From Microcella indica (GTDB lineage: Bacteria > Actinomycetota > Actinomycetes > Actinomycetales > Microbacteriaceae), in the NCBI RefSeq assembly GCF_013414345.1, contig NZ_CP058670.1, positions 2,356,001 through 2,420,000 of the forward strand: a stretch of DNA of 64,000 nt. Direction: 5' to 3'. Both the position numbers and the translations under genes were made by a program. A model generated the notes under the pieces. The model was not told the DNA's origin, ran no database searches, and saw nothing but the letters and a program-made list of their open reading frames with translations. Positions 1 through 64,000 of the stretch are shown here, piece by piece; position 1 is the stretch's first letter, and the number at the start of each line of letters is the position of its first letter.

Positions 1-1752
1 TGACTGTTCTCCTTGTTCCTCAGCGTTCGCGGTCAGCACGTGGGCGACTGCGGTCATGGCGAGCGCGAACGAGACGGCGCCGGGGTCGGGCGTGCCGAGG
101 CTCTTCTCCGCGTGAGGCCGGGCTCGACCCAGCCGTGGGAGCATCTCCGCGGTGTCGGCGGCGGCCGCTGTGGCGCGCTCGGCCGCTCTCGACCAGGCAG
201 CGGAGAGCCGCTGGCCCTCGCCCACCTTCGCGGTCAGTTCATCGGTGAACGGCACGATCGCGTCCACCATCGTCTTGTCACCCAGCTCGGCCTTGCCCAT
301 GCGCTGCACCGTCGCGCGGGCGTTCTGGATCGCGTCGGCGACGGCCTGAGCATCGGGATGGTGCTCGTCCCCGAGACGCTCTCCCGCGGCGCGAAGGGCA
401 GCACCCCACAGTGCGCCCGAGGTGCCACCGGCTTTGTCAGCCCACGCATCACCGGCGCGAGCGAGCACTGTTCCCGCTCCGGCGCCGGCGGCCGAGAGTT
501 CCTGGGCCGCAGCCGCGGCCGCGTGTACGCCGCGCTGCATGCCGATGCCGTGGTCGCCGTCGCCCGCGATGGCGTCGAGACGACCGAGCTCGTCGACGTC
601 ACGATCGATGACGGCACGGATGGAGTCGATTGCAGCCTGAGCGACGCGGCCAGCGTTCCGGGACGCATCCGATGCGACCGGGATCGCCTCTTGCTCTGCG
701 GCGTCGGGCGCAGCCTCCGCCGCTTCGGACTCGGCCGCCGCCCCGACGGAGCCCTTGCGGTAGGCCGGCGTGTAGGCCGGCGATCGCCAAACTGTCTCGA
801 GTTCGTCGTCGAGCCAGAGGAGCGTCACCGACAGGCCGGCCATGTCGAAACTCGTCGCGTACTCCCCGATCTCGGGCTCCACGATGGTGAGCCCGGCGCT
901 CTCGAGCTTCTCACTGACCGCGCCGTACATCACGAACAGCTCTTCACCCTTGACGGATCCGAGCCCGTTGATGATGACGGCAACCCGAGAGCCCGGTGTC
1001 GTCGAGACGGAGTCGGGGCGCTCGGCGAGAAGCGCGTCCACGCACTGCTCTGCCATCTCTCGGGCGCTCGGCACCGGCCTGATGTCGATGCCGGGCTCAC
1101 CGTGAATGCCCATGCCCACCGCCATCTGACCGGGCGGCACGGTGAAGAGCGGTTCCGTCGCACCGGGAAGAGTGCAGCCGGAGAACGCGATACCGATGGA
1201 CCGCGTGCGCTCGTTGGCCCGCTCGGCGAGAGCGGCGACCTCTTCGAGGGAGGACCCCCGTTCGGCGGCCCACGCCGCAGCGCGGAAGACCGCGAGATCG
1301 CCGGCGACGCCGCGGCGCTTCTGCCACTCAGCCGGAGGGGCGCTGTAGATGTCGTCGGTGACACGCACGGTGCGGCAGGGAATGCCCTCTGCGATGAGGC
1401 GTTCTTGAGCGGCGTCGAAGTTGAGCACATCGCCCGCGTAGTTTCCGTAGCTCAGCAGCACGCCAGCGGTCGTCGCGACAGACTTAGCGACGGTGTAGAC
1501 CTGCTGGGCACTGGGCGAGGCGAAGACGTTGCCCATGGCCGCGGCGTGGGCGAGCCCTGGCCCGACAAGCCCGGCGAACGCAGGATAGTGACCCGAGCCT
1601 CCCCCGATCACGAGGGCGACCTGGTCCGGGGGCGTCGCGGCGGATCGGGCTACTCCCCCGGGAACGCGACGCACGAGGCCGCGGTGCGCCGCGACGAATC
1701 CTGTCGTGGAGTCGTCGGCAAAGTCAGCCGGATCGTTCGCAACGTGGCTCAT
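1..1752 (-). CDS. Dihydroxyacetone/erythrulose kinase, DhaK-DhaL fusion (3' end outside window)
   Basis: ATP-dependent ketose kinase that phosphorylates dihydroxyacetone or a four-carbon ketose. The frame opens with ATG at 1752 (MSHVANDP) and is still open at base 1, so the C-terminus is missing. The DhaK part (about residues 1-330) shows GGGSGH near the N-terminus and GMGIHGEPG, whose His forms the hemiaminal with the substrate. After an Ala/Glu-rich linker, the DhaL part shows AGDGDHGIGM (metal-binding Asp residues) and GGTSGALWG (nucleotide loop). DhaK and DhaL on one chain indicate the ATP-dependent class, not the phosphotransferase-coupled one. It is the last visible gene of an operon with an alcohol dehydrogenase and a sugar importer, so the oxidised polyol is its likely substrate. 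Kinase class is firm; tetrulose as substrate is inferred from context. Confidence 0.9.
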   Translation of the reverse strand, partial: MSHVANDPADFADDSTTGFVAAHRGLVRRVPGGVARSAATPPDQVALVIGGGSGHYPAFAGLVGPGLAHAAAMGNVFASPSAQQVYTVAKSVATTAGVLLSYGNYAGDVLNFDAAQERLIAEGIPCRTVRVTDDIYSAPPAEWQKRRGVAGDLAVFRAAAWAAERGSSLEEVAALAERANERTRSIGIAFSGCTLPGATEPLFTVPPGQMAVGMGIHGEPGIDIRPVPSAREMAEQCVDALLAERPDSVSTTPGSRVAVIINGLGSVKGEELFVMYGAVSEKLESAGLTIVEPEIGEYATSFDMAGLSVTLLWLDDELETVWRSPAYTPAYRKGSVGAAAESEAAEAAPDAAEQEAIPVASDASRNAGRVAQAAIDSIRAVIDRDVDELGRLDAIAGDGDHGIGMQRGVHAAAAAAQELSAAGAGAGTVLARAGDAWADKAGGTSGALWGAALRAAGERLGDEHHPDAQAVADAIQNARATVQRMGKAELGDKTMVDAIVPFTDELTAKVGEGQRLSAAWSRAAERATAAAADTAEMLPRLGRARPHAEKSLGTPDPGAVSFALAMTAVAHVLTANAEEQGEQS

Positions 1753-1794
1753 GTGAAGTCTTTCGTCGTGTCGCGGTGGAGATGAGGGGTTCAC

Positions 1795-1829
1795 GCGGGA
1801 GCGGAGCCGCTGAGGGGCGCCGCTCCCGC
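1795..1829 (-). terminator. Strong hairpin between binding-protein gene and kinase gene
   Basis: GCGGGAGCGG (1795-1804) is the exact reverse complement of CCGCTCCCGC (1820-1829), with a 15-nt loop. It follows the stop of the substrate-binding protein gene and precedes the kinase start. There is no U tract. Such hairpins often hold back read-through or protect the 3' end of a highly expressed binding-protein message; that role is inferred. Confidence 0.55.
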
Positions 1830-1867
1830 GCTGACCGCGCGGGAGCGCACGGTCGCTGTGCTCCGGC

Positions 1868-2857
1868 TTAGCCGGAGTAGGTGAACGGTCCCGTCATGAG
1901 GTCGACGTTCTCCTGCGTGATGAGAATGCAGTCGAAGGACTGCTTCTCGGTCTCCGGCACGGTGCCGTTGCGGATGTAGTCGTCAGCCAAGGCGATCGCC
2001 TCCGCGGCGAAGACCGCGACGGGCTGAAGAACCGTGTAGGCCATCTCGCCCGCCTTGACCGACTCGACCGCGTCAGGGTTGCCATCGAAGCCTCCGATGA
2101 CGACGCCGTCGAACGCGCCCGACTCCTTCAGAGCGGCGATGGCGCCCAGGGCCATCTCGTCATTGCCGGCGATGACCCCACTGATGTCGGGGTTGGCCTG
2201 CAACAGTGTCTGTGTCGCGTTGCGACCTTCGGTGCGGTCCCAGTTAGCAACCTCTTCCCCGACCTGAACCAGATCCGGGTACTGCGAGATCACGGTGTCG
2301 AAGCCGTTCGAGCGAGTCTGCGCGTTGTTGTCGGACGGTGCGCCGAAGAGCTCGATGTAGTTGCCGTTTTCCTCCATCTGGCGCACAAACTCCTGGGCAC
2401 CCAGAGCAGCGCCCTGAGCGTTGTTCGAGACCAGCTGAGCCAACGCGATGCCTGTCTCGTTGATCTCAGCGTTGATCAGGAAGACCGGGATGCCCGCATC
2501 CGTGGCCTTCTGGACGGCCGCGATCGAGCCGTCCGCGTTGGCCGGGTCGAGGATGAGCGCAACCGACTGGTTGGTGATGGCCGTGTCGATCAGCGTGTTC
2601 TCGGTGTTGGTGTCACCCAGGTGAGCGCCAACAACGGCCTCGTAGCCGAGCTCCTCTGCTGCGGCCGCGGCAACATCGCCCTCGGTCTTCCAGTAGGGGT
2701 TGGCCGGGTCGTTGACGATGATGGTGATGAGGCCGCCGGCCTCACCGCCCCCCGCCGACTCCGCGGGTGTGTCGGTGTCTCCTCCGGCGCAGGCGGTGAG
2801 ACCCAGGGCCAGTGCTGCAGCGGCTGCCAGCGCAGTGAGCGCCTTCTTGCGAACCAT
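1868..2857 (-). CDS. RbsB-type sugar ABC transporter substrate-binding lipoprotein
   Basis: Extracytoplasmic binding protein that captures the sugar or polyol and delivers it to the permease encoded upstream. The 329-residue product starts with MVRKKALTAL, then a hydrophobic stretch and a lipobox ending LTAC (Cys23), so it should be lipid-anchored outside the membrane. The rest has the periplasmic-binding-protein type I pattern of the ribose family: IIVNDPANPYWKT near the start, VIAGNDEMALGA and VIGGFDGNPDAV further on. ATG 2857 is preceded by AAAGGAAA. Family is clear; the ligand cannot be read from sequence, but the neighbouring dehydrogenase and kinase suggest a short polyol. Confidence 0.92.
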   Translation of the reverse strand: MVRKKALTALAAAAALALGLTACAGGDTDTPAESAGGGEAGGLITIIVNDPANPYWKTEGDVAAAAAEELGYEAVVGAHLGDTNTENTLIDTAITNQSVALILDPANADGSIAAVQKATDAGIPVFLINAEINETGIALAQLVSNNAQGAALGAQEFVRQMEENGNYIELFGAPSDNNAQTRSNGFDTVISQYPDLVQVGEEVANWDRTEGRNATQTLLQANPDISGVIAGNDEMALGAIAALKESGAFDGVVIGGFDGNPDAVESVKAGEMAYTVLQPVAVFAAEAIALADDYIRNGTVPETEKQSFDCILITQENVDLMTGPFTYSG

Positions 2858-2915
2858 GGTGGTTTCCTTTCATCGGGATGTGATGTGCATCGACTGGGGC
2901 GATGCGGGGGGCGGG

Positions 2916-4085
2916 TCAGGTGGTGGTGCCGGTGGTGACTGGCGTCTTCTGACCCGACGTTTCGGGGGAGTGGGGCTCGGTCGGCCCGTCGCCTGGCGTC
3001 GACGATGGTGGCGGAGTGCTCGAGGCGGCGGGACGGGGCCGACGGCCGTACTGGAGCGTGTTGAGCATCACGGCGATGACGATCACCGCGCCCATGAAGA
3101 CCATCTGCCAGTAGGCGGAGACGCCGACGATCACGAGCCCATCGGAGAGGAAGCCGATGACGAACGCCCCGAGCAGGGTTCCGCGCACCGTTCCGCGTCC
3201 ACCCGTGAGGGCCGCACCGCCGATGACGACGACCGCGATGGCGGTGAGCTCGTAGGTGTTGCCCGCCGTCGGGCTTGCGCTCGTGAGGGTCGAGGAGAGG
3301 ATGAGCCCGGCGACCGAGGCGCAGATGCCGGAGATGACATACACCCACACGGTGACGGCCTTGACCGGCACTCCGGAGAGTTCGGCTGCGCGCTCGTTGC
3401 CTCCGGAGGCGTACAGCCAGCGCCCGAAGGTGGAACGGCTGAGCACGAATCCGAGAATCAGGGCGATGATGCCCATGATGATGACGCCGATCGGAATGCC
3501 GAGCAGTCGGTTGAACCCGAGCCAGTCGAACCCGGTGTTCCCCAGCTCAGGGTTGCCCGAAAGGTTGTTGACCGTGAGTCCGTTGGTCATCAGGAGCGCG
3601 ATGCCGCGGACGACGTAGAGCATGCCGAGGGTCGCGACGAAGGGCGCGACCTTGAATTTGGCCACCAGGATTCCGTTGACCAACCCCACCAGGGCTCCCA
3701 TGGCACAGGAGATGATGACAACGACGGGGATGCTCGGGTAGAGCACCACTCCGAAGATGGTGAGCGACAACCCGTCTTGAATGAGGAAGCCTCCGATGAT
3801 CGCCGAGAAGCTCAAGGTGGATCCCACCGAGAGGTCGATGCCTCCGTTGAGGATCACCATGAGCATCCCCAGCCCCAGAATCGCAAAGATCGCCACGTGC
3901 GAGGCCATGATGAGGAGGTTGCTGACGGTGAGGTAGTTGGGCGACAGCATCGAGAACACGGCGATGATGAGAATCAGCGCGAGAAACGCCCGGCCCTCGA
4001 TGAGGATCTTGCCGATCGATCGTGTCTTCCGCTGCGTGATGATCGCGGTGGTTGTGGTGGTTGTCGTCGTCATTGTCCGATCCAT
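2916..4085 (-). CDS. RbsC-type sugar ABC transporter permease
   Basis: Membrane subunit of the importer; as in ribose transporters it would act as a homodimer. The 389-residue product has about eight to ten hydrophobic segments and the ribose-permease signatures GGIDLSVGS and GGAALTGGRGTVRGTLLGA. The N-terminus holds a run of eight threonines (ATG at 4085, or ATG at 4073), and a Pro/Ser/Thr-rich tail of about 40 residues follows the last segment; both should be disordered. It lies 13 bp downstream of the ATPase gene and 58 bp upstream of the binding-protein gene. Confidence 0.92.
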   Translation of the reverse strand: MDRTMTTTTTTTTAIITQRKTRSIGKILIEGRAFLALILIIAVFSMLSPNYLTVSNLLIMASHVAIFAILGLGMLMVILNGGIDLSVGSTLSFSAIIGGFLIQDGLSLTIFGVVLYPSIPVVVIISCAMGALVGLVNGILVAKFKVAPFVATLGMLYVVRGIALLMTNGLTVNNLSGNPELGNTGFDWLGFNRLLGIPIGVIIMGIIALILGFVLSRSTFGRWLYASGGNERAAELSGVPVKAVTVWVYVISGICASVAGLILSSTLTSASPTAGNTYELTAIAVVVIGGAALTGGRGTVRGTLLGAFVIGFLSDGLVIVGVSAYWQMVFMGAVIVIAVMLNTLQYGRRPRPAASSTPPPSSTPGDGPTEPHSPETSGQKTPVTTGTTT

Positions 4086-4098
4086 TCCTTGGGCCCGG

Positions 4099-5618
<1,520 letters not shown>

Positions 5619-5622
<4 letters not shown>

Positions 5623-6287
5623 AGCACCGTCACCTCCACCGGCGTGACCAGCCAGGCGGCGGGATTCACGAGCGTGAAGGCGCCGACCACGGTGACGGTC
5701 TGGCCCGACAGGTTGTCGGTGTCGACCGACTCGAGCACCCGAGTCTTGAGCTCATCGTTGAGAGCGGCGGCGGCATTCTGGAAGGCGATCTGGTTGGTGA
5801 ACTCGCCGAACTCGTACGCGCCAGTGGCGTCACGCAGCTCTGTTCCGTTGATCGCCGGCCCGGTCTGCAGGCGCACCAGCAGGTCATCGGGCAACCCGTC
5901 GACCTGGATCTCGTAGATGCCTGACTGGCCGTCGCCGACGACTCCGGTGAAGCTCACGCTGAACACGGGGCCGCCGGAGCTGGGAACCGCGTACTGGTCA
6001 GCGGCAGCCTCAGGGTCATCAGCAATGGCGGCGGCCACCACTGTGGCATCTGCGGAGCGGTCGATGATTCCTTCTTGCACGATCTCGAACTGCTCCGCGC
6101 CGAAGTCTGCGGCGTTGAACTCGACGATCCCTTGCGCGAGCGGATCGTCGAGTGGCACGACCCTCGTTCCGAGGGCCATTCCGACCAGCACCGCCGCGAT
6201 CACTCCGGCAGTGATGCCGCGCTTGGCAGTGCGGGAGAGACGGGTGCGCGTCCGCGGCGCGGTCGCCGACGTCGTGGGGGCGCTCAT
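5619..6287 (-). CDS. DUF2291 family membrane-anchored protein
   Basis: Protein of 222 residues with one N-terminal membrane segment (about 24-45, GITAGVIAAVLVGMALGTRVV) and an exported remainder. DUF2291 proteins are found next to RbsABC-type importers for short polyols and are thought to be accessory to uptake; no activity is established as far as I know. Recurrent sequence features include FNAADFG near the start and a GDGQSGIYEIQVDG stretch. ATG at 6287 overlaps the stop of the dehydrogenase gene (ATGA), and its own stop overlaps the ATPase start in the same way. Confidence 0.75.
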
Positions 6288-7345
6288 GCGATCAGCACCC
6301 GTGACTGGTCGTCGTTGGGGCGGATCTGCAGCTTGCGCCCTTCGCCTCGACGGAACTGGTCGAGGGCCTGCTCGTAGTCGTCGAGGACGAAGCTGTGGCT
6401 GATCATGGCCGTGGCGTTGACCGCGCCGGCTTCGAACATCTCCACCGCGCGACCAAAGGAGTTGAGCACGGCCATCGTTCCGACGATCGAGATCTCGTCG
6501 CGGTAGACGCGGAAGGGCGAGAACTCTGCCTTCTTGTCGGCGGGCGCGACTCCGAAGTCTTGGAAGAATCCGGCGGGCTTCACGCGCGTCAGGCCATCCT
6601 CGATCGCCCGGATGTTGCCGGTGCAGTCGATCACGACATCCCACTTCTCGCGGTCTGCATCGTCGGCGCTCGTGTAGCGCAGCTCAATGCCACACTCGGC
6701 GGCGGTGTTCAAGCGGTCTTCGTTGAGGTCGACGATCGTGACCGATGCCGCTCCGGCGCGGGTCGCGAGCTGGGCCATGAGCAGCCCCATCGTGCCGGAG
6801 CCGTAGACGAGCACGTGGTCGCCCATGCGACGGGGAAGCACGTCCCAGCCACGAATGGCGCAAGCGAGCGGCTCGATGAGGGCGGCCTCGAAGAGGTCGG
6901 TCACGGGCTTGAGCTTGTAGACGTTGCTCGCGGGCGCCGTGAAGAATTGCTGCGCCGCACCGTCGGAGGCGACCACTCCGAGCCCGTTCCAGAAGCGGCA
7001 GAGGTTCTGGTGGCCGTTGAGGCAGAACTCGCACTCGCCGCAGGTGGTGCTCGGGTTGACGACGACGTGGTCGCCGACCGCGAAGTCGAAGACACCGTCA
7101 TTGACGCCCTCTCCGAGCTCGACGATGGTGCCGGATGCCTCGTGGCCGGGTACGAGGGGAAAGACAGTTCCCTCGAACTCGCCATCCAGCACGTGAGTAT
7201 CCGTGCCACAGAGTCCGACCGCGGCGGTCTCGATGAGGATTTCCTTGTGGCCGGGCTTCGGCTGAGGGCGCTCCTCGAGGGCCAATTCGCCTTCCGACGT
7301 GAATACAACTGCGCGCATCTTTGCTCCCGTTGTTTGTGCGTTCAT
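6284..7345 (-). CDS. Zinc-dependent alcohol (polyol) dehydrogenase
   Basis: Medium-chain NAD(P)-dependent dehydrogenase, 353 residues, probably the first catabolic step: oxidation of the imported polyol to a ketose. Catalytic zinc ligands are visible as GLCGTDT (Cys46) and GHEA (His68, Glu69). The structural zinc site is the four-Cys cluster at 102, 105, 108 and 116. The dinucleotide-binding segment HVLVYGSGTMGLLMAQLA is intact. It is the first gene of the minus-strand operon, so the promoter must lie in 7346-7559. Its closest general class is threonine/sorbitol/threitol dehydrogenase; substrate is inferred from the kinase and importer. Confidence 0.9.
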   Translation of the reverse strand: MNAQTTGAKMRAVVFTSEGELALEERPQPKPGHKEILIETAAVGLCGTDTHVLDGEFEGTVFPLVPGHEASGTIVELGEGVNDGVFDFAVGDHVVVNPSTTCGECEFCLNGHQNLCRFWNGLGVVASDGAAQQFFTAPASNVYKLKPVTDLFEAALIEPLACAIRGWDVLPRRMGDHVLVYGSGTMGLLMAQLATRAGAASVTIVDLNEDRLNTAAECGIELRYTSADDADREKWDVVIDCTGNIRAIEDGLTRVKPAGFFQDFGVAPADKKAEFSPFRVYRDEISIVGTMAVLNSFGRAVEMFEAGAVNATAMISHSFVLDDYEQALDQFRRGEGRKLQIRPNDDQSRVLIA

Positions 7346-7442
7346 CGTTGAGACCGCGTGTGTTCCTCAAGCCGGTTCGCCGTCTCGCTCAGCGCGACCT
7401 CGCGCTGGACGAGTTGCGTCACCGTCTTGGCGGTCCGTGACC

Positions 7443-7491
7443 ATGTTAGGTACGACGCCGCGCCATGTTATTTATCAACCTGGCGATGTTA
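7443..7491. promoter_or_regulatory. Three phased ATGTTA direct repeats in divergent promoter region
   Basis: The hexamer ATGTTA occurs at 7443-7448, 7465-7470 and 7486-7491, i.e. at 22- and 21-bp spacing, two helical turns apart on one DNA face. The region separates the polyol operon (minus) from transketolase (plus) and is clearly more AT-rich than its surroundings. Direct repeats of this kind are typical of DeoR/GlpR-type operators; a role in shared control of both units is inferred. Confidence 0.5.
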
Positions 7492-7559
7492 GATTCACCA
7501 TAGATTGCGATACGGTACCTGTCAACAGTGGTTTTCCGTCAACGGTGAGGAGACAGGTC

Positions 7560-9653
7560 ATGACCGAAGTGCGATGGGACGACATCGACCAGCGGGCAGT
7601 CGACACGGCGCGAGTTCTCGCGGCTGACGCGGTCGAGAAGGTGGGCAACGGGCATCCGGGAACGGCCATGAGTCTCGCGCCACTCGCGTACCTGCTGTAC
7701 CAGCGCGTGCTGCGCCACGACCCCGCCGACCCGACCTGGGCCGGTCGCGACCGCTTCATCCTGTCGGTCGGCCATTCGTCTCTCACGCAGTACGTGCAGC
7801 TGTACCTCGGCGGCTTCGGTCTCGAACTCGACGACCTGAAGGCGCTGCGCACGTGGGGCTCCCTCACCCCCGGCCACCCCGAATACGGTCACACGCCGGG
7901 CGTGGAAATCACGACGGGGCCGCTCGGCCAGGGTCTCGCCTCCGCCGTCGGTTTCGCCTACGCGACACGCTATGAGCGCGGCCTCTTCGACCCCGACGCC
8001 CCCGCCGGCGAGTCGCCCTTCGATCACACGATCTACGTCGTCGCCGGTGATGGCGACATCCAGGAGGGCGTGACGTCAGAGGCTGGCAGTCTCGCCGGTC
8101 ACCAAGAGCTGGGCAACCTGATCGCCATCTACGACTCCAACCAGATCTCGATCGAAGACGACACCACCATCGCCTTCACCGAAGATGTCGCCGCCCGCTA
8201 TGCGTCCTACGGCTGGCACGTGCAGACCGTCGACTGGAAAAAAACCGGCGCCTACCAGGAAGACATCCACGAGCTGTACGCGGCGATCGAGGCGGCGAAA
8301 GCCGAGACCTCCCGGCCCTCCCTGATCATCCTGAAGACCATCATCGGGTGGCCCTCCCCCGGCAAGCAGAACACGGGTGCCGTGCACGGCTCGGCCCTCG
8401 GAGCGAACGAGCTCGCGGCGACGAAGCGTGCCCTCGGGTTCGACCCCGAGCAGTTCTTCACCATCGATGACGACGTCATCGCTCACACGCGAGCCCTCGC
8501 CGATCGTGGGGCTGCCGCCCATGCCGAGTGGCAGCAGCGGTTCGAGACCTGGGCGGCGGCGAACCCGGAACGCAAGCAGCTCTGGGATCGCCTGCAGACC
8601 GGCGAGCTGCCCGACGGCCTGGACGCGGCGCTGCCGCACGGGGAACCCGGCACGGCGATGTCGACCCGGGCCGCGTCGGGCGCCGTCATCAATGCGCTCG
8701 CCGCTCACCTGCCCGAGCTCTGGGGTGGGTCTGCCGACCTGGCCGAATCGAACCTGACGACCATCAAGAGTGCGGCATCGTTTGCGCCCGCCGAGCGATC
8801 GACGCACGAATGGACGGCCGAGCCGTATGGGCGAGTGCTGCACTTCGGCATCCGCGAGCACGCGATGGGCGCCATCATCAACGGCATCCTCCTGCACGGG
8901 CCCACCCGCGCCTTCGGGGGCACCTTCCTCATCTTCAGCGACTACATGCGGCCCGCCGTCCGCCTCGCCGCACTCATGAACATCCCGAGCATTTTCGTCT
9001 GGACTCACGACTCAGTCGCCCTGGGAGAGGACGGCCCCACGCATCAGCCGATCGAACAACTCGCCACGCTGCGCGCCATCCCCAACATGACGGTGGCCCG
9101 CCCCTGCGACGCCGCGGAGACGGCGGCCGTGTGGCTGGAGGTGCTGCGTCGCCGAGGCGGACCCACCGGCATCGCCCTGACCCGACAGAACGTTCCCGTG
9201 CTCGACCGAGGCGAGGGCGAGGCCTCCGGCGCCGTTCTCGCCTCAGCAACGCTGGCGGCCCGTGGCGCCTATGTTCTCGCCGAGGCCCCTGACGGTGCGC
9301 CCGAGGTCATCCTCATCGCCACCGGGTCTGAGGTGCAACTCGCGCTCGCAGCGCGAGACACGCTGGCGCAAGACGGCATTCAAGCTCGCGTCGTGTCGGC
9401 GCCATCACTCGAGTGGTTCGCCGAGCAGGATGACGACTACCGCGAGTCGGTGCTGCCCTCGGCAGTGCGGGCCCGCGTCTCGGTCGAAGCCGGTGTCGCG
9501 CTGAGTTGGCGCGACGTCGTCGGCGACGCGGGCCGCAGCGTCTCCATCGAGCACTTCGGCGCGTCGGCCTCCGGCCCCGAGCTGTTCGAGCGCTACGGCA
9601 TGACCGCAGACGCGGTCGTGGCGGCGGCAAAGGATTCGCTCACGCAGGTCTAG
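7560..9653 (+). CDS. tkt: Transketolase
   Basis: Thiamine-diphosphate enzyme moving two-carbon units between sugar phosphates, 697 residues, the usual length. ATG 7560 is preceded by GAGGAG at 7547; an upstream in-frame extension exists but has no ribosome site. Visible motifs are [11 protein letters not shown], the ThDP/metal motif [14 protein letters not shown], the pyrimidine-binding [14 protein letters not shown] and [10 protein letters not shown]. It is divergent from an operon for polyol uptake, oxidation and phosphorylation. Tetrulose phosphate can be isomerised to erythrose 4-phosphate, a transketolase substrate, so this copy is probably dedicated to the pathway (inference). Confidence 0.95.
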
Positions 9654-9684
9654 CCTTCCGCGACCCGGGCGCGGTCGCCCGCGC

Positions 9685-10248
9685 TCAGATCAGCCAGCGC
9701 TGTTTCTGCACGAGCGGGATGCTCCTCCACGCCTTGCCGATGCCCCAGGTGTCTCCGGCGAACGTCGTCGCGATCACGATCAGGGCGAGCGCGTAGATGA
9801 TGTGGTAGTCGACGAGGGGGTTGTTCGAGGCGGTCAGCGGCGTGAAGGGCCACTCGGCGAGGTGCATGAAGACCATGAGGATGGTGCCGGCCACAGCGCT
9901 CACGCGAAGGCCGATACCCAGCATGACGGCGACGCCGATGCCGAGCATCCCGAGCATGAACAGCACGTCGGTGACCGGGTTGGCGAGGGTGAGGAAGAAG
10001 TCCTTGAGCGGTCCGGTGACCGTGTCGCTCCTGAGGAAGCCCTGGGCCGGCGTGCCGCCGTTGATCCAGGCCCGCTCGAGCGGCGTCGCGTAGCCGAGCC
10101 CGAACGTCTTGTCGAGAAACGCCCACAGGAAAATGAACCCGGTTGCCAGGCGCAGGACGGCGAGGGAGCGTCGGCCAAGGCCTGCTGTGGGCATCCCGGG
10201 CGCGTCGGTCTGGTCGGGGGCGTTCGGATCGATGGTGGTGGCGGTCAT
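9685..10248 (-). CDS. DoxX family membrane protein
   Basis: Small integral membrane protein of 187 residues with about four hydrophobic segments, beginning RRSLAVLRLATGFIFLWAFLDKTFG, the DoxX-type first helix. Members of the family are linked to quinone or thiosulphate oxidation and redox stress, but the role of this branch is unknown. The ATG at 10248 has GAGGAGACGAAG directly upstream. The frame extends further upstream, but that part overlaps the glutathione peroxidase gene and is not coding. It is convergent with transketolase. Confidence 0.78.
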   Translation of the reverse strand: MTATTIDPNAPDQTDAPGMPTAGLGRRSLAVLRLATGFIFLWAFLDKTFGLGYATPLERAWINGGTPAQGFLRSDTVTGPLKDFFLTLANPVTDVLFMLGMLGIGVAVMLGIGLRVSAVAGTILMVFMHLAEWPFTPLTASNNPLVDYHIIYALALIVIATTFAGDTWGIGKAWRSIPLVQKQRWLI

Positions 10249-10415
10249 CTTCGTCTCCTCGAGGTGAACTCGTCCCACGACGATCGCGGGCCTGAGCGGT
10301 GATGACCCCAGAGTGGCCCGCTCGGCGGCCCCCGGGCAGTGCCAAAGGTCCCGACAATTCCCGCTGAGATTGAGCGGTACAGCACCGCCCCGCGATCCGG
10401 GAGGCTCTCCGCGCG

Positions 10416-10901
10416 TCAGCGGGGCAGGTTCGCCTCGATGAGCTCGACGATGGGGCGAGCGTCCGGCAGCACGGTGGGCCGGAAGCGATGCACCTCGCCG
10501 CTCGGCAGCACGAGGAACTTCTCGAAGTTCCACATGATCGGCCCGGCCTTGCCGCCGCCATCGGGCGTCTCGACCAGCTGCGTGTAGAGCGGGTGCCGCT
10601 TCGAGCCGTTGACCTTCGCCTTCTCGGTCATGGGGAAGGTGACGCCCCACGTGGTTCTGCAGTACTCGGCGATCTTCTCCTCGCTCGACAGCTCCTGCAG
10701 AAACTGGTTCGAAGGCACGCCGAGCACCGTGAACCCGCGGTCGGCGTAGCGCTTCTGCAGCTCCTCGAGCTGCTCGTACTGCGGCGCGAGCCCGCAGCGT
10801 GAGGCCACGTTGACGACGAGCACGACGTGGTCGGCGAACTCGGCGAAGGTCGTCTCGCGGCCGTCGAGCATCGTGAGCGGAGCATCCGTGAGGGAGGTCA
10901 T
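10416..10901 (-). CDS. Glutathione peroxidase family peroxidase
   Basis: Thiol peroxidase of 161 residues that reduces hydrogen peroxide and organic peroxides, in actinobacteria most likely with thioredoxin or mycothiol-linked partners. The peroxidatic site is VNVASRCGL (Cys36), followed by the conserved Gln in SNQF and Trp-Asn in WNFEKF. A further Cys at about 81 (AEYC) could resolve the oxidised form. Cytosolic: no signal sequence. It lies about 170 bp from the DoxX gene on the same strand, with a small redox theme in the neighbourhood. Confidence 0.92.
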   Translation of the reverse strand: MTSLTDAPLTMLDGRETTFAEFADHVVLVVNVASRCGLAPQYEQLEELQKRYADRGFTVLGVPSNQFLQELSSEEKIAEYCRTTWGVTFPMTEKAKVNGSKRHPLYTQLVETPDGGGKAGPIMWNFEKFLVLPSGEVHRFRPTVLPDARPIVELIEANLPR

Positions 10902-10953
10902 GCCCCGACGATAGGAGCGTTTGCTGAGCGCACACGGTGCACCCGCTCTGTGG

Positions 10954-11625
10954 CTACGGAGTGTGCGCCGGCATCTCGTCGAGCGTTCCCCCGGCCGCTG
11001 CCGCCGCCTCGAACAGCGGCAGGTGAGATTCGAGGGATGCCCGGCGCAGGTTGCCCAGCACCGTCACGAGTCGCGCATCATCGGCCTGGGCGAGCAGCTC
11101 GTCGTAGAGTGCGACGTTGCTGATCTCGCCCTCCGCCCACGCTTCGGCCGCCGCCTGCAGGTCGGTCGGTGCGACGACCTGCCCGATGTAGGGGTTCTCG
11201 GGAACCTCGATGCCGGCACGGTCGAGCTGGCGGGTCAGCGCGTCGATGTGCCGCAGCTCGCCCTCGAGGATCGTCGCGTACGGCTCGACCTCGCCGAACC
11301 GGTCGAGCACGGCGAGGTACGACGCTGCGGCGGCGTACTCCCCGACGGGCGACATCAGGGCGTCCCACGCGAGGGCAGCATCACTGTCGGGGTCGACGTC
11401 GGCGGGCAGGGCCGTCGCGGCGGGCGCCGTCGGCGCAGCGATGCCCGGGTCGGCTTCGGGGGCACTCGTGCTCGAGTCCGCGGGCGTGAGCGTCGCATCG
11501 CGGGCAGGCACGGCCTCGGGAGCGGGTGCGCAGCCGGCGAGGGTGAGGGCGACCACCAGGCCGAGCCCGACGGCACCCGTCCCGATGGCGAAGCGGACAG
11601 GGTGTGCAGTGCCTTCGAGCCTCAT
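10954..11625 (-). CDS. DUF2202 ferritin-like lipoprotein
   Basis: Exported lipoprotein of 223 residues. The N-terminus has a hydrophobic stretch ending in lipobox TLAGC (Cys32), then a Pro/Ala/Ser-rich linker to about residue 75. The C-terminal domain has the four-helix pattern of DUF2202, a ferritin-like family: ILEGELRHIDAL, EGEISNVALYDELL and RRASLESHLPLFEAA carry the Glu and His residues that could bind metal. A perfect palindrome of the CsoR type lies 30 bp before the start, so expression is probably copper- or persulphide-responsive. A metal-related role outside the membrane is inferred. Confidence 0.75.
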   Translation of the reverse strand: MRLEGTAHPVRFAIGTGAVGLGLVVALTLAGCAPAPEAVPARDATLTPADSSTSAPEADPGIAAPTAPAATALPADVDPDSDAALAWDALMSPVGEYAAAASYLAVLDRFGEVEPYATILEGELRHIDALTRQLDRAGIEVPENPYIGQVVAPTDLQAAAEAWAEGEISNVALYDELLAQADDARLVTVLGNLRRASLESHLPLFEAAAAAGGTLDEMPAHTP

Positions 11626-11654
11626 GGTGAGCTCCTTCCCGGAGAGCTCCCATA

Positions 11655-11670
11655 ATACCCCCGGGGGTAT
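11655..11670. promoter_or_regulatory. Perfect 16-bp palindrome, CsoR-family type operator
   Basis: ATACCCCCGGGGGTAT is self-complementary over all 16 bases. CsoR-family repressors (CsoR for copper, RcnR, CstR) bind sites of the form TACCC...GGGTA. It sits 30 bp upstream of the DUF2202 lipoprotein start. No CsoR gene is in the window. Confidence 0.7.
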
Positions 11671-11726
11671 GAACGCGCTGAGAGCCGCCCCTGACGACCC
11701 TGCGCGCGCCGAGTCGTGTGCGAGCG

Positions 11727-12782
11727 TCAGTCTTGCGTCTGGTGCTCGGCGCGCTGGCGGATGCGGCGCCCTTCCTCGATGGCCTCACGTTCTGCCTCGG
11801 CACGCTTCTCGATCATGGTGTCGTCGCGCGGGGGCAGCTGGATGACCTCCTCGGCCGGCAGGCCCGCCTGGAGCTCGCGCGCCCGCTCGAGCTCCGCGTC
11901 GACTTCGGCGCCGAACAGCAGCGCCATGTTGGCGAGCCACAGCCAGAGCAAGAACACGACGACGCCTCCCAGAGCGCCGTAGGTCGCCGAGTAGTTCGCG
12001 ACGTTCGACACGTAGAAGCCGAAGCCGAGCGACACGATGACGAGCGCCACGATCGCGATCGCCGCCCCAGGGCTCAACCAGCGGAATCTCGGCTGCCGCG
12101 CGTTGGGGGTCGCGTAGTAGAGCACCGCGACCATGAGCACGAGCAGCACGGCGAGCACGGGCCAGCGCGCGATGCTCCACGCCGTCTGCGCGGTCGCGCC
12201 GATGCCCAGCGCATCACCGATCGCCTGCGCGAGCGGCCCGGAGACGAGGAGGCCGACGACCATGACGACGATGATCGAGAGGCCGAGGAGCGTGATGAGC
12301 AGCTGCAGGGGCTTGAGCTTCCAGATCGGTCGCCCCTCCTCGATGCCGTAGATGCGGTTCATGGCCCGGCTGAACGCGGAGACGTACCCGGAGGCCGACC
12401 AGAGCGCGAGCAGCAGGCCGACCGCGAGGGCGAGGCCTGCGCCAGGCGAGGTGGCGAACTGCTCGATGGGCCCGCGCAGCACCTCGATGATCTGCTCAGG
12501 CGCCACAGCCCCTGCGATGTCGAGCACGGCGTCGGCCGACCGCGTGCCCTGCCCGACGAGCCCGAGAATCGAGAACACCGCGATGAGCGCGGGGAACAGC
12601 GCGAGCACCGAGAAGAAGGTCAGCGAGGCGGCGATGTCGAAGCTCTGGTGGGCGATGAACTCGCGCCCGGCGCGCTTCGCGACATACGTCGCGGTGCGCG
12701 GCCGCAGATCGGTCGGCGAGGAGGGCTTGCGCTTGTCATCGGGCTCGGGTGCGTCGTCGCGGCTGTCGGGATGCTCGTGCAT
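11727..12782 (-). CDS. YihY/BrkB family inner membrane protein
   Basis: Integral membrane protein of 351 residues with six hydrophobic segments between about 60 and 320 and charged tails on both sides. Family landmarks are FDIAASLTFFSVLALFPALIAVFS, SASGYVSAFSRAMNRIYG and YSATYGALGGVVVFLLWLW. The family was once annotated as ribonuclease BN; that assignment is not supported and the true function is unknown. The C-terminal tail is rich in Arg and Glu and probably cytosolic. ATG at 12782. Confidence 0.88.
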   Translation of the reverse strand: MHEHPDSRDDAPEPDDKRKPSSPTDLRPRTATYVAKRAGREFIAHQSFDIAASLTFFSVLALFPALIAVFSILGLVGQGTRSADAVLDIAGAVAPEQIIEVLRGPIEQFATSPGAGLALAVGLLLALWSASGYVSAFSRAMNRIYGIEEGRPIWKLKPLQLLITLLGLSIIVVMVVGLLVSGPLAQAIGDALGIGATAQTAWSIARWPVLAVLLVLMVAVLYYATPNARQPRFRWLSPGAAIAIVALVIVSLGFGFYVSNVANYSATYGALGGVVVFLLWLWLANMALLFGAEVDAELERARELQAGLPAEEVIQLPPRDDTMIEKRAEAEREAIEEGRRIRQRAEHQTQD

Positions 12783-12978
12783 GAGTCTCGGCTCCGATTC
12801 CTGTCGGGGTCGTGTCGGTGTTCATCGGAGCACGCCCACTGCGCGCGCACAGTCTTGCCGTGGCTGGCGCGCCCCACACCATCCAGTCAGACATGCGCGC
12901 ACCCATAACGCCAGGGTCTGGCGAGAGCACTCAGGGCGCGCTAGGGTGCGCGGCGCCACTCGCTCGGGGCGAGAACGC

Positions 12979-13006
12979 AGAAAACCCCGAACCTGCGAGG
13001 TTCGAG
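12979..13006 (-). terminator. Rho-independent terminator left of the tRNA-Ser element
   Basis: CGAACCT (12986-12992) pairs with AGGTTCG (12996-13002) around a GCG loop, flanked by further C/G pairs. On the minus strand it ends in a short T run (12979-12982). It lies just outside the truncated tRNA-Ser copy. I read it as the original terminator of tRNA-Ser, displaced 9 kb by the integrated element. Confidence 0.6.
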
Positions 13007-13031
13007 GGTCTCCACTGCCCTGCGGGCAAGA

Positions 13032-13055
13032 GCGGTGACGGTGGGATTTGAACCC
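13032..13055 (-). repeat. attL: 24-bp copy of the 3' end of tRNA-Ser(CGA)
   Basis: These 24 bases equal 22168-22191, the 3' acceptor and T-arm half of the intact tRNA-Ser(CGA), in the same orientation. The identity breaks at both edges, and no tRNA 5' part follows here. This is the footprint expected for integration into a tRNA 3' end by a tyrosine recombinase, whose stump lies at the other end. Confidence 0.82.
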
Positions 13056-13093
13056 CATGCCTGCCCGCCCGGATGCTGTTGTGCTGGTCAAAT

Positions 13094-13114
13094 CCCCCGG
13101 ATTTCCGGGGTTTT
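13094..13114 (+). terminator. Terminator hairpin interrupted in its T tract by ISL3
   Basis: CCCCGG (13095-13100) and CCGGGG (13105-13110) pair around ATTT and run into TTTT on the plus strand. The ISL3 copy entered exactly here: its 8-bp duplication GGTTTTGG includes the last stem bases and the T run. Confidence 0.5.
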
Positions 13115-13116
13115 GG

Positions 13117-14541
13117 GGCTCTTCGCAATCAAGCGGGTAGGTGGGGTCTGAATCCGCCGCTTTCGAGCAGGCTGCGGGCGATGTAGTTGCTGAGGTTGCG
13201 GAAGCCGAGCGCACTGCCGCGGAGGTGTTCGAGTCGGCCGTTGATCGCCTCGGTTGGACCGTTCGAGGTGCCGGGCAGGTCGAAATAGGCCAGCACGTCG
13301 CCGGCGCGGCGATGCAGGGTGCGGCCGAGCTTGCCCAGCTCGACGAGGACTTCGGGAACGCCGTGACGCAGCGAGTCGATCACCGCTTGCAGGGCTCGGC
13401 GCCCGGCGGCTCGGTCGGGGTGCCGGTAGGCGGCGACGATGCTCTGGTAGACGGCCCAGGTGGTCTCGACCTCGACATGCTCGTCGATGGCGAACACCGC
13501 CTCGATGCGGGCGCGCTGTCGGTCGGTGAGGAACGCTTCCCCGGTGTGCAGGGCGCGGCGAACACCATAGAGCGGATCGCCGGCGTGGCCGCGGTGGCCG
13601 AGGGTGTGCTGTTGGACGCGTTGCCGGGTGCGGTCGAGGGCGTCGCCGGCGAGCTGGACGACGTGGAACGGGTCCATCACCTCGATCGCGTCGGGGAGGG
13701 CTTCGGCGGCGGCGGTCTTGAAGCCGGTGAACCCATCCATCGCGACCACCTCGATCCCGGCCCGGAACGCCGGGGACTGCTGCTCGAGCCAGGTCTTGAA
13801 CACCGGCTTCGATCGGCCCTCGACCATGTCCAGCAGCCGCGCCGGACCCGTCCCGTCACGCACCGGGGTCAGGTCGATGACCACGGTCACGTAGCGGTCC
13901 CCGAACCTCGTGTGCCGCCAGACGTGTTCATCGACACCGATCACGGTGACCCCATCGAAGCGGGCCGGATCGCCGATCAGCCTCCGACGGCCTTCCTCCA
14001 AAACAGCACTGTTGGCCGTGTGCCAGGACACCCCGAGCCGAGCTGCGACTCGGCTGATCGTGAGATGGTCCACGACGAGCGCGGTGAGCGCCCAGGTGAG
14101 CGCTCCACGGGACAGCTTCGACCTCGGCTCAGCCGCCGCGGTGCTGTCCTGCCGCCACGACCTGCCGCATCCCGAGCACCGGTAGCGGCGCACCCGCACC
14201 AGCAACGTCGTCGGCCGCTCGCCGAACGGGACATGCGCGAGCCGTCTCGCCTCGGTGCCGCGCGAGACACCCTCCGCCCCGCACCACCGGCACCACTGGT
14301 CCGGCTCCACGATCCGGCACTCCAACACCGCCCGATGTGCCTCGATCCGCTGCCCGGCGACCACGAGTCCGAGCTCCTCGAGACGGCAGAAGACAGTCAG
14401 ATCGGCGGGGTCGAAGGTAGCGTTGAGCACGTCGAGGTCTTTCTCGGATGGTGAGCCTGAAGAACTTCCATCCTGGAAGACCTCGACCCTGTCTCCAGAC
14501 CCCGACGCGCTACCGACCTACCCCCTCAACTGCGAAGAGCC
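13117..14541 (-). mobile_element. ISL3-family insertion sequence, copy 1 (intact)
   Basis: 1425 bp with terminal inverted repeats starting GGCTCTTCGCA at both ends; the inner parts of the repeats are similar but not identical. It is flanked by a perfect 8-bp target duplication GGTTTTGG (13109-13116 and 14542-14549), the size known for ISL3. It contains one complete transposase gene. A second, nearly identical but opposite copy lies at 51395-52815. Confidence 0.95.
13129..14430 (-). CDS. ISL3-family transposase
   Basis: DDE transposase of 433 residues, full length for ISL3. The N-terminal zinc-binding part shows CRIVEPDQWCRWCG and later RYRCSGCGRSW. A helix-turn-helix-like segment (LTISRVAARLGVSWHTANS) follows at about 120-140. 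Catalytic acidic residues are in GVDEHVW, AMDGFTGFKTAA and, near the end, GPTEAINGRLEHLRGSALGFRN. The start is GTG at 14430 (MLNATFDPADL). Both frame and ends are intact, so this copy may be active and could mobilise the defective copy 2. Confidence 0.93.
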   Translation of the reverse strand: MLNATFDPADLTVFCRLEELGLVVAGQRIEAHRAVLECRIVEPDQWCRWCGAEGVSRGTEARRLAHVPFGERPTTLLVRVRRYRCSGCGRSWRQDSTAAAEPRSKLSRGALTWALTALVVDHLTISRVAARLGVSWHTANSAVLEEGRRRLIGDPARFDGVTVIGVDEHVWRHTRFGDRYVTVVIDLTPVRDGTGPARLLDMVEGRSKPVFKTWLEQQSPAFRAGIEVVAMDGFTGFKTAAAEALPDAIEVMDPFHVVQLAGDALDRTRQRVQQHTLGHRGHAGDPLYGVRRALHTGEAFLTDRQRARIEAVFAIDEHVEVETTWAVYQSIVAAYRHPDRAAGRRALQAVIDSLRHGVPEVLVELGKLGRTLHRRAGDVLAYFDLPGTSNGPTEAINGRLEHLRGSALGFRNLSNYIARSLLESGGFRPHLPA

Positions 14542-14744
14542 GGTTTTGGGGTCACGTTCGGTTACCGCAGACACCTTCGATTGTGCACGCTTGTGGGTTT
14601 TTTGTGGGGCAATAGGGCTGCGGCTCCCTCACGGCTACAGTCTGCGAGGCGGTGTCCACAAGCCCGCATTGGTCATGGCGTATCGCGTCTTACCTCGGTA
14701 GAATGGAGTCACGACGAGCCGGCTACCGGAGCGTTGTTCGCCTG

Positions 14745-14767
14745 GAACCCTGCCTTGTGCAGGGTTT
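14745..14767 (-). terminator. Hairpin directly after the DUF3800 gene
   Basis: AACCCTGC (14746-14753) pairs perfectly with GCAGGGTT (14759-14766) around a 5-nt loop, just downstream of the DUF3800 stop. No long T tract follows. The rest of 14550-14774 shows no gene. Confidence 0.45.
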
Positions 14768-14774
14768 CAGTGCT

Positions 14775-15479
14775 TTACGGGTCCCATCGGCGGCAGCGCG
14801 GCTTCAGCGGAGCGACGTCTGCCCACAACGCCCGTGCAGTTCGTTCAGCCTTCGGGCCGGAAGACTTGTGCGCGTCGAGGCGCCTGTATAGGTACGCGAT
14901 CAAGTCCGCAGCTTGCAGGCCAGGAGACTCGACGGACCGGCCGAACGTGATTGGGAACTGAACGTGCTGTAGCTTGCTCGGCTTGTAGCCGCCAGTGGTG
15001 ACGGTCTGGTAGGCCGCCATCCGACGCGCGTGATCTTCTTGATCGGGGACTTCGTCGGCGATGACAAGGACCTCTTCCCTAGTGAGTCGTGCGTGACTGT
15101 TGAGCACTTCCAGTAGATGTCGAAGCACGACACGGTGTGGGGGTTCGGGGTAGCTGTATCTGGCGTTGAGGCGCGCGACGTCGACACCCTCGACGAAGGC
15201 GCGAGCTCGGGGAAGAGTGCCCATCTCCCGAAGTGCACGTGAGTAGATGGCGTGTGCTGCACGGTGCTTTCCACGTAGAGGCGACCACTCTTTGTCGCCC
15301 GACATGATCTCGTACCCGTGGAGTTCAGCGGAGTCGGGGTCGACGCCGAAACCTGCCGCGTATTCCAGGGCTCGGCGGTTGGCGGCCCTGAGGTCGAGGA
15401 GCTGCGACTCGTTGACGACGAACGCGGCGATGTAATAGCGGTCACGCGTATAGGACTCGTCAACGAAGGCAAACAACAC
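14775..15479 (-). CDS. DUF3800 domain protein
   Basis: Protein of 234 residues opening with LFAFVDESYTRDRYYIAAFVV, the DUF3800 hallmark (acidic VDES at the first strand). Later acidic motifs are VLVIADEVPDQEDHARRMAAY and SPGLQAADLIAYLYRR. The fold is thought to be RNase H-like, so a nuclease-type activity is possible, but none is established. Such genes are common on prophages and islands, as here. The start is GTG at 15479 with no clear ribosome site, so the message may be leaderless. Family fairly sure; role unknown. Confidence 0.75.
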   Translation of the reverse strand: MLFAFVDESYTRDRYYIAAFVVNESQLLDLRAANRRALEYAAGFGVDPDSAELHGYEIMSGDKEWSPLRGKHRAAHAIYSRALREMGTLPRARAFVEGVDVARLNARYSYPEPPHRVVLRHLLEVLNSHARLTREEVLVIADEVPDQEDHARRMAAYQTVTTGGYKPSKLQHVQFPITFGRSVESPGLQAADLIAYLYRRLDAHKSSGPKAERTARALWADVAPLKPRCRRWDP

Positions 15480-15574
15480 TCACACAGTCTGCCCGATCCG
15501 CCCGCCTGGCCCGCGTGAGGCGACCCCTCCCGGTCCTGTCAAGCGCGACGGTGTGACCGTTGGCCTCCGAGCAC

Positions 15575-15754
15575 CTACATGCCCATGCGTCGTCGTACGA
15601 TCTCGATCGCTTTTGCTCGCCCCGCCTCGACACCGATCTCGGCGGCTTCGTCAGGCATCCCTTCGTCGAAACGGGCACGATGGGAGGCATCCATCGCCGC
15701 GCGCAACGCCTCCGCGTACTCGGCATCGGTCAACTCGTATCGAATCTCTGTCAT
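15575..15754 (-). CDS. Small hypothetical protein (59 residues)
   Basis: ATG at 15754, stop at 15575. The product begins MTEIRYELTDAEYAEALRAAM and ends EIVRRRMGM; it is charged, Ala/Glu/Arg-rich and predicted helical, without membrane segment or Cys. I recognise no family. Codon use looks like real coding sequence (G/C at third positions). It lies between DUF3800 and the zinc-ribbon gene on the same strand, as part of the tRNA-Ser element cargo. Confidence 0.5.
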   Translation of the reverse strand: MTEIRYELTDAEYAEALRAAMDASHRARFDEGMPDEAAEIGVEAGRAKAIEIVRRRMGM

Positions 15755-15845
15755 GACGTCACACTACTTCGGTGCTCGAAGGCACAACGGAGCGGTCGAC
15801 GCGATCTTGCGGGCGCCCTGACCCCCTTGCGCAATGGGCGTCTGT

Positions 15846-16022
15846 CTAGACCTTCGCCGCGAGCGACGGATCTCCCGAGTTCGTCTCGCACTCCGGGTTA
15901 TCGCAGACTCGCTCGTCGATGTACGTAGGCGGGCCGAAACTGCGACCGCGACCGCGGTCGGGCGTGAGTACCACTCGGACGGGCTCGCCGCAGCTTGCAC
16001 AGTTTGGGGTCGGGTTAGTCAT
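15846..16022 (-). CDS. Small zinc-ribbon-like protein (58 residues)
   Basis: ATG at 16022. The product contains NCASCGEPVRVVLTP and later RVCDNPECETNSGD, i.e. two Cys pairs (CxxC and CxxxxC) that could hold one zinc ion. No other domain fits in this length. Such mini zinc-ribbons are frequent in actinobacterial accessory regions and bind nucleic acid or protein; nothing more specific can be said. The frame continues upstream but that part overlaps the TM2 gene on the other strand. Confidence 0.55.
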   Translation of the reverse strand: MTNPTPNCASCGEPVRVVLTPDRGRGRSFGPPTYIDERVCDNPECETNSGDPSLAAKV

Positions 16023-16139
16023 GAACTTGCCCATCTGTCGGGAGGGTTGTCCGATCAGACTAGGTCGATCTGATCGACCATCGAAAGGGTGCCCGGCGAG
16101 TTGAACCGCGCGTCGGTGCCCGATGCTAGGTTCGCTCAC

Positions 16140-16499
16140 ATGAGTGCAGCGCCTGGTTGGTACCCCGACCCCGAACAAGCGGCCACCCTCCGCTACTGGA
16201 CCGGTACCGTGTGGACGGAGCAACGTGCACCCGCCGCGGCCGCACCAGTCGCCACGCGCCCCACAAGAGAAACGTGGCTCGCGTACGTCCTTCTGATCTT
16301 TCTCGGCGGGTTCGGCGTTCACCGCTTCTACCTCGGAGACACCGCCGTGGGCGTCACGCTACTGCTCCTGACGATTATCGGATGGGCTACTGCCGCGTTC
16401 GCTATTGGGTTCTTGTTCGTCGGCGTTGTGTGGGTCTGGATCATCGTCGACTTGTTCCTTGTCCCCGGGCTTGTTCGACAAGCCAACAGCCGCCGCTAG
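16140..16499 (+). CDS. DUF2510-TM2 domain membrane protein
   Basis: Protein of 119 residues. Residues 5-30 (PGWYPDPEQAATLRYWTGTVWTEQ) are a DUF2510 motif. The rest is a TM2 domain: two hydrophobic helices with the signature GGFGVHRFYLGDTAVGV between them. The function of TM2 proteins in bacteria is unknown. ATG at 16140 follows an extended -10 sequence TGCTAGGTT by a few bases, so the message is probably leaderless. The stop is only 5 bp from the IS3 inverted repeat. Confidence 0.8.
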   Translation: MSAAPGWYPDPEQAATLRYWTGTVWTEQRAPAAAAPVATRPTRETWLAYVLLIFLGGFGVHRFYLGDTAVGVTLLLLTIIGWATAAFAIGFLFVGVVWVWIIVDLFLVPGLVRQANSRR

Positions 16500-16536
16500 G
16501 AAGGGGTCTGCTGCACGGATAGGTGACAGGTTGTAG

Positions 16537-17424
16537 TCACGCCGCCAGTGCGGCTGGCGTGCTCATGATGGCCTCGAACTCGACCGGGGTCAAACGGCCG
16601 AGAGCGGCTTGCCGGCGTCGCCGGTTGTAGGTGCGTTCGATCCAGGTGACGATCGCGATGCGCAGCTCGTCGCGGGTGGCCCAGGAGCGGCGGTTGAGGA
16701 CGTTCTTCTGCAACAGCGAGAAGAACGATTCCATCGCGGCGTTGTCTCCCGCAGCGCCGACTCTGCCCATCGATCCCACCATGCGGTGGCGGCTGATCGC
16801 TCGGAGGAATTTCCGGCTTCGAGATTGGCTGCCTCGGTCGCTGTGGATCACGCAGCCGGCGACGTCGCCGCGCATCTGAACGGCGTTCTCCAGCGCTCTG
16901 ACTGCCAAGCTCGACTTCATCCGTGAGTCGATCGAGTAGCCGACGATCTTGTTGGCGAACACGTCCTTGACCGCGCAGAGGTAGAGCTTGCCCTCACCGG
17001 TGCGATGTTCGGTGATGTCGGTCAGCCAGAGCCGGTTCGGGCCATCGGCGGTGAACTCATGCCGGATGCGTCCGGTCTCGTCCACGACCGCGCAAAGGTC
17101 GTCGTGGACTGGCGGGCCTGCCTTCTTGCCGTTCCTGCCGCGCTTCTTTCCGAACGCGCTCCACCAGCCGTTGTCGCGGCAGATCCGCCACGCCGTCCGA
17201 TCAGCCATCGACTCTCCGGCGTCGCGAGCTTCATCGGCCAGCAGCCGATGCCCGAATTCCGCGTCATCCTGGTGAGCATCGAACAGCGCGTTCGCGCGAT
17301 ACGCCTCCACCCGATCAGCGTTCGTGATCGGCTGCTTCAGCCATCGGTAGTAGGGCTGGCGGGAGAGCTTGAGAACCCGGCACGTCACCGTCACGGGTAT
17401 CCCGTCAGCGGCGAGCTCTGTCAC
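16537..17424 (-). CDS. IS3-family transposase OrfB (integrase core)
   Basis: Catalytic half of the IS3 transposase, 295 residues. The N-terminus carries the HTH_21-like segment (VTCRVLKLSRQPYYRWLKQPI). The DDE core shows LTDITEHRT, CVIHSDRGSQSRS and NAAMESFFSLLQKNVLN, with Glu seven residues before the Lys-equivalent. Its GTG at 17424 overlaps the OrfA stop (GTGA), and a GGGAAAAGG run lies just upstream, suitable for the programmed frameshift used by this family. Intact, but OrfA is broken, so fusion transposase cannot be made. Confidence 0.9.
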   Translation of the reverse strand: MTELAADGIPVTVTCRVLKLSRQPYYRWLKQPITNADRVEAYRANALFDAHQDDAEFGHRLLADEARDAGESMADRTAWRICRDNGWWSAFGKKRGRNGKKAGPPVHDDLCAVVDETGRIRHEFTADGPNRLWLTDITEHRTGEGKLYLCAVKDVFANKIVGYSIDSRMKSSLAVRALENAVQMRGDVAGCVIHSDRGSQSRSRKFLRAISRHRMVGSMGRVGAAGDNAAMESFFSLLQKNVLNRRSWATRDELRIAIVTWIERTYNRRRRQAALGRLTPVEFEAIMSTPAALAA

Positions 17425-17699
17425 GAGCGGGTAGAACCTTTTCCCGGCAGATGGGCCTGCCCCAAATACGCCGCCGCGCGGCGCAGCACCTCGACCTCCT
17501 GCTCGAGCAGCCGATTACGCTGACGCAGCTCCCGCAACTCGGCATCACGATCGCCCGGAGACAGCGCCCCCGACTCGGCAGCCTGCCGGGTAGCGCGGGA
17601 GCGGGCGAGCCACTTCGTGAGCGTCATCGGGTGAACCCCGAAATCGTTCGCGATCTGCTCGACCGTCACTCCCAGTTCGCGATTCTCCGCGACGCGCAC

Positions 17700-19108
17700 G
17701 GTCAAGTCCCTGGAAGTGGTGTAACGGCTGATCCTTCGCTTTAGGCGCTGAGAGGGATGAAGGTGTCGGCGACCACCTCGTCTCCGTTGTTGGGCAGCAC
17801 CCGCATGCGGGAGCGTGCCAGGACCTCCAGGCCCAAGTAGCGGCGCCCCTCTGCCCACTCATCGGTCTGCTCGGCCAGAACGCCGCCGACCAGGCGGATG
17901 ACGCTGTCGCGGTTGGGGAAGATGCCCACGGAGTCGGTGCGGCGGCGGATCTCGCGGTTGAGGCGCTCGTTGGGATTGTTCGACCAGATCTGCGACCAGA
18001 CATCTTTGGGGAACTCGGTGAAGGCGAGAATGTCGGCCCGAGCGGTATCGAGGTGCTCGGCGACCGCGGGGAGCTTCTCGGCGACGTAATCCAGGGTCCG
18101 ATCGAACTGGGCGTGGACGTCGGAGGCGGTGGGCTGGTCATAGACGGAGTGCAGCATCGCCTTCACCGCCGGCCACATGCTCTTCGGGGTCACGCTCATC
18201 AGGTTCGCCGCGTAGTGGGTGCGGCAGCGTTGCCAGGTGGCGCCGGGCAGGTTCGCTGCGATCGCGTCCTTTAAGCCGGCGTGCGCGTCACTGGTGACGA
18301 GCTGCACGCCGGTGAGCCCGCGGGCGACGAGGTCGGCGAAGAACGCATTCCACGCCGACCCGGTCTCGCTCGTGGCCGTCTGCAGGCCGAGGACTTCCCG
18401 GCGGCCGTCGCCGTTGACCCCGGTGGCGATCAGCACGACCGTGTTCACCACCCGGCCGCCCTCGCGAACCTTCATCGTGAGAGCGTCGGCAGCCACGAAC
18501 GTGAACGGGCCCGCCTCGACCAAAGACCGGTGCCGGAAGTCGGCAACCTGCTCGTCGAGCTCGGCAGCCATCCGCGAGACCTGCGACTTCGATAGAGCGT
18601 TGATGCCGAGAGTCTTCACCAGCTTGTCCATCCGCCGGGTGCTCACCCCGGCGAGGTAGCAGTCGGCAATCACGGTGATCAGAGCCGCCTCGGAGCGTTT
18701 CCTGCGCTCCAGCAGCCACTCCGGAAAGTAGGTGCCCGATCGTAGTTTCGGGATCGCGACATCGATCGTGCCGATGCGAGTGTCCAGGTCACGGTGCCGG
18801 TAGCCGTTGCGGTGCGTCACCCGATCAGGGCTGGGCTTGCCCCACTCGGCGCCGACCACAGCGTCGGCATCAGCGGACAGCAGGGCGTTGATCATGGTCT
18901 GCAGCAAATGCCTCATCAAATCCGGCGACGCCTCCGAGAGGGCTTCACCCAGAACGGTCGCAGGGTCGACAATGTGTGGAGCGGTCATCGTGTTGATGCC
19001 TTTCGAGTGGAGGTAAGAGACTTCTCGAAGGATCACACGGTGACCGCGTCCACGTCAGCAACGACGTGCGCGACCACCGTGCGTTACACCACTATGTGGG
19101 ACTCCACT
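17700..19108 (-). mobile_element. IS256-family insertion sequence nested in the IS3 element
   Basis: 1409 bp with imperfect 27-bp terminal repeats: the right end begins AGTGGAGTCCC on the minus strand, the left end GGTCAAGTCCC on the plus strand, and both continue to GTGGTGTAACG. It is flanked by an 8-bp duplication ACGCGCAC (17692-17699 and 19109-19116), the size expected for IS256. It must have arrived after the IS3 copy. Confidence 0.9.
17741..18988 (-). CDS. IS256-family (mutator-type) transposase
   Basis: DDE transposase of 415 residues from ATG 18988 (MTAPHIVDPATVLGEAL); an in-frame start at 19036 also exists but is unlike the family N-terminus. GAAAGG precedes the chosen start. Visible landmarks are VGAEWGKPSPDRVTHRNGYR, FVAADALTMKV (first Asp), LVTSDAHAGLKDAI (second Asp), WQRCRTHYAANL and SNNPNERLNREIRRRTDSVGIFPN (Glu region). 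The gene is complete and may be active. The C-terminus ends close to the left inverted repeat. Confidence 0.92.
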   Translation of the reverse strand: MTAPHIVDPATVLGEALSEASPDLMRHLLQTMINALLSADADAVVGAEWGKPSPDRVTHRNGYRHRDLDTRIGTIDVAIPKLRSGTYFPEWLLERRKRSEAALITVIADCYLAGVSTRRMDKLVKTLGINALSKSQVSRMAAELDEQVADFRHRSLVEAGPFTFVAADALTMKVREGGRVVNTVVLIATGVNGDGRREVLGLQTATSETGSAWNAFFADLVARGLTGVQLVTSDAHAGLKDAIAANLPGATWQRCRTHYAANLMSVTPKSMWPAVKAMLHSVYDQPTASDVHAQFDRTLDYVAEKLPAVAEHLDTARADILAFTEFPKDVWSQIWSNNPNERLNREIRRRTDSVGIFPNRDSVIRLVGGVLAEQTDEWAEGRRYLGLEVLARSRMRVLPNNGDEVVADTFIPLSA

Positions 19109-19225
19109 ACGCGCACAACGTCATCGCGGAACTCTTTCGGATAGGGCTTAGGCACGATGGCATCCTTCCAGGCCCACCCCCTCGGGCAAGCCATGTCAGA
19201 TGTCACCTATCCGTGCAGCAGACCC

Positions 19226-19426
19226 AACCGGCGCTCGAACGTCGGCAAGTAGTCCCTGCCGAAGCAAGGCTGTGAAGTAGTGCACCCGGACAACCTCGAA
19301 TTCGGGAAGTAGTTCCTTCGCTAGTTCGAAGAGGTCGAGCCACTTGAGGCTCGGAGCAGAGTCGAGGCACCTCCGATACAGGTTGAAGCCATCGACGTAA
19401 ACTAGCGCGGTCGGCTTCGCTGTCAT
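19226..19426 (-). pseudogene. NYN-domain protein, N-terminal fragment cut by IS3
   Basis: ATG 19426 with GAGGGA directly upstream opens a frame reading MTAKPTALVYVDGFNLYRRCL, the typical first strand of NYN (PIN-like) nucleases with its catalytic Asp, followed by KWLDLFELAKELLPEFEVVRVHYFTALL. After about 67 residues the frame runs into the IS3 inverted repeat and stops. No matching C-terminal half is present beyond the left IS3 end (16500), so the remainder was lost. The fragment cannot form a full nuclease domain. Confidence 0.7.
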
Positions 19427-19533
19427 TCCCTCATCATGACGCACAATGCAGGCCCGCGTTCAAGCGGGCTGACGGAGCGCGGTTGTACATTTGCCCACGC
19501 GCGGGCCGGTGCGCTCCACCACTCAGGAGCATC

Positions 19534-19815
19534 ATGGCCCGCCACTGGCACCCCATCCTTGCCGCGCACGAATTCGCGCCCGGTGAATGGATCATGGTCG
19601 ACCCCGCCGCCAGGCCCTACGCGGTAGTCCGCGCGCTCGAGGTCGGCGGGGAACACGGCTACCGGGTCGTGACCTGGGCGGAACGGTCAGAGGATCGCCA
19701 GCTCGTCGGCTACTGGCAGACACTCAGAGCGGCATGTGCGGCCGCGCACCGGCACTATCTCACAGCGCACGGCCCCGGCGAGTTCGTCGGCTACCCGGAT
19801 CTCAGGAACGGTTAG
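19534..19815 (+). CDS. Hypothetical protein (93 residues)
   Basis: ATG 19534 has AGGAG nine bases upstream. The product, beginning MARHWHPILAAHEFAPGEWIMV, is soluble and rich in aromatic residues, with strands up to about residue 45 and a helix (LRAACAAAHRHYLTAHG) near the end. I recognise no domain. An upstream in-frame extension lacks a ribosome site. It is convergent with the next gene on the minus strand, with a 4-bp gap, and belongs to the tRNA-Ser element. Confidence 0.55.
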   Translation: MARHWHPILAAHEFAPGEWIMVDPAARPYAVVRALEVGGEHGYRVVTWAERSEDRQLVGYWQTLRAACAAAHRHYLTAHGPGEFVGYPDLRNG

Positions 19816-19819
19816 TGGT

Positions 19820-20710
19820 TCATGAACGACTATTCCGAGGGGGCCCGAAGAGTGAGGTCCAAATGCTCGCGGGAACATCAAAGTCAATCGGTGACCAATC
19901 TGGCAATACGATGTCGTTTGGCTGACCGTCCCTGCGAAAGGCGCGTCCCAGTATCTCTGTTGGCGGTGTGTCTTTGAAGAACTGCTCGACACGCGCCGCG
20001 TATCCAGGGTCTTTGAGCGCCTCGGCAACCGTGATCCACCTAATTCTGATGAGGTCGTTATCGACGAGGTGTGCGAATCCTCCGACGTAGCCGAGATCAT
20101 TGCCGAGGAGGGCCGCGATCCGCGCTTGCTCCAGTAGCCATAGGCTCTGCGGCCACCGAGACTCGATCTCATGGAGCGCGCGGAGACGAACGGCTGTGCC
20201 CACGATCCTCGCTTCACCGTCGACCAAGAGTTCCCATTTGGGCGTGGAATTGAACGCATCTCCCCGCGCATAGGACTCGGCCTGCTGAATCGCTGGGCTA
20301 GCACCCATTTCGTCGATCCATTGCGAGTCGTGACGCGAGAGGGTCGATCCGTTCTGAATACGAATCTCAACGAGGTTCTCAGCTCGCCAACCCCAAGCCC
20401 GAGCGCGATCGATTGCGATGTCGTAGTCGTCGAATGCGAAGAAGGACGTGAGTCTGGAATTGGCGTCGGGACTGACGCGTGCCCTGGTTTTCTCAAGCAG
20501 AAGTTCGCGCTGAAAGCGCTGCTCGCGGAGCTGTCGAGTGCTTGCGTGCAGGAAGTCAACGAGCCATGGAGACAAGAGCTCTCGCTTCACTCGATGAGGA
20601 GTCTTGATGACACCCCGGTATGCGTGCCAAGCCGCCATCGGGTGATCGAGGTTCAGGTGAACCCACGCGTTTCGCATGGTGCCGAAGTTTCTCCCGCCGT
20701 CACTTTGCAC
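19820..20710 (-). CDS. Hypothetical protein (296 residues)
   Basis: Soluble protein with no signal or membrane segment. The stretch SPDANSRLTSFFAFDDYDIAIDRARAWGW followed by ENLVEIRI resembles by eye the Arg-plus-Phe motif of ADP-ribosyltransferase-like uncharacterised families such as DUF2441, but this is weak. The C-terminal part (LLGNDLGYVGGFAHLVDNDLIRIRWI) is not recognised. GTG 20710 lacks a ribosome site; the Met at 20677 (MRNAWVHLNL) is an alternative start. Codon use is less GC-rich than the core genes, fitting acquisition with the element. Confidence 0.5.
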   Translation of the reverse strand: MQSDGGRNFGTMRNAWVHLNLDHPMAAWHAYRGVIKTPHRVKRELLSPWLVDFLHASTRQLREQRFQRELLLEKTRARVSPDANSRLTSFFAFDDYDIAIDRARAWGWRAENLVEIRIQNGSTLSRHDSQWIDEMGASPAIQQAESYARGDAFNSTPKWELLVDGEARIVGTAVRLRALHEIESRWPQSLWLLEQARIAALLGNDLGYVGGFAHLVDNDLIRIRWITVAEALKDPGYAARVEQFFKDTPPTEILGRAFRRDGQPNDIVLPDWSPIDFDVPASIWTSLFGPPRNSRS

Positions 20711-20745
20711 GTAATGATCTTGACACGGTGGCGGTCAGTGCCGAC

Positions 20746-21453
20746 CTATAGGCGCAGATTGAGCGCCGACACTAGCGAGTCAATCCGCTCGTTTGTCGCC
20801 GTCAACCGTGCGTCGAGATCCGACCCGACCACCAGAGCAGCCACCGCGCCGAACAGTTCATAGTGAACGCCGCGCGGTTTGCCTTCCTCGTCAAACATGA
20901 CGAACAACTCCAACCCTGCCGCGATCAGATCCTCAGCGATCAGCCCCACCTCATCCGGCACTTCGTAGTCGGGGTTGTATGCCGGGTTCTCCGGGTTGTC
21001 TCGAATGTCGAGCTGCCCCCGATACTCGAAGATTCGCGGGGCGACCTTCAGCATGTCCGCAGCCGAGAACGGCACCGGGCGCACATTCCGCTTCTCAGCC
21101 AACGTCGACGGCGCGTAACCGTACCGACCAGACGCAATGTGCTGCCATGCCGGCTGTCGAGGCCCAGCGATCGTCGACAGATCCAATAGGGCCGCACCGG
21201 TCGACCGCAGACCAGCGTCGAACACACCATCACCCGACGTGCTGACCGGCCCCTCCCACTCCACACCAGACGCCGCGAGCTCATTCACCGTCTCCGCGAG
21301 GCCATCGACGAGAGTCTTGATCTGAGCCACCGCCTGCGCCGTCTGCGTTCCCGTAGGCATCTCCAACTCACGCACGCGCCGCTCAAGATCACCAATCGTG
21401 CGCGTGAACTCATCCAGTCAGCCCATCGACGGCACCGTGTAACCACCAGCCAT
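20746..21453 (-). pseudogene. Phage tail protein with S74-type chaperone domain, nonsense-mutated
   Basis: GGAGG before ATG 21453 opens MAGGYTVPSMG, then TGA at 21418-21420, then the same frame continues LDEFTRTIGDLERRVRELE through 209 further residues. The C-terminal half has the intramolecular chaperone pattern of phage tail spikes and fibres: IFEYRGQLDIRDNPENPAYN, EVGLIAEDLIAAGLELFV, GVHYELFGAVAAL. The middle is a coiled coil. The real start is at 21453 by ribosome site, so the early stop makes this a pseudogene. A GTG at 21375 could restart, but has no ribosome site. Confidence 0.72.
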
Positions 21454-21499
21454 GTCTATCCTCCAAATCGATTCGCCCCGAGAGTCGGGACACCTGCCG

Positions 21500-21832
21500 T
21501 CATCGACGGCCCTCCATACCCATGTGCCTCATCCACTCCGACACCTCAGCGCCGTCCGAACCCGGCACCCCCGCGTCCCGCAGTCGCTTCAAGTCCACCG
21601 AGGGGAAACCGCCCCCAATCTGCCGCGTGAACCCGTTGGCTCGCGCCCACGCATGCGTCGCGTACTCGTGCCGATTCAGCGGCCGCGCCTGCATACGGTC
21701 ATGCCACTCGAGCCCATGAGCGTCCAGCCACCGCCGCGTCGACTCCTCCGACCTCCACACAGGGTCAGCCTTCGACAGCAACTCAGCCGGCACGACCTCC
21801 GACCCCGGCACGTAACTACGACGCCGAGCCAT
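21500..21832 (-). CDS. Phage-like hypothetical protein (110 residues)
   Basis: ATG 21832 is preceded by GGAGGGTGACC, a strong ribosome site. The product is basic and aromatic (RRWLDAHGLEWHDRMQARPLNRHEYATHAWARANGFTRQIGGGFPSVDL). I know similar unnamed proteins only from actinobacterial phages and cannot assign a function. It precedes the tail gene on the same strand by 47 bp, so the two were probably one late-gene transcript. Its reading frame is intact. Confidence 0.5.
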   Translation of the reverse strand: MARRRSYVPGSEVVPAELLSKADPVWRSEESTRRWLDAHGLEWHDRMQARPLNRHEYATHAWARANGFTRQIGGGFPSVDLKRLRDAGVPGSDGAEVSEWMRHMGMEGRR

Positions 21833-21845
21833 GGTCACCCTCCAA

Positions 21846-22119
21846 AGGCTGAACGTCCGCCGTACGTCGCGCCCAGGCGATCGACCCTGACTTCCCGAAG
21901 GTGACTCTGCACGACCTCCGCCACACGGCCGCGGGCCTCGCAGTGAGCGCTGGCGCGCACGTCAAGGCTGTGCAGAGGATGCTCGGGCACGCCTCCGCAG
22001 CGATGACCCTCGACACCTACGCCGACCTGTTCGACGCCGACTTCGACGCCGTTTCGGATGCCCTCGACGAGCTGCGCGCTCGGACAGTTGTGGGGGATTC
22101 GTGGGGGAAACAGGTCTAG
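21846..22119 (+). pseudogene. int: Tyrosine integrase, C-terminal stump
   Basis: Only the last 90 or so residues remain. They show the second catalytic Arg in VTLHDLRHTAAGLAV, the His/Arg region VKAVQRMLGHASAAMT and the nucleophilic Tyr in LDTYADLF, followed by the usual DALDELR tail. An in-frame stop (21846) and unrelated sequence replace the N-terminal arm-binding and core-binding domains. It lies directly beside the tRNA-Ser 3' end and reads towards it, the normal position of an integrase that used this tRNA as target. Confidence 0.85.
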
Positions 22120-22130
22120 AACGAAGAAAG

Positions 22131-22160
22131 AGCCCCGGAATTCCGCGGAATCTCGGGGCT
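22131..22160 (-). terminator. Hairpin downstream of tRNA-Ser(CGA)
   Basis: AGCCCCG (22131-22137) pairs with CGGGGCT (22154-22160), with an inner TTCCGCGGAA palindrome, and is followed on the minus strand by CTTTCTT. It would end the tRNA-Ser transcript and presumably came with the element. Confidence 0.6.
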
Positions 22161-22165
22161 CTCGC

Positions 22166-22256
22166 TGGCGGTGACGGTGGGATTTGAACCCACGGTAGGG
22201 GGTTACCCTACACAACTTTTCGAGAGTTGCACCTTCGGCCGCTCGGACACGTCACC
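22166..22256 (-). tRNA. tRNA-Ser(CGA)
   Basis: Acceptor stem GGTGACG/CGTCACC with discriminator G at 22169, and CCA encoded at 22166-22168. The anticodon loop is CTCTCGAAA (anticodon CGA), a long variable arm typical of serine tRNA follows (GTAGGGTAACCCCCTAC), and the T arm reads GGTTCAAATCC. The 3' half (22168-22191) is repeated at 13032-13055. Confidence 0.95.
22168..22191 (-). repeat. attR: 24-bp repeat within tRNA-Ser(CGA)
   Basis: Identical to 13032-13055, same orientation. It comprises the discriminator, the acceptor 3' strand and most of the T arm. With the integrase stump next to it, this is the tRNA-proximal junction of the element. Confidence 0.82.
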
Positions 22257-22326
22257 GCGGGAGAGTGTAGTACAGGGGCCTGCGCGGGTCGAACTGAGCG
22301 CGGGGTGCGGGCGGGCATCCGGTGAT

Positions 22327-22343
22327 CGATACGATTCGTATCG
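22327..22343. promoter_or_regulatory. 17-bp palindrome over the GDSL hydrolase start
   Basis: CGATACGATTCGTATCG is a perfect 8+8 palindrome around a central T. It contains TACGAT and TCGTAT, both -10-like, and ends on the first base of the likely GTG start at 22343. This points to a leaderless promoter overlapped by an operator; the protein that would bind is unknown. Confidence 0.45.
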
Positions 22344-23014
22344 TGACCGCCTCTCTGCGCACGCCGTGGCTGGAAGCGCGCCGTGCCGCGTGGCGGCGGC
22401 GCGCGCAGCAGCCGGGCGAGTTGCTGTACGTGGCGCTCGGCGATTCGGCCGCGCAGGGCGTGGGCACGAGCGACCTCGACGCGAGCTATGTCGGGCTACT
22501 CGCGGCCCGGCTGCAACGGAACACCGGACGCAGCGTGCGCATCGTCAACCTCAGCCGCTACGGCGCGCGAGTGCGCAACGTCAACGCCGAGCAGCTCCCC
22601 CTCCTCGCGGACCTGAGACCCGACCTCGTGACCCTGGGCGTGGGGGCCAACGACATGCGTCGCTTCGATCGCGACGAGTTCGGTGCCGCCTTCGAGGCCC
22701 TGTTGGGCGCACTCCCCTCGCACGCGATCGTCTCCGACATCCCCTGCTTCTACAGCGGCGCCCGAGAGTTGGATGCCGTCATCGCCTCCCGTCTGATCGC
22801 CAACCTCGTGCGCGCCCAGGGACAGGCGCTCGCGCCCTTGCACCGAGTCACCGAGGTTCGTCGCGGCTGGGGCAGCGTGCCCGACTTCTCGTGGGATCAA
22901 TTCCATCCGAGTGCGCGCGGCTATCGCGTGTGGGAGTCGGCATTCGCGGGGGCGGTCACTCGCCGTGCCTCCCGCCTGCCCCCCGTCAACCCGTCTCACG
23001 ATCCGACAGGGTGA
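22343..23014 (+). CDS. SGNH/GDSL-family hydrolase
   Basis: Serine esterase/lipase-type hydrolase of 223 residues. Block I is VALGDSAAQGVG (nucleophile Ser in GDS), the oxyanion Asn is in LGVGANDMRRF, and the catalytic Asp/His are in WDQFHPSARGYRVW. No signal peptide is present, so it is probably cytosolic. GTG 22343 is preferred because an operator-like palindrome covers the alternative GTG at 22322. The stop is 4 bp before the chromate transporter start, suggesting one transcript. Substrate unknown. Confidence 0.82.
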   Translation: MTASLRTPWLEARRAAWRRRAQQPGELLYVALGDSAAQGVGTSDLDASYVGLLAARLQRNTGRSVRIVNLSRYGARVRNVNAEQLPLLADLRPDLVTLGVGANDMRRFDRDEFGAAFEALLGALPSHAIVSDIPCFYSGARELDAVIASRLIANLVRAQGQALAPLHRVTEVRRGWGSVPDFSWDQFHPSARGYRVWESAFAGAVTRRASRLPPVNPSHDPTG

Positions 23015-23018
23015 CGTA

Positions 23019-24386
23019 ATGAGAGGCGACGACACCCCCAGATCTGAACCCGCCCCCCGCCGCCGCACGCCGCTGACGCACATGCTCTCGATGGCGAAGG
23101 TCGGCGTCATCGGCTTCGGCGGCGGCAGTGCGCTCATTCCCGTTATGGAGCGCGAACTCGTCCACCCTAAGAAGCTGACGACTCGCGAGTTCACGCAAGA
23201 CACGGTGATCGCCAACGTCACCCCTGGAGCTCTCCCCGTCAAGATCGCGACTGTCTCGGGAACGCAGTTGAGCGGCACCGCGGCCGCGACGGGCGGCGCC
23301 GTCGCCGTCGCCATGCCGGGGGCACTGGCCACGGTCGCCCTTCTCGCACTGTTCTCGGCGCTCGGCCCCGGCGCGATCAGCGTCGTGGAGTTCGCCTCCC
23401 TCGGCATCTCGGCGTTCATCCTGTACCTGCTCGGGCACTACACCCTCAAGGTGCTGGCCCCCGGAGGCCGCGTGCAGTGGACGGGCGTGGCCATCGCCGT
23501 GATCGCTTTCCTGCTGTCGGGCGCGGGTCGCGCAGTCACGCTCATCGTCGATGCGGCCGGCGGCGAGCAGCCCGTGAGCCTGCCCGAACTCTCGGCGCTC
23601 GGCCTCGTGCTCATCTCTCTGGCCGGCATCGCGATCGTCTCCGTCTGGCAGCTGCTGCGCGGGGGCCGGGCCGTCGTTTCCGACGTGCAGGAGGGCGAAG
23701 CGGTGCCCGTCGGAGCTCGTCGTGCCCTGCGGGCGGCCCTCGTCATGAGTATCCTCACCGCCGTGGGATTCGTGGCCGCCTTCGTCGTCGTGCCTGCTCC
23801 ATCGACGCTGTCGTTCCTGGGTCTCATCCTCGTCTCGACCGTGTCGTCGTTCGGCGGTGGCGAAGCCTACGTGGGGGTCGCCGACGGCTTCTTCGTCGCC
23901 ACCGGGCTCGTCGATTCAACGCTGTTCTACGGTCAGATCGTTCCCGTCGCCAATGCCCTGCCCGGGCCGATCCTCGTCAAGATCGCGGCAGGGGTGGCCT
24001 ACGGGGTGGGGGCCGCCACCGGGTCGGTGCTCGCGGGAGTCGTGTTCGCGATCGCGGCCTTCCTCATCACGGTCGGCAGCTGCTCGGCAATCGCCCTGCT
24101 CGTGCTCGCCGGCTACGACCGCGCGCGAAACTCGCTCTTCGTGCGCAACACCTCGGCCTACATCCTCCCGGTGATCTGCGGGCTGCTCGCCGCCACAGCG
24201 CTGTCGCTGCTGCACGCCTCGGCGGGCATCGCCGAGGGCGCGGGTGTGCCAGCCGTCGCCGCCATCGTCGGCAGCGTGGCCCTCGCTCTCCTCGTGCCCC
24301 TCGTGCACAAGCTCGCGCGCGTGCCCGACATCGTGCTCATCATCGCCTTCGGTGCGCTGTCGCTCACCGTGCTCAGCCTCGTCTGA
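23019..24386 (+). CDS. chrA: Chromate transporter, two CHR domains
   Basis: Membrane protein of 455 residues of the ChrA family, which expels chromate in characterised members. Both CHR halves are on one chain. The first opens with GFGGGSALIPVMERELV, the second with SSFGGGEAYVGVADGFFV, each followed by VIANVTPGALPVKIA or VANALPGPILVKIA. About ten hydrophobic segments follow the family pattern. ATG 23019 is 4 bp after the GDSL hydrolase stop. True substrate may be another oxyanion; family assignment is firm. Confidence 0.9.
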   Translation: MRGDDTPRSEPAPRRRTPLTHMLSMAKVGVIGFGGGSALIPVMERELVHPKKLTTREFTQDTVIANVTPGALPVKIATVSGTQLSGTAAATGGAVAVAMPGALATVALLALFSALGPGAISVVEFASLGISAFILYLLGHYTLKVLAPGGRVQWTGVAIAVIAFLLSGAGRAVTLIVDAAGGEQPVSLPELSALGLVLISLAGIAIVSVWQLLRGGRAVVSDVQEGEAVPVGARRALRAALVMSILTAVGFVAAFVVVPAPSTLSFLGLILVSTVSSFGGGEAYVGVADGFFVATGLVDSTLFYGQIVPVANALPGPILVKIAAGVAYGVGAATGSVLAGVVFAIAAFLITVGSCSAIALLVLAGYDRARNSLFVRNTSAYILPVICGLLAATALSLLHASAGIAEGAGVPAVAAIVGSVALALLVPLVHKLARVPDIVLIIAFGALSLTVLSLV

Positions 24387-24422
24387 GCGGCCGACGTCGG
24401 CGCTCGGCCGTACTCTGGTGCC

Positions 24423-25769
24423 ATGGCCCGACCGACCGCGAACTTCGTCTGCACGGAGTGCGGCTGGACGACCCTCAAGTGGGCGGGCCGCTGCGGCGAG
24501 TGCCAGCAGTGGGGCACCGTGATCGAGAAGGATGCGCCGACGCGGCACACCGCGCCGGCCCGGGTCGCCGAGGGCCGGGCTGCCCGCCCCATCACCGACA
24601 TCGCTCCTCGGGATGAGAGTCACACGCCCACGGGCATCCTCGAACTCGACCGGGTGCTCGGCGGCGGCATCGTGCCGGGCGCCGCCATCCTGCTCTCCGG
24701 TGAGCCCGGCGTCGGCAAGTCGACGCTGCTGCTCGAGGTCGCCGCTCGCGCGGCGAAGCGGGGTCAGCGGGTGCTGTACGTGAGCGCGGAGGAGTCGGTG
24801 GCCCAGGTGCGCTTGCGGGCGGGTCGCACGGGCGCGCTCAGCCCCGAACTGTTCCTGGCGGCGGAGACCGACCTGGCCACGATCCTCGGCCAGCTCGACG
24901 AGGTACGGCCCGAGCTGCTCATCGTCGACTCCGTGCAGACGGTCGCGTCCTCCCTCGTGGACGGGCTCGCCGGAGGTGTCTCGCAGGTGCGGGAGGTCGC
25001 GGCGACGCTCATCCGCGTCGCGAAGGACCGCGACCTGCCCGTCGTGCTCGTCGGGCACGTGACGAAGGACGGCACGATCGCCGGGCCGCGCCTGCTCGAG
25101 CACCTCGTCGACGTCGTGTGCCAGTTCGAGGGCGACCGCCAGACGGCGCTGCGCTTCGTGCGCGCGCTCAAGAACCGCTACGGACCGACCGACGAGGTGG
25201 GCTGCTTCGAGATGACGGGCGACGGCATCGCGGAGGTCGCCGACCCGTCGATCCTGTTCCGCTCGGGGTCGACCACACCGGTGAGCGGCACGTGCGTCGC
25301 GATCGCGATGGAGGGGCGCCGCGCCCTGCCCGTCGAAGTGCAGGCGCTCATCGTCGCCTCGAACGCTCCGCAGCCGCGGCGGGTCGTCAACGGCGTCGAC
25401 TCCTCGCGCGTCGCCATGCTGCTCGCCGTGCTCGAGCGCCGCTGCGGCATGCCGCTCAGCGGCTTCGACGTGTACGTGTCCACCGTCGGCGGCATTCGCC
25501 TCACCGAGCCCGGCGCCGACCTTGCGATCGCTCTCGCCATCGCGAGCGCCCGCCGCGAGAAGGCGCTCGACCCGCACCTCGCCGCGATCGGCGAGATCAG
25601 CCTCGCGGGCGAGATCCGCGCGGTCGCCGGGGCACCGCAGCGCGCCGCCGAAGGCGCACGGCTCGGCTACACGAGCATCGTCGACGCGAGCGCCGTGCAC
25701 GTGCGCGAAGCTGTGCGGCTCGCGTTCGCGAGCGCCGCCGACGAGCCCGCGGACATCCCCGAGTTCTGA
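24423..25769 (+). CDS. radA: DNA repair protein RadA
   Basis: RecA-like ATPase/helicase of 448 residues that helps extend recombination intermediates. The N-terminal C4 zinc finger is CTECGWTTLKWAGRCGECQQWG-like (four Cys within the first 30 residues). Walker A is GEPGVGKS, the RadA-specific motif KNRYGP is intact, and the C-terminal Lon-protease-like domain includes GFDVYVSTVGGIRLTEPGADLAIALAI. Length and order of domains are standard. ATG 24423. It is monocistronic by context, about 35 bp after chrA. Confidence 0.96.
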   Translation: MARPTANFVCTECGWTTLKWAGRCGECQQWGTVIEKDAPTRHTAPARVAEGRAARPITDIAPRDESHTPTGILELDRVLGGGIVPGAAILLSGEPGVGKSTLLLEVAARAAKRGQRVLYVSAEESVAQVRLRAGRTGALSPELFLAAETDLATILGQLDEVRPELLIVDSVQTVASSLVDGLAGGVSQVREVAATLIRVAKDRDLPVVLVGHVTKDGTIAGPRLLEHLVDVVCQFEGDRQTALRFVRALKNRYGPTDEVGCFEMTGDGIAEVADPSILFRSGSTTPVSGTCVAIAMEGRRALPVEVQALIVASNAPQPRRVVNGVDSSRVAMLLAVLERRCGMPLSGFDVYVSTVGGIRLTEPGADLAIALAIASARREKALDPHLAAIGEISLAGEIRAVAGAPQRAAEGARLGYTSIVDASAVHVREAVRLAFASAADEPADIPEF

Positions 25770-25775
25770 GGGCCC

Positions 25776-25813
25776 GCTCAGTCCTGCTCGGCTCAGTCCT
25801 GCTCGGCTCAGTC
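25776..25813. repeat. Short tandem repeat after radA
   Basis: A 15-bp unit, GCTCAGTCCTGCTCG, is present twice (25776-25790, 25791-25805) and a third copy begins and breaks off (GCTCAGTC to 25813). It lies between the convergent radA and SseB-like genes and has no hairpin; probably slippage. Confidence 0.7.
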
Positions 25814-25822
25814 ACAGTAGGC

Positions 25823-26233
25823 TCAGACGCGCAGCGCGTCGAGCACGTCCTGCGGCTCGGCCTGCATTGCGTGCGGGCCGGCCACGTCGAACCACACGGC
25901 TTCGAGCACGCCGAGGTTCTGCTCGAGAAACTCGAGAAGCGTCGCCGCGTCGTACGGCAGCACCCGGTGGTCGGTCTCCTGCGGCACCATCGCCACGTAC
26001 GTCTCGGGGCTCGAGAACAGCAGCAGCATGTACTTGTCGCTCTCCCCGCGCCGAAAGACGCGCACCTGCGGCGGCCCGTCGACGGGCAGCAGCGGCACGA
26101 TGACGTGATCGTTGCGCAGCGCGAAGGCGACGGCCGCGGCATCCTGCTTCTCGAGGGCGGCGGCGAGCTGCTGCTCGGGCGGCAGGCTCGAGGGCGGCAG
26201 GGCGGGCTGAGCGGGGCGCTTCTTCTTCGACAT
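25823..26233 (-). CDS. SseB-like protein
   Basis: Cytosolic protein of 136 residues. After a Lys/Pro/Gln-rich start, LAAALEKQDAAAVAFALRNDHVIVPLLPVDGPPQVRVFRRGESDKYMLLLFSS has the alternating pattern of the SseB N-terminal domain (an accessory fold, not an enzyme as far as known), ending with NLGVLEAVWFDVAGPHAMQAEPQDVLDAL. ATG 26233. The function of such proteins in actinobacteria is unknown; the assignment is by pattern only. Confidence 0.6.
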   Translation of the reverse strand: MSKKKRPAQPALPPSSLPPEQQLAAALEKQDAAAVAFALRNDHVIVPLLPVDGPPQVRVFRRGESDKYMLLLFSSPETYVAMVPQETDHRVLPYDAATLLEFLEQNLGVLEAVWFDVAGPHAMQAEPQDVLDALRV

Positions 26234-26284
26234 CGCTACCAGCCTACGCAGGCGATGCGGGCGCTGCGATGCGGATGCTCCGCT

Positions 26285-26917
26285 CTAGTTGAGCAGGAAG
26301 GGCACGTCGCCCTCGCTCTCGAACTCGCCGACGCTCACACTCAAGCGGTAGGTCGCGCCTCCAGCGGTGACCTGCTCGCGGTCGGCGTCGCAGTCGCCGG
26401 GGCTCGAGCGGGTGCGGCTCCACGAGAAGGGCGTCGTCGACTTCTCTTCGCCGGGTTCGAGCACGGTCGGCGCCGCGACACCCGGGTCTTGGCAGTCGGT
26501 CGATGCCCAGATGCGGTCGGGCCCGGAGACGATCACATATTCCTGCACGTCGCTGCCCGCCTCCATCGTGCACGGAGCCGCGCCCGTGTTGAGGAGGGTG
26601 AGGGAGAGCATCGGCTGCTGCTCGGGCCCGTAGCTGTTCGAGTCGGTCACGGGCGTGACGACCACCTGATCGGGCGTGCACGGTGCTGGCCCACCACCGG
26701 TGCCCTGCGCGTCGGGGTCGGTCTCGGCCTCGTCGGTCTCGCTCACCTCGGGGTCAGCGCCCGCACCGGGGTCGGTCGCGGGGTCGCCCGTGCCGGGCCG
26801 CACGACGATGAGGATGATGATGACGATGACGGCGAGCAGGCCGAGGCCCACGACGAGGCGCCGCCGCCAGTACACCTGCGGCGGCTGCGGGCCCACAGGG
26901 TGACGCAGCGTCGACAT
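26285..26917 (-). CDS. Membrane-anchored DUF4232-like exported protein
   Basis: 210 residues. One membrane helix (about 23-43, VVGLGLLAVIVIIILIVV) follows a short basic tail, then an acidic low-complexity linker (about 45-80). The outer domain has four Cys and the sequence features of DUF4232-like immunoglobulin folds: LSLTLLNTGAAPCTMEAGSDVQEY, RIWASTDCQ, FSWSRTRSSPGDCDADREQV. Topology is thus a single-pass protein with an extracellular beta domain. Role unknown. Confidence 0.65.
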   Translation of the reverse strand: MSTLRHPVGPQPPQVYWRRRLVVGLGLLAVIVIIILIVVRPGTGDPATDPGAGADPEVSETDEAETDPDAQGTGGGPAPCTPDQVVVTPVTDSNSYGPEQQPMLSLTLLNTGAAPCTMEAGSDVQEYVIVSGPDRIWASTDCQDPGVAAPTVLEPGEEKSTTPFSWSRTRSSPGDCDADREQVTAGGATYRLSVSVGEFESEGDVPFLLN

Positions 26918-27052
26918 GCGCTCAGAGTAGGGCCGTCACGGGCGCCGGGCGTGTCGCCACCCGGCGTGTGCGCAGAACTCCCAGCCCGGCCGCGCCGGAC
27001 GAGGCGCCCCGCCGTGCCCCACCGCGCCGTGCCCCACCCCGCCGCGCGCGGC

Positions 27053-27586
27053 CTACAGCTCCTTGAGCAATCGGCTGTTGCCGAGCGTGTTCGGCTTGAC
27101 GCGCGAGAGGTCGAGGAACTCGGCGACACCCTCGTCGGGCGAGCGCACGAGCTCGCTGTACACCTCGGGGTCGACGAGCAGCTCCTCCCCGATGGAGACG
27201 AAGCCGTGCCGGCCGAAGAACTCGGTCTCGAAGGTGAGGCAGAACAGTCGCCGCAGGCCGAGCTCGCGCGCCTGCTGCTCGAGCCGCTCGTAGATCTCAT
27301 GGCCGACGCCCGTGCCGCGCCAGCGCTCCTGCACGGCCAGGGTGCGCACTTCGCCGAGGTCCTCCCACAGCACGTGCAGCGCCCCGCAGCCGATGACCTC
27401 GCCGCTGTCGTCGTCGATGGCGACGGAGAACTCCTGCACCGACTCGAAGAACACGACGAGCTCCTTGCCGAGCAGAATGCGCTCCTGCACGAGCGGCTCG
27501 ACCAGTGCGTGGATGCCGCGCACGTCGGCGGTGCGCGCCTGCCGCACGCTGAACCCCCGGCGCCCCAGAGAACCCTGTTCCGTCAC
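27053..27586 (-). CDS. argA: Amino-acid N-acetyltransferase (short ArgA type)
   Basis: GNAT-fold enzyme of 177 residues, resembling the short N-acetylglutamate synthases of actinobacteria (as in mycobacteria), first step of arginine synthesis. The acetyl-CoA loop is ERWRGTGVGHEIYERL. EFFGRHGFVSIGEELLVDPEVYSELVRSPDEGVAEFLDL is characteristic of that branch. GTG at 27586. It is encoded downstream of clpC on the same strand with about 90 bp between. Activity on glutamate is family knowledge, not shown here. Confidence 0.85.
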   Translation of the reverse strand: MTEQGSLGRRGFSVRQARTADVRGIHALVEPLVQERILLGKELVVFFESVQEFSVAIDDDSGEVIGCGALHVLWEDLGEVRTLAVQERWRGTGVGHEIYERLEQQARELGLRRLFCLTFETEFFGRHGFVSIGEELLVDPEVYSELVRSPDEGVAEFLDLSRVKPNTLGNSRLLKEL

Positions 27587-27679
27587 TCCCTCAGCCTAGA
27601 GCCGACCCGCCCGCTCAGAACGACGGCCGGGCCCGCCCCGAAGGGCAGACCCGGCCATGAGCGGGATGCTCGAGCGCTG

Positions 27680-30178
<2,499 letters not shown>

Positions 30179-30262
30179 CTCGCACTCTCCTCACGACAGC
30201 GGGTCGAATCGCTACCAGTACATCGAGGGTAACCAGCGCACCCTGGGTTAACTGCCCCTGTT

Positions 30263-30273
30263 CGCCCTAGGCG
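30263..30273 (-). promoter_or_regulatory. ClgR-type operator upstream of clpC
   Basis: On the minus strand the core reads CGCCTAGGGCG followed by AAC. This matches the corynebacterial ClgR consensus as I remember it (CGCYNANRGCG followed by two A/T and a G/C). ClgR activates clp genes in actinobacteria, so the site explains control of clpC; its position about 85-95 bp before the ATG is suitable for an activator. Confidence 0.6.
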
Positions 30274-30341
30274 TGACCCCGATTCTCACGCGTCCCGCTG
30301 TCGGGGCAGGGCTTGCGCTCGGCGGCGCGCATCCGTACGTT

Positions 30342-30370
30342 AACGATGTTCAATAATAACGATCAACGAT
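30342..30370 (+). promoter_or_regulatory. Triple AACGAT repeat before the DUF2975/XRE operon
   Basis: AACGAT occurs at 30342-30347, 30358-30363 and 30365-30370 in an AT-rich patch immediately before the operon start. AAGGA (30371-30375) serves as the ribosome site for GTG 30381. The repeats could be the operator of the XRE protein encoded third in the operon. Confidence 0.4.
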
Positions 30371-30380
30371 AAGGATGCTC

Positions 30381-31037
30381 GTGCCCTCGTCACCCACCCC
30401 TCCCACCCGCACCGAGCGCGTCGTGCTGCGCATCATCGCGGGCGGCGCGCTGCTCGTCGCCGCGCTCGCCCTCGTCGGAGCCGTTCTCGGCACGGTGTCA
30501 CTCGCGACCGACGAGCGCGTCGCCGTGCCCGGCATGCTCATCGGCAACGCCGAGACGCCGGAGTTCACCGAGAAGAGTGACGCGATCGCCGAGGCGCGGT
30601 ACGACAGCGTCAGCATCGAGGTCACCGAACTCAGCGGCGAGGCCCGCGCGTGGCTCGTGACCGAGCACCTCTCCGCGGCGCTGCTGACCGTCGGCCTCGG
30701 CCTCGTCGTCGCGTGGGTCGCGACCCGTCTCGCCGCGGGGCGCCCGTTCGTGCGATCGGCGACGATCGCCCTCGGCAGTTCGGCGATCCTCGTCACCGCC
30801 AGCGGACTGCTCGAGCAGGCCGCGGCGGCGATCGCGCGCGCTGAAGTCGTCGACTTCCTCGGCAGCCGCGAGATCACCGCCGGGGGGAACGCAGACAACC
30901 CGAGCTACGAGGGCTTCGTGGGCTTCGGCCTCAACCTCGATCTCGCGCCCTTCGCGTGGGGCATGGCCCTCATCGTCGTCGCCGGGGCCTTCGAGCTCGG
31001 CCAGCGCCTGCAGCGCGACACGGAAGGGCTCGTCTGA
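30381..31037 (+). CDS. DUF2975-like membrane protein
   Basis: Protein of 218 residues with four hydrophobic segments. The first two enclose an extracytoplasmic stretch (about 50-90) and the third follows ATRLAAGRPFVRSATIALG, the DUF2975 landmark (G-x-PF near a helix start). The tail ends in LQRDTEGLV, also found in the next gene. GTG 30381 with AAGGA five bases before it is preferred over ATG 30375. DUF2975 proteins are often paired with small XRE regulators, as here; function unknown. Confidence 0.65.
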   Translation: MPSSPTPPTRTERVVLRIIAGGALLVAALALVGAVLGTVSLATDERVAVPGMLIGNAETPEFTEKSDAIAEARYDSVSIEVTELSGEARAWLVTEHLSAALLTVGLGLVVAWVATRLAAGRPFVRSATIALGSSAILVTASGLLEQAAAAIARAEVVDFLGSREITAGGNADNPSYEGFVGFGLNLDLAPFAWGMALIVVAGAFELGQRLQRDTEGLV

Positions 31038-31753
31038 TGGATCCGTTCACGATCGTCCTCCTGGCCATGCTCGGCTTCGCGGTGCTGCTCGTCGCGGGCA
31101 TCGGCAGGCGCAGGCTGCCGGGTGCCGACCGACCTCCCCTACTGCCGAGACTCGTCGCGGGCGCGGCGTTGCTGGGAGCAGCGATCACCGCGCTCGTCGC
31201 CATCGTTGCCATCGTGCTGACCTTCGTCGGGGATCGGGTGACCCTCTCCGTTCCGGTAGTCGCCGCCACCGAGACAGTGCCGATCGACCTTCGAGCCTCG
31301 ACGGAGGCGAGTGTCGTGAGCGGTGCGACGCAGCAGACGTCGCTCCACCTCGCGGTCTCGGGGCTCGACACGTTCACGCTCGTGCTCGTGGCACTGCAGA
31401 GCGCATTGACCGCGGCCGTGGTGATCACGGTGCTCATCATGATCGCCAAGCTCGCTCGTCAGTCGATTTCGCACACTCCTTTCGCCTCGAAGCTCAGCCC
31501 GCTCTTCCTGGTGAGTGGAGGCGCTGTCGCAATCGGGGCGATGGCCGCCCAGTTCGCCGGCCTTCTCGCCGGAGTGCGTGCGCATGAGCAGCTGTACTTT
31601 CTGCGCGACGGCGCGATCGAGGGAGTCGCGAACACTCCGCCCACCTGGATGATTGAGGTGTGGCCGATCGGCGTCGGTCTCGTGCTCATCGTGATCGCTC
31701 GGCTGATGCGAGGCGGCGAGCGCCTGCAGCGCGACACCGCGGGGCTGGTCTGA
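31037..31753 (+). CDS. DUF2975-like membrane protein, paralogue
   Basis: Protein of 238 residues with five hydrophobic segments. It shares the layout and the ending LQRDTAGLV with the preceding protein, so the two are likely duplicates that diverged. SHTPFASKLSPLFLVSGGAVAIG corresponds to the PF motif region of DUF2975. An extra N-terminal helix (PFTIVLLAMLGFAVLLVAGIG) distinguishes it. ATG 31037 shares one base with the previous stop (TGATG), so translation is coupled. Confidence 0.6.
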   Translation: MDPFTIVLLAMLGFAVLLVAGIGRRRLPGADRPPLLPRLVAGAALLGAAITALVAIVAIVLTFVGDRVTLSVPVVAATETVPIDLRASTEASVVSGATQQTSLHLAVSGLDTFTLVLVALQSALTAAVVITVLIMIAKLARQSISHTPFASKLSPLFLVSGGAVAIGAMAAQFAGLLAGVRAHEQLYFLRDGAIEGVANTPPTWMIEVWPIGVGLVLIVIARLMRGGERLQRDTAGLV

Positions 31754-31989
31754 TGCCGCCGGCGGCCTCCGACGAGGAGGAGTCGGGCATCCACTGCAGG
31801 CTCGACGAGCTGCTCGCCGACCGCGGCATGACGCTCACCCGGTTGAGCGAGCTCGTCGGCGTGAGCCTCGTCAACCTCTCGGTGCTCAAGAACGACCGGG
31901 CGCGGGCCGTTCGCTTCTCGACGTTGCGCGCGATCTGCGAGGTGCTCGACTGCGAGGTCGGCGACCTCCTCGTGCTCGACCGCTCCTGA
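31753..31989 (+). CDS. XRE-family helix-turn-helix regulator (YozG-like)
   Basis: 78-residue DNA-binding protein. The single domain reads IHCRLDELLADRGMTLTRLSELVGVSLVNLSVLKNDRARAVRFSTLRAICEVLDCEVGDLL, a Cro/C1-type helix-turn-helix with the helix-2/3 turn at SELVGVSLVNLSVLK. ATG 31753 overlaps the preceding stop by one base (TGATG). In related operons the regulator is encoded with DUF2975 proteins and presumably controls its own promoter; the AACGAT repeats at 30342-30370 are the likely target. Confidence 0.82.
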   Translation: MPPAASDEEESGIHCRLDELLADRGMTLTRLSELVGVSLVNLSVLKNDRARAVRFSTLRAICEVLDCEVGDLLVLDRS

Positions 31990-32025
31990 CCGCGCTGCAC
32001 CCCCACCCGCCGGCCGACCCCGACT

Positions 32026-32121
32026 GTTGCGCGTTCAGGAGAACGTGCATCGACACCCTCGGGCACCGGTGTGTCGCGGTCCATCGAGCACCCGCCGGGC
32101 ATCGCATCCTGAACGCGCAAC
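32026..32121. repeat. Long intergenic inverted repeat, 15-bp arms
   Basis: GTTGCGCGTTCAGGA (32026-32040) and its exact reverse complement (32107-32121) enclose 66 bp that contain a smaller imperfect hairpin around CGACACC/GGTGTGTCG. It lies between the XRE gene and pirin, both on plus. A similar architecture is at 36158-36244. Could act as a terminator or be a repeat-element relic. Confidence 0.6.
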
Positions 32122-32214
32122 GGGGGGCGGGTAGCAGCGGCCTCGGCGGATGCGGGTGGCGAGGTGGGCACCGCACGACGGATGCTCGGCGCGCGCCCGA
32201 CGTAGGGTGATCGT

Positions 32215-33213
32215 GTGAGCAACCTCGAGACCGAGCCCGACGAGCTCGTGTGCGACGAACGGCCCGGCGCCGGCACCGCGCACGACAACGGCGTCTTCGA
32301 ACTGCTCGAACCGCGCGAGGTGCCGCTCGGCGGCCCGCGCGCGATGACCGTGCGCCGCACCCTCCCCCAGCGGGCCCGCAGCCTCATCGGCGCGTGGTGC
32401 TTCGTCGACCACTACGGCCCCGACGACGTGACCGACCGCGAGGCCGGCATGGTCGTGCCGCCGCATCCGCACACGGGCCTGCAGACCGTCAGCTGGCTGT
32501 TCGAGGGCGAGGTCGAGCACCGCGACTCGAGCGGGGCCCACGCCATGGTGCGGCCGGGCGAGGTGAATCTCATGACCGCGGGCTCGGGCATCCAGCATTC
32601 GGAGGTGTCGACGGCCGCCACCCGCCGCCTGCACGGCGCCCAGCTGTGGGTCGCCCTGCCCGACAGCGACCGCCACACGGCGCCGTTCTTCGAGCACGCG
32701 CCCGCCGAGCCGCGCACCATCGGCGACGCGACCGTGCGGGTGTTCATGGGAGCGCTCGGCAAGGACGCCGCGAGCCCCCTGCGCCTGTTCAGCCCCCTGC
32801 TCGGCGCGCAGCTCGACCTGCCCGCGGGCGGCGTCGTCGAGCTACCGGTCGACCCCGAGTTCGAGCACGGCCTGCTCGTCGACGCCGGCCCGGCCACGCT
32901 CGACGGCCATGACGTGCCCGTCGCGCACCTCGGTTACCGCGGCCCCGGTCGTACGACCCTGCGCGTGACGGCGGGTGAGCACCCCGTGCGGGCGCTGCTG
33001 CTCGGCGGCGTGCCCCTCGGCGAGCCGATCGTCATGTGGTGGAACTTCATCGGCCGCAGCCACGACGAGATCGAGGCGTACCGCGCGCAGTGGCAGGGCG
33101 ACGTCATCGAGGGCGGCACGGCCACCGGCCGGTTCGGCCGCGTCGAGGGCTACGACGGCGCGCCGCTGCCCGCGCCCGACCTGCCAGGCGTGCGGCTCAA
33201 GCCCCGCGAGTAG
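32215..33213 (+). CDS. Pirin family protein
   Basis: Bicupin protein of 332 residues. The pirin N-domain includes VRRTLPQRARSLIGAWCFVDHYGPDDV and the metal-binding VVPPHPHTGLQTVSWLFEGEVEHRDSSG with the His and Glu ligands, then GEVNLMTAGSGIQHSE. The C-domain contains VMWWNFIGRSHDEIEAYRAQW. Some pirins oxidise quercetin or act as redox sensors; the role here is open. GTG 32215 fits the family N-terminus. Cytosolic, apparently monocistronic. Confidence 0.92.
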   Translation: MSNLETEPDELVCDERPGAGTAHDNGVFELLEPREVPLGGPRAMTVRRTLPQRARSLIGAWCFVDHYGPDDVTDREAGMVVPPHPHTGLQTVSWLFEGEVEHRDSSGAHAMVRPGEVNLMTAGSGIQHSEVSTAATRRLHGAQLWVALPDSDRHTAPFFEHAPAEPRTIGDATVRVFMGALGKDAASPLRLFSPLLGAQLDLPAGGVVELPVDPEFEHGLLVDAGPATLDGHDVPVAHLGYRGPGRTTLRVTAGEHPVRALLLGGVPLGEPIVMWWNFIGRSHDEIEAYRAQWQGDVIEGGTATGRFGRVEGYDGAPLPAPDLPGVRLKPRE

Positions 33214-33261
33214 GTCACCCTCGCGACCCCGCGAGACGGGGGCGGGATGCTCGTCCCCGCG

Positions 33262-33447
33262 CTACTCGTGCGGGTCCGCGGTGAGCTTCTCGAGCCTGGC
33301 GCGCTCCTCGGCCTCGACCTTCGAGTAGGCGCTGCGCTCGGCGCGATCGGCGCGGATGATCGCGCGCATGACGAGCCAGAAGATCAGGCCGAGCAGGATC
33401 GTCGGCGTGACCGAGAAGAGCGCGTTGCTCCAGAATTCTTCCGGCAT
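33262..33447 (-). CDS. Small conserved membrane protein (61 residues)
   Basis: ATG at 33447. A single hydrophobic helix (about 10-30, ALFSVTPTILLGLIFWLVMRAII) is followed by a charged, probably coiled-coil tail (RADRAERSAYSKVEAEERARLEKL). Proteins of this design (a helix with a P-T-I-L-L-G core and an Arg/Glu tail) are common and unnamed in actinobacteria. It stands between pirin and an exported protein gene. Function unknown. Confidence 0.7.
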   Translation of the reverse strand: MPEEFWSNALFSVTPTILLGLIFWLVMRAIIRADRAERSAYSKVEAEERARLEKLTADPHE

Positions 33448-33528
33448 GGCTCCAGGATACGTCGCCTCACCCTTCGAGGTCGCCGCGAGCGCCCGTGGGC
33501 CCGCTCGACTGACTCGATGAGCAGGCGG

Positions 33529-34116
33529 CTACTCGATGAGCCGGCGGCGTGCGACGTAGAGGAACACGAGCACGAGCATCCCGAGTGCCGCCGTCGCGGC
33601 GAACACGACCGGAGCGAGCGCGGAGATGCCCGCGAAGGGTCCGCCCGCCTCGACGACCTCCTCCTCAGCGGGGGTCTCCTCGGAGTCGGACCCCAGGGTC
33701 GGCAGTTGCAGGTCGCCGAAGTCGTCGATCCCGTTGACGAGGGTCACGTCGCCGACGACGTGCGAGAGCGCCCCGTCGGCGGCGAGCGCGATGACGCAGT
33801 AGACGCCGTCGGAGAAACGCTGGGTCGGCACCGTGAACGAGAACGCCGTCGACGCGGCGACCGTCGTGCTGCGCTCGATGACGAACGGGCCGCACTCGCC
33901 CAGCCGCTGCTCGGCGAGGCCCACCGTCAGATCGGTGGGGCCGCTCGTCGTGATCGACCCTTCGATGAGCAGCTCGCCGCTGACGACCTCGCCCGACAGC
34001 GGCGACAGGATGCGCATCGAGTCGACGGCGAAGCTCGGTGCCGCGGCGGCGAGCGCGATCGTCAGGGCGACGAAGGGCACAGCCGGGAGGAGGCGGCGCA
34101 GGCGGGTGCTGAGCAT
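33529..34116 (-). CDS. Exported, membrane-anchored protein of unknown function
   Basis: 195 residues. The signal peptide is MLSTRLRRLLPAVPFVALTIALAAAAPSFA, with AFA-like cleavage near residue 30. The outer domain begins RILSPLSGEVVSGELLIEGSI, a strand-rich immunoglobulin-like pattern seen in cell-surface and CopC-like proteins, but the CopC metal ligands are not evident. An acidic linker precedes a C-terminal helix (VVFAATAALGMLVLVFLYV) with an Arg-rich end, so it is anchored with the domain outside. ATG 34116. Confidence 0.62.
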   Translation of the reverse strand: MLSTRLRRLLPAVPFVALTIALAAAAPSFAVDSMRILSPLSGEVVSGELLIEGSITTSGPTDLTVGLAEQRLGECGPFVIERSTTVAASTAFSFTVPTQRFSDGVYCVIALAADGALSHVVGDVTLVNGIDDFGDLQLPTLGSDSEETPAEEEVVEAGGPFAGISALAPVVFAATAALGMLVLVFLYVARRRLIE

Positions 34117-34313
34117 GGGGTTCGCCGTTCGGGTCGGGCGAACGCGCGACCGGGCCGGGGCTCGATCGACGTCGTACGGGTATCGGGTGACGTGCGTGTT
34201 CGGGTGCGGTCCTCGCCGCCGGCGCGGGTTTCCGGCGGGGTGGGCCGGTCGCAGACTGCGGGAACTGTCTTGAGAATAGGCGCGCCGGGGCGGCGCGCAT
34301 CAGTCCCCAGTGT

Positions 34314-34343
34314 GGGGGGATAGAAAGGCGGGTCTATCCCCTC
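34314..34343. terminator. Hairpin between exported-protein and small-membrane-protein genes
   Basis: GGGGATAGA (34316-34324) pairs exactly with TCTATCCCC (34333-34341) with an 8-nt loop. It lies downstream of the lysS and small-gene transcript on the minus strand and upstream of the exported-protein gene. A terminator role is likely though no T tract is present. Confidence 0.5.
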
Positions 34344-34371
34344 CGTGATGCCGGGTGACGGGAGGGGCGGC

Positions 34372-34518
34372 TCAGGCCCGGCCGAGCATCCCGAAGATGC
34401 CGGAGAGCAGCAGGTACGCGCCGAACGCGCCCACGACGATCCACAGCGCGAGGCGGTTCATCGTGTACGCGGGCTTCTTGTCGCCCGGCAGCGAGAGGTC
34501 CTCGTCGTCCTTCTTCAT
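34372..34518 (-). CDS. Small single-pass membrane protein (48 residues)
   Basis: ATG 34518, TGA 34372. The product starts with an acidic/Lys-rich head (MKKDDEDLSLPGDKKPAYTM), then one membrane helix (LALWIVVGAFGAYLLLSGIFGML), and ends GRA. Third codon positions are almost all G/C, and the layout (soluble head, single helix) is typical of a real actinobacterial small protein. It follows lysS by 57 bp on the same strand and may share its transcript. Confidence 0.65.
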   Translation of the reverse strand: MKKDDEDLSLPGDKKPAYTMNRLALWIVVGAFGAYLLLSGIFGMLGRA

Positions 34519-34575
34519 GCGCTCAGACTACGTGACCGCGCCGCACGACCCGCGCCGCATGCCCGCGCCCGCTCG

Positions 34576-36090
34576 TCACTTGACGAGCGGGAAGAGGATC
34601 GTCTCGCGAATGCCGAGGCCGGTGAGCGCCATGAGTAGACGGTCGATGCCCATGCCCATGCCGCCCGACGGCGGCATGCCGTGCTCGAGCGCCGTGAGGA
34701 ACGCCTCGTCGAGCCGCATCGCCTCGAGGTCTCCGCCAGCGGCGAGCTTCGCCTGCTCGACGAAGCGCTCGCGCTGCACCACCGGGTCGACGAGCTCGGA
34801 GTACGCCGTGGCGAGCTCGAAGCCGCGCACGTACAGGTCCCACTTCTCGACCATGCCGGGCCGGCTGCGGTGCTCGCGCACGAGCGGGCTCGTGTCGACC
34901 GGGAAGTCCATGACGAAGGTCGGCCGCACGAGGTCGCCCTTGACGTGGTGCTCCCACAGCTCCTCGACGTACTTGCCGGGCAGGGGGTGCGTGATCTCGA
35001 TGTCGACGGCGTCGGCGAGCTTCTTCAGCTCGGCCATGGGTGTCTGCGGCGTGATCTCGACGCCGATAGCGGCGCTGAGCGAGTCGTACATGCTCAGGCG
35101 GTCCCACGTGCCGCCGAGGTCGTACTCGGTGCCGTCGGCCCACGTGACGACGTGCGACCCCGACACGGCGACGGCAGCCTTCTGGATCATCTCCTGCGTC
35201 AGGTCGGCCATCTGGTGGTAGTCGCCGTACGCCTGGTACGCCTCGAGCATCGCGAACTCGGGGCTGTGCGTGGAGTCGGCGCCCTCGTTGCGGAAGTTGC
35301 GGTTGATCTCGAAGACGCGGTCGATGCCGCCGACGACGGCGCGCTTGAGGAACAGCTCGGGCGCGATGCGCAGGAACAGCTCCATGTCGAAGGCATTGGA
35401 GTGGGTGATGAAGGGGCGAGCGGATGCTCCGCCGTGCATCGTCTGCAGCATGGGCGTCTCGACCTCGAGGTATCCGTGCTCGGCGAAGGTCGCCCGCAGG
35501 CTCGCGACGGCGGCGGCGCGGGCGCGCACCGTGCGCCGCGCCTGCTCGCGCACGATGAGGTCGAGGTAGCGCTGGCGTACGCGCGTCTCCTCGTTGAGGT
35601 CCTTGTGCAGCGTCGGCAGCGGCAGGATCGCCTTCGCCGCGATCGCCCACGTCGACACCATGATGCTCAGCTCGCCCCGGCGGCTCGTGATGACCTCGCC
35701 CGTCACGTGCACGTGGTCGCCGAGGTCGACGAACTCCTTCCACCGGTCGAGGCTCTCCTCGCCGACGACGGCGAGGCTCAGCATGACCTGCAGCCGCTCC
35801 CCGTCACCAGACTGCAGGGTGGCGAAGCACAGCTTTCCCGTGTTGCGGGAGAGCACGACGCGGCCCGCGAGGGCCACATGCTCGCCCGTGGCGATGTCGG
35901 GGTCGAGCTCGCCATGGCGCGCGCGCACCGCCGGGATCGAATCGGTGATCTCGAGACCGATCGCGTACGGGTCCAGGCCGGCCGCGAGCATCCTCGCCCG
36001 CTTGTCGAGGCGCACCTGCTTCTGCTCGGCGATCTCCTCGATCGTCGGCTCGGCGCTCTCGGCGCTGTCGGAAGCGGGGGTCTCGCTCAT
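34576..36090 (-). CDS. lysS: Lysyl-tRNA synthetase, class II
   Basis: Charges tRNA-Lys. 504 residues from ATG 36090 ([16 protein letters not shown]), preceded by GAGGAGACCAGCAG; the longer frame upstream has no support. The OB-fold anticodon domain spans about 60-170. Class II motif 2 is [20 protein letters not shown] and motif 3 is [15 protein letters not shown]. The short acidic N-terminal extension is common in actinobacterial LysS. Located downstream of panC, separated by an inverted repeat that may end the panC transcript. Confidence 0.97.
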
Positions 36091-36157
36091 CTGCTGGTCT
36101 CCTCGTGTGTGGCCGCTCAAGCCTAACGGCGGCCCGAGCACGCCCCGCGCGAGCCCT

Positions 36158-36244
36158 GTTCGCTCATTCGGGCGCATGACCCTGGAACGGCGTGTCGCCG
36201 GTCGACGCGCCGTGTGAAACGGCGGTGCGTCCGAATGAGCGAAC
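36158..36244. repeat. Long intergenic inverted repeat, 19-bp arms
   Basis: The left arm GTTCGCTCATTCGGGCGCA (36158-36176) pairs with 36226-36244 through all 19 positions, counting one G-U pair. Inside lies a second hairpin, GGCGTGTCG/CGACGCGCC. It sits between lysS and panC. The architecture (outer 15-19-bp arms, an inner hairpin with GTGTCG, 87-96 bp total) matches the element at 32026-32121. Confidence 0.65.
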
Positions 36245-36297
36245 GCAGGTGGTGCTCGTCTGCTGGTGCAGACCACGGGCGGGATGCTCGGCGCGCG

Positions 36298-37164
36298 CTA
36301 CCCGAGGGTGAGCAGCTCGGTGTCGATGAGCCGGGTGTCGCCCAGGCGCGCGGCGATGAGCGCGCGGGCTGGCCCGTGGTGCTCGTCGGGCACGGGCTCG
36401 AAGGTGCTCGGGTCGACGACCGCGAAGTAGTCGAGCTCGACGCCGGTGGCTCCCGAGAGCACGCTCTGCGCGGCGGCGACGACCGCGTCGATGCCGAGGT
36501 CGGCGGCCGACTGGGCGGCTTCGAGCGCACGAGGCAGGGCACGCGCAGCCTCACGATTGCGCTCGTCGAGGAAGACGTTGCGGCTCGAGAGTGCCAGCCC
36601 GTCGTCGTCGCGCACGGTCTCGACGACCTCGACGCGCGTGCGGATGTCGAGGTCGCGCACCATCCGCTGCACGAGGAAGACCTGCTGGGCGTCCTTCTGC
36701 CCGAAGAGCACGTGGTGGGGCTGGGCGATGCCGAGCAGCTTGGCGACGACGGTGAGCACGCCGTCGAAGTGCCCGGGCCGCGACCGTCCTTCGAAGAGCC
36801 CGCCGACCGCGCCCGCCGTGACGGTCGTCGCGGATGCTCCGCTCGGGTACATCTCGTCGACGGCGGGGGCGAACACGACGTCGACCCCGTGGCCGGCGAG
36901 CGCCGCGCGGTCGTCGTCGAGCGTGCGCGGGTACTGCTCGAAGTCTTCACTCGGCCCGAACTGCAGCGGGTTGACGAAGATCGACACCACGACGACGTCG
37001 GCGAGCTCCCTCGCCCGGTCGACGAGCGCGAGGTGGCCGTCGTGCAGCGAGCCCATGGTCGGCACGAGGGCGACGCCCCGGCCGTCGGCGCGCGCGGCGT
37101 CGAGTCGCGCACGCAGCCCCGCGATGCTCGTGACGAGGTCGGGCACGGTCGTCGTGTCAGTCAC
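36298..37164 (-). CDS. panC: Pantothenate synthetase (pantoate-beta-alanine ligase)
   Basis: Condenses pantoate with beta-alanine using ATP, the last step of vitamin B5 synthesis. 288 residues from GTG 37164, which has AAGGAG just before it; the longer frame is not supported. Motifs are VPTMGSLHDGHLALV (the HIGH-like site), FVNPLQFGPSEDFEQYPR, FGQKDAQQVFLVQRMVRDL and LALSSRNVFL (KMSKS-like). The start overlaps the stop of the DUF2520 gene by 8 bp. Confidence 0.96.
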   Translation of the reverse strand: MTDTTTVPDLVTSIAGLRARLDAARADGRGVALVPTMGSLHDGHLALVDRARELADVVVVSIFVNPLQFGPSEDFEQYPRTLDDDRAALAGHGVDVVFAPAVDEMYPSGASATTVTAGAVGGLFEGRSRPGHFDGVLTVVAKLLGIAQPHHVLFGQKDAQQVFLVQRMVRDLDIRTRVEVVETVRDDDGLALSSRNVFLDERNREAARALPRALEAAQSAADLGIDAVVAAAQSVLSGATGVELDYFAVVDPSTFEPVPDEHHGPARALIAARLGDTRLIDTELLTLG

Positions 37165-37906
37165 CGTTCTCCTTGCGCGGGGCCGACGTCGTGTCGTCGA
37201 GCCCTGCGAGGTCGATGCTATCGGCGCCTGCACCGCGCAGCGCGTTGTCGACGGCGGAGCGCACGACGGCGCTCAGCACGCGCCCCGGCTCGTCGATGCC
37301 GATGTCGCGCAAGGCCTCGATGGCCTGCCCGACGATCGCGGTGGAGAACTCGCTCGCGGCGCCGATCGCGTCAGCGTAGGCCTCGCGGTGCTCTTCGGCG
37401 ACGACGACGGGCTCGGCGCCCATCTCGACGATGAGCGCTTGCGCGATGGGAAGCACGGGGCCGGGGGCGGTGACAGCGCACCACGCCTCGCGCAGGCGGG
37501 CGAGGTCGAGGGAGGTGCCCGTGAAGGTGAGAGCGGGATGCACGGCGAGCGGAATGATGCCCGCGGGTCGCGCGGGGTCGAGCACGCGCACGCCGTACCG
37601 GGCCGAGGTGTGCAGCACGAGCTGGCCGGGCAGCCACGCGTCGACGGCCGCGAGGCCGCTCACGAGGTCGGGCAGCTGGTCGTCGGGCACGGCGATGATG
37701 ACGAGTTCGCTGCGTTCGACGACCTGCGGCACCTCGAGCACGGGCACACCGGGCAGCATCGAATCGACCCGGTCACGGGCATCCTCGGAGTGGGCGGAGA
37801 TGCCGACGATCGCGTGACCCGCACCGGCGAGGGCGGCGGCGAGGACGGGGCCGACGCGACCCGCCCCGATGACGCCGATGCCGAGGCGGCCGTCCTTCTG
37901 CGTCAC
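37157..37906 (-). CDS. Rossmann-like and DUF2520 domain protein
   Basis: Predicted NAD(P)-binding oxidoreductase of 249 residues. The N-terminal Rossmann fold starts IGVIGAGRVGPVLAAALAGAGHAIVG, followed by VIIAVPDDQLPDLV. The C-terminal DUF2520 part includes HPALTFTG and YADAIGAASEFSTAIVGQAIEALRDIG. These proteins sit beside panC in many actinobacteria and are suspected to take part in pantothenate synthesis (for example a ketopantoate reductase-like role), not proven. GTG 37906 overlaps the upstream stop (GTGA). Confidence 0.85.
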   Translation of the reverse strand: MTQKDGRLGIGVIGAGRVGPVLAAALAGAGHAIVGISAHSEDARDRVDSMLPGVPVLEVPQVVERSELVIIAVPDDQLPDLVSGLAAVDAWLPGQLVLHTSARYGVRVLDPARPAGIIPLAVHPALTFTGTSLDLARLREAWCAVTAPGPVLPIAQALIVEMGAEPVVVAEEHREAYADAIGAASEFSTAIVGQAIEALRDIGIDEPGRVLSAVVRSAVDNALRGAGADSIDLAGLDDTTSAPRKENGD

Positions 37907-39588
37907 TCCCCGGCCCCGCCCGAACTTGAGGCTTCGCCCGAGCCGGAGCGCCAGCGGTGCGTGCGGTCGGACTGCGCGCTGCGGATCGCGGCGCCCGCCA
38001 CGGTGTCGAAGAGCTCCATCGCCTGCGTCACGTCGAGAGCTCCGAGGCTCGGGGTGATGGGTCCGGCGACAGTGTGCACCTGGATCGCGGCGAGGCGCAG
38101 CGAGCGCAGGAGCGGGCCCTGGCGCACCGAGACCGACTGCATGCGCGGGAAGGGCACGATGGTGAGGTCGCGCCAGATCGCGCCGCGGCGCAGCATGACG
38201 GCGCCGTCGCTCACCGCGAACCCGTTGCGGGGCTGCGAGAACCAGCGCAGGATGCGCGCGCGCGGCGGCGAGTTCACGAATCCGTCGGGAGCGGCGCCCT
38301 CTTCGTTGCGGCCGCTCGAGGTGAGGCCGCGCTCGAGCACGGGCATGACGTCGTCGGTCGCGACGTCGGGCAGCAGCAGCCGCAGCACGGTGCGCACGTC
38401 GTCTAGGTTGCCGACGGGCAGGATCGTGGTCTGCTGCTGGCCGGCCGCGCCGCTCTGCGAGGAGCGCGCAGCGCGGTTGACGGCGATCTGCCACCAGCCC
38501 GACGGCCGCCACAGCAGGGGCTGGCTGACGCGCACCGAGTGGATGCGCCCGGGCGGCAGCGTCTCGTTCGTCGTCGAGAGCAGCCCGAAGCCGACGCGCA
38601 CGCCGTCGGGCGTCGAGGCGATCGAGTAGCGCAGCGAGCGCGTGATGCGCGAGACGAGGTAGCCGCCGAGACCGAGGATCGCGGGCAGGAAGCCGACGAA
38701 GAGGAAGAGCTCGCCGCTCACCGCGATGCCAACCGAGAGGCCGATGATGAGCAGCACGAAGACGATCGTCGTCTCGCTCAGCACCGTCGAGCCGACGAGG
38801 CGACCCGGGTTCATGCGCAGCACGGCCTCCGGCTCGGCGAGTGCCGGGTCGAGCTCGGGGGCCAGGAACTCCGAGACGCGCTCGTCGAGCATCCCGCCCA
38901 GATCGTGCGCGCCCGCCGAGCCCGCACCGCCCGCCGTACCCGCACCGCCCGAGGCCTCGCGGCGCGCGCCGGATGCGAGGCGCAGGATGTCGGCGCGCAG
39001 TGCGTCCGCCGTGCGCGAGTGCAGGTACGAGAGCTGCACGTTCGCGTCGTTGCCGGCGACCGACACTTCGAGCTTCGCCGCGCCGAACACCCGCGGAACG
39101 AACGGGCGCCCCACGTTGACGCCCTGAATGCGGTCGAGGCGGCCCTTGCGATTGGTGCGGAACAGGATGCCCGACCGCACCTCCACGACCTCGTCGGTGA
39201 TGCGGAAGGTGTGCATGCGCCAGGACAGCCAGAAGCCGGCGATGAACAGCAGCAGCACGCCGATGAGCGCGAGCAGGGCGACGAGCACGAGCTCCTGCTC
39301 GACGATGAAGTCGATCGGGTCGCCCTCGCCGTCGAAGTCGCCGTCGCCGCCGAAGAAGAAGTCGATCGCGCGGTCGCGGAAGTTCGAGATCACGATGCCG
39401 AGCACGACGATGAAGGCGATGCCGCCGCGGAACAGCGGCGTCGCGGGGTGCAGCCGGTGCCACTCGCCGTCGGCGAGGTCGGTGCTCGTGGAGATGCCGT
39501 GGGTGGCGGCGGGCGCGGCCTCGGGATCGGTCGTCGGGTCAGGCTGCGAGCCCGGCTCGCCCTGGTGCTCGTCGCGCTGCTCGCTCAC
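37903..39588 (-). CDS. PH domain (YdbT-type) membrane protein
   Basis: 561 residues from GTG 39588. After an acidic, Pro/Gln-rich head (about 1-45) come paired membrane helices (about 50-65 and 95-120) and bacterial PH (DUF304) domains: the first begins MHTFRITDEVVEVRSGILFRTNRKGRLDRIQGVNV, the second RYSIASTPDGVRVGFGLLSTTNETLPPGRIHSVRV, and a third AVSDGAVMLRRGAIWRDLTIVPFPRMQSVSV. A further helix pair lies in the middle. YdbS/YdbT pairs are linked to membrane stress or toxin resistance in Bacillus; role here unknown. The start overlaps the previous stop (GTGA). Confidence 0.85.
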   Translation of the reverse strand: MSEQRDEHQGEPGSQPDPTTDPEAAPAATHGISTSTDLADGEWHRLHPATPLFRGGIAFIVVLGIVISNFRDRAIDFFFGGDGDFDGEGDPIDFIVEQELVLVALLALIGVLLLFIAGFWLSWRMHTFRITDEVVEVRSGILFRTNRKGRLDRIQGVNVGRPFVPRVFGAAKLEVSVAGNDANVQLSYLHSRTADALRADILRLASGARREASGGAGTAGGAGSAGAHDLGGMLDERVSEFLAPELDPALAEPEAVLRMNPGRLVGSTVLSETTIVFVLLIIGLSVGIAVSGELFLFVGFLPAILGLGGYLVSRITRSLRYSIASTPDGVRVGFGLLSTTNETLPPGRIHSVRVSQPLLWRPSGWWQIAVNRAARSSQSGAAGQQQTTILPVGNLDDVRTVLRLLLPDVATDDVMPVLERGLTSSGRNEEGAAPDGFVNSPPRARILRWFSQPRNGFAVSDGAVMLRRGAIWRDLTIVPFPRMQSVSVRQGPLLRSLRLAAIQVHTVAGPITPSLGALDVTQAMELFDTVAGAAIRSAQSDRTHRWRSGSGEASSSGGAGE

Positions 39589-40103
39589 AGGCCCGCTCGG
39601 CGCGTCTCGGCGACCGCGACGAGGTGGTCGCGCAGCTGCTCGGCTGTCTCGAGCGGCAGGCCGGGGATGAGCACGCCGCTCGAGGCGGCGGCGGTGACGA
39701 ACTTGAGCTCGGCGAGGCCGAGCGCGCGGGCGACGGGGCCGCGCGTGATGTCGACGAGCTGCATGCGCCCGTAGGGCACCGCGACGAAGCGCTGGAACAT
39801 GATGCCGCGGCGGAAGAGCAGGTCGTCCTCGCGCAGGAGGTATCCGATGGAGCGGACCCGGCGAGGGGTGAAGGCGATGACGAGGAGGAAGAGGACGGCC
39901 ATACCGACGCCGAGAATCCACCCGTACTCCCAGCCCACCCAGAAGGGCACGAACGCGGCCGCGGTCATGAGGGCGCCGAAGATCACGTAGCCGACGACGT
40001 CGACGACGATGTACTTGGGCGAGACCCGCTGCCACTCGGTCTCGGCGCGCTCGAGGCGCCTGACCGGGGTGTCGGTGCTGTCGGTCTGATCCTGGACACT
40101 CAC
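39585..40103 (-). CDS. PH domain (YdbS-type) membrane protein
   Basis: 172 residues from GTG 40103, which is preceded by GAGGAGG; the longer frame (to 40166) overlaps the DUF3180 gene. Two membrane helices (about 42-60 and 65-85) are followed by one bacterial PH domain, SIGYLLREDDLLFRRGIMFQRFVAVPYGRMQLVDITRGPVARALGLAELKFVTA. The gene is paired with the larger YdbT-type gene with a 4-bp overlap, the standard arrangement for these two-protein membrane complexes. Confidence 0.87.
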   Translation of the reverse strand: MSVQDQTDSTDTPVRRLERAETEWQRVSPKYIVVDVVGYVIFGALMTAAAFVPFWVGWEYGWILGVGMAVLFLLVIAFTPRRVRSIGYLLREDDLLFRRGIMFQRFVAVPYGRMQLVDITRGPVARALGLAELKFVTAAASSGVLIPGLPLETAEQLRDHLVAVAETRRAGL

Positions 40104-40131
40104 GGGTGCCTCCTCTCGATCCACGGTGCGC

Positions 40132-40596
40132 TCAGGTCGAAGACGCGGCGGCCTCGTCGAGCTCATCGTCCTGCGGCGGCAGCGAGCAGAGGTGCTCGGC
40201 CACGAGTGCGACGACCACGAGGATCACCGCCGCCACGAGCGTAGCCCCCGACGCCAGCGTCGAGCCTAACGGCACGACCGCACGGCTGAGCAGGTAGGCG
40301 AGGATGCCCGCGGCGGCTCCCGCAAGGATCGCCGCGGAGAGCGCACTCGCCTTCGCGAGCACGACCACGCGCGTGGCGTAGAACGGGTCGATGCGCTTCT
40401 CGCCCCGAGCTGCCGCGCGCACGGGCCACGCGAGCAGGAGGAGCACGGCCGCGATGAGGACGAGTGCGAGCGCGAGGGAGAGCGGAGGCACGACGACGGC
40501 CAAGCCTTGTGCCGCGAGCACCGTGTTGAGAAGAAAGCCGAGCACGAGCCCGAGTGCAGCGAGGGCTAGGAGCGGCAGTGGGCGCGTGCGCGTCAC
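40132..40596 (-). CDS. DUF3180 family membrane protein
   Basis: Integral membrane protein of 154 residues with four hydrophobic helices and a conserved middle motif ARGEKRIDPFYATRVVVLAKASALSAAILAGA, characteristic of DUF3180. The family is restricted to actinobacteria and is nearly always encoded directly after folK, as here. Function unknown. GTG 40596 overlaps the folK stop (GTGA). Confidence 0.9.
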   Translation of the reverse strand: MTRTRPLPLLALAALGLVLGFLLNTVLAAQGLAVVVPPLSLALALVLIAAVLLLLAWPVRAAARGEKRIDPFYATRVVVLAKASALSAAILAGAAAGILAYLLSRAVVPLGSTLASGATLVAAVILVVVALVAEHLCSLPPQDDELDEAAASST

Positions 40597-41150
40597 GGCC
40601 GGGCCCCACTGGCGGCGGTCACGCGGGCCAGGAGATCGGCGACCGCTCCCTTGCCCGGCAGGACGGCGTCGGGGCGCACCTCGAGCCACGGGCGCAGCAC
40701 GAAGTCGCGCTCGTGCGCTCGGGGGTGGGGCAGCGTGAGCGCCGGAGTATCGAGGCGCGCGTCACCGTGCACGATGAGGTCGAGGTCGAGCGTGCGGTCG
40801 CCCCAGCGCGGCGCTGCTGCCGAGCGGTCGCGACCGTGCGCGAGCTCGAGCCGGCGCAGCTCGTGCAGCAGAGCGTGCGGTGCCAGGCGCGTGCGCAGCA
40901 CGGCGACGCCGTTGAGGTACGGAGGCTTCTCGGGGTCGAGGCCCTCGGGCGTGAGGGCGACCGAGTCGTGCCAGCGCGAGGCGACGACGAGCGCGGTGTC
41001 GGGCAGCCCGTCGAGCTCGGCGACGGCGGTGTCGAGCGTGGCGGCGCGATCGCCGAGGTTCGCGCCGAGCGCGACGACGGCCTCGACCGTCTCCGCGTCC
41101 TCCTCACCCTCGCCATCGTCGCCGACGTCGCGCGCAGCGTCGACCCTCAC
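40593..41150 (-). CDS. folK: 2-amino-4-hydroxy-6-hydroxymethyldihydropteridine pyrophosphokinase
   Basis: Transfers pyrophosphate from ATP to the pterin in folate synthesis. 185 residues. Motifs are VVALGANLGDR, KPPYLNGVAVL, PRWGDRTLDLDLIVHGD (the two metal-binding Asp residues) and TLPHPRAHERDFVLRPW. The first 20 residues are an acidic extension absent from most members, so a later start near Val25 is possible. GTG 41150 overlaps the folB stop by 4 bp. Confidence 0.95.
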   Translation of the reverse strand: MRVDAARDVGDDGEGEEDAETVEAVVALGANLGDRAATLDTAVAELDGLPDTALVVASRWHDSVALTPEGLDPEKPPYLNGVAVLRTRLAPHALLHELRRLELAHGRDRSAAAPRWGDRTLDLDLIVHGDARLDTPALTLPHPRAHERDFVLRPWLEVRPDAVLPGKGAVADLLARVTAASGARP

Positions 41151-41521
41151 GGTCGACCCCGCGTGATCGTGACGGCCACGTCGTCGAACGGCACCGGGAT
41201 GGGCGCGTGCGGCTTGTGGACGGTCACGACGACCTCGTGCACCGCGACGTGCTCGAGCACGAGCGCGGCGATGCGCTCGGCGAGCGTCTCGATGAGGTCG
41301 ACGGGGTCGCGCTCGATCGCGGCGACGATCGCCTCGGCCAGCTCGCCGTAGTGCACGGTGTCGGCGACGTCGTCACTCGCGGCAGCCCGTGCGAGGTCGA
41401 GAGTGAGCGCCACGTCGACGACGAACTCCTGCCCGTCGCGGCGCTCGTCGGCGAGCACGCCGTGGTGGCCGCGAGCACGCACCCCCGTGAGCGTGATGGT
41501 GTCGCGCGCTGCGCCGCTCAT
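41147..41521 (-). CDS. folB: Dihydroneopterin aldolase
   Basis: Cleaves dihydroneopterin to the hydroxymethylpterin used by FolK. 124 residues, standard length. The substrate-binding part is RARGHHGVLADERRDGQEFVVDVAL, with the Glu-equivalent in LIETLAERIA, and the catalytic Lys lies in VTVHKPHAPIPVPFDDV. ATG 41521 overlaps the folP stop (ATGA). It forms a tightly coupled run with folE, folP and folK. Confidence 0.96.
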   Translation of the reverse strand: MSGAARDTITLTGVRARGHHGVLADERRDGQEFVVDVALTLDLARAAASDDVADTVHYGELAEAIVAAIERDPVDLIETLAERIAALVLEHVAVHEVVVTVHKPHAPIPVPFDDVAVTITRGRP

Positions 41522-42420
41522 GCCGGCACCTCGCTGCGCGCCGGCTCCGCCGACGACGCCGACGACGCCGCCGCGCCCGCACCCCGCCACGCGGAGCGCG
41601 TCGCGAGCGCGAGCACGGTCGAGCGGGCGTCGTGCACGCGCACGGCTGCGGCGCCGCCCTCGGCGGCGAGCACGCTCACGACGGCGGTCGGCAGGTCGCG
41701 CTCCTCGACGTCGTGGTCGGGCGGCAGCAGCTCGCCGAGGAACCTCTTGCGCGAGGCGCCCACAAGCACGCGGCAGCCAAGGTCTGCCAGTGCGGGCAGC
41801 GCGCGCAGGAGCGCCCAGGAGTCGTCGTGCCGCTTGGCGAAGCCGAGCCCCGGGTCGAGCCAGAGCCGCTCGGCCGGGATGCCGGCCGCGAGCGCGGCCT
41901 CGAGCCGCGATTGCAGCTCGTTGCGCACCTCGGTGACGACGTCGCGGTAGTCGCTCACGGCATCCCAGACGGCGGCCGGGCCGCGCCAGTGCATCGCCAC
42001 ATAGTCGACGTCGAGCCCCGCGACGGTCTCGAGCATGGCCGGGTCGGCGAGGCCCCCGCTCACGTCGTTGACGGTCGCGGCGCCCGCCTCGACGCTCGCC
42101 GCGGCCGTGGAGGCGTGCATGGTGTCGATCGAGACGCGCAGTCCGTCGGCGGCGAGCGCCGCGATGACGGGCAGCACGCGGCTCTGCTCGACGGCGGGCG
42201 TCACAGGCTGCGACCCGGGGCGCGTCGATTCGCCCCCGACGTCGATCACGTGGGCGCCGTCGGCGGCGAGGCTGCGCGCGCGGTCGACGGCGCGCTGCGG
42301 GTCGAGGTACGCGCCGCCGTCGCTGAAGGAGTCGGGGGTGACATTGAGGATGCCCCACACCTCCGGTGCCGCGGGCAACGACTGCGCGCCGCTCGCGTCG
42401 TGCGCCGTCGCCGCGCTCAT
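41518..42420 (-). CDS. folP: Dihydropteroate synthase
   Basis: Joins the pterin to p-aminobenzoate; target of sulphonamides. 300 residues with TIM-barrel motifs WGILNVTPDSFSDGGAY, HVIDVGGESTRPGSQPV, ATVNDVSGGL, WLDPGLGFAKRHDDSW and VLVGASRKRFLGEL. The last 30 residues are an Ala/Ser-rich tail beyond the barrel. No resistance-type insertion is visible near the p-aminobenzoate loops. ATG 42420 overlaps the folE stop (ATGA). Confidence 0.96.
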   Translation of the reverse strand: MSAATAHDASGAQSLPAAPEVWGILNVTPDSFSDGGAYLDPQRAVDRARSLAADGAHVIDVGGESTRPGSQPVTPAVEQSRVLPVIAALAADGLRVSIDTMHASTAAASVEAGAATVNDVSGGLADPAMLETVAGLDVDYVAMHWRGPAAVWDAVSDYRDVVTEVRNELQSRLEAALAAGIPAERLWLDPGLGFAKRHDDSWALLRALPALADLGCRVLVGASRKRFLGELLPPDHDVEERDLPTAVVSVLAAEGGAAAVRVHDARSTVLALATRSAWRGAGAAASSASSAEPARSEVPA

Positions 42421-43001
42421 GCCGTGCCCCGCCCGAGGAGCGCCATCACCTCGGCGCGGCGTACGGGGTCGGCGAGGGCGCCGCGGGAGGCGACGGTGAC
42501 GGTCGTGCTGCCGCTCTGCCGCGTGCCGCGGGCGGTCACGCAGCCGTGCTGGGCGTCGACGACGACGAGCACGCCGTGCGGCGCGAGGGCGCTCTCGAGC
42601 GTGGCGGCGACGTCCTCGCCGAGGCGCTCCTGCAGCTGCGGCCGGGAGGCCACCGTCTCGACGACGCGGGCGATGCTGCCGAGGCCGGTCAGGCGCTCGG
42701 CGGGCAGGTAGGCGACGTGCGCGACGCCCGTGAAAGGCAGCAGGTGGTGCTCGCACATGGAGCGCAGGGCGATGTCGCGCAGCAGCACGATCTCGCCGCG
42801 CTCACCCGGGTCTGACTGCAGTTCGACATCGTCGTGCAGGTGCGGTGCAGGGTCGACGCCGACGCCCGCGAAGAACTCGCCGTAGGACTCGGCGACGCGC
42901 TGCGGCGTGGTCGCGAGGCCCGGGCGCGAGGGGTCTTCTCCGATCGCGACGAGCAGTTCGGCGACCGCGGCCTCGATGCGGCGGGAGTCGATGGGCGGCA
43001 C
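42417..43001 (-). CDS. folE: GTP cyclohydrolase I
   Basis: Converts GTP to dihydroneopterin triphosphate. 194 residues. Zinc ligands are in SMCEHHLLPF and QHGCVTARG; the middle has GVAHVAYLPAERLTGLGSIARVVE and RPQLQERLGEDVA. It is the first committed folate step and heads the folEPBK run, 9 bp after ftsH, so it probably shares the ftsH transcript. The start is GTG 43001; no strong ribosome site, consistent with coupling to ftsH. Confidence 0.96.
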   Translation of the reverse strand: MPPIDSRRIEAAVAELLVAIGEDPSRPGLATTPQRVAESYGEFFAGVGVDPAPHLHDDVELQSDPGERGEIVLLRDIALRSMCEHHLLPFTGVAHVAYLPAERLTGLGSIARVVETVASRPQLQERLGEDVAATLESALAPHGVLVVVDAQHGCVTARGTRQSGSTTVTVASRGALADPVRRAEVMALLGRGTA

Positions 43002-43010
43002 GACGGGAGC

Positions 43011-45068
<2,058 letters not shown>

Positions 45069-45191
45069 GGTGTGGGCGTGCGCCCGCGCCTTTCTGCCGG
45101 TGAGACGTCCCCACAGGCTACCCCGCGGCGCCTTCGCAGCCCCCCGATGTTCGCCCCGGGCGCACCGTCTGACGGGAGGCGACGCCGGTTT

Positions 45192-45749
45192 CTACTCGCC
45201 CTGGTAGACGTGCGGCGCGAGCACTCCGATGGCGCGCAGGTTGCGGTACTTCTCGGCGTAGTCGAGGCCGTAGCCGACGACGAAGGCGGGAGGGATCTCG
45301 AAGCCGACGTACTCGACCTCGACCTCGACCTTGGCGGCCTCGGGCTTGCGCAGCAGGGTGAGAATCTTCACGCTCTTCGCCCCGCGCGATTCGAGGTTGC
45401 CGCGCAACCAGGAGAGCGTGAGCCCCGAGTCGATGATGTCTTCGACGATGAGCACGTCGCGCCCGGCGATCTCGGTGTCGAGATCCTTGAGGATGCGCAC
45501 GACGCCGCTCGACTGCGTGCTCGCGCCGTACGAGCTCACGGCCATCCAGTCCATCTCGACGTGGATGCGCAGCTCGCGCGCGAAGTCGGCCATGACCATG
45601 ACGGCGCCCTTGAGCACGCCGACGAGCAGCGGCGGCTCGTCGGGGTAGTCGGCCTCGACCCGTCGCGCGAGCTCGGCGAGCTTGGCGTGGATCTCCTCCT
45701 CGGTGATGAGCACCTCGGTGAGGTCGGAGCGAATGTCCTCGACGTCCAA
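45192..45749 (-). CDS. hpt: Hypoxanthine phosphoribosyltransferase
   Basis: Purine salvage enzyme of 185 residues. The PRPP loop is DVLIVEDIIDSGLTLSWL, the pyrophosphate loop is in LLVGVLKGAVMVMADFARE, and the base-binding C-terminus is FVVGYGLDYAEKYRNL. The start is TTG at 45749 with GAGGAG spaced correctly; no ATG or GTG fits better. The tilS-hpt-ftsH order is the common actinobacterial and firmicute arrangement. Confidence 0.96.
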   Translation of the reverse strand: MDVEDIRSDLTEVLITEEEIHAKLAELARRVEADYPDEPPLLVGVLKGAVMVMADFARELRIHVEMDWMAVSSYGASTQSSGVVRILKDLDTEIAGRDVLIVEDIIDSGLTLSWLRGNLESRGAKSVKILTLLRKPEAAKVEVEVEYVGFEIPPAFVVGYGLDYAEKYRNLRAIGVLAPHVYQGE

Positions 45750-45778
45750 GAGTTCTCCTCGGTCCTGGTGGGCCTGTG

Positions 45779-46819
45779 CTAGTCAGACTGCGGGTCGGCC
45801 GGCGGCTCTGGCGCGCTCGAGCGGAACACGATGCGACCACCTTCGCGCTCCACCCTAATGCCGCTCAGGTGCACGGCGCCCTGCCCGTGCCAGTCGGTCG
45901 CGAGCCGCGCGATCTCGAGGGTCTGCGCGCGGCTGAGGGCGAGCCCGAACTCGGCGTCGGCGACGAGTCGGATGAGTCGGTGGCGCAGTGCGGGCGGGTT
46001 GGCGAGCAGCGCGGCGACGGGCAGCGAGCATCCCCCCTCCGCGAGGTCGACGAGCTCCTCCGCGATCTCGTCCACCATATGGTCGAGCGCGTCGGAGTCT
46101 TCGCGCGCGATCTCGGCGGTGCGGGCGAGGGCGTCGACGACGCCCGCATCCAGCTGGGATTCCATGAGGGGCAGGATGCTCGACCGCACCCGCACGCGCG
46201 CGAACGCCGCGTCGCCGTTGTGGGGGTCGTGCCACGGCTCGAGGCCCTGGTCGGTGCAGGCTGCGGCGAGCGTCGCGCGGCGCAGCCCGAGCAGGGGTCG
46301 GCGGTAGCGGCCGACGACGGGCGCCATGCCGGCGAGGCTCGCCGTGCCGCTGCCGCGCGCGAGCCCGAGCAGCACGGTCTCGGCCTGGTCGTCGCGCGAG
46401 TGGCCGAGCAGCACGGCAGCGGCCTGCAGCTCGTCGGCGATCGCGTCGAGCGCGGCGTAGCGCGCCGTGCGCGCCGCGGCTTCAGGGCCGCCCGCCGCGC
46501 CGACGTCGACCCGCCGCACGACGACGGGCTCGAGGCCGAGGGCGCGCGCCGCGTCGGCAGCCCGTTCGGCGACGGCGGCCGAGTCGCCCTGCAGGCCATG
46601 GTCGATGACTGCGGCACCTGCGCGCAGCCCCGCCCGGGGCGCCTCGAAGGCTGCGGCCGCGGCGAGCGCGAGCGAGTCGGGGCCCCCGCTGAGGGCCACG
46701 AGCACGAGCGAGCCCTCGGGCAGGCCGGCGAGGCTCTCGCGCACAGCACGGCGCGCGTCGGCGACCGCCGGGGTGAGGCGCGGTCGACGCTCGGGCGCCC
46801 CGGGCGGTGTGGTGGGCAT
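45779..46819 (-). CDS. tilS: tRNA(Ile)-lysidine synthetase
   Basis: Modifies the wobble cytidine of tRNA-Ile(CAU) to lysidine so that it reads AUA. 346 residues. The ATP pyrophosphatase P-loop is VALSGGPDS (Ser44-Ser49), followed by AAVLLGHSRDDQAETVLLGLARGSGTASLAGM and WHDPHNGDAAFARVRVR. The C-terminal part is short relative to E. coli TilS, as usual in actinobacteria. ATG 46819. First gene of the long minus-strand cluster. Confidence 0.95.
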   Translation of the reverse strand: MPTTPPGAPERRPRLTPAVADARRAVRESLAGLPEGSLVLVALSGGPDSLALAAAAAFEAPRAGLRAGAAVIDHGLQGDSAAVAERAADAARALGLEPVVVRRVDVGAAGGPEAAARTARYAALDAIADELQAAAVLLGHSRDDQAETVLLGLARGSGTASLAGMAPVVGRYRRPLLGLRRATLAAACTDQGLEPWHDPHNGDAAFARVRVRSSILPLMESQLDAGVVDALARTAEIAREDSDALDHMVDEIAEELVDLAEGGCSLPVAALLANPPALRHRLIRLVADAEFGLALSRAQTLEIARLATDWHGQGAVHLSGIRVEREGGRIVFRSSAPEPPADPQSD

Positions 46820-46897
46820 CCACTAAGGTTAAGGCCGGCCTGGAGCACGACCGCCAGCAGATTTCTCGACTCTCTTCGCATCTTTCAAGGAGCACCC

Positions 46898-47392
46898 ATG
46901 GGCGCCTACCCCGTCGTCATCGAAGTTCCCCGCGGCAGCCGGAACAAGTACGAGATCGACCACGAGACGGGCCGCGTCTTTCTCGACCGCGTGCTCTTCA
47001 CGCCCTTCGTGTACCCGACCGACTACGGCTTCTTCGAGCACACGCTCGGCCTGGACGGCGACCCGGTGGACGCTCTCGTGCTGCTCGAGTTCCCGCTCTA
47101 CCCGGGCGTGGGCCTCGACGTGCGCCCCGTGGGCGTCTTCAACATGACCGATGACGGCGGCAGCGACGCGAAGGTCGTGTGCGTGCCCGCGAAGGACCCT
47201 CGTTGGGCGCACATCCAGGACCTCGAGGATGTTCCCGAGCACACGCGCAAGGAGATCGAGTTCTTCTTCGAGAACTACAAGGCGCTCGAGCCCGGCAAGT
47301 GGGTCAAGACGGAGGGCTGGGGCTCTGCCGCCGACGCCGAGGCCGTCATCCAGGCCGGCATCGCGGCGTACGTCCCGCCCGCCGACCACTAG
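46898..47392 (+). CDS. ppa: Inorganic pyrophosphatase
   Basis: Hydrolyses pyrophosphate. 164 residues, family I (hexameric bacterial type). ATG 46898 is preceded by AAGGAGCACCC. The active-site Asp cluster is in TDYGFFEHTLGLDGDPVDALVLLEFPLYPG and the substrate-binding part in VVCVPAKDPRWAHIQDLEDVP. Divergent from tilS with 78 bp between, convergent with the NlpC/P60 gene. Confidence 0.97.
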   Translation: MGAYPVVIEVPRGSRNKYEIDHETGRVFLDRVLFTPFVYPTDYGFFEHTLGLDGDPVDALVLLEFPLYPGVGLDVRPVGVFNMTDDGGSDAKVVCVPAKDPRWAHIQDLEDVPEHTRKEIEFFFENYKALEPGKWVKTEGWGSAADAEAVIQAGIAAYVPPADH

Positions 47393-47417
47393 CCGGGCGC
47401 TGACGCCCGGCGCCGCA

Positions 47418-47497
47418 ACTGTGCCCTTCAGTCGCAAGTGCGCGCGCTCGGGCGAGCACAGTTACCACTAGCGGGCACAGTCACGGCCCTGTGCCCG
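47418..47497. terminator. Three-arm alternative hairpins between convergent genes
   Basis: CGGGCACAG (47472-47480) pairs with CTGTGCCCG (47489-47497), loop 8 nt. The same middle segment (GGGCACAGT, 47473-47481) can instead pair with ACTGTGCCC at 47418-47426. The two folds exclude each other. Position between convergent ppa and the NlpC/P60 gene suggests a bidirectional terminator. Confidence 0.5.
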
Positions 47498-47529
47498 CAC
47501 CTGGCACTCGGGCGCCCCGCGCGCCGGCC

Positions 47530-48870
47530 CTACGGGGTCGGCCGCGCGACGTACGGCACGCGGTCGTAGCTGCGCACGGCGACGATGCGCACCGTCTTGC
47601 CCGGGTACGGCGCCTCGATCATCTGGCCGCCGCCGATGTAGAGGGTCACGTGGTACTTCGACCCTGAGGTCGCCCCGCCGGTGGAGTAGAAGATGAGGTC
47701 GCCGGGCTGCGCCTGCGCGTAGGGCACGAGCCGGTCGCGCTGCGCCGCCGTCGAGTACTGCCGGGTCGCGGAGTGCCCGCCGATGGCGACGCCCGCGGCC
47801 GCGTAGGCCTGCATGGTGAGGCCCGAGCAGTCCCACACGTTCGGGCCGCGGCCGCCAAACTGGTACGGCTCGCCGACCTGTGCACTTGCGAAGGAGATCG
47901 CGGTCGCGACGGCCCCCGCGTTCGGGGCGGGCACCGAGGGCGGGTTCGGTGAGGACGGCTGGCTCGGCGACGGGCTGGGTGACGGGGGCGGGATGCTCGG
48001 GCTGGGCCCCGGTGCGGGCGGCGGGCTGCTCGGGCTCGGCGCGGGGCCGCTCGGCGGAGCGCTCGGGCTCGGGGCGGGGCCGCCGGGCGCAGGGCTGCCC
48101 GGCGCTGGGATGCCCGGCGCGGGCTCGTCGCCGCCGAGGCCGGCGAGGTAGTCCCGCTCGAGCTGCTCGCTGCGGCCGGTGAGGCTCGCGAGCTGCGCGG
48201 CGAGCTCGCCCATCATGGTCTGCTGCGCGGTGAGGCGTTGCTCGGCGCGGTCGGCGGCGGTGATCGCCTCGGCGAGTGAGTCGGCCGCCTCCGCAGCGAG
48301 GCGCTCCCGCTCGGCGAGGGCGAGCTCGGCCTGGGCGGTGAGCGCTTCTGCGGTGTTCTTGTCCTGCATCGCTCGCGCCATGACGGCCTGGCTGCGCGCG
48401 CCGACGGAGCTCATCGCGCCGAGCCGGTAGAGCAGGTCGTCGGCGTCGTCGGCGTCGCCCGTGAGCAGCGCCGTGGTGAGGTCGCCACTGCCGGATCGTG
48501 CGAGCTGAGCCGCGAGCTGAGCAGCGCGCGCTCCCGACTCGGCGGCTCGGTCGAGGGCGGCGTCGCGCCGCTGCTCGAGCCGGCCGGCGGCGGCTTCGGC
48601 CTGCTCGAGGGCGAGCTCGGCGAGGTGGTACTCCTCGCCGAGTAGCACGGCGCTGCGCGCCGCCTCGAGGTACGTCTGCTCGGCGGCTCGGGCGGCGTCT
48701 TCGATGCGCGCGATGGCGAGCTGGGTGGCCTGGACGTCGCCGCGCGCCTGCTCGACGTCGTCCCAGCTGGGCGGGGCGGGCGCCGCGGTGGCTGCGGTCA
48801 CCCCGAGGGCAACGGTGAGAGCCGTCACGAGGGTGACGGCTGCGATACCGCGGCGCCCGGGGCGTCGCAT
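47530..48870 (-). CDS. NlpC/P60 family peptidoglycan hydrolase with coiled coil
   Basis: Secreted endopeptidase of 446 residues. A signal peptide (about 1-30, AAVTLVTALTVALGVTAATAAPA) is followed by a long Ala/Glu/Gln/Leu coiled coil (about 35-240), a Pro/Ser/Gly-rich linker (about 245-320) and the NlpC/P60 domain. Catalytic Cys is in NVWDCSGLTMQAY and His in GSKYHVTLYIGGGQMIEA. The design is like RipA-type cell separation enzymes, where the coiled coil holds the domain inactive. The gene for a matching M23 protein ends 9 bp before, so they are co-expressed. Confidence 0.92.
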   Translation of the reverse strand: MRRPGRRGIAAVTLVTALTVALGVTAATAAPAPPSWDDVEQARGDVQATQLAIARIEDAARAAEQTYLEAARSAVLLGEEYHLAELALEQAEAAAGRLEQRRDAALDRAAESGARAAQLAAQLARSGSGDLTTALLTGDADDADDLLYRLGAMSSVGARSQAVMARAMQDKNTAEALTAQAELALAERERLAAEAADSLAEAITAADRAEQRLTAQQTMMGELAAQLASLTGRSEQLERDYLAGLGGDEPAPGIPAPGSPAPGGPAPSPSAPPSGPAPSPSSPPPAPGPSPSIPPPSPSPSPSQPSSPNPPSVPAPNAGAVATAISFASAQVGEPYQFGGRGPNVWDCSGLTMQAYAAAGVAIGGHSATRQYSTAAQRDRLVPYAQAQPGDLIFYSTGGATSGSKYHVTLYIGGGQMIEAPYPGKTVRIVAVRSYDRVPYVARPTP

Positions 48871-48879
48871 CGTCAGCCG

Positions 48880-50190
48880 CTACCCAAGCTGAATCCCGAT
48901 GTTGCTGAAGAACGTCACGGGGTTCTCCGTTACTCCATTACGGCGCACTTCGATGTGGGTGTGGCACCCCGTGGATGCGCCGGTCGAGCCGACCTTGGCG
49001 ATGTTCTGGCCGACGACGATGGTCTGCCCCATCTGCACGAGGATGCCGCCGTTCTGAATGTGCGCGTAGGCGGTGGTGAGGCCGCCTCCGTGGTCGATGC
49101 GCACGAAGTTGCCGAACGTTCCGTTGGGGCCCGCGTAAGTGACGGTGCCGCTCGAGGCCGCGTACATGTTGGTGCCGCAGCCTGCGGCGATGTCGGTGCC
49201 GGTGTGGAGGCGCACGTATCCGTAGATGGGGTGGACGCGGTAGCCGTAGTGGGAGGTGATCCACCCGTTGACAGGGTTGGCCCAGCCGTTGACGATCTGA
49301 CCGGCGTCGAGGCTGCCGCCCGCGCCGTACTGCGCCTCGATGCCGGCCTGGTAGTCCTCCTCGGTGGCTTCGCGGTTCTCGATGAGCACGGCGAGCTGCG
49401 CTTCCAGGCGCGCCTGGTTCTCCTGCTGCGCGAAGAGAGCGTCCTGCGCCTCCTGCGCGGCGGCCTGCGCGGTCTCGAAGGCGGCCTGGGCTTCGAGGCG
49501 CAGTTCGTCGCGAATCTCCTTGGCGACGTTCGCCTGGTCGGTGAGGGCCTGGGCGGCGTTCTTGTCCTGCAGGGCTGCGGCGTAGATGCCTTCGGCCTGC
49601 TGCGTGATCTTGCTGGCGAATCCGAGACGCGAGAGCAGAGCATCCGCCTGCCCCGGATTGGTGAGGAGGGAGGCGGAGAGGTCGCCGCCGCCGCTGCGCG
49701 AGAGCTCGGCGACGAACTGCCCGGCGCGCAGGCGCGACTCCTCGGCGCTCGCCTGGGCCTCGTCGGCCTGGGCCTGCAGCTGGTCGGCGGTGTAGGCGGC
49801 CTCGTCGAATGCGGTCTGAGCCTCGAAGTAAGCGGCGCCGGCCTCTTCGGCGATGACCTGCGTGCGCTCGACCTCGGCGGTGATGGCGGCGATCGCGGCA
49901 CGAATCTGCTTGACCTGCGTCTGCGCGGCGGCGACGCTGCGGCGCGCGTCGAGCACGTCGTCCCACGAGGGGTAGTCGACGGCGTAGGCGGGGCGCTCGG
50001 TCGCGGCGACGACGCCGCTGACGAGCATGACGATGGTGGCGAGGCCGCCGACGGCGGAGAGAAGGCGACGACGCAGGGATGCTCGGCGCGGGCGCGCTGC
50101 CGGCAGCGGTGCACTGGCACGCGGTGTCGCAGGGTGCTGGTCGTCGCACGGTACGGCGCTGGTCAGCGTCGTACCGTGCGACGACCTCAT
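48880..50190 (-). CDS. M23-family (LytM) peptidase with coiled coil
   Basis: Secreted or surface protein of 436 residues. GGGGAG before ATG 50190 supports this start. About 55 residues precede a hydrophobic segment (LLSAVGGLATIVMLVSGVVAA), so the N-terminal tail is unusually long for a signal peptide. A coiled coil (about 100-290) follows. The M23 domain has GYRVHPIYG, the first zinc pair in HTGTDIA, and CHTHIEVRRNG with the HxH motif. All zinc ligands are present, so it may be an active endopeptidase or an EnvC-like activator of the NlpC/P60 enzyme encoded next to it. A strong inverted repeat lies inside its first codons. Confidence 0.88.
   Translation of the reverse strand: MRSSHGTTLTSAVPCDDQHPATPRASAPLPAARPRRASLRRRLLSAVGGLATIVMLVSGVVAATERPAYAVDYPSWDDVLDARRSVAAAQTQVKQIRAAIAAITAEVERTQVIAEEAGAAYFEAQTAFDEAAYTADQLQAQADEAQASAEESRLRAGQFVAELSRSGGGDLSASLLTNPGQADALLSRLGFASKITQQAEGIYAAALQDKNAAQALTDQANVAKEIRDELRLEAQAAFETAQAAAQEAQDALFAQQENQARLEAQLAVLIENREATEEDYQAGIEAQYGAGGSLDAGQIVNGWANPVNGWITSHYGYRVHPIYGYVRLHTGTDIAAGCGTNMYAASSGTVTYAGPNGTFGNFVRIDHGGGLTTAYAHIQNGGILVQMGQTIVVGQNIAKVGSTGASTGCHTHIEVRRNGVTENPVTFFSNIGIQLG
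50140..50185 (-). promoter_or_regulatory. 16-bp perfect inverted repeat inside the first codons of the M23 gene
   Basis: GTCGTCGCACGGTACG (50140-50155) is the exact reverse complement of 50170-50185, with a 14-nt loop. In the M23 mRNA the hairpin would begin only five nucleotides after the initiation codon, within ribosome footprint distance. It could lower or gate translation, or be a DNA operator. Confidence 0.5.
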
Positions 50191-50558
50191 TGCTGCTCCC
50201 CCCGAGCCCCGTGCTGTTTCGCTTCGTGCACTCCTGTGGCTGTCCCCGTGCCGTGGTGTACCGCGCATGTTCTCGAACCCATTCCGGTGTACGTGCGTTA
50301 TGTCACATCTTCCACACGAACACCATTGACCACACTACCAACGGTTTGCGCGCATGCCTAGAGGTGCGACGGCGTGCGCGGTGAGCGCACCGTCGCCGGC
50401 GCGCCCTGCGTTCCTGGTGCGACGCTAACCGGGGCTGCCCCGCGCGGCGGGGAGGCCGGGCGGATCGGCGGCGAATAGGCCCCTGCCGCGCGTTTGGCAT
50501 TTGCGGCATCCGACCCGTATGCTTGTGCCTCGGTTGCTGCAGAGTTCCTTCCGGTCAC
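50191..50558. other. Intergenic region upstream of the M23 gene and before the tRNA cluster
   Basis: No gene is supported in these 368 bp. It must hold the promoter of the M23/NlpC unit (minus strand; the stretch 50290-50345 is AT-richer) and the promoter of the tRNA cluster (plus strand, near 50500-50550). A hairpin lies at 50367-50395. Confidence 0.6.
50367..50395. terminator. Bulged GC-rich hairpin
   Basis: CGACGG (50367-50372) pairs with CCGTCG (50390-50395), and TGCGC (50375-50379) with GCGCA (50385-50389), leaving a two-base bulge. No T tract. It may insulate the tRNA promoter from the M23 promoter. Confidence 0.35.
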
Positions 50559-50631
50559 GGCCCCATCGTTTAGCGGCCTAGGACACCGCCCTTTCACGGC
50601 GGCAGCACGGGTTCGAATCCCGTTGGGGTCA
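50559..50631 (+). tRNA. tRNA-Glu(TTC)
   Basis: Acceptor stem GGCCCCA/TGGGGTC with discriminator A at 50631. Anticodon loop CTTTCAC (anticodon TTC), T arm CGGGTTCGAATCCCG. CCA is not encoded. First of three tRNAs in a row. Confidence 0.96.
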
Positions 50632-50660
50632 CTCAGCTACCGACACAACTGAATACGCAA

Positions 50661-50734
50661 GGCCCTGTAGCGCAGTTGGTTAGCGCGCCGCCCTGTCACG
50701 GCGGAGGTCGCCGGTTCAAGTCCGGTCAGGGTCG
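50661..50734 (+). tRNA. tRNA-Asp(GTC)
   Basis: Acceptor stem GGCCCTG/CAGGGTC, discriminator G at 50734. Anticodon loop CTGTCAC (anticodon GTC), T arm CCGGTTCAAGTCCGG. CCA is not encoded. Confidence 0.96.
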
Positions 50735-50809
50735 CGGTGAGAGCCTCGCTGAAGTACCGAGCATGTGGGTACGAGGTGGGGCTTTTTCGCTAGGGTCATG
50801 TACCCGCAC

Positions 50810-50885
50810 GGCTCTGTAGCTCAGTTGGTAGAGCGCACGACTGAAAATCGTGAGGTCACGGGATCGACGCCCGTCGGAGCCACCA
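50810..50885 (+). tRNA. tRNA-Phe(GAA)
   Basis: Acceptor stem GGCTCTG/CGGAGCC, discriminator A (50882) and encoded CCA (50883-50885). Anticodon loop CTGAAAA (GAA). T arm ACGGGATCGACGCCCGT. It is the last core feature before the accessory island. Confidence 0.95.
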
Positions 50886-51195
50886 CTGCATCACCTGGCA
50901 TCGAAATGCGCAACACGCTCAGAGCGTCGGTTTACCTCTCAACTAGGCGCCGAGGAGCTGGGGAGCATCAATTTCGCCTGCACCCTGGCGGGCCCCTTGT
51001 GGCGCGAGACGGACTTCATTTCCGACAGCAGATCGTGGCCAAGCGCACGCAATGAGCCTGGTCCGACGATGAAGTCGCAAAGTGGCAACACACGTGTTCT
51101 CGAGCTCAACAGCCATATAGACACGAATCATCAGCCACGTTGAAGCCGGGACGGCTTGCTCAGGGCGAGCGACCCGGTCCTGGCTGATTGTTTGG
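50886..51195. other. Gene-free stretch at the left edge of the island
   Basis: Several short overlapping frames exist on both strands, none with a ribosome site, recognisable domain or consistent codon bias. An imperfect hairpin (AGCCAGGAC / GTCCCGGCT on the minus strand, about 51144-51184) follows the end of the split HD/PRTase gene and may be its terminator. Confidence 0.5.
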
Positions 51196-51394
51196 CTACA
51201 ACTTTTTTCGACGGGCGAAGAGTGGCCGCCACTCGGCATCGTTCACGAGTCCGCTGCCCCACAGAGCGGTCAGTGTCATCGTCGGCGTGTTGAATGAAGA
51301 AATCACGAGGAATCCCTCATTTCCATAGCCGAGCGCTCGCTCTTGAGAGTGCTCGCTGTCACTGGTTAAGGCGAGTCCCACCCCACGGCAATAT
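51196..51394 (-). pseudogene. 3' end of the HD/phosphoribosyltransferase-like gene, cut off by ISL3
   Basis: Read from the ISL3 border (51394) to TAG at 51196, this piece encodes the last 60 or so residues of the gene at 52816-55294: CRGVGLALTSDSEHSQERALGY, then GFLVISSFNTPTMTLTALWGSGL and EWRPLFARRKKL. The NTPxxTLxxLW and WxPLFxR patterns are, as I recall, typical C-terminal features of PRTase-CE-type phosphoribosyltransferase-like proteins. Joining at the GGCAATAT duplication keeps the frame with no stop. It has no start of its own and is presumably silent. Confidence 0.82.
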
Positions 51395-52815
51395 GGCTCT
51401 TCGCAGTTGAGGGGGTAGGTCGGTAGCGCGTCGGGGTCTGGAGACAGGGTCGAGGTCTTCCAGGATGGAAGTTCTTCAGGCTCACCATCCGAGAAAGACC
51501 TCGACGTGCTCAACGCTACCTTCGACCCCGCCGATCTGACTGTCTTCTGCCGTCTCGAGGAGCTCGGACTCGTGGTCGCCGGGCAGCGGATCGAGGCACA
51601 TCGGGCGGTGTTGGAGTGCCGGATCGTGGAGCCGGACCAGTGGTGCCGGTGGTGCGGGGCGGAGGGTGTCTCGCGCGGCACCGAGGCGAGACGGCTCGCG
51701 CATGTCCCGTTCGGCGAGCGGCCGACGACGTTGCTGGTGCGGGTGCGCCGCTACCGGTGCTCGGGATGCGGCAGGTCGTGGCGGCAGGACAGCACCGCGG
51801 CGGCTGAGCCGAGGTCGAAGCTGTCCCGTGGAGCGCTCACCTGGGCGCTCACCGCGCTCGTCGTGGACCATCTCACGATCAGCCGAGTCGCAGCTCGGCT
51901 CGGGGTGTCCTGGCACACGGCCAACAGTGCTGTTTTGGAGGAAGGCCGTCGGAGGCTGATCGGCGATCCGGCCCGCTTCGATGGGGTCACCGTGATCGGT
52001 GTCGATGAACACGTCTGGCGGCACACGAGGTTCGGGGACCGCTACGTGACCGTGGTCATCGACCTCCCCGGTGCGTGACGGGACGGGTCCGGCGCGGCTG
52101 CTGGACATGGTCGAGGGCCGATCGAAGCCGGTGTTCAAGACCTGGCTCGAGCAGCAGTCCCCGGCGTTCCGGGCCGGGATCGAGGTGGTCGCGATGGATG
52201 GGTTCACCGGCTTCAAGACCGCCGCCGCCGAAGCCCTCCCCGACGCGATCGAGGTGATGGACCCGTTCCACGTCGTCCAGCTCGCCGGCGACGCCCTCGA
52301 CCGCACCCGGCAACGCGTCCAACAGCACCCTCGGCCACCGCGGCCACGCCGGCGATCCGCTCTATGGTGTTCGCCGCGCCCTGCACACCGGGGAAGCGTT
52401 CCTCACCGACCGACAGCGCGCCCGCATCGAGGCGGTGTTCGCCATCGACGAGCATGTCGAGGTCGAGACCACCTGGGCCGTCTACCAGAGCATCGTCGCC
52501 GCCTACCGGCACCCCGACCGAGCCGCCGGGCGCCGAGCCCTGCAAGCGGTGATCGACTCGCTGCGTCACGGCGTTCCCGAAGTCCTCGTCGAGCTGGGCA
52601 AGCTCGGCCGCACCCTGCATCGCCGCGCCGGCGACGTGCTGGCCTATTTCGACCTGCCCGGCACCTCGAACGGTCCAACCGAGGCGATCAACGGCCGACT
52701 CGAACACCTCCGCGGCAGTGCGCTCGGCTTCCGCAACCTCAGCAACTACATCGCCCGCAGCCTGCTCGAAAGCGGCGGATTCAGACCCCACCTACCCGCT
52801 TGATTGCGAAGAGCC
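51395..52815 (+). mobile_element. ISL3-family insertion sequence, copy 2 (defective transposase)
   Basis: 1421 bp, same ends (GGCTCTTCGCA) as copy 1 but in the opposite orientation. A perfect 8-bp duplication GGCAATAT flanks it (51387-51394 and 52816-52823). It is four bases shorter than copy 1 because of two separate 2-bp deletions in the transposase gene. It splits the HD/PRTase gene. Confidence 0.95.
51506..52803 (+). pseudogene. ISL3-family transposase with two frameshifts
   Basis: Residues 1-186 are identical to copy 1 (13129-14430) up to VTVVIDL. A GA dinucleotide is then missing near 52063 and the frame ends in GA plus stop. The next piece (VRDGTGPARLLDMVEGRSKP, from about 52071) matches copy 1 until an AC is missing near 52328 (QRVQQH), after which the last part reads in a third frame (FAIDEHVEVETTW to HLPA). 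No functional transposase can result. The ends remain good substrates for the enzyme from copy 1. Confidence 0.92.
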
Positions 52816-55294
52816 GGCAATATTCGATGAACTCATCCAGTTCGGTGACTCCATCCAGCTGGGAAACCCGAGGAAGGTCCGAGTCGCTCACAAGCGTAAA
52901 TGTCGTCACGTCCATCCCAAGAGAAGTGAGCTCGACATTGATGCGCTCTAGACCACTGCGTCGCCCAGCGGCTGCGACGATCGCAATCTTCTTGCCACTC
53001 GCGAGCCTTTCCTGTAGCTCGGGGGCGATCGGGTGACGAGCTTCGCCAAGTCCCTCAGCATCCTCACCTCCAAAGTACGACCTGAAGATACTGATAATCG
53101 ATGACCCTCTGCCAACGATGTCATCGATGAACACGATCGGCTTGTCGTCGAGAACGGCCTGATGGAGAGGCGCAGGTTCGGAGCCATGTCTCCGGCCCGC
53201 GTCCCCTGCGAAGTACGTGTGAAGTGCAGATCCATCCTTTGGATCCCCAATCGGCACGAGCCCGGCCCCTGCGAATTCCGGGTTCTCGGAGAAAAACCGT
53301 TCAAGGGTCTGGTTAATTCGCTGACGATCAAGCACTAGAACGCTCTCGACTACCGCTAACGCCGCCGCCTGATACTTCTCCGGAAACTGAGCAACCCAAT
53401 TCTGGATTCTCGTCGGATTCATAATTCCTGTCTCGACTTTGCCGGCTGCGTCGGCCCGGCTTGGTCCCATGTATCCGGCCAGCGCCTTCGCTGAGTCTTC
53501 GATTCTCTTCTTCGCACCTGCAGTCAAGAGAAAATCAGACACTGGGCGCAAGTCTGCTGGGTAGTCGTCATATAGTCCGGCAGCCACCAACCGCTTGTGT
53601 AGCTCGCGGATAGGTTCGTTGTCGATCTTGGCGTACGAGCGCATCCGCTCGGGAATCATGATCCGGCGCGAGGTTCTTAGTACTACTTGCGTCGCTAGAT
53701 GCACGAAGGCCGCAATCTCGCGCGGCGCGAATACGAACCCCACATCGCGCGTGTTGATGTAAGCGTCGGCCCACCCTCGCGTCTCTGCGCTGACTTGCCC
53801 AAGGGTCACCAGTTCACGTTCGTCATCAATAATGTATGCGCGACTCTGATCGGTCATGGAGTCGTCGGTGAAGATCTTCGGCGGATCAAACTGAATGTAG
53901 TGGTGGAGCATATCTGGGGATGACGGCAAAGCCAGCCCGGGCTCAACTTTGGATACCCAATCTGCAACAAGACCTGCAACTTGCTTCGCGAGTTGCACAC
54001 GCCCGGCCAACTTGTCGGCATCGCGGATCAGCTCTTCGATGCCCTCTCGTTGCTGCTTCTCATCTCTGTATGCGTCAAAAGGCATCTTCTGGGCGAACGC
54101 GAACGACCGCACAAACAAGTCGCGCGTGCGAAATCGGTTTACGATATCGGCCGCGACGGTGAGTTCGGCCGACGGGGCGTCATTGGCTGCGGCCAGAACT
54201 TCCAGATCCGAAAGCGTAAGTCCGAGAAATCGATCGTCGTGGATCATCAACGGCATGATCGTCGAAGCCTTCGAAATCGCTGACTTGGCCGTGTCCGTGA
54301 AGGCTCGAAGCATGCTCTCTGCTGCGCGCACCTTGTGGTGGCGATAGATCTTGTCGTGCATCAGGCTTCGGCTCAGTGCTACCTCATGAAGTGTGCTAGC
54401 CCCGGATCGTGCGATCGCTACGATCTTGTGGGTGCCGCCACTGTCTTGAAGTACGTCCATGAGCTCTTGGGGCAGCCGATCAGTTCGAACCTCGAGCACA
54501 CGTGCCTTTTGGGTGAGACGAGTGACATCGGTTACCACCGGCACCCCTGACATCATCGCGTCTCGCGTCATGTAGTCGAGCTTGTCGCAGTCGAACGGCC
54601 CGCTGATCATCTCGTGAATCAGTGGATATGACTGGTCATCGGACCTTCCCACGATGCAGTTGGCTATGCGTCTAGCGATATCTGTCGGCACAGCCTCCCC
54701 AGCAAGTCGAAACGCTTGGTCGAAAAGCTCGCTGACCGCCGGCGAGAGCAGCATGTAGTGCGCAGCAATTTCAGAGAGCTGCGGGTCACCATCGCTGCCA
54801 ATTGTCTCGGTGAACTCGAGTATCAGTGTTGTGATGTCGCGGTCATGCTTGAGCGCGTTCTCGACAGCATGAGACATAAGGCCGTGGCCGACATCATGAC
54901 AAAGGCCTGCCATACGCAATGTTTTCGCCCAGTCGTCATCTATGCGTCCGAAGTCGGCACCGTCTTCATGCCGGTTGATCGACTCGGTCAACACAGACAC
55001 CTGCTGACATGTGCCTAGACTGTGCTCGAGTCGCGTGTGATTCGTGCCTGGATACACATAGTGAGCGACGCCGAGTTGACGGATCCTACGAAGACGCTGG
55101 AGCAGTGGGCTGTCAAGCACAACGACTTCCGCTGGGGAGAGGGAGATCGTTCCCCAAACGGGATCGTTGAACTCCTTGCCGCTGGCCGATCGACCGGCGC
55201 GAGTTGACAGTCCCTTGATGTAGTCGCCTAGGAGTTCATCACACCACGAGTTGATCTCTTGGACATACCTTGCCAGGATCTCACCCAAGGACAC
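52816..55294 (-). pseudogene. HD-domain / phosphoribosyltransferase-like fusion protein, truncated by ISL3
   Basis: GTG 55294 opens 826 residues of the original protein; the frame then runs 11 codons into the ISL3 end and stops at 52781. Residues 60-250 form a SAMHD1/dGTPase-like HD domain: HTRLEHSLGT (His91), LCHDVGHGLMSH (His133-Asp134, His137) and GPFDCDKLDYMTRDA (Asp240), all metal and catalytic positions present. Residues about 260-680 are helical and unassigned. A phosphoribosyltransferase-like domain follows, with PIVFIDDIVGRGSSI (about 719-733) as PRPP-loop equivalent and IAIVAAAGRRSG. The missing 62 residues are at 51196-51394. The product may lack folding of its last strands. Role proposed: nucleotide-depleting defence effector (inference). 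Confidence 0.8.
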
Positions 55295-55302
55295 CTACCA
55301 GA

Positions 55303-55737
55303 TCATGAGTACGCGGGATATGACGCCAGGAATTTCGCAGCAGATGCGCGGTAGAGATCTGGCGTTCCTGGAAGCTTACTCAGGTACGGCTCGGCATCCG
55401 ACCTTGAAAGCTTGAGTCGCATGTCAACGTACTCGGGATTGTCCAGGCTGATGAGGTCACGCTGTACTGCCCGAGTAAGGGCGTCGCGAACCGCAGGCGA
55501 GTCTCCGTACACACGATTCACTCTCAACGCGAACCTAGGCTCGACGTTTGCCGACGCGGCAAGCTCCCTAAATATCTCGAACGCGGTCACCACAGCTTCG
55601 TAGAACACCCGGCCCCGGATGTTGACGACTGACACTCCAATCTCTGCAAGCGCTGCAACGAGACCGGTGGTGAAGTCATCAACGGAGGCTTCCTCGACGT
55701 CGTTGGCTGAAGCGGGGTTGTCAAGTACTGATCGCAC
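55303..55737 (-). CDS. Uncharacterised partner of the HD/PRTase protein (144 residues)
   Basis: GTG 55737 has GGAGG five bases upstream; the frame is open further to a TTG at 55770, but that start lacks a ribosome site. The product is soluble, mostly helical: VEEASVDDFTTGLVAALAEIGVSVVNIRG, FYEAVVTAFEIFRELAASANVEPRFALRV, then SPAVRDALTRAVQRDLISL, and a tail DLYRASAAKFLASYPAYS. I recognise no family. It ends 8 bp before the HD/PRTase start, so the two form an operon, and it is intact while its partner is broken. It might be a sensor, inhibitor or antitoxin-like partner (inference). Confidence 0.6.
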   Translation of the reverse strand: MRSVLDNPASANDVEEASVDDFTTGLVAALAEIGVSVVNIRGRVFYEAVVTAFEIFRELAASANVEPRFALRVNRVYGDSPAVRDALTRAVQRDLISLDNPEYVDMRLKLSRSDAEPYLSKLPGTPDLYRASAAKFLASYPAYS

Positions 55738-55781
55738 GGTATCCTCCGAGCCGGCCCAGAGGCCGAGCAAAACATCAAGAG

Positions 55782-55803
55782 TTTATATCAGCATCGATCG
55801 ATG
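55782..55803 (-). promoter_or_regulatory. Extended -10 promoter with palindrome in the spacer, HD/PRTase operon
   Basis: On the minus strand TGATATAAA (55790-55782) is an extended -10 element placed about 45 bp before GTG 55737. Directly upstream, in the -35/-10 spacer, lies the perfect palindrome CATCGATCGATG (55792-55803), a likely repressor site. Confidence 0.5.
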
Positions 55804-55937
55804 GCTGTTTGGACGCACCGCCCTGCAGTCCGGGGTGACGAAGCGTTCCAGAAGTTTCATTCTGGGGTTGTTCTGATTCAACTCGGAGCGTCATCTGACA
55901 CTCATACTACGCGCAAACCGTAGCTTGCTGCTATTTT

Positions 55938-55949
55938 TTTAGCGCTAAA
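55938..55949 (+). promoter_or_regulatory. TTTAGCGCTAAA palindrome in the promoter of the XRE gene
   Basis: A perfect 12-bp palindrome in very AT-rich sequence, seven bases before the extended -10 TGCTATGTT (55954-55962). ATG 55969 is 6 bases after that -10, so the message is leaderless. A site in the spacer fits autorepression by the XRE protein. Confidence 0.5.
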
Positions 55950-55968
55950 TTATTGCTATGTTGTCGCG

Positions 55969-56244
55969 ATGCCTGGTCGCCGCTCAAGAGAGAACAGTGA
56001 GTGGCGCGACGAGTCGATCAAGATAGCCCAAACTCTGAGGCAGGCACGGAAAGGTCGGGGCCTCACACAGGAGGATCTAGCCGTGCAATCGGGCGTCAAG
56101 CTCTCTTCTCTGCGGGCTATAGAGGACGGCCGAGTGACTGAACCTGGCATCTTCAAGGTGGTCCTCCTCGCAAAGGCTCTCTCTATCGACCTGAATGATC
56201 TACTGAGGAATGTGCACCCTCCTCACTCACGGCTAGACGCCTGA
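55969..56244 (+). CDS. XRE-family helix-turn-helix regulator
   Basis: 91-residue DNA-binding protein. The domain reads IAQTLRQARKGRGLTQEDLAVQSGVKLSSLRAIEDGRVTEPGIFKVVLLAKALSIDLNDLL, with the HTH at EDLAVQSGVKLSSLRAIE. It lies divergent to the 144-residue protein and HD/PRTase genes. Palindromes in both promoter spacers (55938-55949, 55792-55803) make it the probable regulator of this module and of itself. Codon use is clearly less GC-rich than the core genes, indicating horizontal gain. Confidence 0.85.
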   Translation: MPGRRSRENSEWRDESIKIAQTLRQARKGRGLTQEDLAVQSGVKLSSLRAIEDGRVTEPGIFKVVLLAKALSIDLNDLLRNVHPPHSRLDA

Positions 56245-56450
56245 GCGATCGTGGCAACATCTAGCGTGAGTTAACGCGACTCAGGGCCTCAACGAGTCGT
56301 CGCCAAAGGTGTCGTGCGGCTATGAACGGCGCGCCGGCCGGGACAACTCGAGGGTCAACTAGTTATTGGCGAACATGAGCGTCCTCCACCGTGAAACGCG
56401 ATGTCACTCCTATCGTCGAGACTGAGACACGCGACGACGAAAGTGAGCTC

Positions 56451-56846
56451 ATGAAGAAGCACTTCACCGTGGTCGGCGCCGTGATTGTTCGCGACGAGCT
56501 CGTGTACTGCGCTCGTCGCGGGCTCAACGGAACCTTGCCGGGCTTGTGGGAGTTTCCTGGTGGAAAAGTTGAGGCCGGTGAGTCCTTTGAACAAGCCTTG
56601 GTCCGAGAGATCGATGAGGAGCTGGGCTGCGACATCTCCATCATCGAGCCTGTCGAGACAACCACGCACGAGTACGACTTCGCCGTCATCACTCTCGCCA
56701 CCTACTTGTGCGAGCTGGTGTCAGGAGAGCCACGGTCCAATGAGCACGCTGAAGAGACTTGGCTGCCGATGGGAGAACTACAGAAACTGGATTGGGCTCC
56801 TGCCGACATACCTGCGGTAGAGACGTTGCGAGCCCGAGGTGCCTGA
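56451..56846 (+). CDS. Nudix hydrolase (MutT-type)
   Basis: 131 residues from ATG 56451 (MKKHFTVVGAVIV), which matches MutT N-termini; a GTG at 56391 adds 20 residues but has no ribosome site. The Nudix box is GGKVEAGESFEQALVREIDEELG with all catalytic Glu residues. Such enzymes hydrolyse oxidised or noncanonical nucleoside triphosphates. The last 8 bp overlap the start of the helicase gene, so both are made together. A role in clearing or signalling nucleotides for the helicase system is inferred. Confidence 0.9.
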   Translation: MKKHFTVVGAVIVRDELVYCARRGLNGTLPGLWEFPGGKVEAGESFEQALVREIDEELGCDISIIEPVETTTHEYDFAVITLATYLCELVSGEPRSNEHAEETWLPMGELQKLDWAPADIPAVETLRARGA

Positions 56847-59757
56847 GGACCCCACCGAGTTCTGGAGATCCCCACTCGGCCGAGAAACCGAATTCGGATA
56901 CCTGCTTGAGTCCTCACTCATCCCGCACAACCTCAACCCTGAAGTTGTTCTCAACAACGAGAACTCATCGGTCTTGCGCGTTCTGCGTCGAGAACTAAAG
57001 CAGGCCGAACGGTTCCTCTTCTCCGTGGCCTTCGTCACCCCGAGAGCGCTCGCGCTGCTCAAGCAGGAGCTGGTGGACTTCGACGGCACAGGAACGATCG
57101 TGACCTCTGACTACTTGGGCTTCAACACTCCCGGTGTGTTCAAGGAGCTCAAGGCGCTTGAGAAGATCGGGGTCTCGGCACGCATCCACAAGAGCGCCGC
57201 GTTCCACGCAAAGGGCTACATCTTCCACCGTCCGGATCGCTCTATCGCGCTGTTCGGAAGCGCAAACCTCACGGAGTCAGCGCTGGTTGCCAACCTGGAG
57301 TGGAACATCAAGGTCTCTGGCCTGCCGCAGAGCAACCTCTCTCGCCAGCTGGAGGCATTGGAGATCGAGCAGCTGCAGAACTCTCTTGACCTGTCGAGCG
57401 ACTGGATTGAGGAGTACGCGGCGCGTCCCAGACCGACCACCGTCTGGAAGGCCCGCGAGGCACCTCCATCGAACGAAACCACGCCACCGCTCGCGCTTGA
57501 GCCGCACTTCACCCCGAACGCCATGCAACGCGAAGCGCTCGCCGCAATCGAAAAGATGCGTAGCAAGGGAGCTCGCCGCGTCCTCGTGATTTCCGCAACC
57601 GGCACCGGCAAGACTGCCCTCGCGGCATTCCATGTTGGCCTCGTCGATCCGCCACGCTTCCTCTTCATCGTTCATCGTGAGCAGATCCTGGATCGAGCGA
57701 TCGAAGAGTTTCGAACGATTCTGGGTCTCGACGACAAAGATGTCGGCAAGCTCGCGGGCGGAACGAAAGAATCCGGCAAGCGTTTCGTCTTCGCGACGAT
57801 TCAGAGCCTCTCTCAGCCCGACGTCTTGAACCACGTGCGGCCGGATGAGTTCGCCTACGTGGTCGTCGATGAGTCGCACCACATCGGGGCTCCGACGTAC
57901 CGGCGGGTGATGGACCACCTCACGCCGGAGTTCACCATCGGGCTCACCGCGACGCCGGAACGCTCAGACGAGTCCGACGTCTTCGAGCTCTTCGACTACA
58001 ACGTCGCCTACGAGATCCGCCTTCAAGCGGCACTCGAGGCCGACATGTTGGCGCCCTTCCACTACTACGGCATTGCAGATGTCGAGTTCGAAGACGGCAC
58101 GACAACGGATGACGCCACCAGCGTTGAACGGCTGACATCACGACTGCGTGCGGAACACATCGTGAAGAATCTGGAGCTCTACGGGCAGGTCGGAACCCCT
58201 CCGAAGGGGCTGATCTTCTGCAGCCGGGTCGAGGAAGCTCGCGAACTTTCGTCCCAACTGAACGAGCTCACCCTTCACGGCCGGCCACTCAAGACCGTGG
58301 CACTTTCCGGGATGGACTCTGTCGAGAGCCGACTGGAAATCGTTACCCAACTCGACCGAGGAGAGATCGACTACATCCTCACAGTTGACATCTTCAACGA
58401 GGGCGTGGACATCCCTTCGGTCAATCAGGTCGTCATGCTGCGACAGACGAAGTCCGCCATCGTCTTCGTTCAGCAGCTGGGTCGAGGACTACGGAAACAC
58501 TCGGTGAAGGAATACACGGTCGTCATTGACTTCATCGGCAACTACGCCAATAACTACCTGATACCGATCGCGCTGTTCGGGGATCACTCCCAAGACAAGG
58601 AGTCGTTGCGCCGGAGACTCATCGAGGCAGAAGAACGCGGAGTGCTCGCGAACATCTCCAGTATCCGCTTCGACAAGATTGCTCAGAAGCGAGTTCTCGA
58701 TTCGGTGGCGGTAACAAAGCTCAACAGCGCTGCTCTCTTGAAGCCGGCGATTGAAGCGATGCGATCACGACTCGGCCGAACTCCGCGACTCATGGACTTT
58801 GCCGAATCAGACTCCACTGATCCGGTGGTGCTCGCGACAAGCTATCGCCACTTCCCGGAACTACTGAGAAGAACGCTCAAGCTAGAGAACTCGATCACGA
58901 GCCGCCAGGGGAAATCACTGGACTTCCTCGGGAACGAAGTGCTCGCGGCCAAGAGACCGGCGGAAGCGGAAATCCTCTTACAGCTCCTAGGCGGCACACC
59001 CGTATCTCTGTTGGACCTCGAAACGGCCATCGCGGATCCGGAACAGGAGTCGGATCGCAGCCTGACCCTCAGCGCCCTTCGTACCCTCACCTTCGAGTTC
59101 CTCACCGAAGCCGAAGGAACACGCTACGGAGACCCACTCGTTCGTGAAGACGCAGGCGGAATGTACCGCTTGAGCGACGAGTTCCGAGAGGCGATCGCCA
59201 CAAGTCAAGACTTCGCGAACGAAGTCAACGACCTGCTCTGGACTGCCCTCTCGGTCATCCCTCGAAAGTACGGCGGCTCCGCACCATTCGCGATTGGCCG
59301 TCAGTACTCGCGGAAGGACGCTTCCCGACTTCTCCGCTGGCGGTCGAACATGCAAGGCACGATCTTCGGTTACAAGGTCGACTCGGCCACGAAAACGTGC
59401 CCCATCTTCATCACCTACCACAAGGCCGATGACGTGATCGCGAGCACCCAATACGAGGATGAGCTGCTAGATACAAGGACGCTCACGTGGTTCACGCGAA
59501 GTCGCCGCACGCTAGAGAGCGCAGAGGTCAAGGCCATCGTGAACAACGCGGTGACGATCGACGTCTTCGCCAAGAAGGACGACAGCGATGGGACTGACTT
59601 CTTCTATCTCGGCCGAGCACGAGCTGACCAGCACTTCCAGACCGACATGCTCGACAAGGACGGAAAGCCGATCCCCGTAGTGCGGGTCACCCTCCGGTTC
59701 GACGAGCCGATTCCGCAAGGAATCTTCGACTACTTTCAGCCGACCATTACGGAGTAA
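56839..59757 (+). CDS. Phospholipase D-like nuclease / superfamily 2 helicase / DUF3427 protein
   Basis: 972 residues from GTG 56839, overlapping the Nudix gene by 8 bp. The N-terminal PLD-like (HKD-type) nuclease spans about 20-160 with HAKGYIF (His123, Lys125) and FGSANLT (about 139-145). The helicase has ISATGTGKTA (251-260), VVVDESHHIG (341-350), GLTATPERSD and QQLGRGLRKH (arginine finger). The last 450 residues are the DUF3427 region. PLD-helicase-DUF3427 proteins are scattered in bacterial accessory DNA and often paired with a Nudix enzyme. A restriction-like or DNA-repair role is plausible but not shown. Confidence 0.88.
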   Translation: MPEDPTEFWRSPLGRETEFGYLLESSLIPHNLNPEVVLNNENSSVLRVLRRELKQAERFLFSVAFVTPRALALLKQELVDFDGTGTIVTSDYLGFNTPGVFKELKALEKIGVSARIHKSAAFHAKGYIFHRPDRSIALFGSANLTESALVANLEWNIKVSGLPQSNLSRQLEALEIEQLQNSLDLSSDWIEEYAARPRPTTVWKAREAPPSNETTPPLALEPHFTPNAMQREALAAIEKMRSKGARRVLVISATGTGKTALAAFHVGLVDPPRFLFIVHREQILDRAIEEFRTILGLDDKDVGKLAGGTKESGKRFVFATIQSLSQPDVLNHVRPDEFAYVVVDESHHIGAPTYRRVMDHLTPEFTIGLTATPERSDESDVFELFDYNVAYEIRLQAALEADMLAPFHYYGIADVEFEDGTTTDDATSVERLTSRLRAEHIVKNLELYGQVGTPPKGLIFCSRVEEARELSSQLNELTLHGRPLKTVALSGMDSVESRLEIVTQLDRGEIDYILTVDIFNEGVDIPSVNQVVMLRQTKSAIVFVQQLGRGLRKHSVKEYTVVIDFIGNYANNYLIPIALFGDHSQDKESLRRRLIEAEERGVLANISSIRFDKIAQKRVLDSVAVTKLNSAALLKPAIEAMRSRLGRTPRLMDFAESDSTDPVVLATSYRHFPELLRRTLKLENSITSRQGKSLDFLGNEVLAAKRPAEAEILLQLLGGTPVSLLDLETAIADPEQESDRSLTLSALRTLTFEFLTEAEGTRYGDPLVREDAGGMYRLSDEFREAIATSQDFANEVNDLLWTALSVIPRKYGGSAPFAIGRQYSRKDASRLLRWRSNMQGTIFGYKVDSATKTCPIFITYHKADDVIASTQYEDELLDTRTLTWFTRSRRTLESAEVKAIVNNAVTIDVFAKKDDSDGTDFFYLGRARADQHFQTDMLDKDGKPIPVVRVTLRFDEPIPQGIFDYFQPTITE

Positions 59758-59800
59758 CGCACTAGCGCTGCAATACGCCAGCAGGTCTACCCTGGGTCGC

Positions 59801-60262
59801 ATGAGCAGCGAGAGCCGAGCATCCACCAGCACCGACGGCTTCACCGCCGAGGAGCGCGCCGCCATGAAGGAGCGCGCCGAAGAGCTGCGCGCGCAGAAGG
59901 GTCGCACGAAGGGCGCCGCGAAGGCGGCCGCCGAGCTGCAGGACCTGCTCGACGCGATCGCGAAGCTGCCCGACGACGCCGATCGCTCCCTCGCCGAGCG
60001 CCTGCACGTCGTCATCACCGAGGCGGCCCCGCAGCTCGCCCCGCGCACCTGGTACGGCATGCCCGCCTACGCGCTCGACGGCAAAGTGCTGTGCTTCGTA
60101 CAGCCGGCCAGCAAGTTCGACACCCGCTACACGACCCTCGGATTCAACGACACGGCCCAGCTCGACGACGGCGCCATGTGGCCGGCGTCGTTCGCCGTCA
60201 CCTCGCTGGGCCCCGCCGAGCAGAAGGCGATCACCGAGCTCGTGCAGCGCGCCATCGGCTGA
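59801..60262 (+). CDS. DUF1801 / YdhG-like protein
   Basis: 153 residues. The N-terminal third is a charged helix (ERAAMKERAEELRAQKGRTKGAAKAAAELQDLL). The rest, EAAPQLAPRTWYGMPAYALDGKVLCFVQPASKFDTRYTTLGFNDTAQLDDGAMWPASFAV, is the DUF1801 (YdhG) fold. A Bacillus relative was proposed to be an iron chaperone, but that is not general. GC-rich codon use returns here, marking the right edge of the island. ATG 59801. Confidence 0.85.
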   Translation: MSSESRASTSTDGFTAEERAAMKERAEELRAQKGRTKGAAKAAAELQDLLDAIAKLPDDADRSLAERLHVVITEAAPQLAPRTWYGMPAYALDGKVLCFVQPASKFDTRYTTLGFNDTAQLDDGAMWPASFAVTSLGPAEQKAITELVQRAIG

Positions 60263-60271
60263 GCCCAGCCC

Positions 60272-61000
60272 CTACGCGAGGGTGCGCCGGAAGAACGCGT
60301 CGATGCGCTGCCACGCGTCCTCCGCCTCGGCCGGCCCCTGGCCGGGCCCCATGATGGGCCGCAACATGACGCGCAGGAGCGCCGGGCCTGTCGGTCGCTC
60401 GTTGAGGAACGCGTGCCCGACACCCGGGTACTCCACCACGTCGTGCTCGATGCCGCGGTCGGTGAGGGCGGCATCCAGCTTCTGGGCGGCGCCGCGCAGA
60501 GTGCGGTCACGTCCACCGAAAGTGCCGACGATGGGGCATGCACCGTCGAGCGTGTCGTCGAGGTCGGCCGGGAGCATCCCGTAGTTCACGGATGCTGCGC
60601 CGAAGCCCCCGCGACCCGCGAGCAGCAGGGCGAAGCCGCCGCCCATGCAGAACCCCACCACCCCCACGTGCTCGGTCGTGTCGGCGCGCGCCCGCAGCAT
60701 CGCCCGGGCCGACTCGATGTCGTCGAACGCTGCACCCGTGCCGCGTCTCAGCGCTCGAAACGTGGCGATCAGGCACCGCCGGGCGCCGCCGCGGCTGTAC
60801 AGGTCGGGCATGAGCACCAGGTAGCCGAGGCGCGTGAGGCGCTCGAGATGGTCGCGCATCGCGTCGTCGACGCCGAAGGCCTCGTGCAGCACGACGAGCG
60901 GCACGAACGGGCCCTCGCCGTCGGGAACGCCGAGCACCCCGCGCAGCTCACCCGCACGCCGGTCGCCCGGCTGCGGGATCGCGACGTCGCTGAGGGTCAT
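60272..61000 (-). CDS. Dienelactone hydrolase family protein
   Basis: Alpha/beta hydrolase of 242 residues. The nucleophile elbow is VGFCMGGGFALL with Cys118, as in dienelactone hydrolases. The Asp is in FGGRDRTL and the His in YPGVGHAFLNE. Characterised members open dienelactones in chlorocatechol degradation, but most act on unknown esters. Cytosolic. GTG or ATG near 61000 (MTLSDVAIPQPG) has no strong alternative. Convergent with the DUF1801 gene. Confidence 0.92.
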   Translation of the reverse strand: MTLSDVAIPQPGDRRAGELRGVLGVPDGEGPFVPLVVLHEAFGVDDAMRDHLERLTRLGYLVLMPDLYSRGGARRCLIATFRALRRGTGAAFDDIESARAMLRARADTTEHVGVVGFCMGGGFALLLAGRGGFGAASVNYGMLPADLDDTLDGACPIVGTFGGRDRTLRGAAQKLDAALTDRGIEHDVVEYPGVGHAFLNERPTGPALLRVMLRPIMGPGQGPAEAEDAWQRIDAFFRRTLA

Positions 61001-61044
61001 GACGGCACTGTAGCCCGCGCGGCCACGCGCTCAGCAGAGGCGGC

Positions 61045-61551
61045 TCAGCAGTCGCAGCGGATCCCCTCCACCGCCGCTGCGGCGGCCGGCACCGGCGCCG
61101 TGAGCGGGTCGACCGCGCGGTGCACGTGCCCCTCCGCCGACTCGACGGGCAGTCCTTCGCGCGCCCAGTACTCGAAGCCGCCGAGCAGCTCCTTGACCGG
61201 CCAGCCCGCACTCGCGAGGGCGTGGGCGGCTTTCGCGCCGCCGTTGCAGGCCGGCCCCCAGCACATGACGACGATGGGCAGGGCGGGGTCGAGCTCGTCG
61301 AGCCGGTCGAGCAGCTCGGCGCGGGGAATGTGCACGGCGCTCGCGGCGTGGCCCTGGTTCCAGGCGGCCCGGCCCCGAACATCCACGAGCTGCACCCGCT
61401 CGCCCGCCTCGATCGCCGCCGCCACGTCGCTCGGGTCGGTCTCGACGGCGAGGCGCGCCGCGAAGTGCGCGGCGGTCGCCGACGGCTCGGCGAACGGCCC
61501 CAGCAGGGACGATGTCGGGATGCCCGGGGCGAGGTCTGCACTCGTGCTCAT
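61045..61551 (-). CDS. Rhodanese-like domain protein
   Basis: 168 residues with one rhodanese domain: VQLVDVRGRAAWNQGHAASAVHIPRAELLDRLDELDPALPIVVMCWGPACNGG, with the catalytic Cys at about 97 and a second Cys at about 102. The N-terminal 40 residues are an extra Ala/Pro/Ser-rich part and the end has a CDC tail. It probably transfers sulphane sulphur. ATG 61551. It lies next to a glutaredoxin-like gene, but on the opposite strand. Confidence 0.9.
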   Translation of the reverse strand: MSTSADLAPGIPTSSLLGPFAEPSATAAHFAARLAVETDPSDVAAAIEAGERVQLVDVRGRAAWNQGHAASAVHIPRAELLDRLDELDPALPIVVMCWGPACNGGAKAAHALASAGWPVKELLGGFEYWAREGLPVESAEGHVHRAVDPLTAPVPAAAAAVEGIRCDC

Positions 61552-61652
61552 GCCGCCAGGCTAGAGCCGGCGAGCCCCGCGCGGCCGGGGTTGGCGCGAA
61601 GGCGCGCACGCGTGGCGGGAACAGAACGGCACCAGACGCTGTTGACCCGCAC

Positions 61653-61919
61653 ATGACTGACACGACTGCTCCCGACCGCGTGACCATGTACGGCGCCGAC
61701 TGGTGCCGCGACTGCCGCCGCACCGAGGCCCTGCTCAACGACCTCGGCGTCGAGTGGACGAAGATCGACGTCGAAGCCTCCGCCGAGGCGGCCGCGCAGG
61801 CGCAGGCCATCAGCGGGCGCATGAACATCCCCGTCGTGCACTTCACCGACGGCAGCCACCAGGTGGAGCCGAGCGACGCCGCCGTGCGCGACAAGCTCGC
61901 CGCCCTCGGCGCCCTCTAG
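61653..61919 (+). CDS. Glutaredoxin-like (mycoredoxin-type) protein
   Basis: 88 residues. Residues 10-22 (VTMYGADWCRDCR) carry the redox pair CRDC (Cys18, Cys21), and MNIPVVHFTDGSHQVEPSDAAVRDKL has the cis-Pro and the binding loop of thioredoxin-fold proteins. In mycothiol-producing actinobacteria such proteins act as mycoredoxins. Start ATG 61653; the longer frame upstream overlaps the rhodanese gene. Confidence 0.9.
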   Translation: MTDTTAPDRVTMYGADWCRDCRRTEALLNDLGVEWTKIDVEASAEAAAQAQAISGRMNIPVVHFTDGSHQVEPSDAAVRDKLAALGAL

Positions 61920-61962
61920 ACCGCCGCAGCCTCATCGCTCGGGCGTGCGGCGCGCATCCCTT

Positions 61963-62436
61963 CTACCGGATGCGCCCCACGCCCGGTACCAAACGCCCCA
62001 CGCGCGCGGCGTACTGCGCGTACGCCTCGTAGCGCTCGAGCAGCAGGCGCTCCTCGAACCGCGACTTCACCATGAGCGTGATGAGCAGCGCGGCCCACGC
62101 GCCGAGGTGCCACGGTGACGCCCCGATGACGGCGAGACCCGCGCCGAGCACGAGCAGCCCCGAGTAGATGGGGTGCCGGGTGAGCACGAAGGCACCCGTC
62201 GTGACGAGCTCCGCCTCGGCGCGCGGCACGGGGCTCGGCGTGAGGGCGCGCCCGAGGCCGACGCCGGCGATGACCGCGATCACGAGGCCGACGACGACGA
62301 GCGCCCCGCCCACGAGGAACGTCACGCCGTCCCGCACCCACAGCGACCCGGGCGGCACGACCACGAGCACCGCGAGCAGGGCGAACTGGATCGCCACGAG
62401 TGTCCAAGCGGCGGTCGATCGCGCAGCGGGAGTCAT
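61963..62436 (-). CDS. Isoprenylcysteine carboxyl methyltransferase family protein
   Basis: Membrane protein of 157 residues with four helices. The family motif is VTTGAFVLTRHPIYSGLLVLGAG (the RHPxYxG core), and the C-terminus has RFEERLLLERYEAYAQYAARVGRLVPGVG. This membrane methyltransferase-like group is common in bacteria; its natural substrate is unknown. ATG 62436. Confidence 0.88.
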   Translation of the reverse strand: MTPAARSTAAWTLVAIQFALLAVLVVVPPGSLWVRDGVTFLVGGALVVVGLVIAVIAGVGLGRALTPSPVPRAEAELVTTGAFVLTRHPIYSGLLVLGAGLAVIGASPWHLGAWAALLITLMVKSRFEERLLLERYEAYAQYAARVGRLVPGVGRIR

Positions 62437-62530
62437 GCGCGCTGGCTACTCCGCCACTCGTGCATCGCGCGAGGGCGTACGCTCAGCACGACGGAGTCAT
62501 CGAGGCTCCCGACACGAGACGAGCGAGCAC

Positions 62531-62677
62531 ATGGGCGAGAAGTCCGCACGCAAGAACACCGCCAAGACCGCAGCATCGAAGACGCTCAAGGAGAAGCGCG
62601 TCGCCAAGGCCGACAAGAAGGCCGCGAGCAACCGCATGGAGAGCTCTGACGCCGTCTCGAAGGCCGCGAAGCGCTAG
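62531..62677 (+). CDS. Small lysine-rich protein (48 residues)
   Basis: ATG 62531 and TAG 62675-62677. The product (MGEKSARKNTAKTAASKTLKEK..., ending SKAAKR) is about one quarter Lys and Arg, rich in Ala and Ser, with no hydrophobic segment, so it should be soluble, disordered and able to bind nucleic acid. Similar short basic proteins are widespread in actinobacteria and unnamed. Upstream sequence GACGAGCGAGCAC holds a weak ribosome site. Confidence 0.7.
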   Translation: MGEKSARKNTAKTAASKTLKEKRVAKADKKAASNRMESSDAVSKAAKR

Positions 62678-62687
62678 TGCCGCGACA

Positions 62688-64000
62688 CTAGCCGGCGCGC
62701 TTCTTCTTCGCCGCGAGCAGATCCTTCTCGTCGATCGGCGCGAGACCGCGTGCTCGCAGCGAGGCGTAGTACTCGCGCGCCTCCTCCTGCCGAGCCCGCT
62801 CCTCGCCCGTCGCGATGTCAGCGCGAATGTGCTCGTCGCGCAGCTCGAACGCGTCCGTCAGCTCGAGAGCGTGCGGGCGCAGGCGCGGCAGCAGCCGGTC
62901 GTCGATGTAGTCGGTGATCGCTTGCGCGCGGTGGTCGCTCAACCGGCCGTGGATGACGTACCAGGCGAGGTTCTTCTCGATGAGCCCCAGGCCGAACAGG
63001 TCGCGCAGCCACGTGAGGACTTGGCGGTTGCCCTCGTGCTCGACGCGGGCGAGCGCCTCCGTGAACGCCTCCCACTGCAGCAGCTCGCCGTGCGCCTTCG
63101 CCGTCTCGATGAGCGCGTTCTGGTGGCGGTTGAAGAGCGCCGCGGCGTCCTTCTTCGGCAGCTTGGATGCACTGCGCAGCTTGCCCGCGAGCTCAGCCAC
63201 CATCGTCTCGACCCGGTCGGTCAGCAGCTGCCGCTGCGACGCCGTGTCGCGCACGTAGCCCACCGATCGAGCCGTCGAGCCGAAGTCGGCCACCGACTGC
63301 ACGAGGCGACGCAGCCCCGAGCGGTGCACGACGGCCTCGTTGACCTGGTCGGCGACGTAGTGCGCCATGACGCCAGCATCGGCCTTCGCGAAGGTGCGCG
63401 AGTAGTCGGTCAGCAGGCGCTTGGCCACGAGCTGCAGCAGCACATTGTTGTCGCCCTCGAAGGTCGCGTAGATGTCGAGGTCGGCGCGCAGCTGCGTGAG
63501 GCGGTTGGCGGCGAGGAAGCCCTGGCCGCCGCAGGCCTCACGCGCCTCCTGGATGATGTCGAGCGCCGCCCACGTGCTCAACGGCTTGAGCGCCGCCGCG
63601 AGCGTCTCGAGGTCCTCCCGGTCGCTGTCGGTGTCGGTGCGACCCGAGAACACGCCGTCGAACTTCTCGAGGAAGACCTCGTGCGCGAACGACATCGCGT
63701 AGGTCTGCGCAAGACGCGGCAGCAGGCGGCGCTGGTGCCGCTGGTAGTCCAGCAGCACGACCTCGTTGTCGTCGCCGTCGTCGAACTGGCGACGCTCCGA
63801 GCCGTAGCGCACCGCGATGGTCGTCGCGAGCTTGCTCGCCACGACGCACGCGCCGTCGAGCGACACGCGGCCCTGCACGAGCGTGCCGAGCATCGTGAAG
63901 AAGCGGCGCCCCGGGCTCGTGATGGGCGAGGTGTACACACCGTTCTCGTCGACCGAGCCGTAGCGGTTGAGCAGGTTCGTGCGGGGCACGCGCACCTGCG
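62688..64000 (-). CDS. Acyl-CoA oxidase/dehydrogenase family, C-terminal part (5' end outside window)
   Basis: Flavoprotein of fatty acid beta-oxidation. The frame is open to the right edge; about 437 residues are visible. VPRTNLLNRYG is the FAD-domain landmark that normally follows the middle beta domain, then FEGDNNVLLQLVAKRLL and EACGGQGFLAANRL, the last with the conserved region of the acyl-CoA oxidase C-domain. The long C-terminal helical extension favours acyl-CoA oxidase over dehydrogenase. The stop is at 62688, only 10 bp from the small basic gene, convergent. Confidence 0.88.
   Translation of the reverse strand, partial: QVRVPRTNLLNRYGSVDENGVYTSPITSPGRRFFTMLGTLVQGRVSLDGACVVASKLATTIAVRYGSERRQFDDGDDNEVVLLDYQRHQRRLLPRLAQTYAMSFAHEVFLEKFDGVFSGRTDTDSDREDLETLAAALKPLSTWAALDIIQEAREACGGQGFLAANRLTQLRADLDIYATFEGDNNVLLQLVAKRLLTDYSRTFAKADAGVMAHYVADQVNEAVVHRSGLRRLVQSVADFGSTARSVGYVRDTASQRQLLTDRVETMVAELAGKLRSASKLPKKDAAALFNRHQNALIETAKAHGELLQWEAFTEALARVEHEGNRQVLTWLRDLFGLGLIEKNLAWYVIHGRLSDHRAQAITDYIDDRLLPRLRPHALELTDAFELRDEHIRADIATGEERARQEEAREYYASLRARGLAPIDEKDLLAAKKKRAG

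Follow-up and report, generated by a model that had tools for sequence, protein, structure and literature searches.

Within the window, the 64-kb stretch of Microcella indica DNA analysed here, an insertion sequence separates two pieces of a gene for a protein with HD and PRTase-CE domains (Table 1), and the locus raises the question of what the uninterrupted gene encodes, what it may do together with the small gene beside it, and what the insertion has taken away.

Table 1. Positions of the interrupted gene, the inserted element and the surrounding features in the window
Feature	Position	Strand	Remarks
tRNA-Phe, left edge of variable slot	50810..50885	+	
Stop-side piece, HD/PRTase-CE gene	51196..51386	-	last 63 residues + stop
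Left target-site duplication copy GGCAATAT	51387..51394	.	
ISL3-family insertion sequence	51395..52815	+	1421 bp; transposase frame broken
Start-side piece, HD/PRTase-CE gene	52816..55294	-	826 codons + one base
Right target-site duplication copy GGCAATAT	52816..52823	.	inside start-side piece
Small neighbour (partner) gene	55303..55770	-	155 aa from TTG, 144 aa from ATG used
Divergent XRE-type HTH gene	55969..56244	+	possible regulator
Core gene, right edge of variable slot	59801..60262	+	DUF1801-like by eye

Interruption of the gene by an ISL3 element

Profile searches with the two transposase fragments, each taken separately, matched Zn_ribbon_ISL3 (1.8e-6) and DDE_Tnp_ISL3 (1.4e-18), with HTH_Tnp_ISL3 (4.6e-5) staying under its cut-off. 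The termini of the element match in inverted orientation for the first 11 bases and imperfectly further in, and its flanks carry the 8-bp sequence GGCAATAT, which occurs only twice in the 64-kb window on either strand. Transposase domains, inverted repeats and 8-bp duplication together assign the element to the ISL3 family and bear out the claim of an earlier, sequence-only reading that such an element interrupts the gene.

An ISL3 insertion by itself is an ordinary event. The same genome holds six other copies, mutually identical and 1425 bp each, from which the inserted copy differs solely by two 2-base deletions; the insertion therefore looks recent, as had been supposed, and the deletions leave the transposase of the inserted copy broken as well. 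The sequence-only reading missed this defect, along with the small neighbour gene and the wider family described below. Duplications of 8 bp flank all near-identical copies (7/7, a count that leaves out one further copy of 71%).

Read separately, the start-side (2479 nt) and stop-side (191 nt) pieces are free of inner stops, and they are in phase at the duplication, their total being divisible by three. By arithmetic on these two pieces, removal of the element would restore a frame of 889 residues plus stop, exactly as anticipated. Both pieces, again searched separately, map in order onto intact relatives of 894-916 aa, and the stop-side piece aligns with the C-terminal end in all five relatives to which it was compared; in L008 the match is 71% over 55 aa, and L007, also one of the five, stops early.

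The HD module and the PRTase-CE domain

From about residue 35 to residue 560, the sequence of the gene product predicts an HD module of SAMHD1 type, to which PRTase-CE is fused. The start-side piece matches HD at residues 88-167 and HD_assoc_2 at residues 292-423, and sequence searches match SAMHD1 chains at E about 1e-30 and 2hek at 4e-37. SAMHD1 is a human protein and an animal antiviral fold, and SAMHD1-like HD proteins have housekeeping roles as well. The nine positions of the HD metal site and H/E pair, all intact here as the sequence-only reading had stated, are identical in 10/11 homologues, the exception being L007, which lacks three of them. Positions aligned to SAMHD1 K116, N119, D137, Q142 and R145 are likewise retained in 10/11 homologues, AL1-type positions of a putative nucleotide site among them; the aligned D, Q and R are also present in 2hek. 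SAMHD1 mutants at the AL1 residues D137, Q142 and R145 show less tetramerisation and less hydrolysis, according to PMC7045340. The AlphaFold model of the HD/PRTase protein is weak (pLDDT 61.5, pTM 0.52), and its best SAMHD1 structural match has a TM of 0.25/0.43.

The second domain is divided between the two pieces: PRTase-CE (PF24390) matches residues 630-796 of the start-side piece over profile positions 1-167 (3.8e-13) and the stop-side piece over positions 211-253 of 253 (2.4e-10), both above the curated cut-off, which confirms that the cut-off segment is the C-terminal part of the domain. Relatives cover profile positions 1-253 (L008, L009) or 2-253 (L010) and hence carry the segment that lies here at 51196-51394; L028 also matches the profile over 1-253. 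At residue 721 the protein has VFIDDIVGRGSSI, identified by what we take to be the pattern of a PRPP-type loop and similar in 6/6 PRTase-type relatives, with L011 the least typical.

The insertion cuts off the end of PRTase-CE, a stretch of 63 residues. Two motifs of this segment, NTPTxxLTxLW and the final WxxxxPRR, are found in 4/4 relatives with a complete C-terminus, and L007 keeps NTPTxxLTxLW (with AVW) and ends ahead of WxxxxPRR. Loss of function of the interrupted gene is thus most likely, as the sequence-only reading had held, and stops short of proof in that the insertion spares the HD part and a product of 837 residues could still arise, the start-side frame continuing for 11 residues into the element and ending at 52781. 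That this truncated protein remains functional, for example as an HD-only module, would accord with the intact HD site and the open frame, but we regard it as quite improbable considering the conservation of the lost PRTase-CE end.

The partner gene, relatives and genomic slot

The stop of the small neighbour gene, hereafter the partner gene, lies 8 bp ahead of the HD gene start. Searches of Pfam, PADLOC and NCBIfam returned no match for its protein at E 0.1, and in Foldseek searches with its AlphaFold model (pLDDT 86.9) 0/231 matches had E <= 0.001; all were weak, many of them of winged-helix type (ORC4, MukE, Lamassu 9uxh_D), and are not relied on. A small gene adjoins the HD gene in 10/11 loci, upstream and co-directional at a distance of 2-39 bp in eight and divergent in two; at the remaining locus (G755), where the HD start is missing, no partner was found. 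Alignment of the actinobacterial with the other partners by hhalign, with a probability of 2.6% and an E of 0.018 over 39 columns, does not establish their homology. Separately, R. leguminosarum has a lone partner-like ORF: none of the other ORFs in its 10-kb stretch is an HD gene.

The same HD module carries different C-termini among members, with intact pairs at 7564-10679 of L009 (Agreia sp. Leaf210) and 4571-7460 of L021 (Rhizobium). In Sphingobium, Rhizobium and Desulfosarcina (L020-L022) it occurs with a small neighbour and a C-terminus other than PRTase-CE, for which no credible Pfam match was found and the best PDB sequence match was a sulfotransferase (E 0.55). This C-terminus is putatively nuclease-like, judging by E112, D141, E151 and K153, which are invariant in 3/3 and presumably represent a PD-(D/E)xK-like pattern.

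The interrupted gene lies in a variable slot that in the nearest relative examined is occupied by a DISARM-like set with DrmA/DrmB. Neighbours in the window match mREase_IV (3e-210) and a PDC-S07 Nudix (7e-51), and the Agreia copy is adjoined by an ApeA-type gene (PF18862, 2.1e-13). A search for a repeat of the tRNA-Phe 3' end on the far side of the island found none, and the island is therefore not shown to be a complete integrative element.

Matches occur in 4/398 genomes of the family, and only those of the window's own genome and G077 extend over most of the protein; weak or partial matches outside the member set are L003-L005 (G045, G259) and L027 (G328, 4.9e-4). Thermomicrobium L023, a 431-aa HD protein lacking an annotated upstream small gene, was left out of the member count. 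Two queries against viral contigs, an actinobacterial and a rhizobial protein, yielded no relatives. Searches gave 20, 45 and 6 plasmid records and 6 and 13 phage records; six of the plasmid records were examined, and the other matches cover mainly the HD region, apart from a second Methylocystis record and repeated matches to the same records.

A metabolic nucleotide-salvage enzyme carried on an island, with no part in defence, would fit the known families of both domains, which act on nucleotides or PRPP. The patchy distribution, the defence neighbours and slot content, and the differing C-terminus of other members make it improbable.

Proposed function and known systems

Inferring a defence role from this context, we propose, with a probability of roughly 60%, that the locus is a two-gene anti-phage cassette in which a SAMHD1-type HD module, a PRTase-CE effector and a partner of ~140 residues act together, disabled here by the ISL3 element. 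The HD module would bind (d)NTPs at allosteric and catalytic sites resembling those of SAMHD1, phage replication would shift the nucleotide pool and so alter the state of the module, and PRTase-CE, as effector or co-effector, would act on PRPP or nucleotides, halting phage or cell growth, while the partner may restrain the large protein or deliver the trigger. With the last 63 effector residues stripped away, the system would most likely be disabled in this strain. Weighing against the proposal are the housekeeping roles of SAMHD1-like HD proteins, the D, Q and R shared with 2hek, the weak AlphaFold model, the lone partner-like ORF and the one locus where no partner was found. The relatives look like a little-studied antiviral cassette with a swappable second enzyme.

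More tentatively, the HD module may be a nucleotide-pool sensor whose (d)NTP-driven assembly, gated by the partner, activates a C-terminal effector of exchangeable kind, which would be PRTase-CE in actinobacteria and, in Alphaproteobacteria and Desulfosarcina, a nuclease. Such a modular immune architecture, if true, could be described as "SAMHD1-as-sensor". The gene pair links the SAMHD1 fold to a domain present in bacterial immune operons, with a C-terminus that varies between members and a constant HD module, and makes it possible to test whether a bacterial SAMHD1 detects changes in nucleotides driven by phage and relays them to the effector with which it is fused.

The roles might instead be reversed, with the HD dNTPase as effector, depleting dNTPs in the manner of dGTPases and Clover, and the C-terminal domain as a regulator acting through production or removal of a nucleotide signal. 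The HD site, intact in 10/11 homologues, is in keeping with such an arrangement, as is Clover itself, in which, according to PMC12265719, a dGTPase effector is held back by a nucleotide that its partner makes and triggering proceeds via the nucleotide pool. We nonetheless think it rather unlikely, because the nuclease-like C-terminus of other members fits an effector better and because in L055 a PRTase-CE/PRTase_III-A domain adjoins a retron III-A RT (9e-147), type III PRTase being named the typical effector in PMC12548924.

Among known systems, Clover (CloA dGTPase and CloB nucleotidyltransferase) is likewise a two-gene system that pairs an HD dNTP hydrolase with a partner. In the present locus, by contrast, the partner searches above gave no match to a nucleotidyltransferase family, and the HD module is of SAMHD1 type, with only weak dGTPase-model matches (TIGR01353 3.9e-4, under cut-off), and is joined to a C-terminal domain. 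Anti-phage dGTPases are also HD superfamily hydrolases, yet their profiles match weakly (PADLOC dGTPase 3.4e-4; NF041026 0.047, far under cut-off). SAMHD1 shares the HD core and the conserved catalytic and AL1-type positions; unlike it, the present protein is bacterial, has no SAM domain in Pfam scans, carries an extra PRTase-CE (nuclease-like in other members) C-terminus and is encoded next to a small gene. Retron, Clover and housekeeping readings were considered and placed lower than the anti-phage cassette. In the literature searched, the HD/PRTase-CE architecture appears in no title or abstract start, and the literature consulted yielded no phage-challenge data for it.

PRTase-CE occurs in other defence-type operons too, and the gene pair offers a handle on the function of this domain. 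Retron type III-A shares the PRTase_III-A/PRTase-CE domain, which here, unlike there, is fused to HD; no retron RT was found among six window proteins scanned, and only tRNAs reached the Rfam gathering score. ORC-CDC6-like operons (L053, L054) have PRTase-CE of the same Pfam family but stand-alone, beside an ORC-CDC6-like ATPase, to which L053 adds CARF and methylase genes. In a fifth PRTase-CE genome (G1190, L056) there is one in-frame stop. The likeness to the DprA + PRTase system of P2-like phages, a phosphoribosyltransferase within an anti-phage system according to PMC9122126, is at the level of the phosphoribosyltransferase, the partner there being DprA, and the legend to a figure in PMC13092281 also mentions a PRTase system.

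An HD/PRTase-CE gene split by an ISL3-family element

In the window, a gene encoding a SAMHD1-type HD module fused to a C-terminal PRTase-CE domain (PF24390) lies in two pieces around an insertion sequence that, as proposed in the sequence-only reading, belongs to the ISL3 family. The two flanking copies of GGCAATAT are the only ones on either strand of the window, and the pieces join in phase to give 889 residues and a stop; at present, the start-side frame runs 11 residues into the element, yielding an 837-aa open frame. Searched alone, the start-side piece matches the HD (5e-5), HD_assoc_2 (9e-6) and PRTase-CE (3.8e-13, profile positions 1-167) profiles, and the 65-residue stop-side piece, two residues of which derive from the duplication, matches PRTase-CE positions 211-253 (2.4e-10). 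The restored frame and the two profile matches uphold, far beyond chance, the proposal of a single gene split by the element. The segment after the element, likewise assigned to the gene in that reading, does belong to it, as it aligns with the C-terminal end of all five relatives compared, either past the start-side match or no more than two residues from where that match ends.

Features of the interrupted locus and of related loci
Feature	Sequence	Coordinates (strand)	Remarks
HD/PRTase-CE gene, start-side piece	window	55294-52816 (-)	2479 nt
HD/PRTase-CE gene, stop-side piece	window	51386-51196 (-)	191 nt
ISL3-family element	window	51395-52815	1421 bp; GGCAATAT on either side
Second copy of same ISL3 element	window	13117-14541 (-)	full-length, 1425 bp; own 8-bp duplication
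Partner ORF	window	55303-55770 (-)	
Variable slot of the genus	window	tRNA-Phe (ends 50885) to core sequence from 59784	
Nudix gene overlapping PLD/helicase/DUF3427 gene	window	56391-59757	PADLOC PDC-S07; mREase_IV, 3e-210
HD-gene homologue	Methylocystis L024	4941-6889	ends at annotated IS (IS6 family)
MerR-type gene	Agreia sp. Leaf210 L009	6822-7364	divergent from cassette
ApeA-type gene	Agreia sp. Leaf210 L009	10876-12177	just past cassette
Schlafen-group-3 helicase	Microbacterium sp. Leaf151 L008	3077-4915	weak GIY-YIG match; ~2.6 kb before cassette
Lone partner-like ORF	R. leguminosarum L057	4875-5360	HD gene absent from 10-kb stretch
DISARM-like set in slot of nearest relative, G235	L043	2315-13176	methylase, TmtA-like protein, DrmA, DrmB; slot ~11.8 kb
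PRTase-CE with ORC-CDC6-like ATPase	L053	3036-8259	
PRTase-CE with ORC-CDC6-like ATPase	L054	4016-6921	

The 2.585-Mb single-contig genome carries seven near-identical copies of the element, all with 8-bp duplications, and one more at 71%. The six copies outside the interrupted site are mutually identical, and the copy in the gene differs from them solely by two 2-base deletions. Full copies have a longest stop-free frame of 462 codons, which lies on the transposase strand; in the interrupting copy the longest is 306 codons and lies on the opposite strand. We infer that the insertion is recent, because no substitutions separate the copies and both gene pieces lack an inner stop; the inserted copy would no longer be able to make transposase. 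The insertion is certain and, as an event, ordinary. The Methylocystis homologue also ends at an annotated insertion sequence, so genes of this kind appear to have been struck by such elements at least twice.

Distribution, partner gene and differing C-termini

Among 398 family genomes, four match including the window's own, with a long match in G077 and short stretches only in two others; the 396 order genomes yield long matches in G515 and G755, and the 396 phylum genomes, searched at E 1e-30, none except the window's own. A middle-region profile run over 296 class genomes gave a long match in G1220 and a weak one in G328. Scans added relatives in Microbacterium sp. Leaf151 (L008), Agreia sp. 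Leaf210 (L009), Actinoplanes subtropicus (L010) and a Bifidobacteriaceae MAG, and plasmid searches others in Sphingobium (L020), Rhizobium (L021), Desulfosarcina (L022) and Methylocystis (L024). Eleven distinct loci were compared (the window, L007/L029, L008, L009, L010, L011, L028 from G1220, L020, L021, L022 and L024), L002 and L006 being counted once with L009 and L011, inside which they lie. The position of L002 inside L009 identifies G077 as the Agreia genome; G077 being of the window's family, the window would belong to Microbacteriaceae, with GTDB and NCBI families taken as equivalent.

A small ORF adjoins the HD gene in 10 of the 11 loci, upstream in the same direction at 2-39 bp in eight and divergent in L010 and L028. 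The aligned partner stretches span 132-150 aa, and the longest listed ORFs reach 195 aa (L010) and 206 aa (L011). This anatomy of gene and cassette is directly observed. For G755, tblastn found no partner, and HD homology there starts only at the position of L009 residue 129. The six actinobacterial partners can be aligned with one another, sharing 37-61% identity with that of the window, and the other four likewise among themselves (35-67%); the two sets may or may not be homologous to each other. Profile searches with the window, Agreia, Rhizobium and Desulfosarcina partners returned no credible family match, and the window partner gives a confident predicted model yet no significant structural match in Foldseek.

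PRTase-CE is recognized by profile in the window, L008, L009, L010 and L028, and the C-terminal regions of L007 and L011, the latter running off its contig, align with these members. L020, L021 and L022 retain the HD and middle regions and carry a different terminal domain, in which E, D and an ExK motif are invariant. From that pattern we read it as putatively PD-(D/E)xK-like; Pfam and PDB sequence searches with it returned nothing credible. The L024 protein resembles that of Rhizobium up to residue 391 of the latter, the point from which an annotated IS6 transposase gene overlaps it.

The HD module and a proposed mechanism

By its sequence, the HD module belongs with SAMHD1. All nine marked HD-site positions are conserved in 10 of 11 loci, as are those aligned to SAMHD1 K116, N119, D137, Q142 and R145. 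A SAMHD1 study reports lower tetramerisation and hydrolysis for AL1 mutants of D137, Q142 or R145 (PMC7045340). AL1-type D, Q and R also occur in 2hek, so these positions are not peculiar to the present family. A weak AlphaFold model of the Agreia protein (pLDDT 61.5, pTM 0.52) gave 539 Foldseek matches, 160 of them at E <= 0.001, the best 50 of the 539 all being SAMHD1 with low TM-scores.

We propose the gene pair as a candidate modular antiviral system, an uncharacterised variant of known nucleotide-targeting defence, in which the HD module would respond to nucleotides, the C-terminal domain would be the attacking part and the partner could serve as regulator. The nearest worked precedent is Clover, a nucleotide-gated HD defence, but one whose partner is a nucleotidyltransferase (PMC12265719). 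The bioinformatic source paper of Clover may cover related architectures, and we do not claim the HD/PRTase-CE architecture as unpublished.

The genomic slot and other PRTase-CE settings

The cassette occupies a variable slot whose tRNA stretch is matched at least partly in all 26 genus genomes searched, best among the 25 relatives in G235 (98%). Slot content was compared in G235, G310 (~1.2 kb) and G137 (~11 kb, containing a pair of partial tRNA-Phe repeats). That of G235 encodes a cytosine methylase (best DruM 1.9e-85, DrmMII 1.5e-46), a 1621-aa protein (best TmtA 6.6e-46), DrmA (1.9e-195) and DrmB (1.4e-68), a set that, from these matches, we would call DISARM-like. The window slot also holds an XRE-type gene and the Nudix and mREase_IV genes, which are likely a second defence pair. 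A MerR-type gene diverges from the cassette in Agreia (profile over cut-off) and Rhizobium (below cut-off), and a MerR-like one is discernible by eye only in Sphingobium and Methylocystis.

Of 246 class genomes, 5 carry PRTase-CE above the profile cut-off, as against 0 of 14 controls; besides that of the window, contexts come from G1220, L053, L054 and L055, and L056 is the remaining match. The domain is an HD fusion in G1220, adjoins a retron III-A RT in L055 and stands alone beside an ORC-CDC6-like ATPase in L053 and L054, the former with additional CARF and methylase matches.
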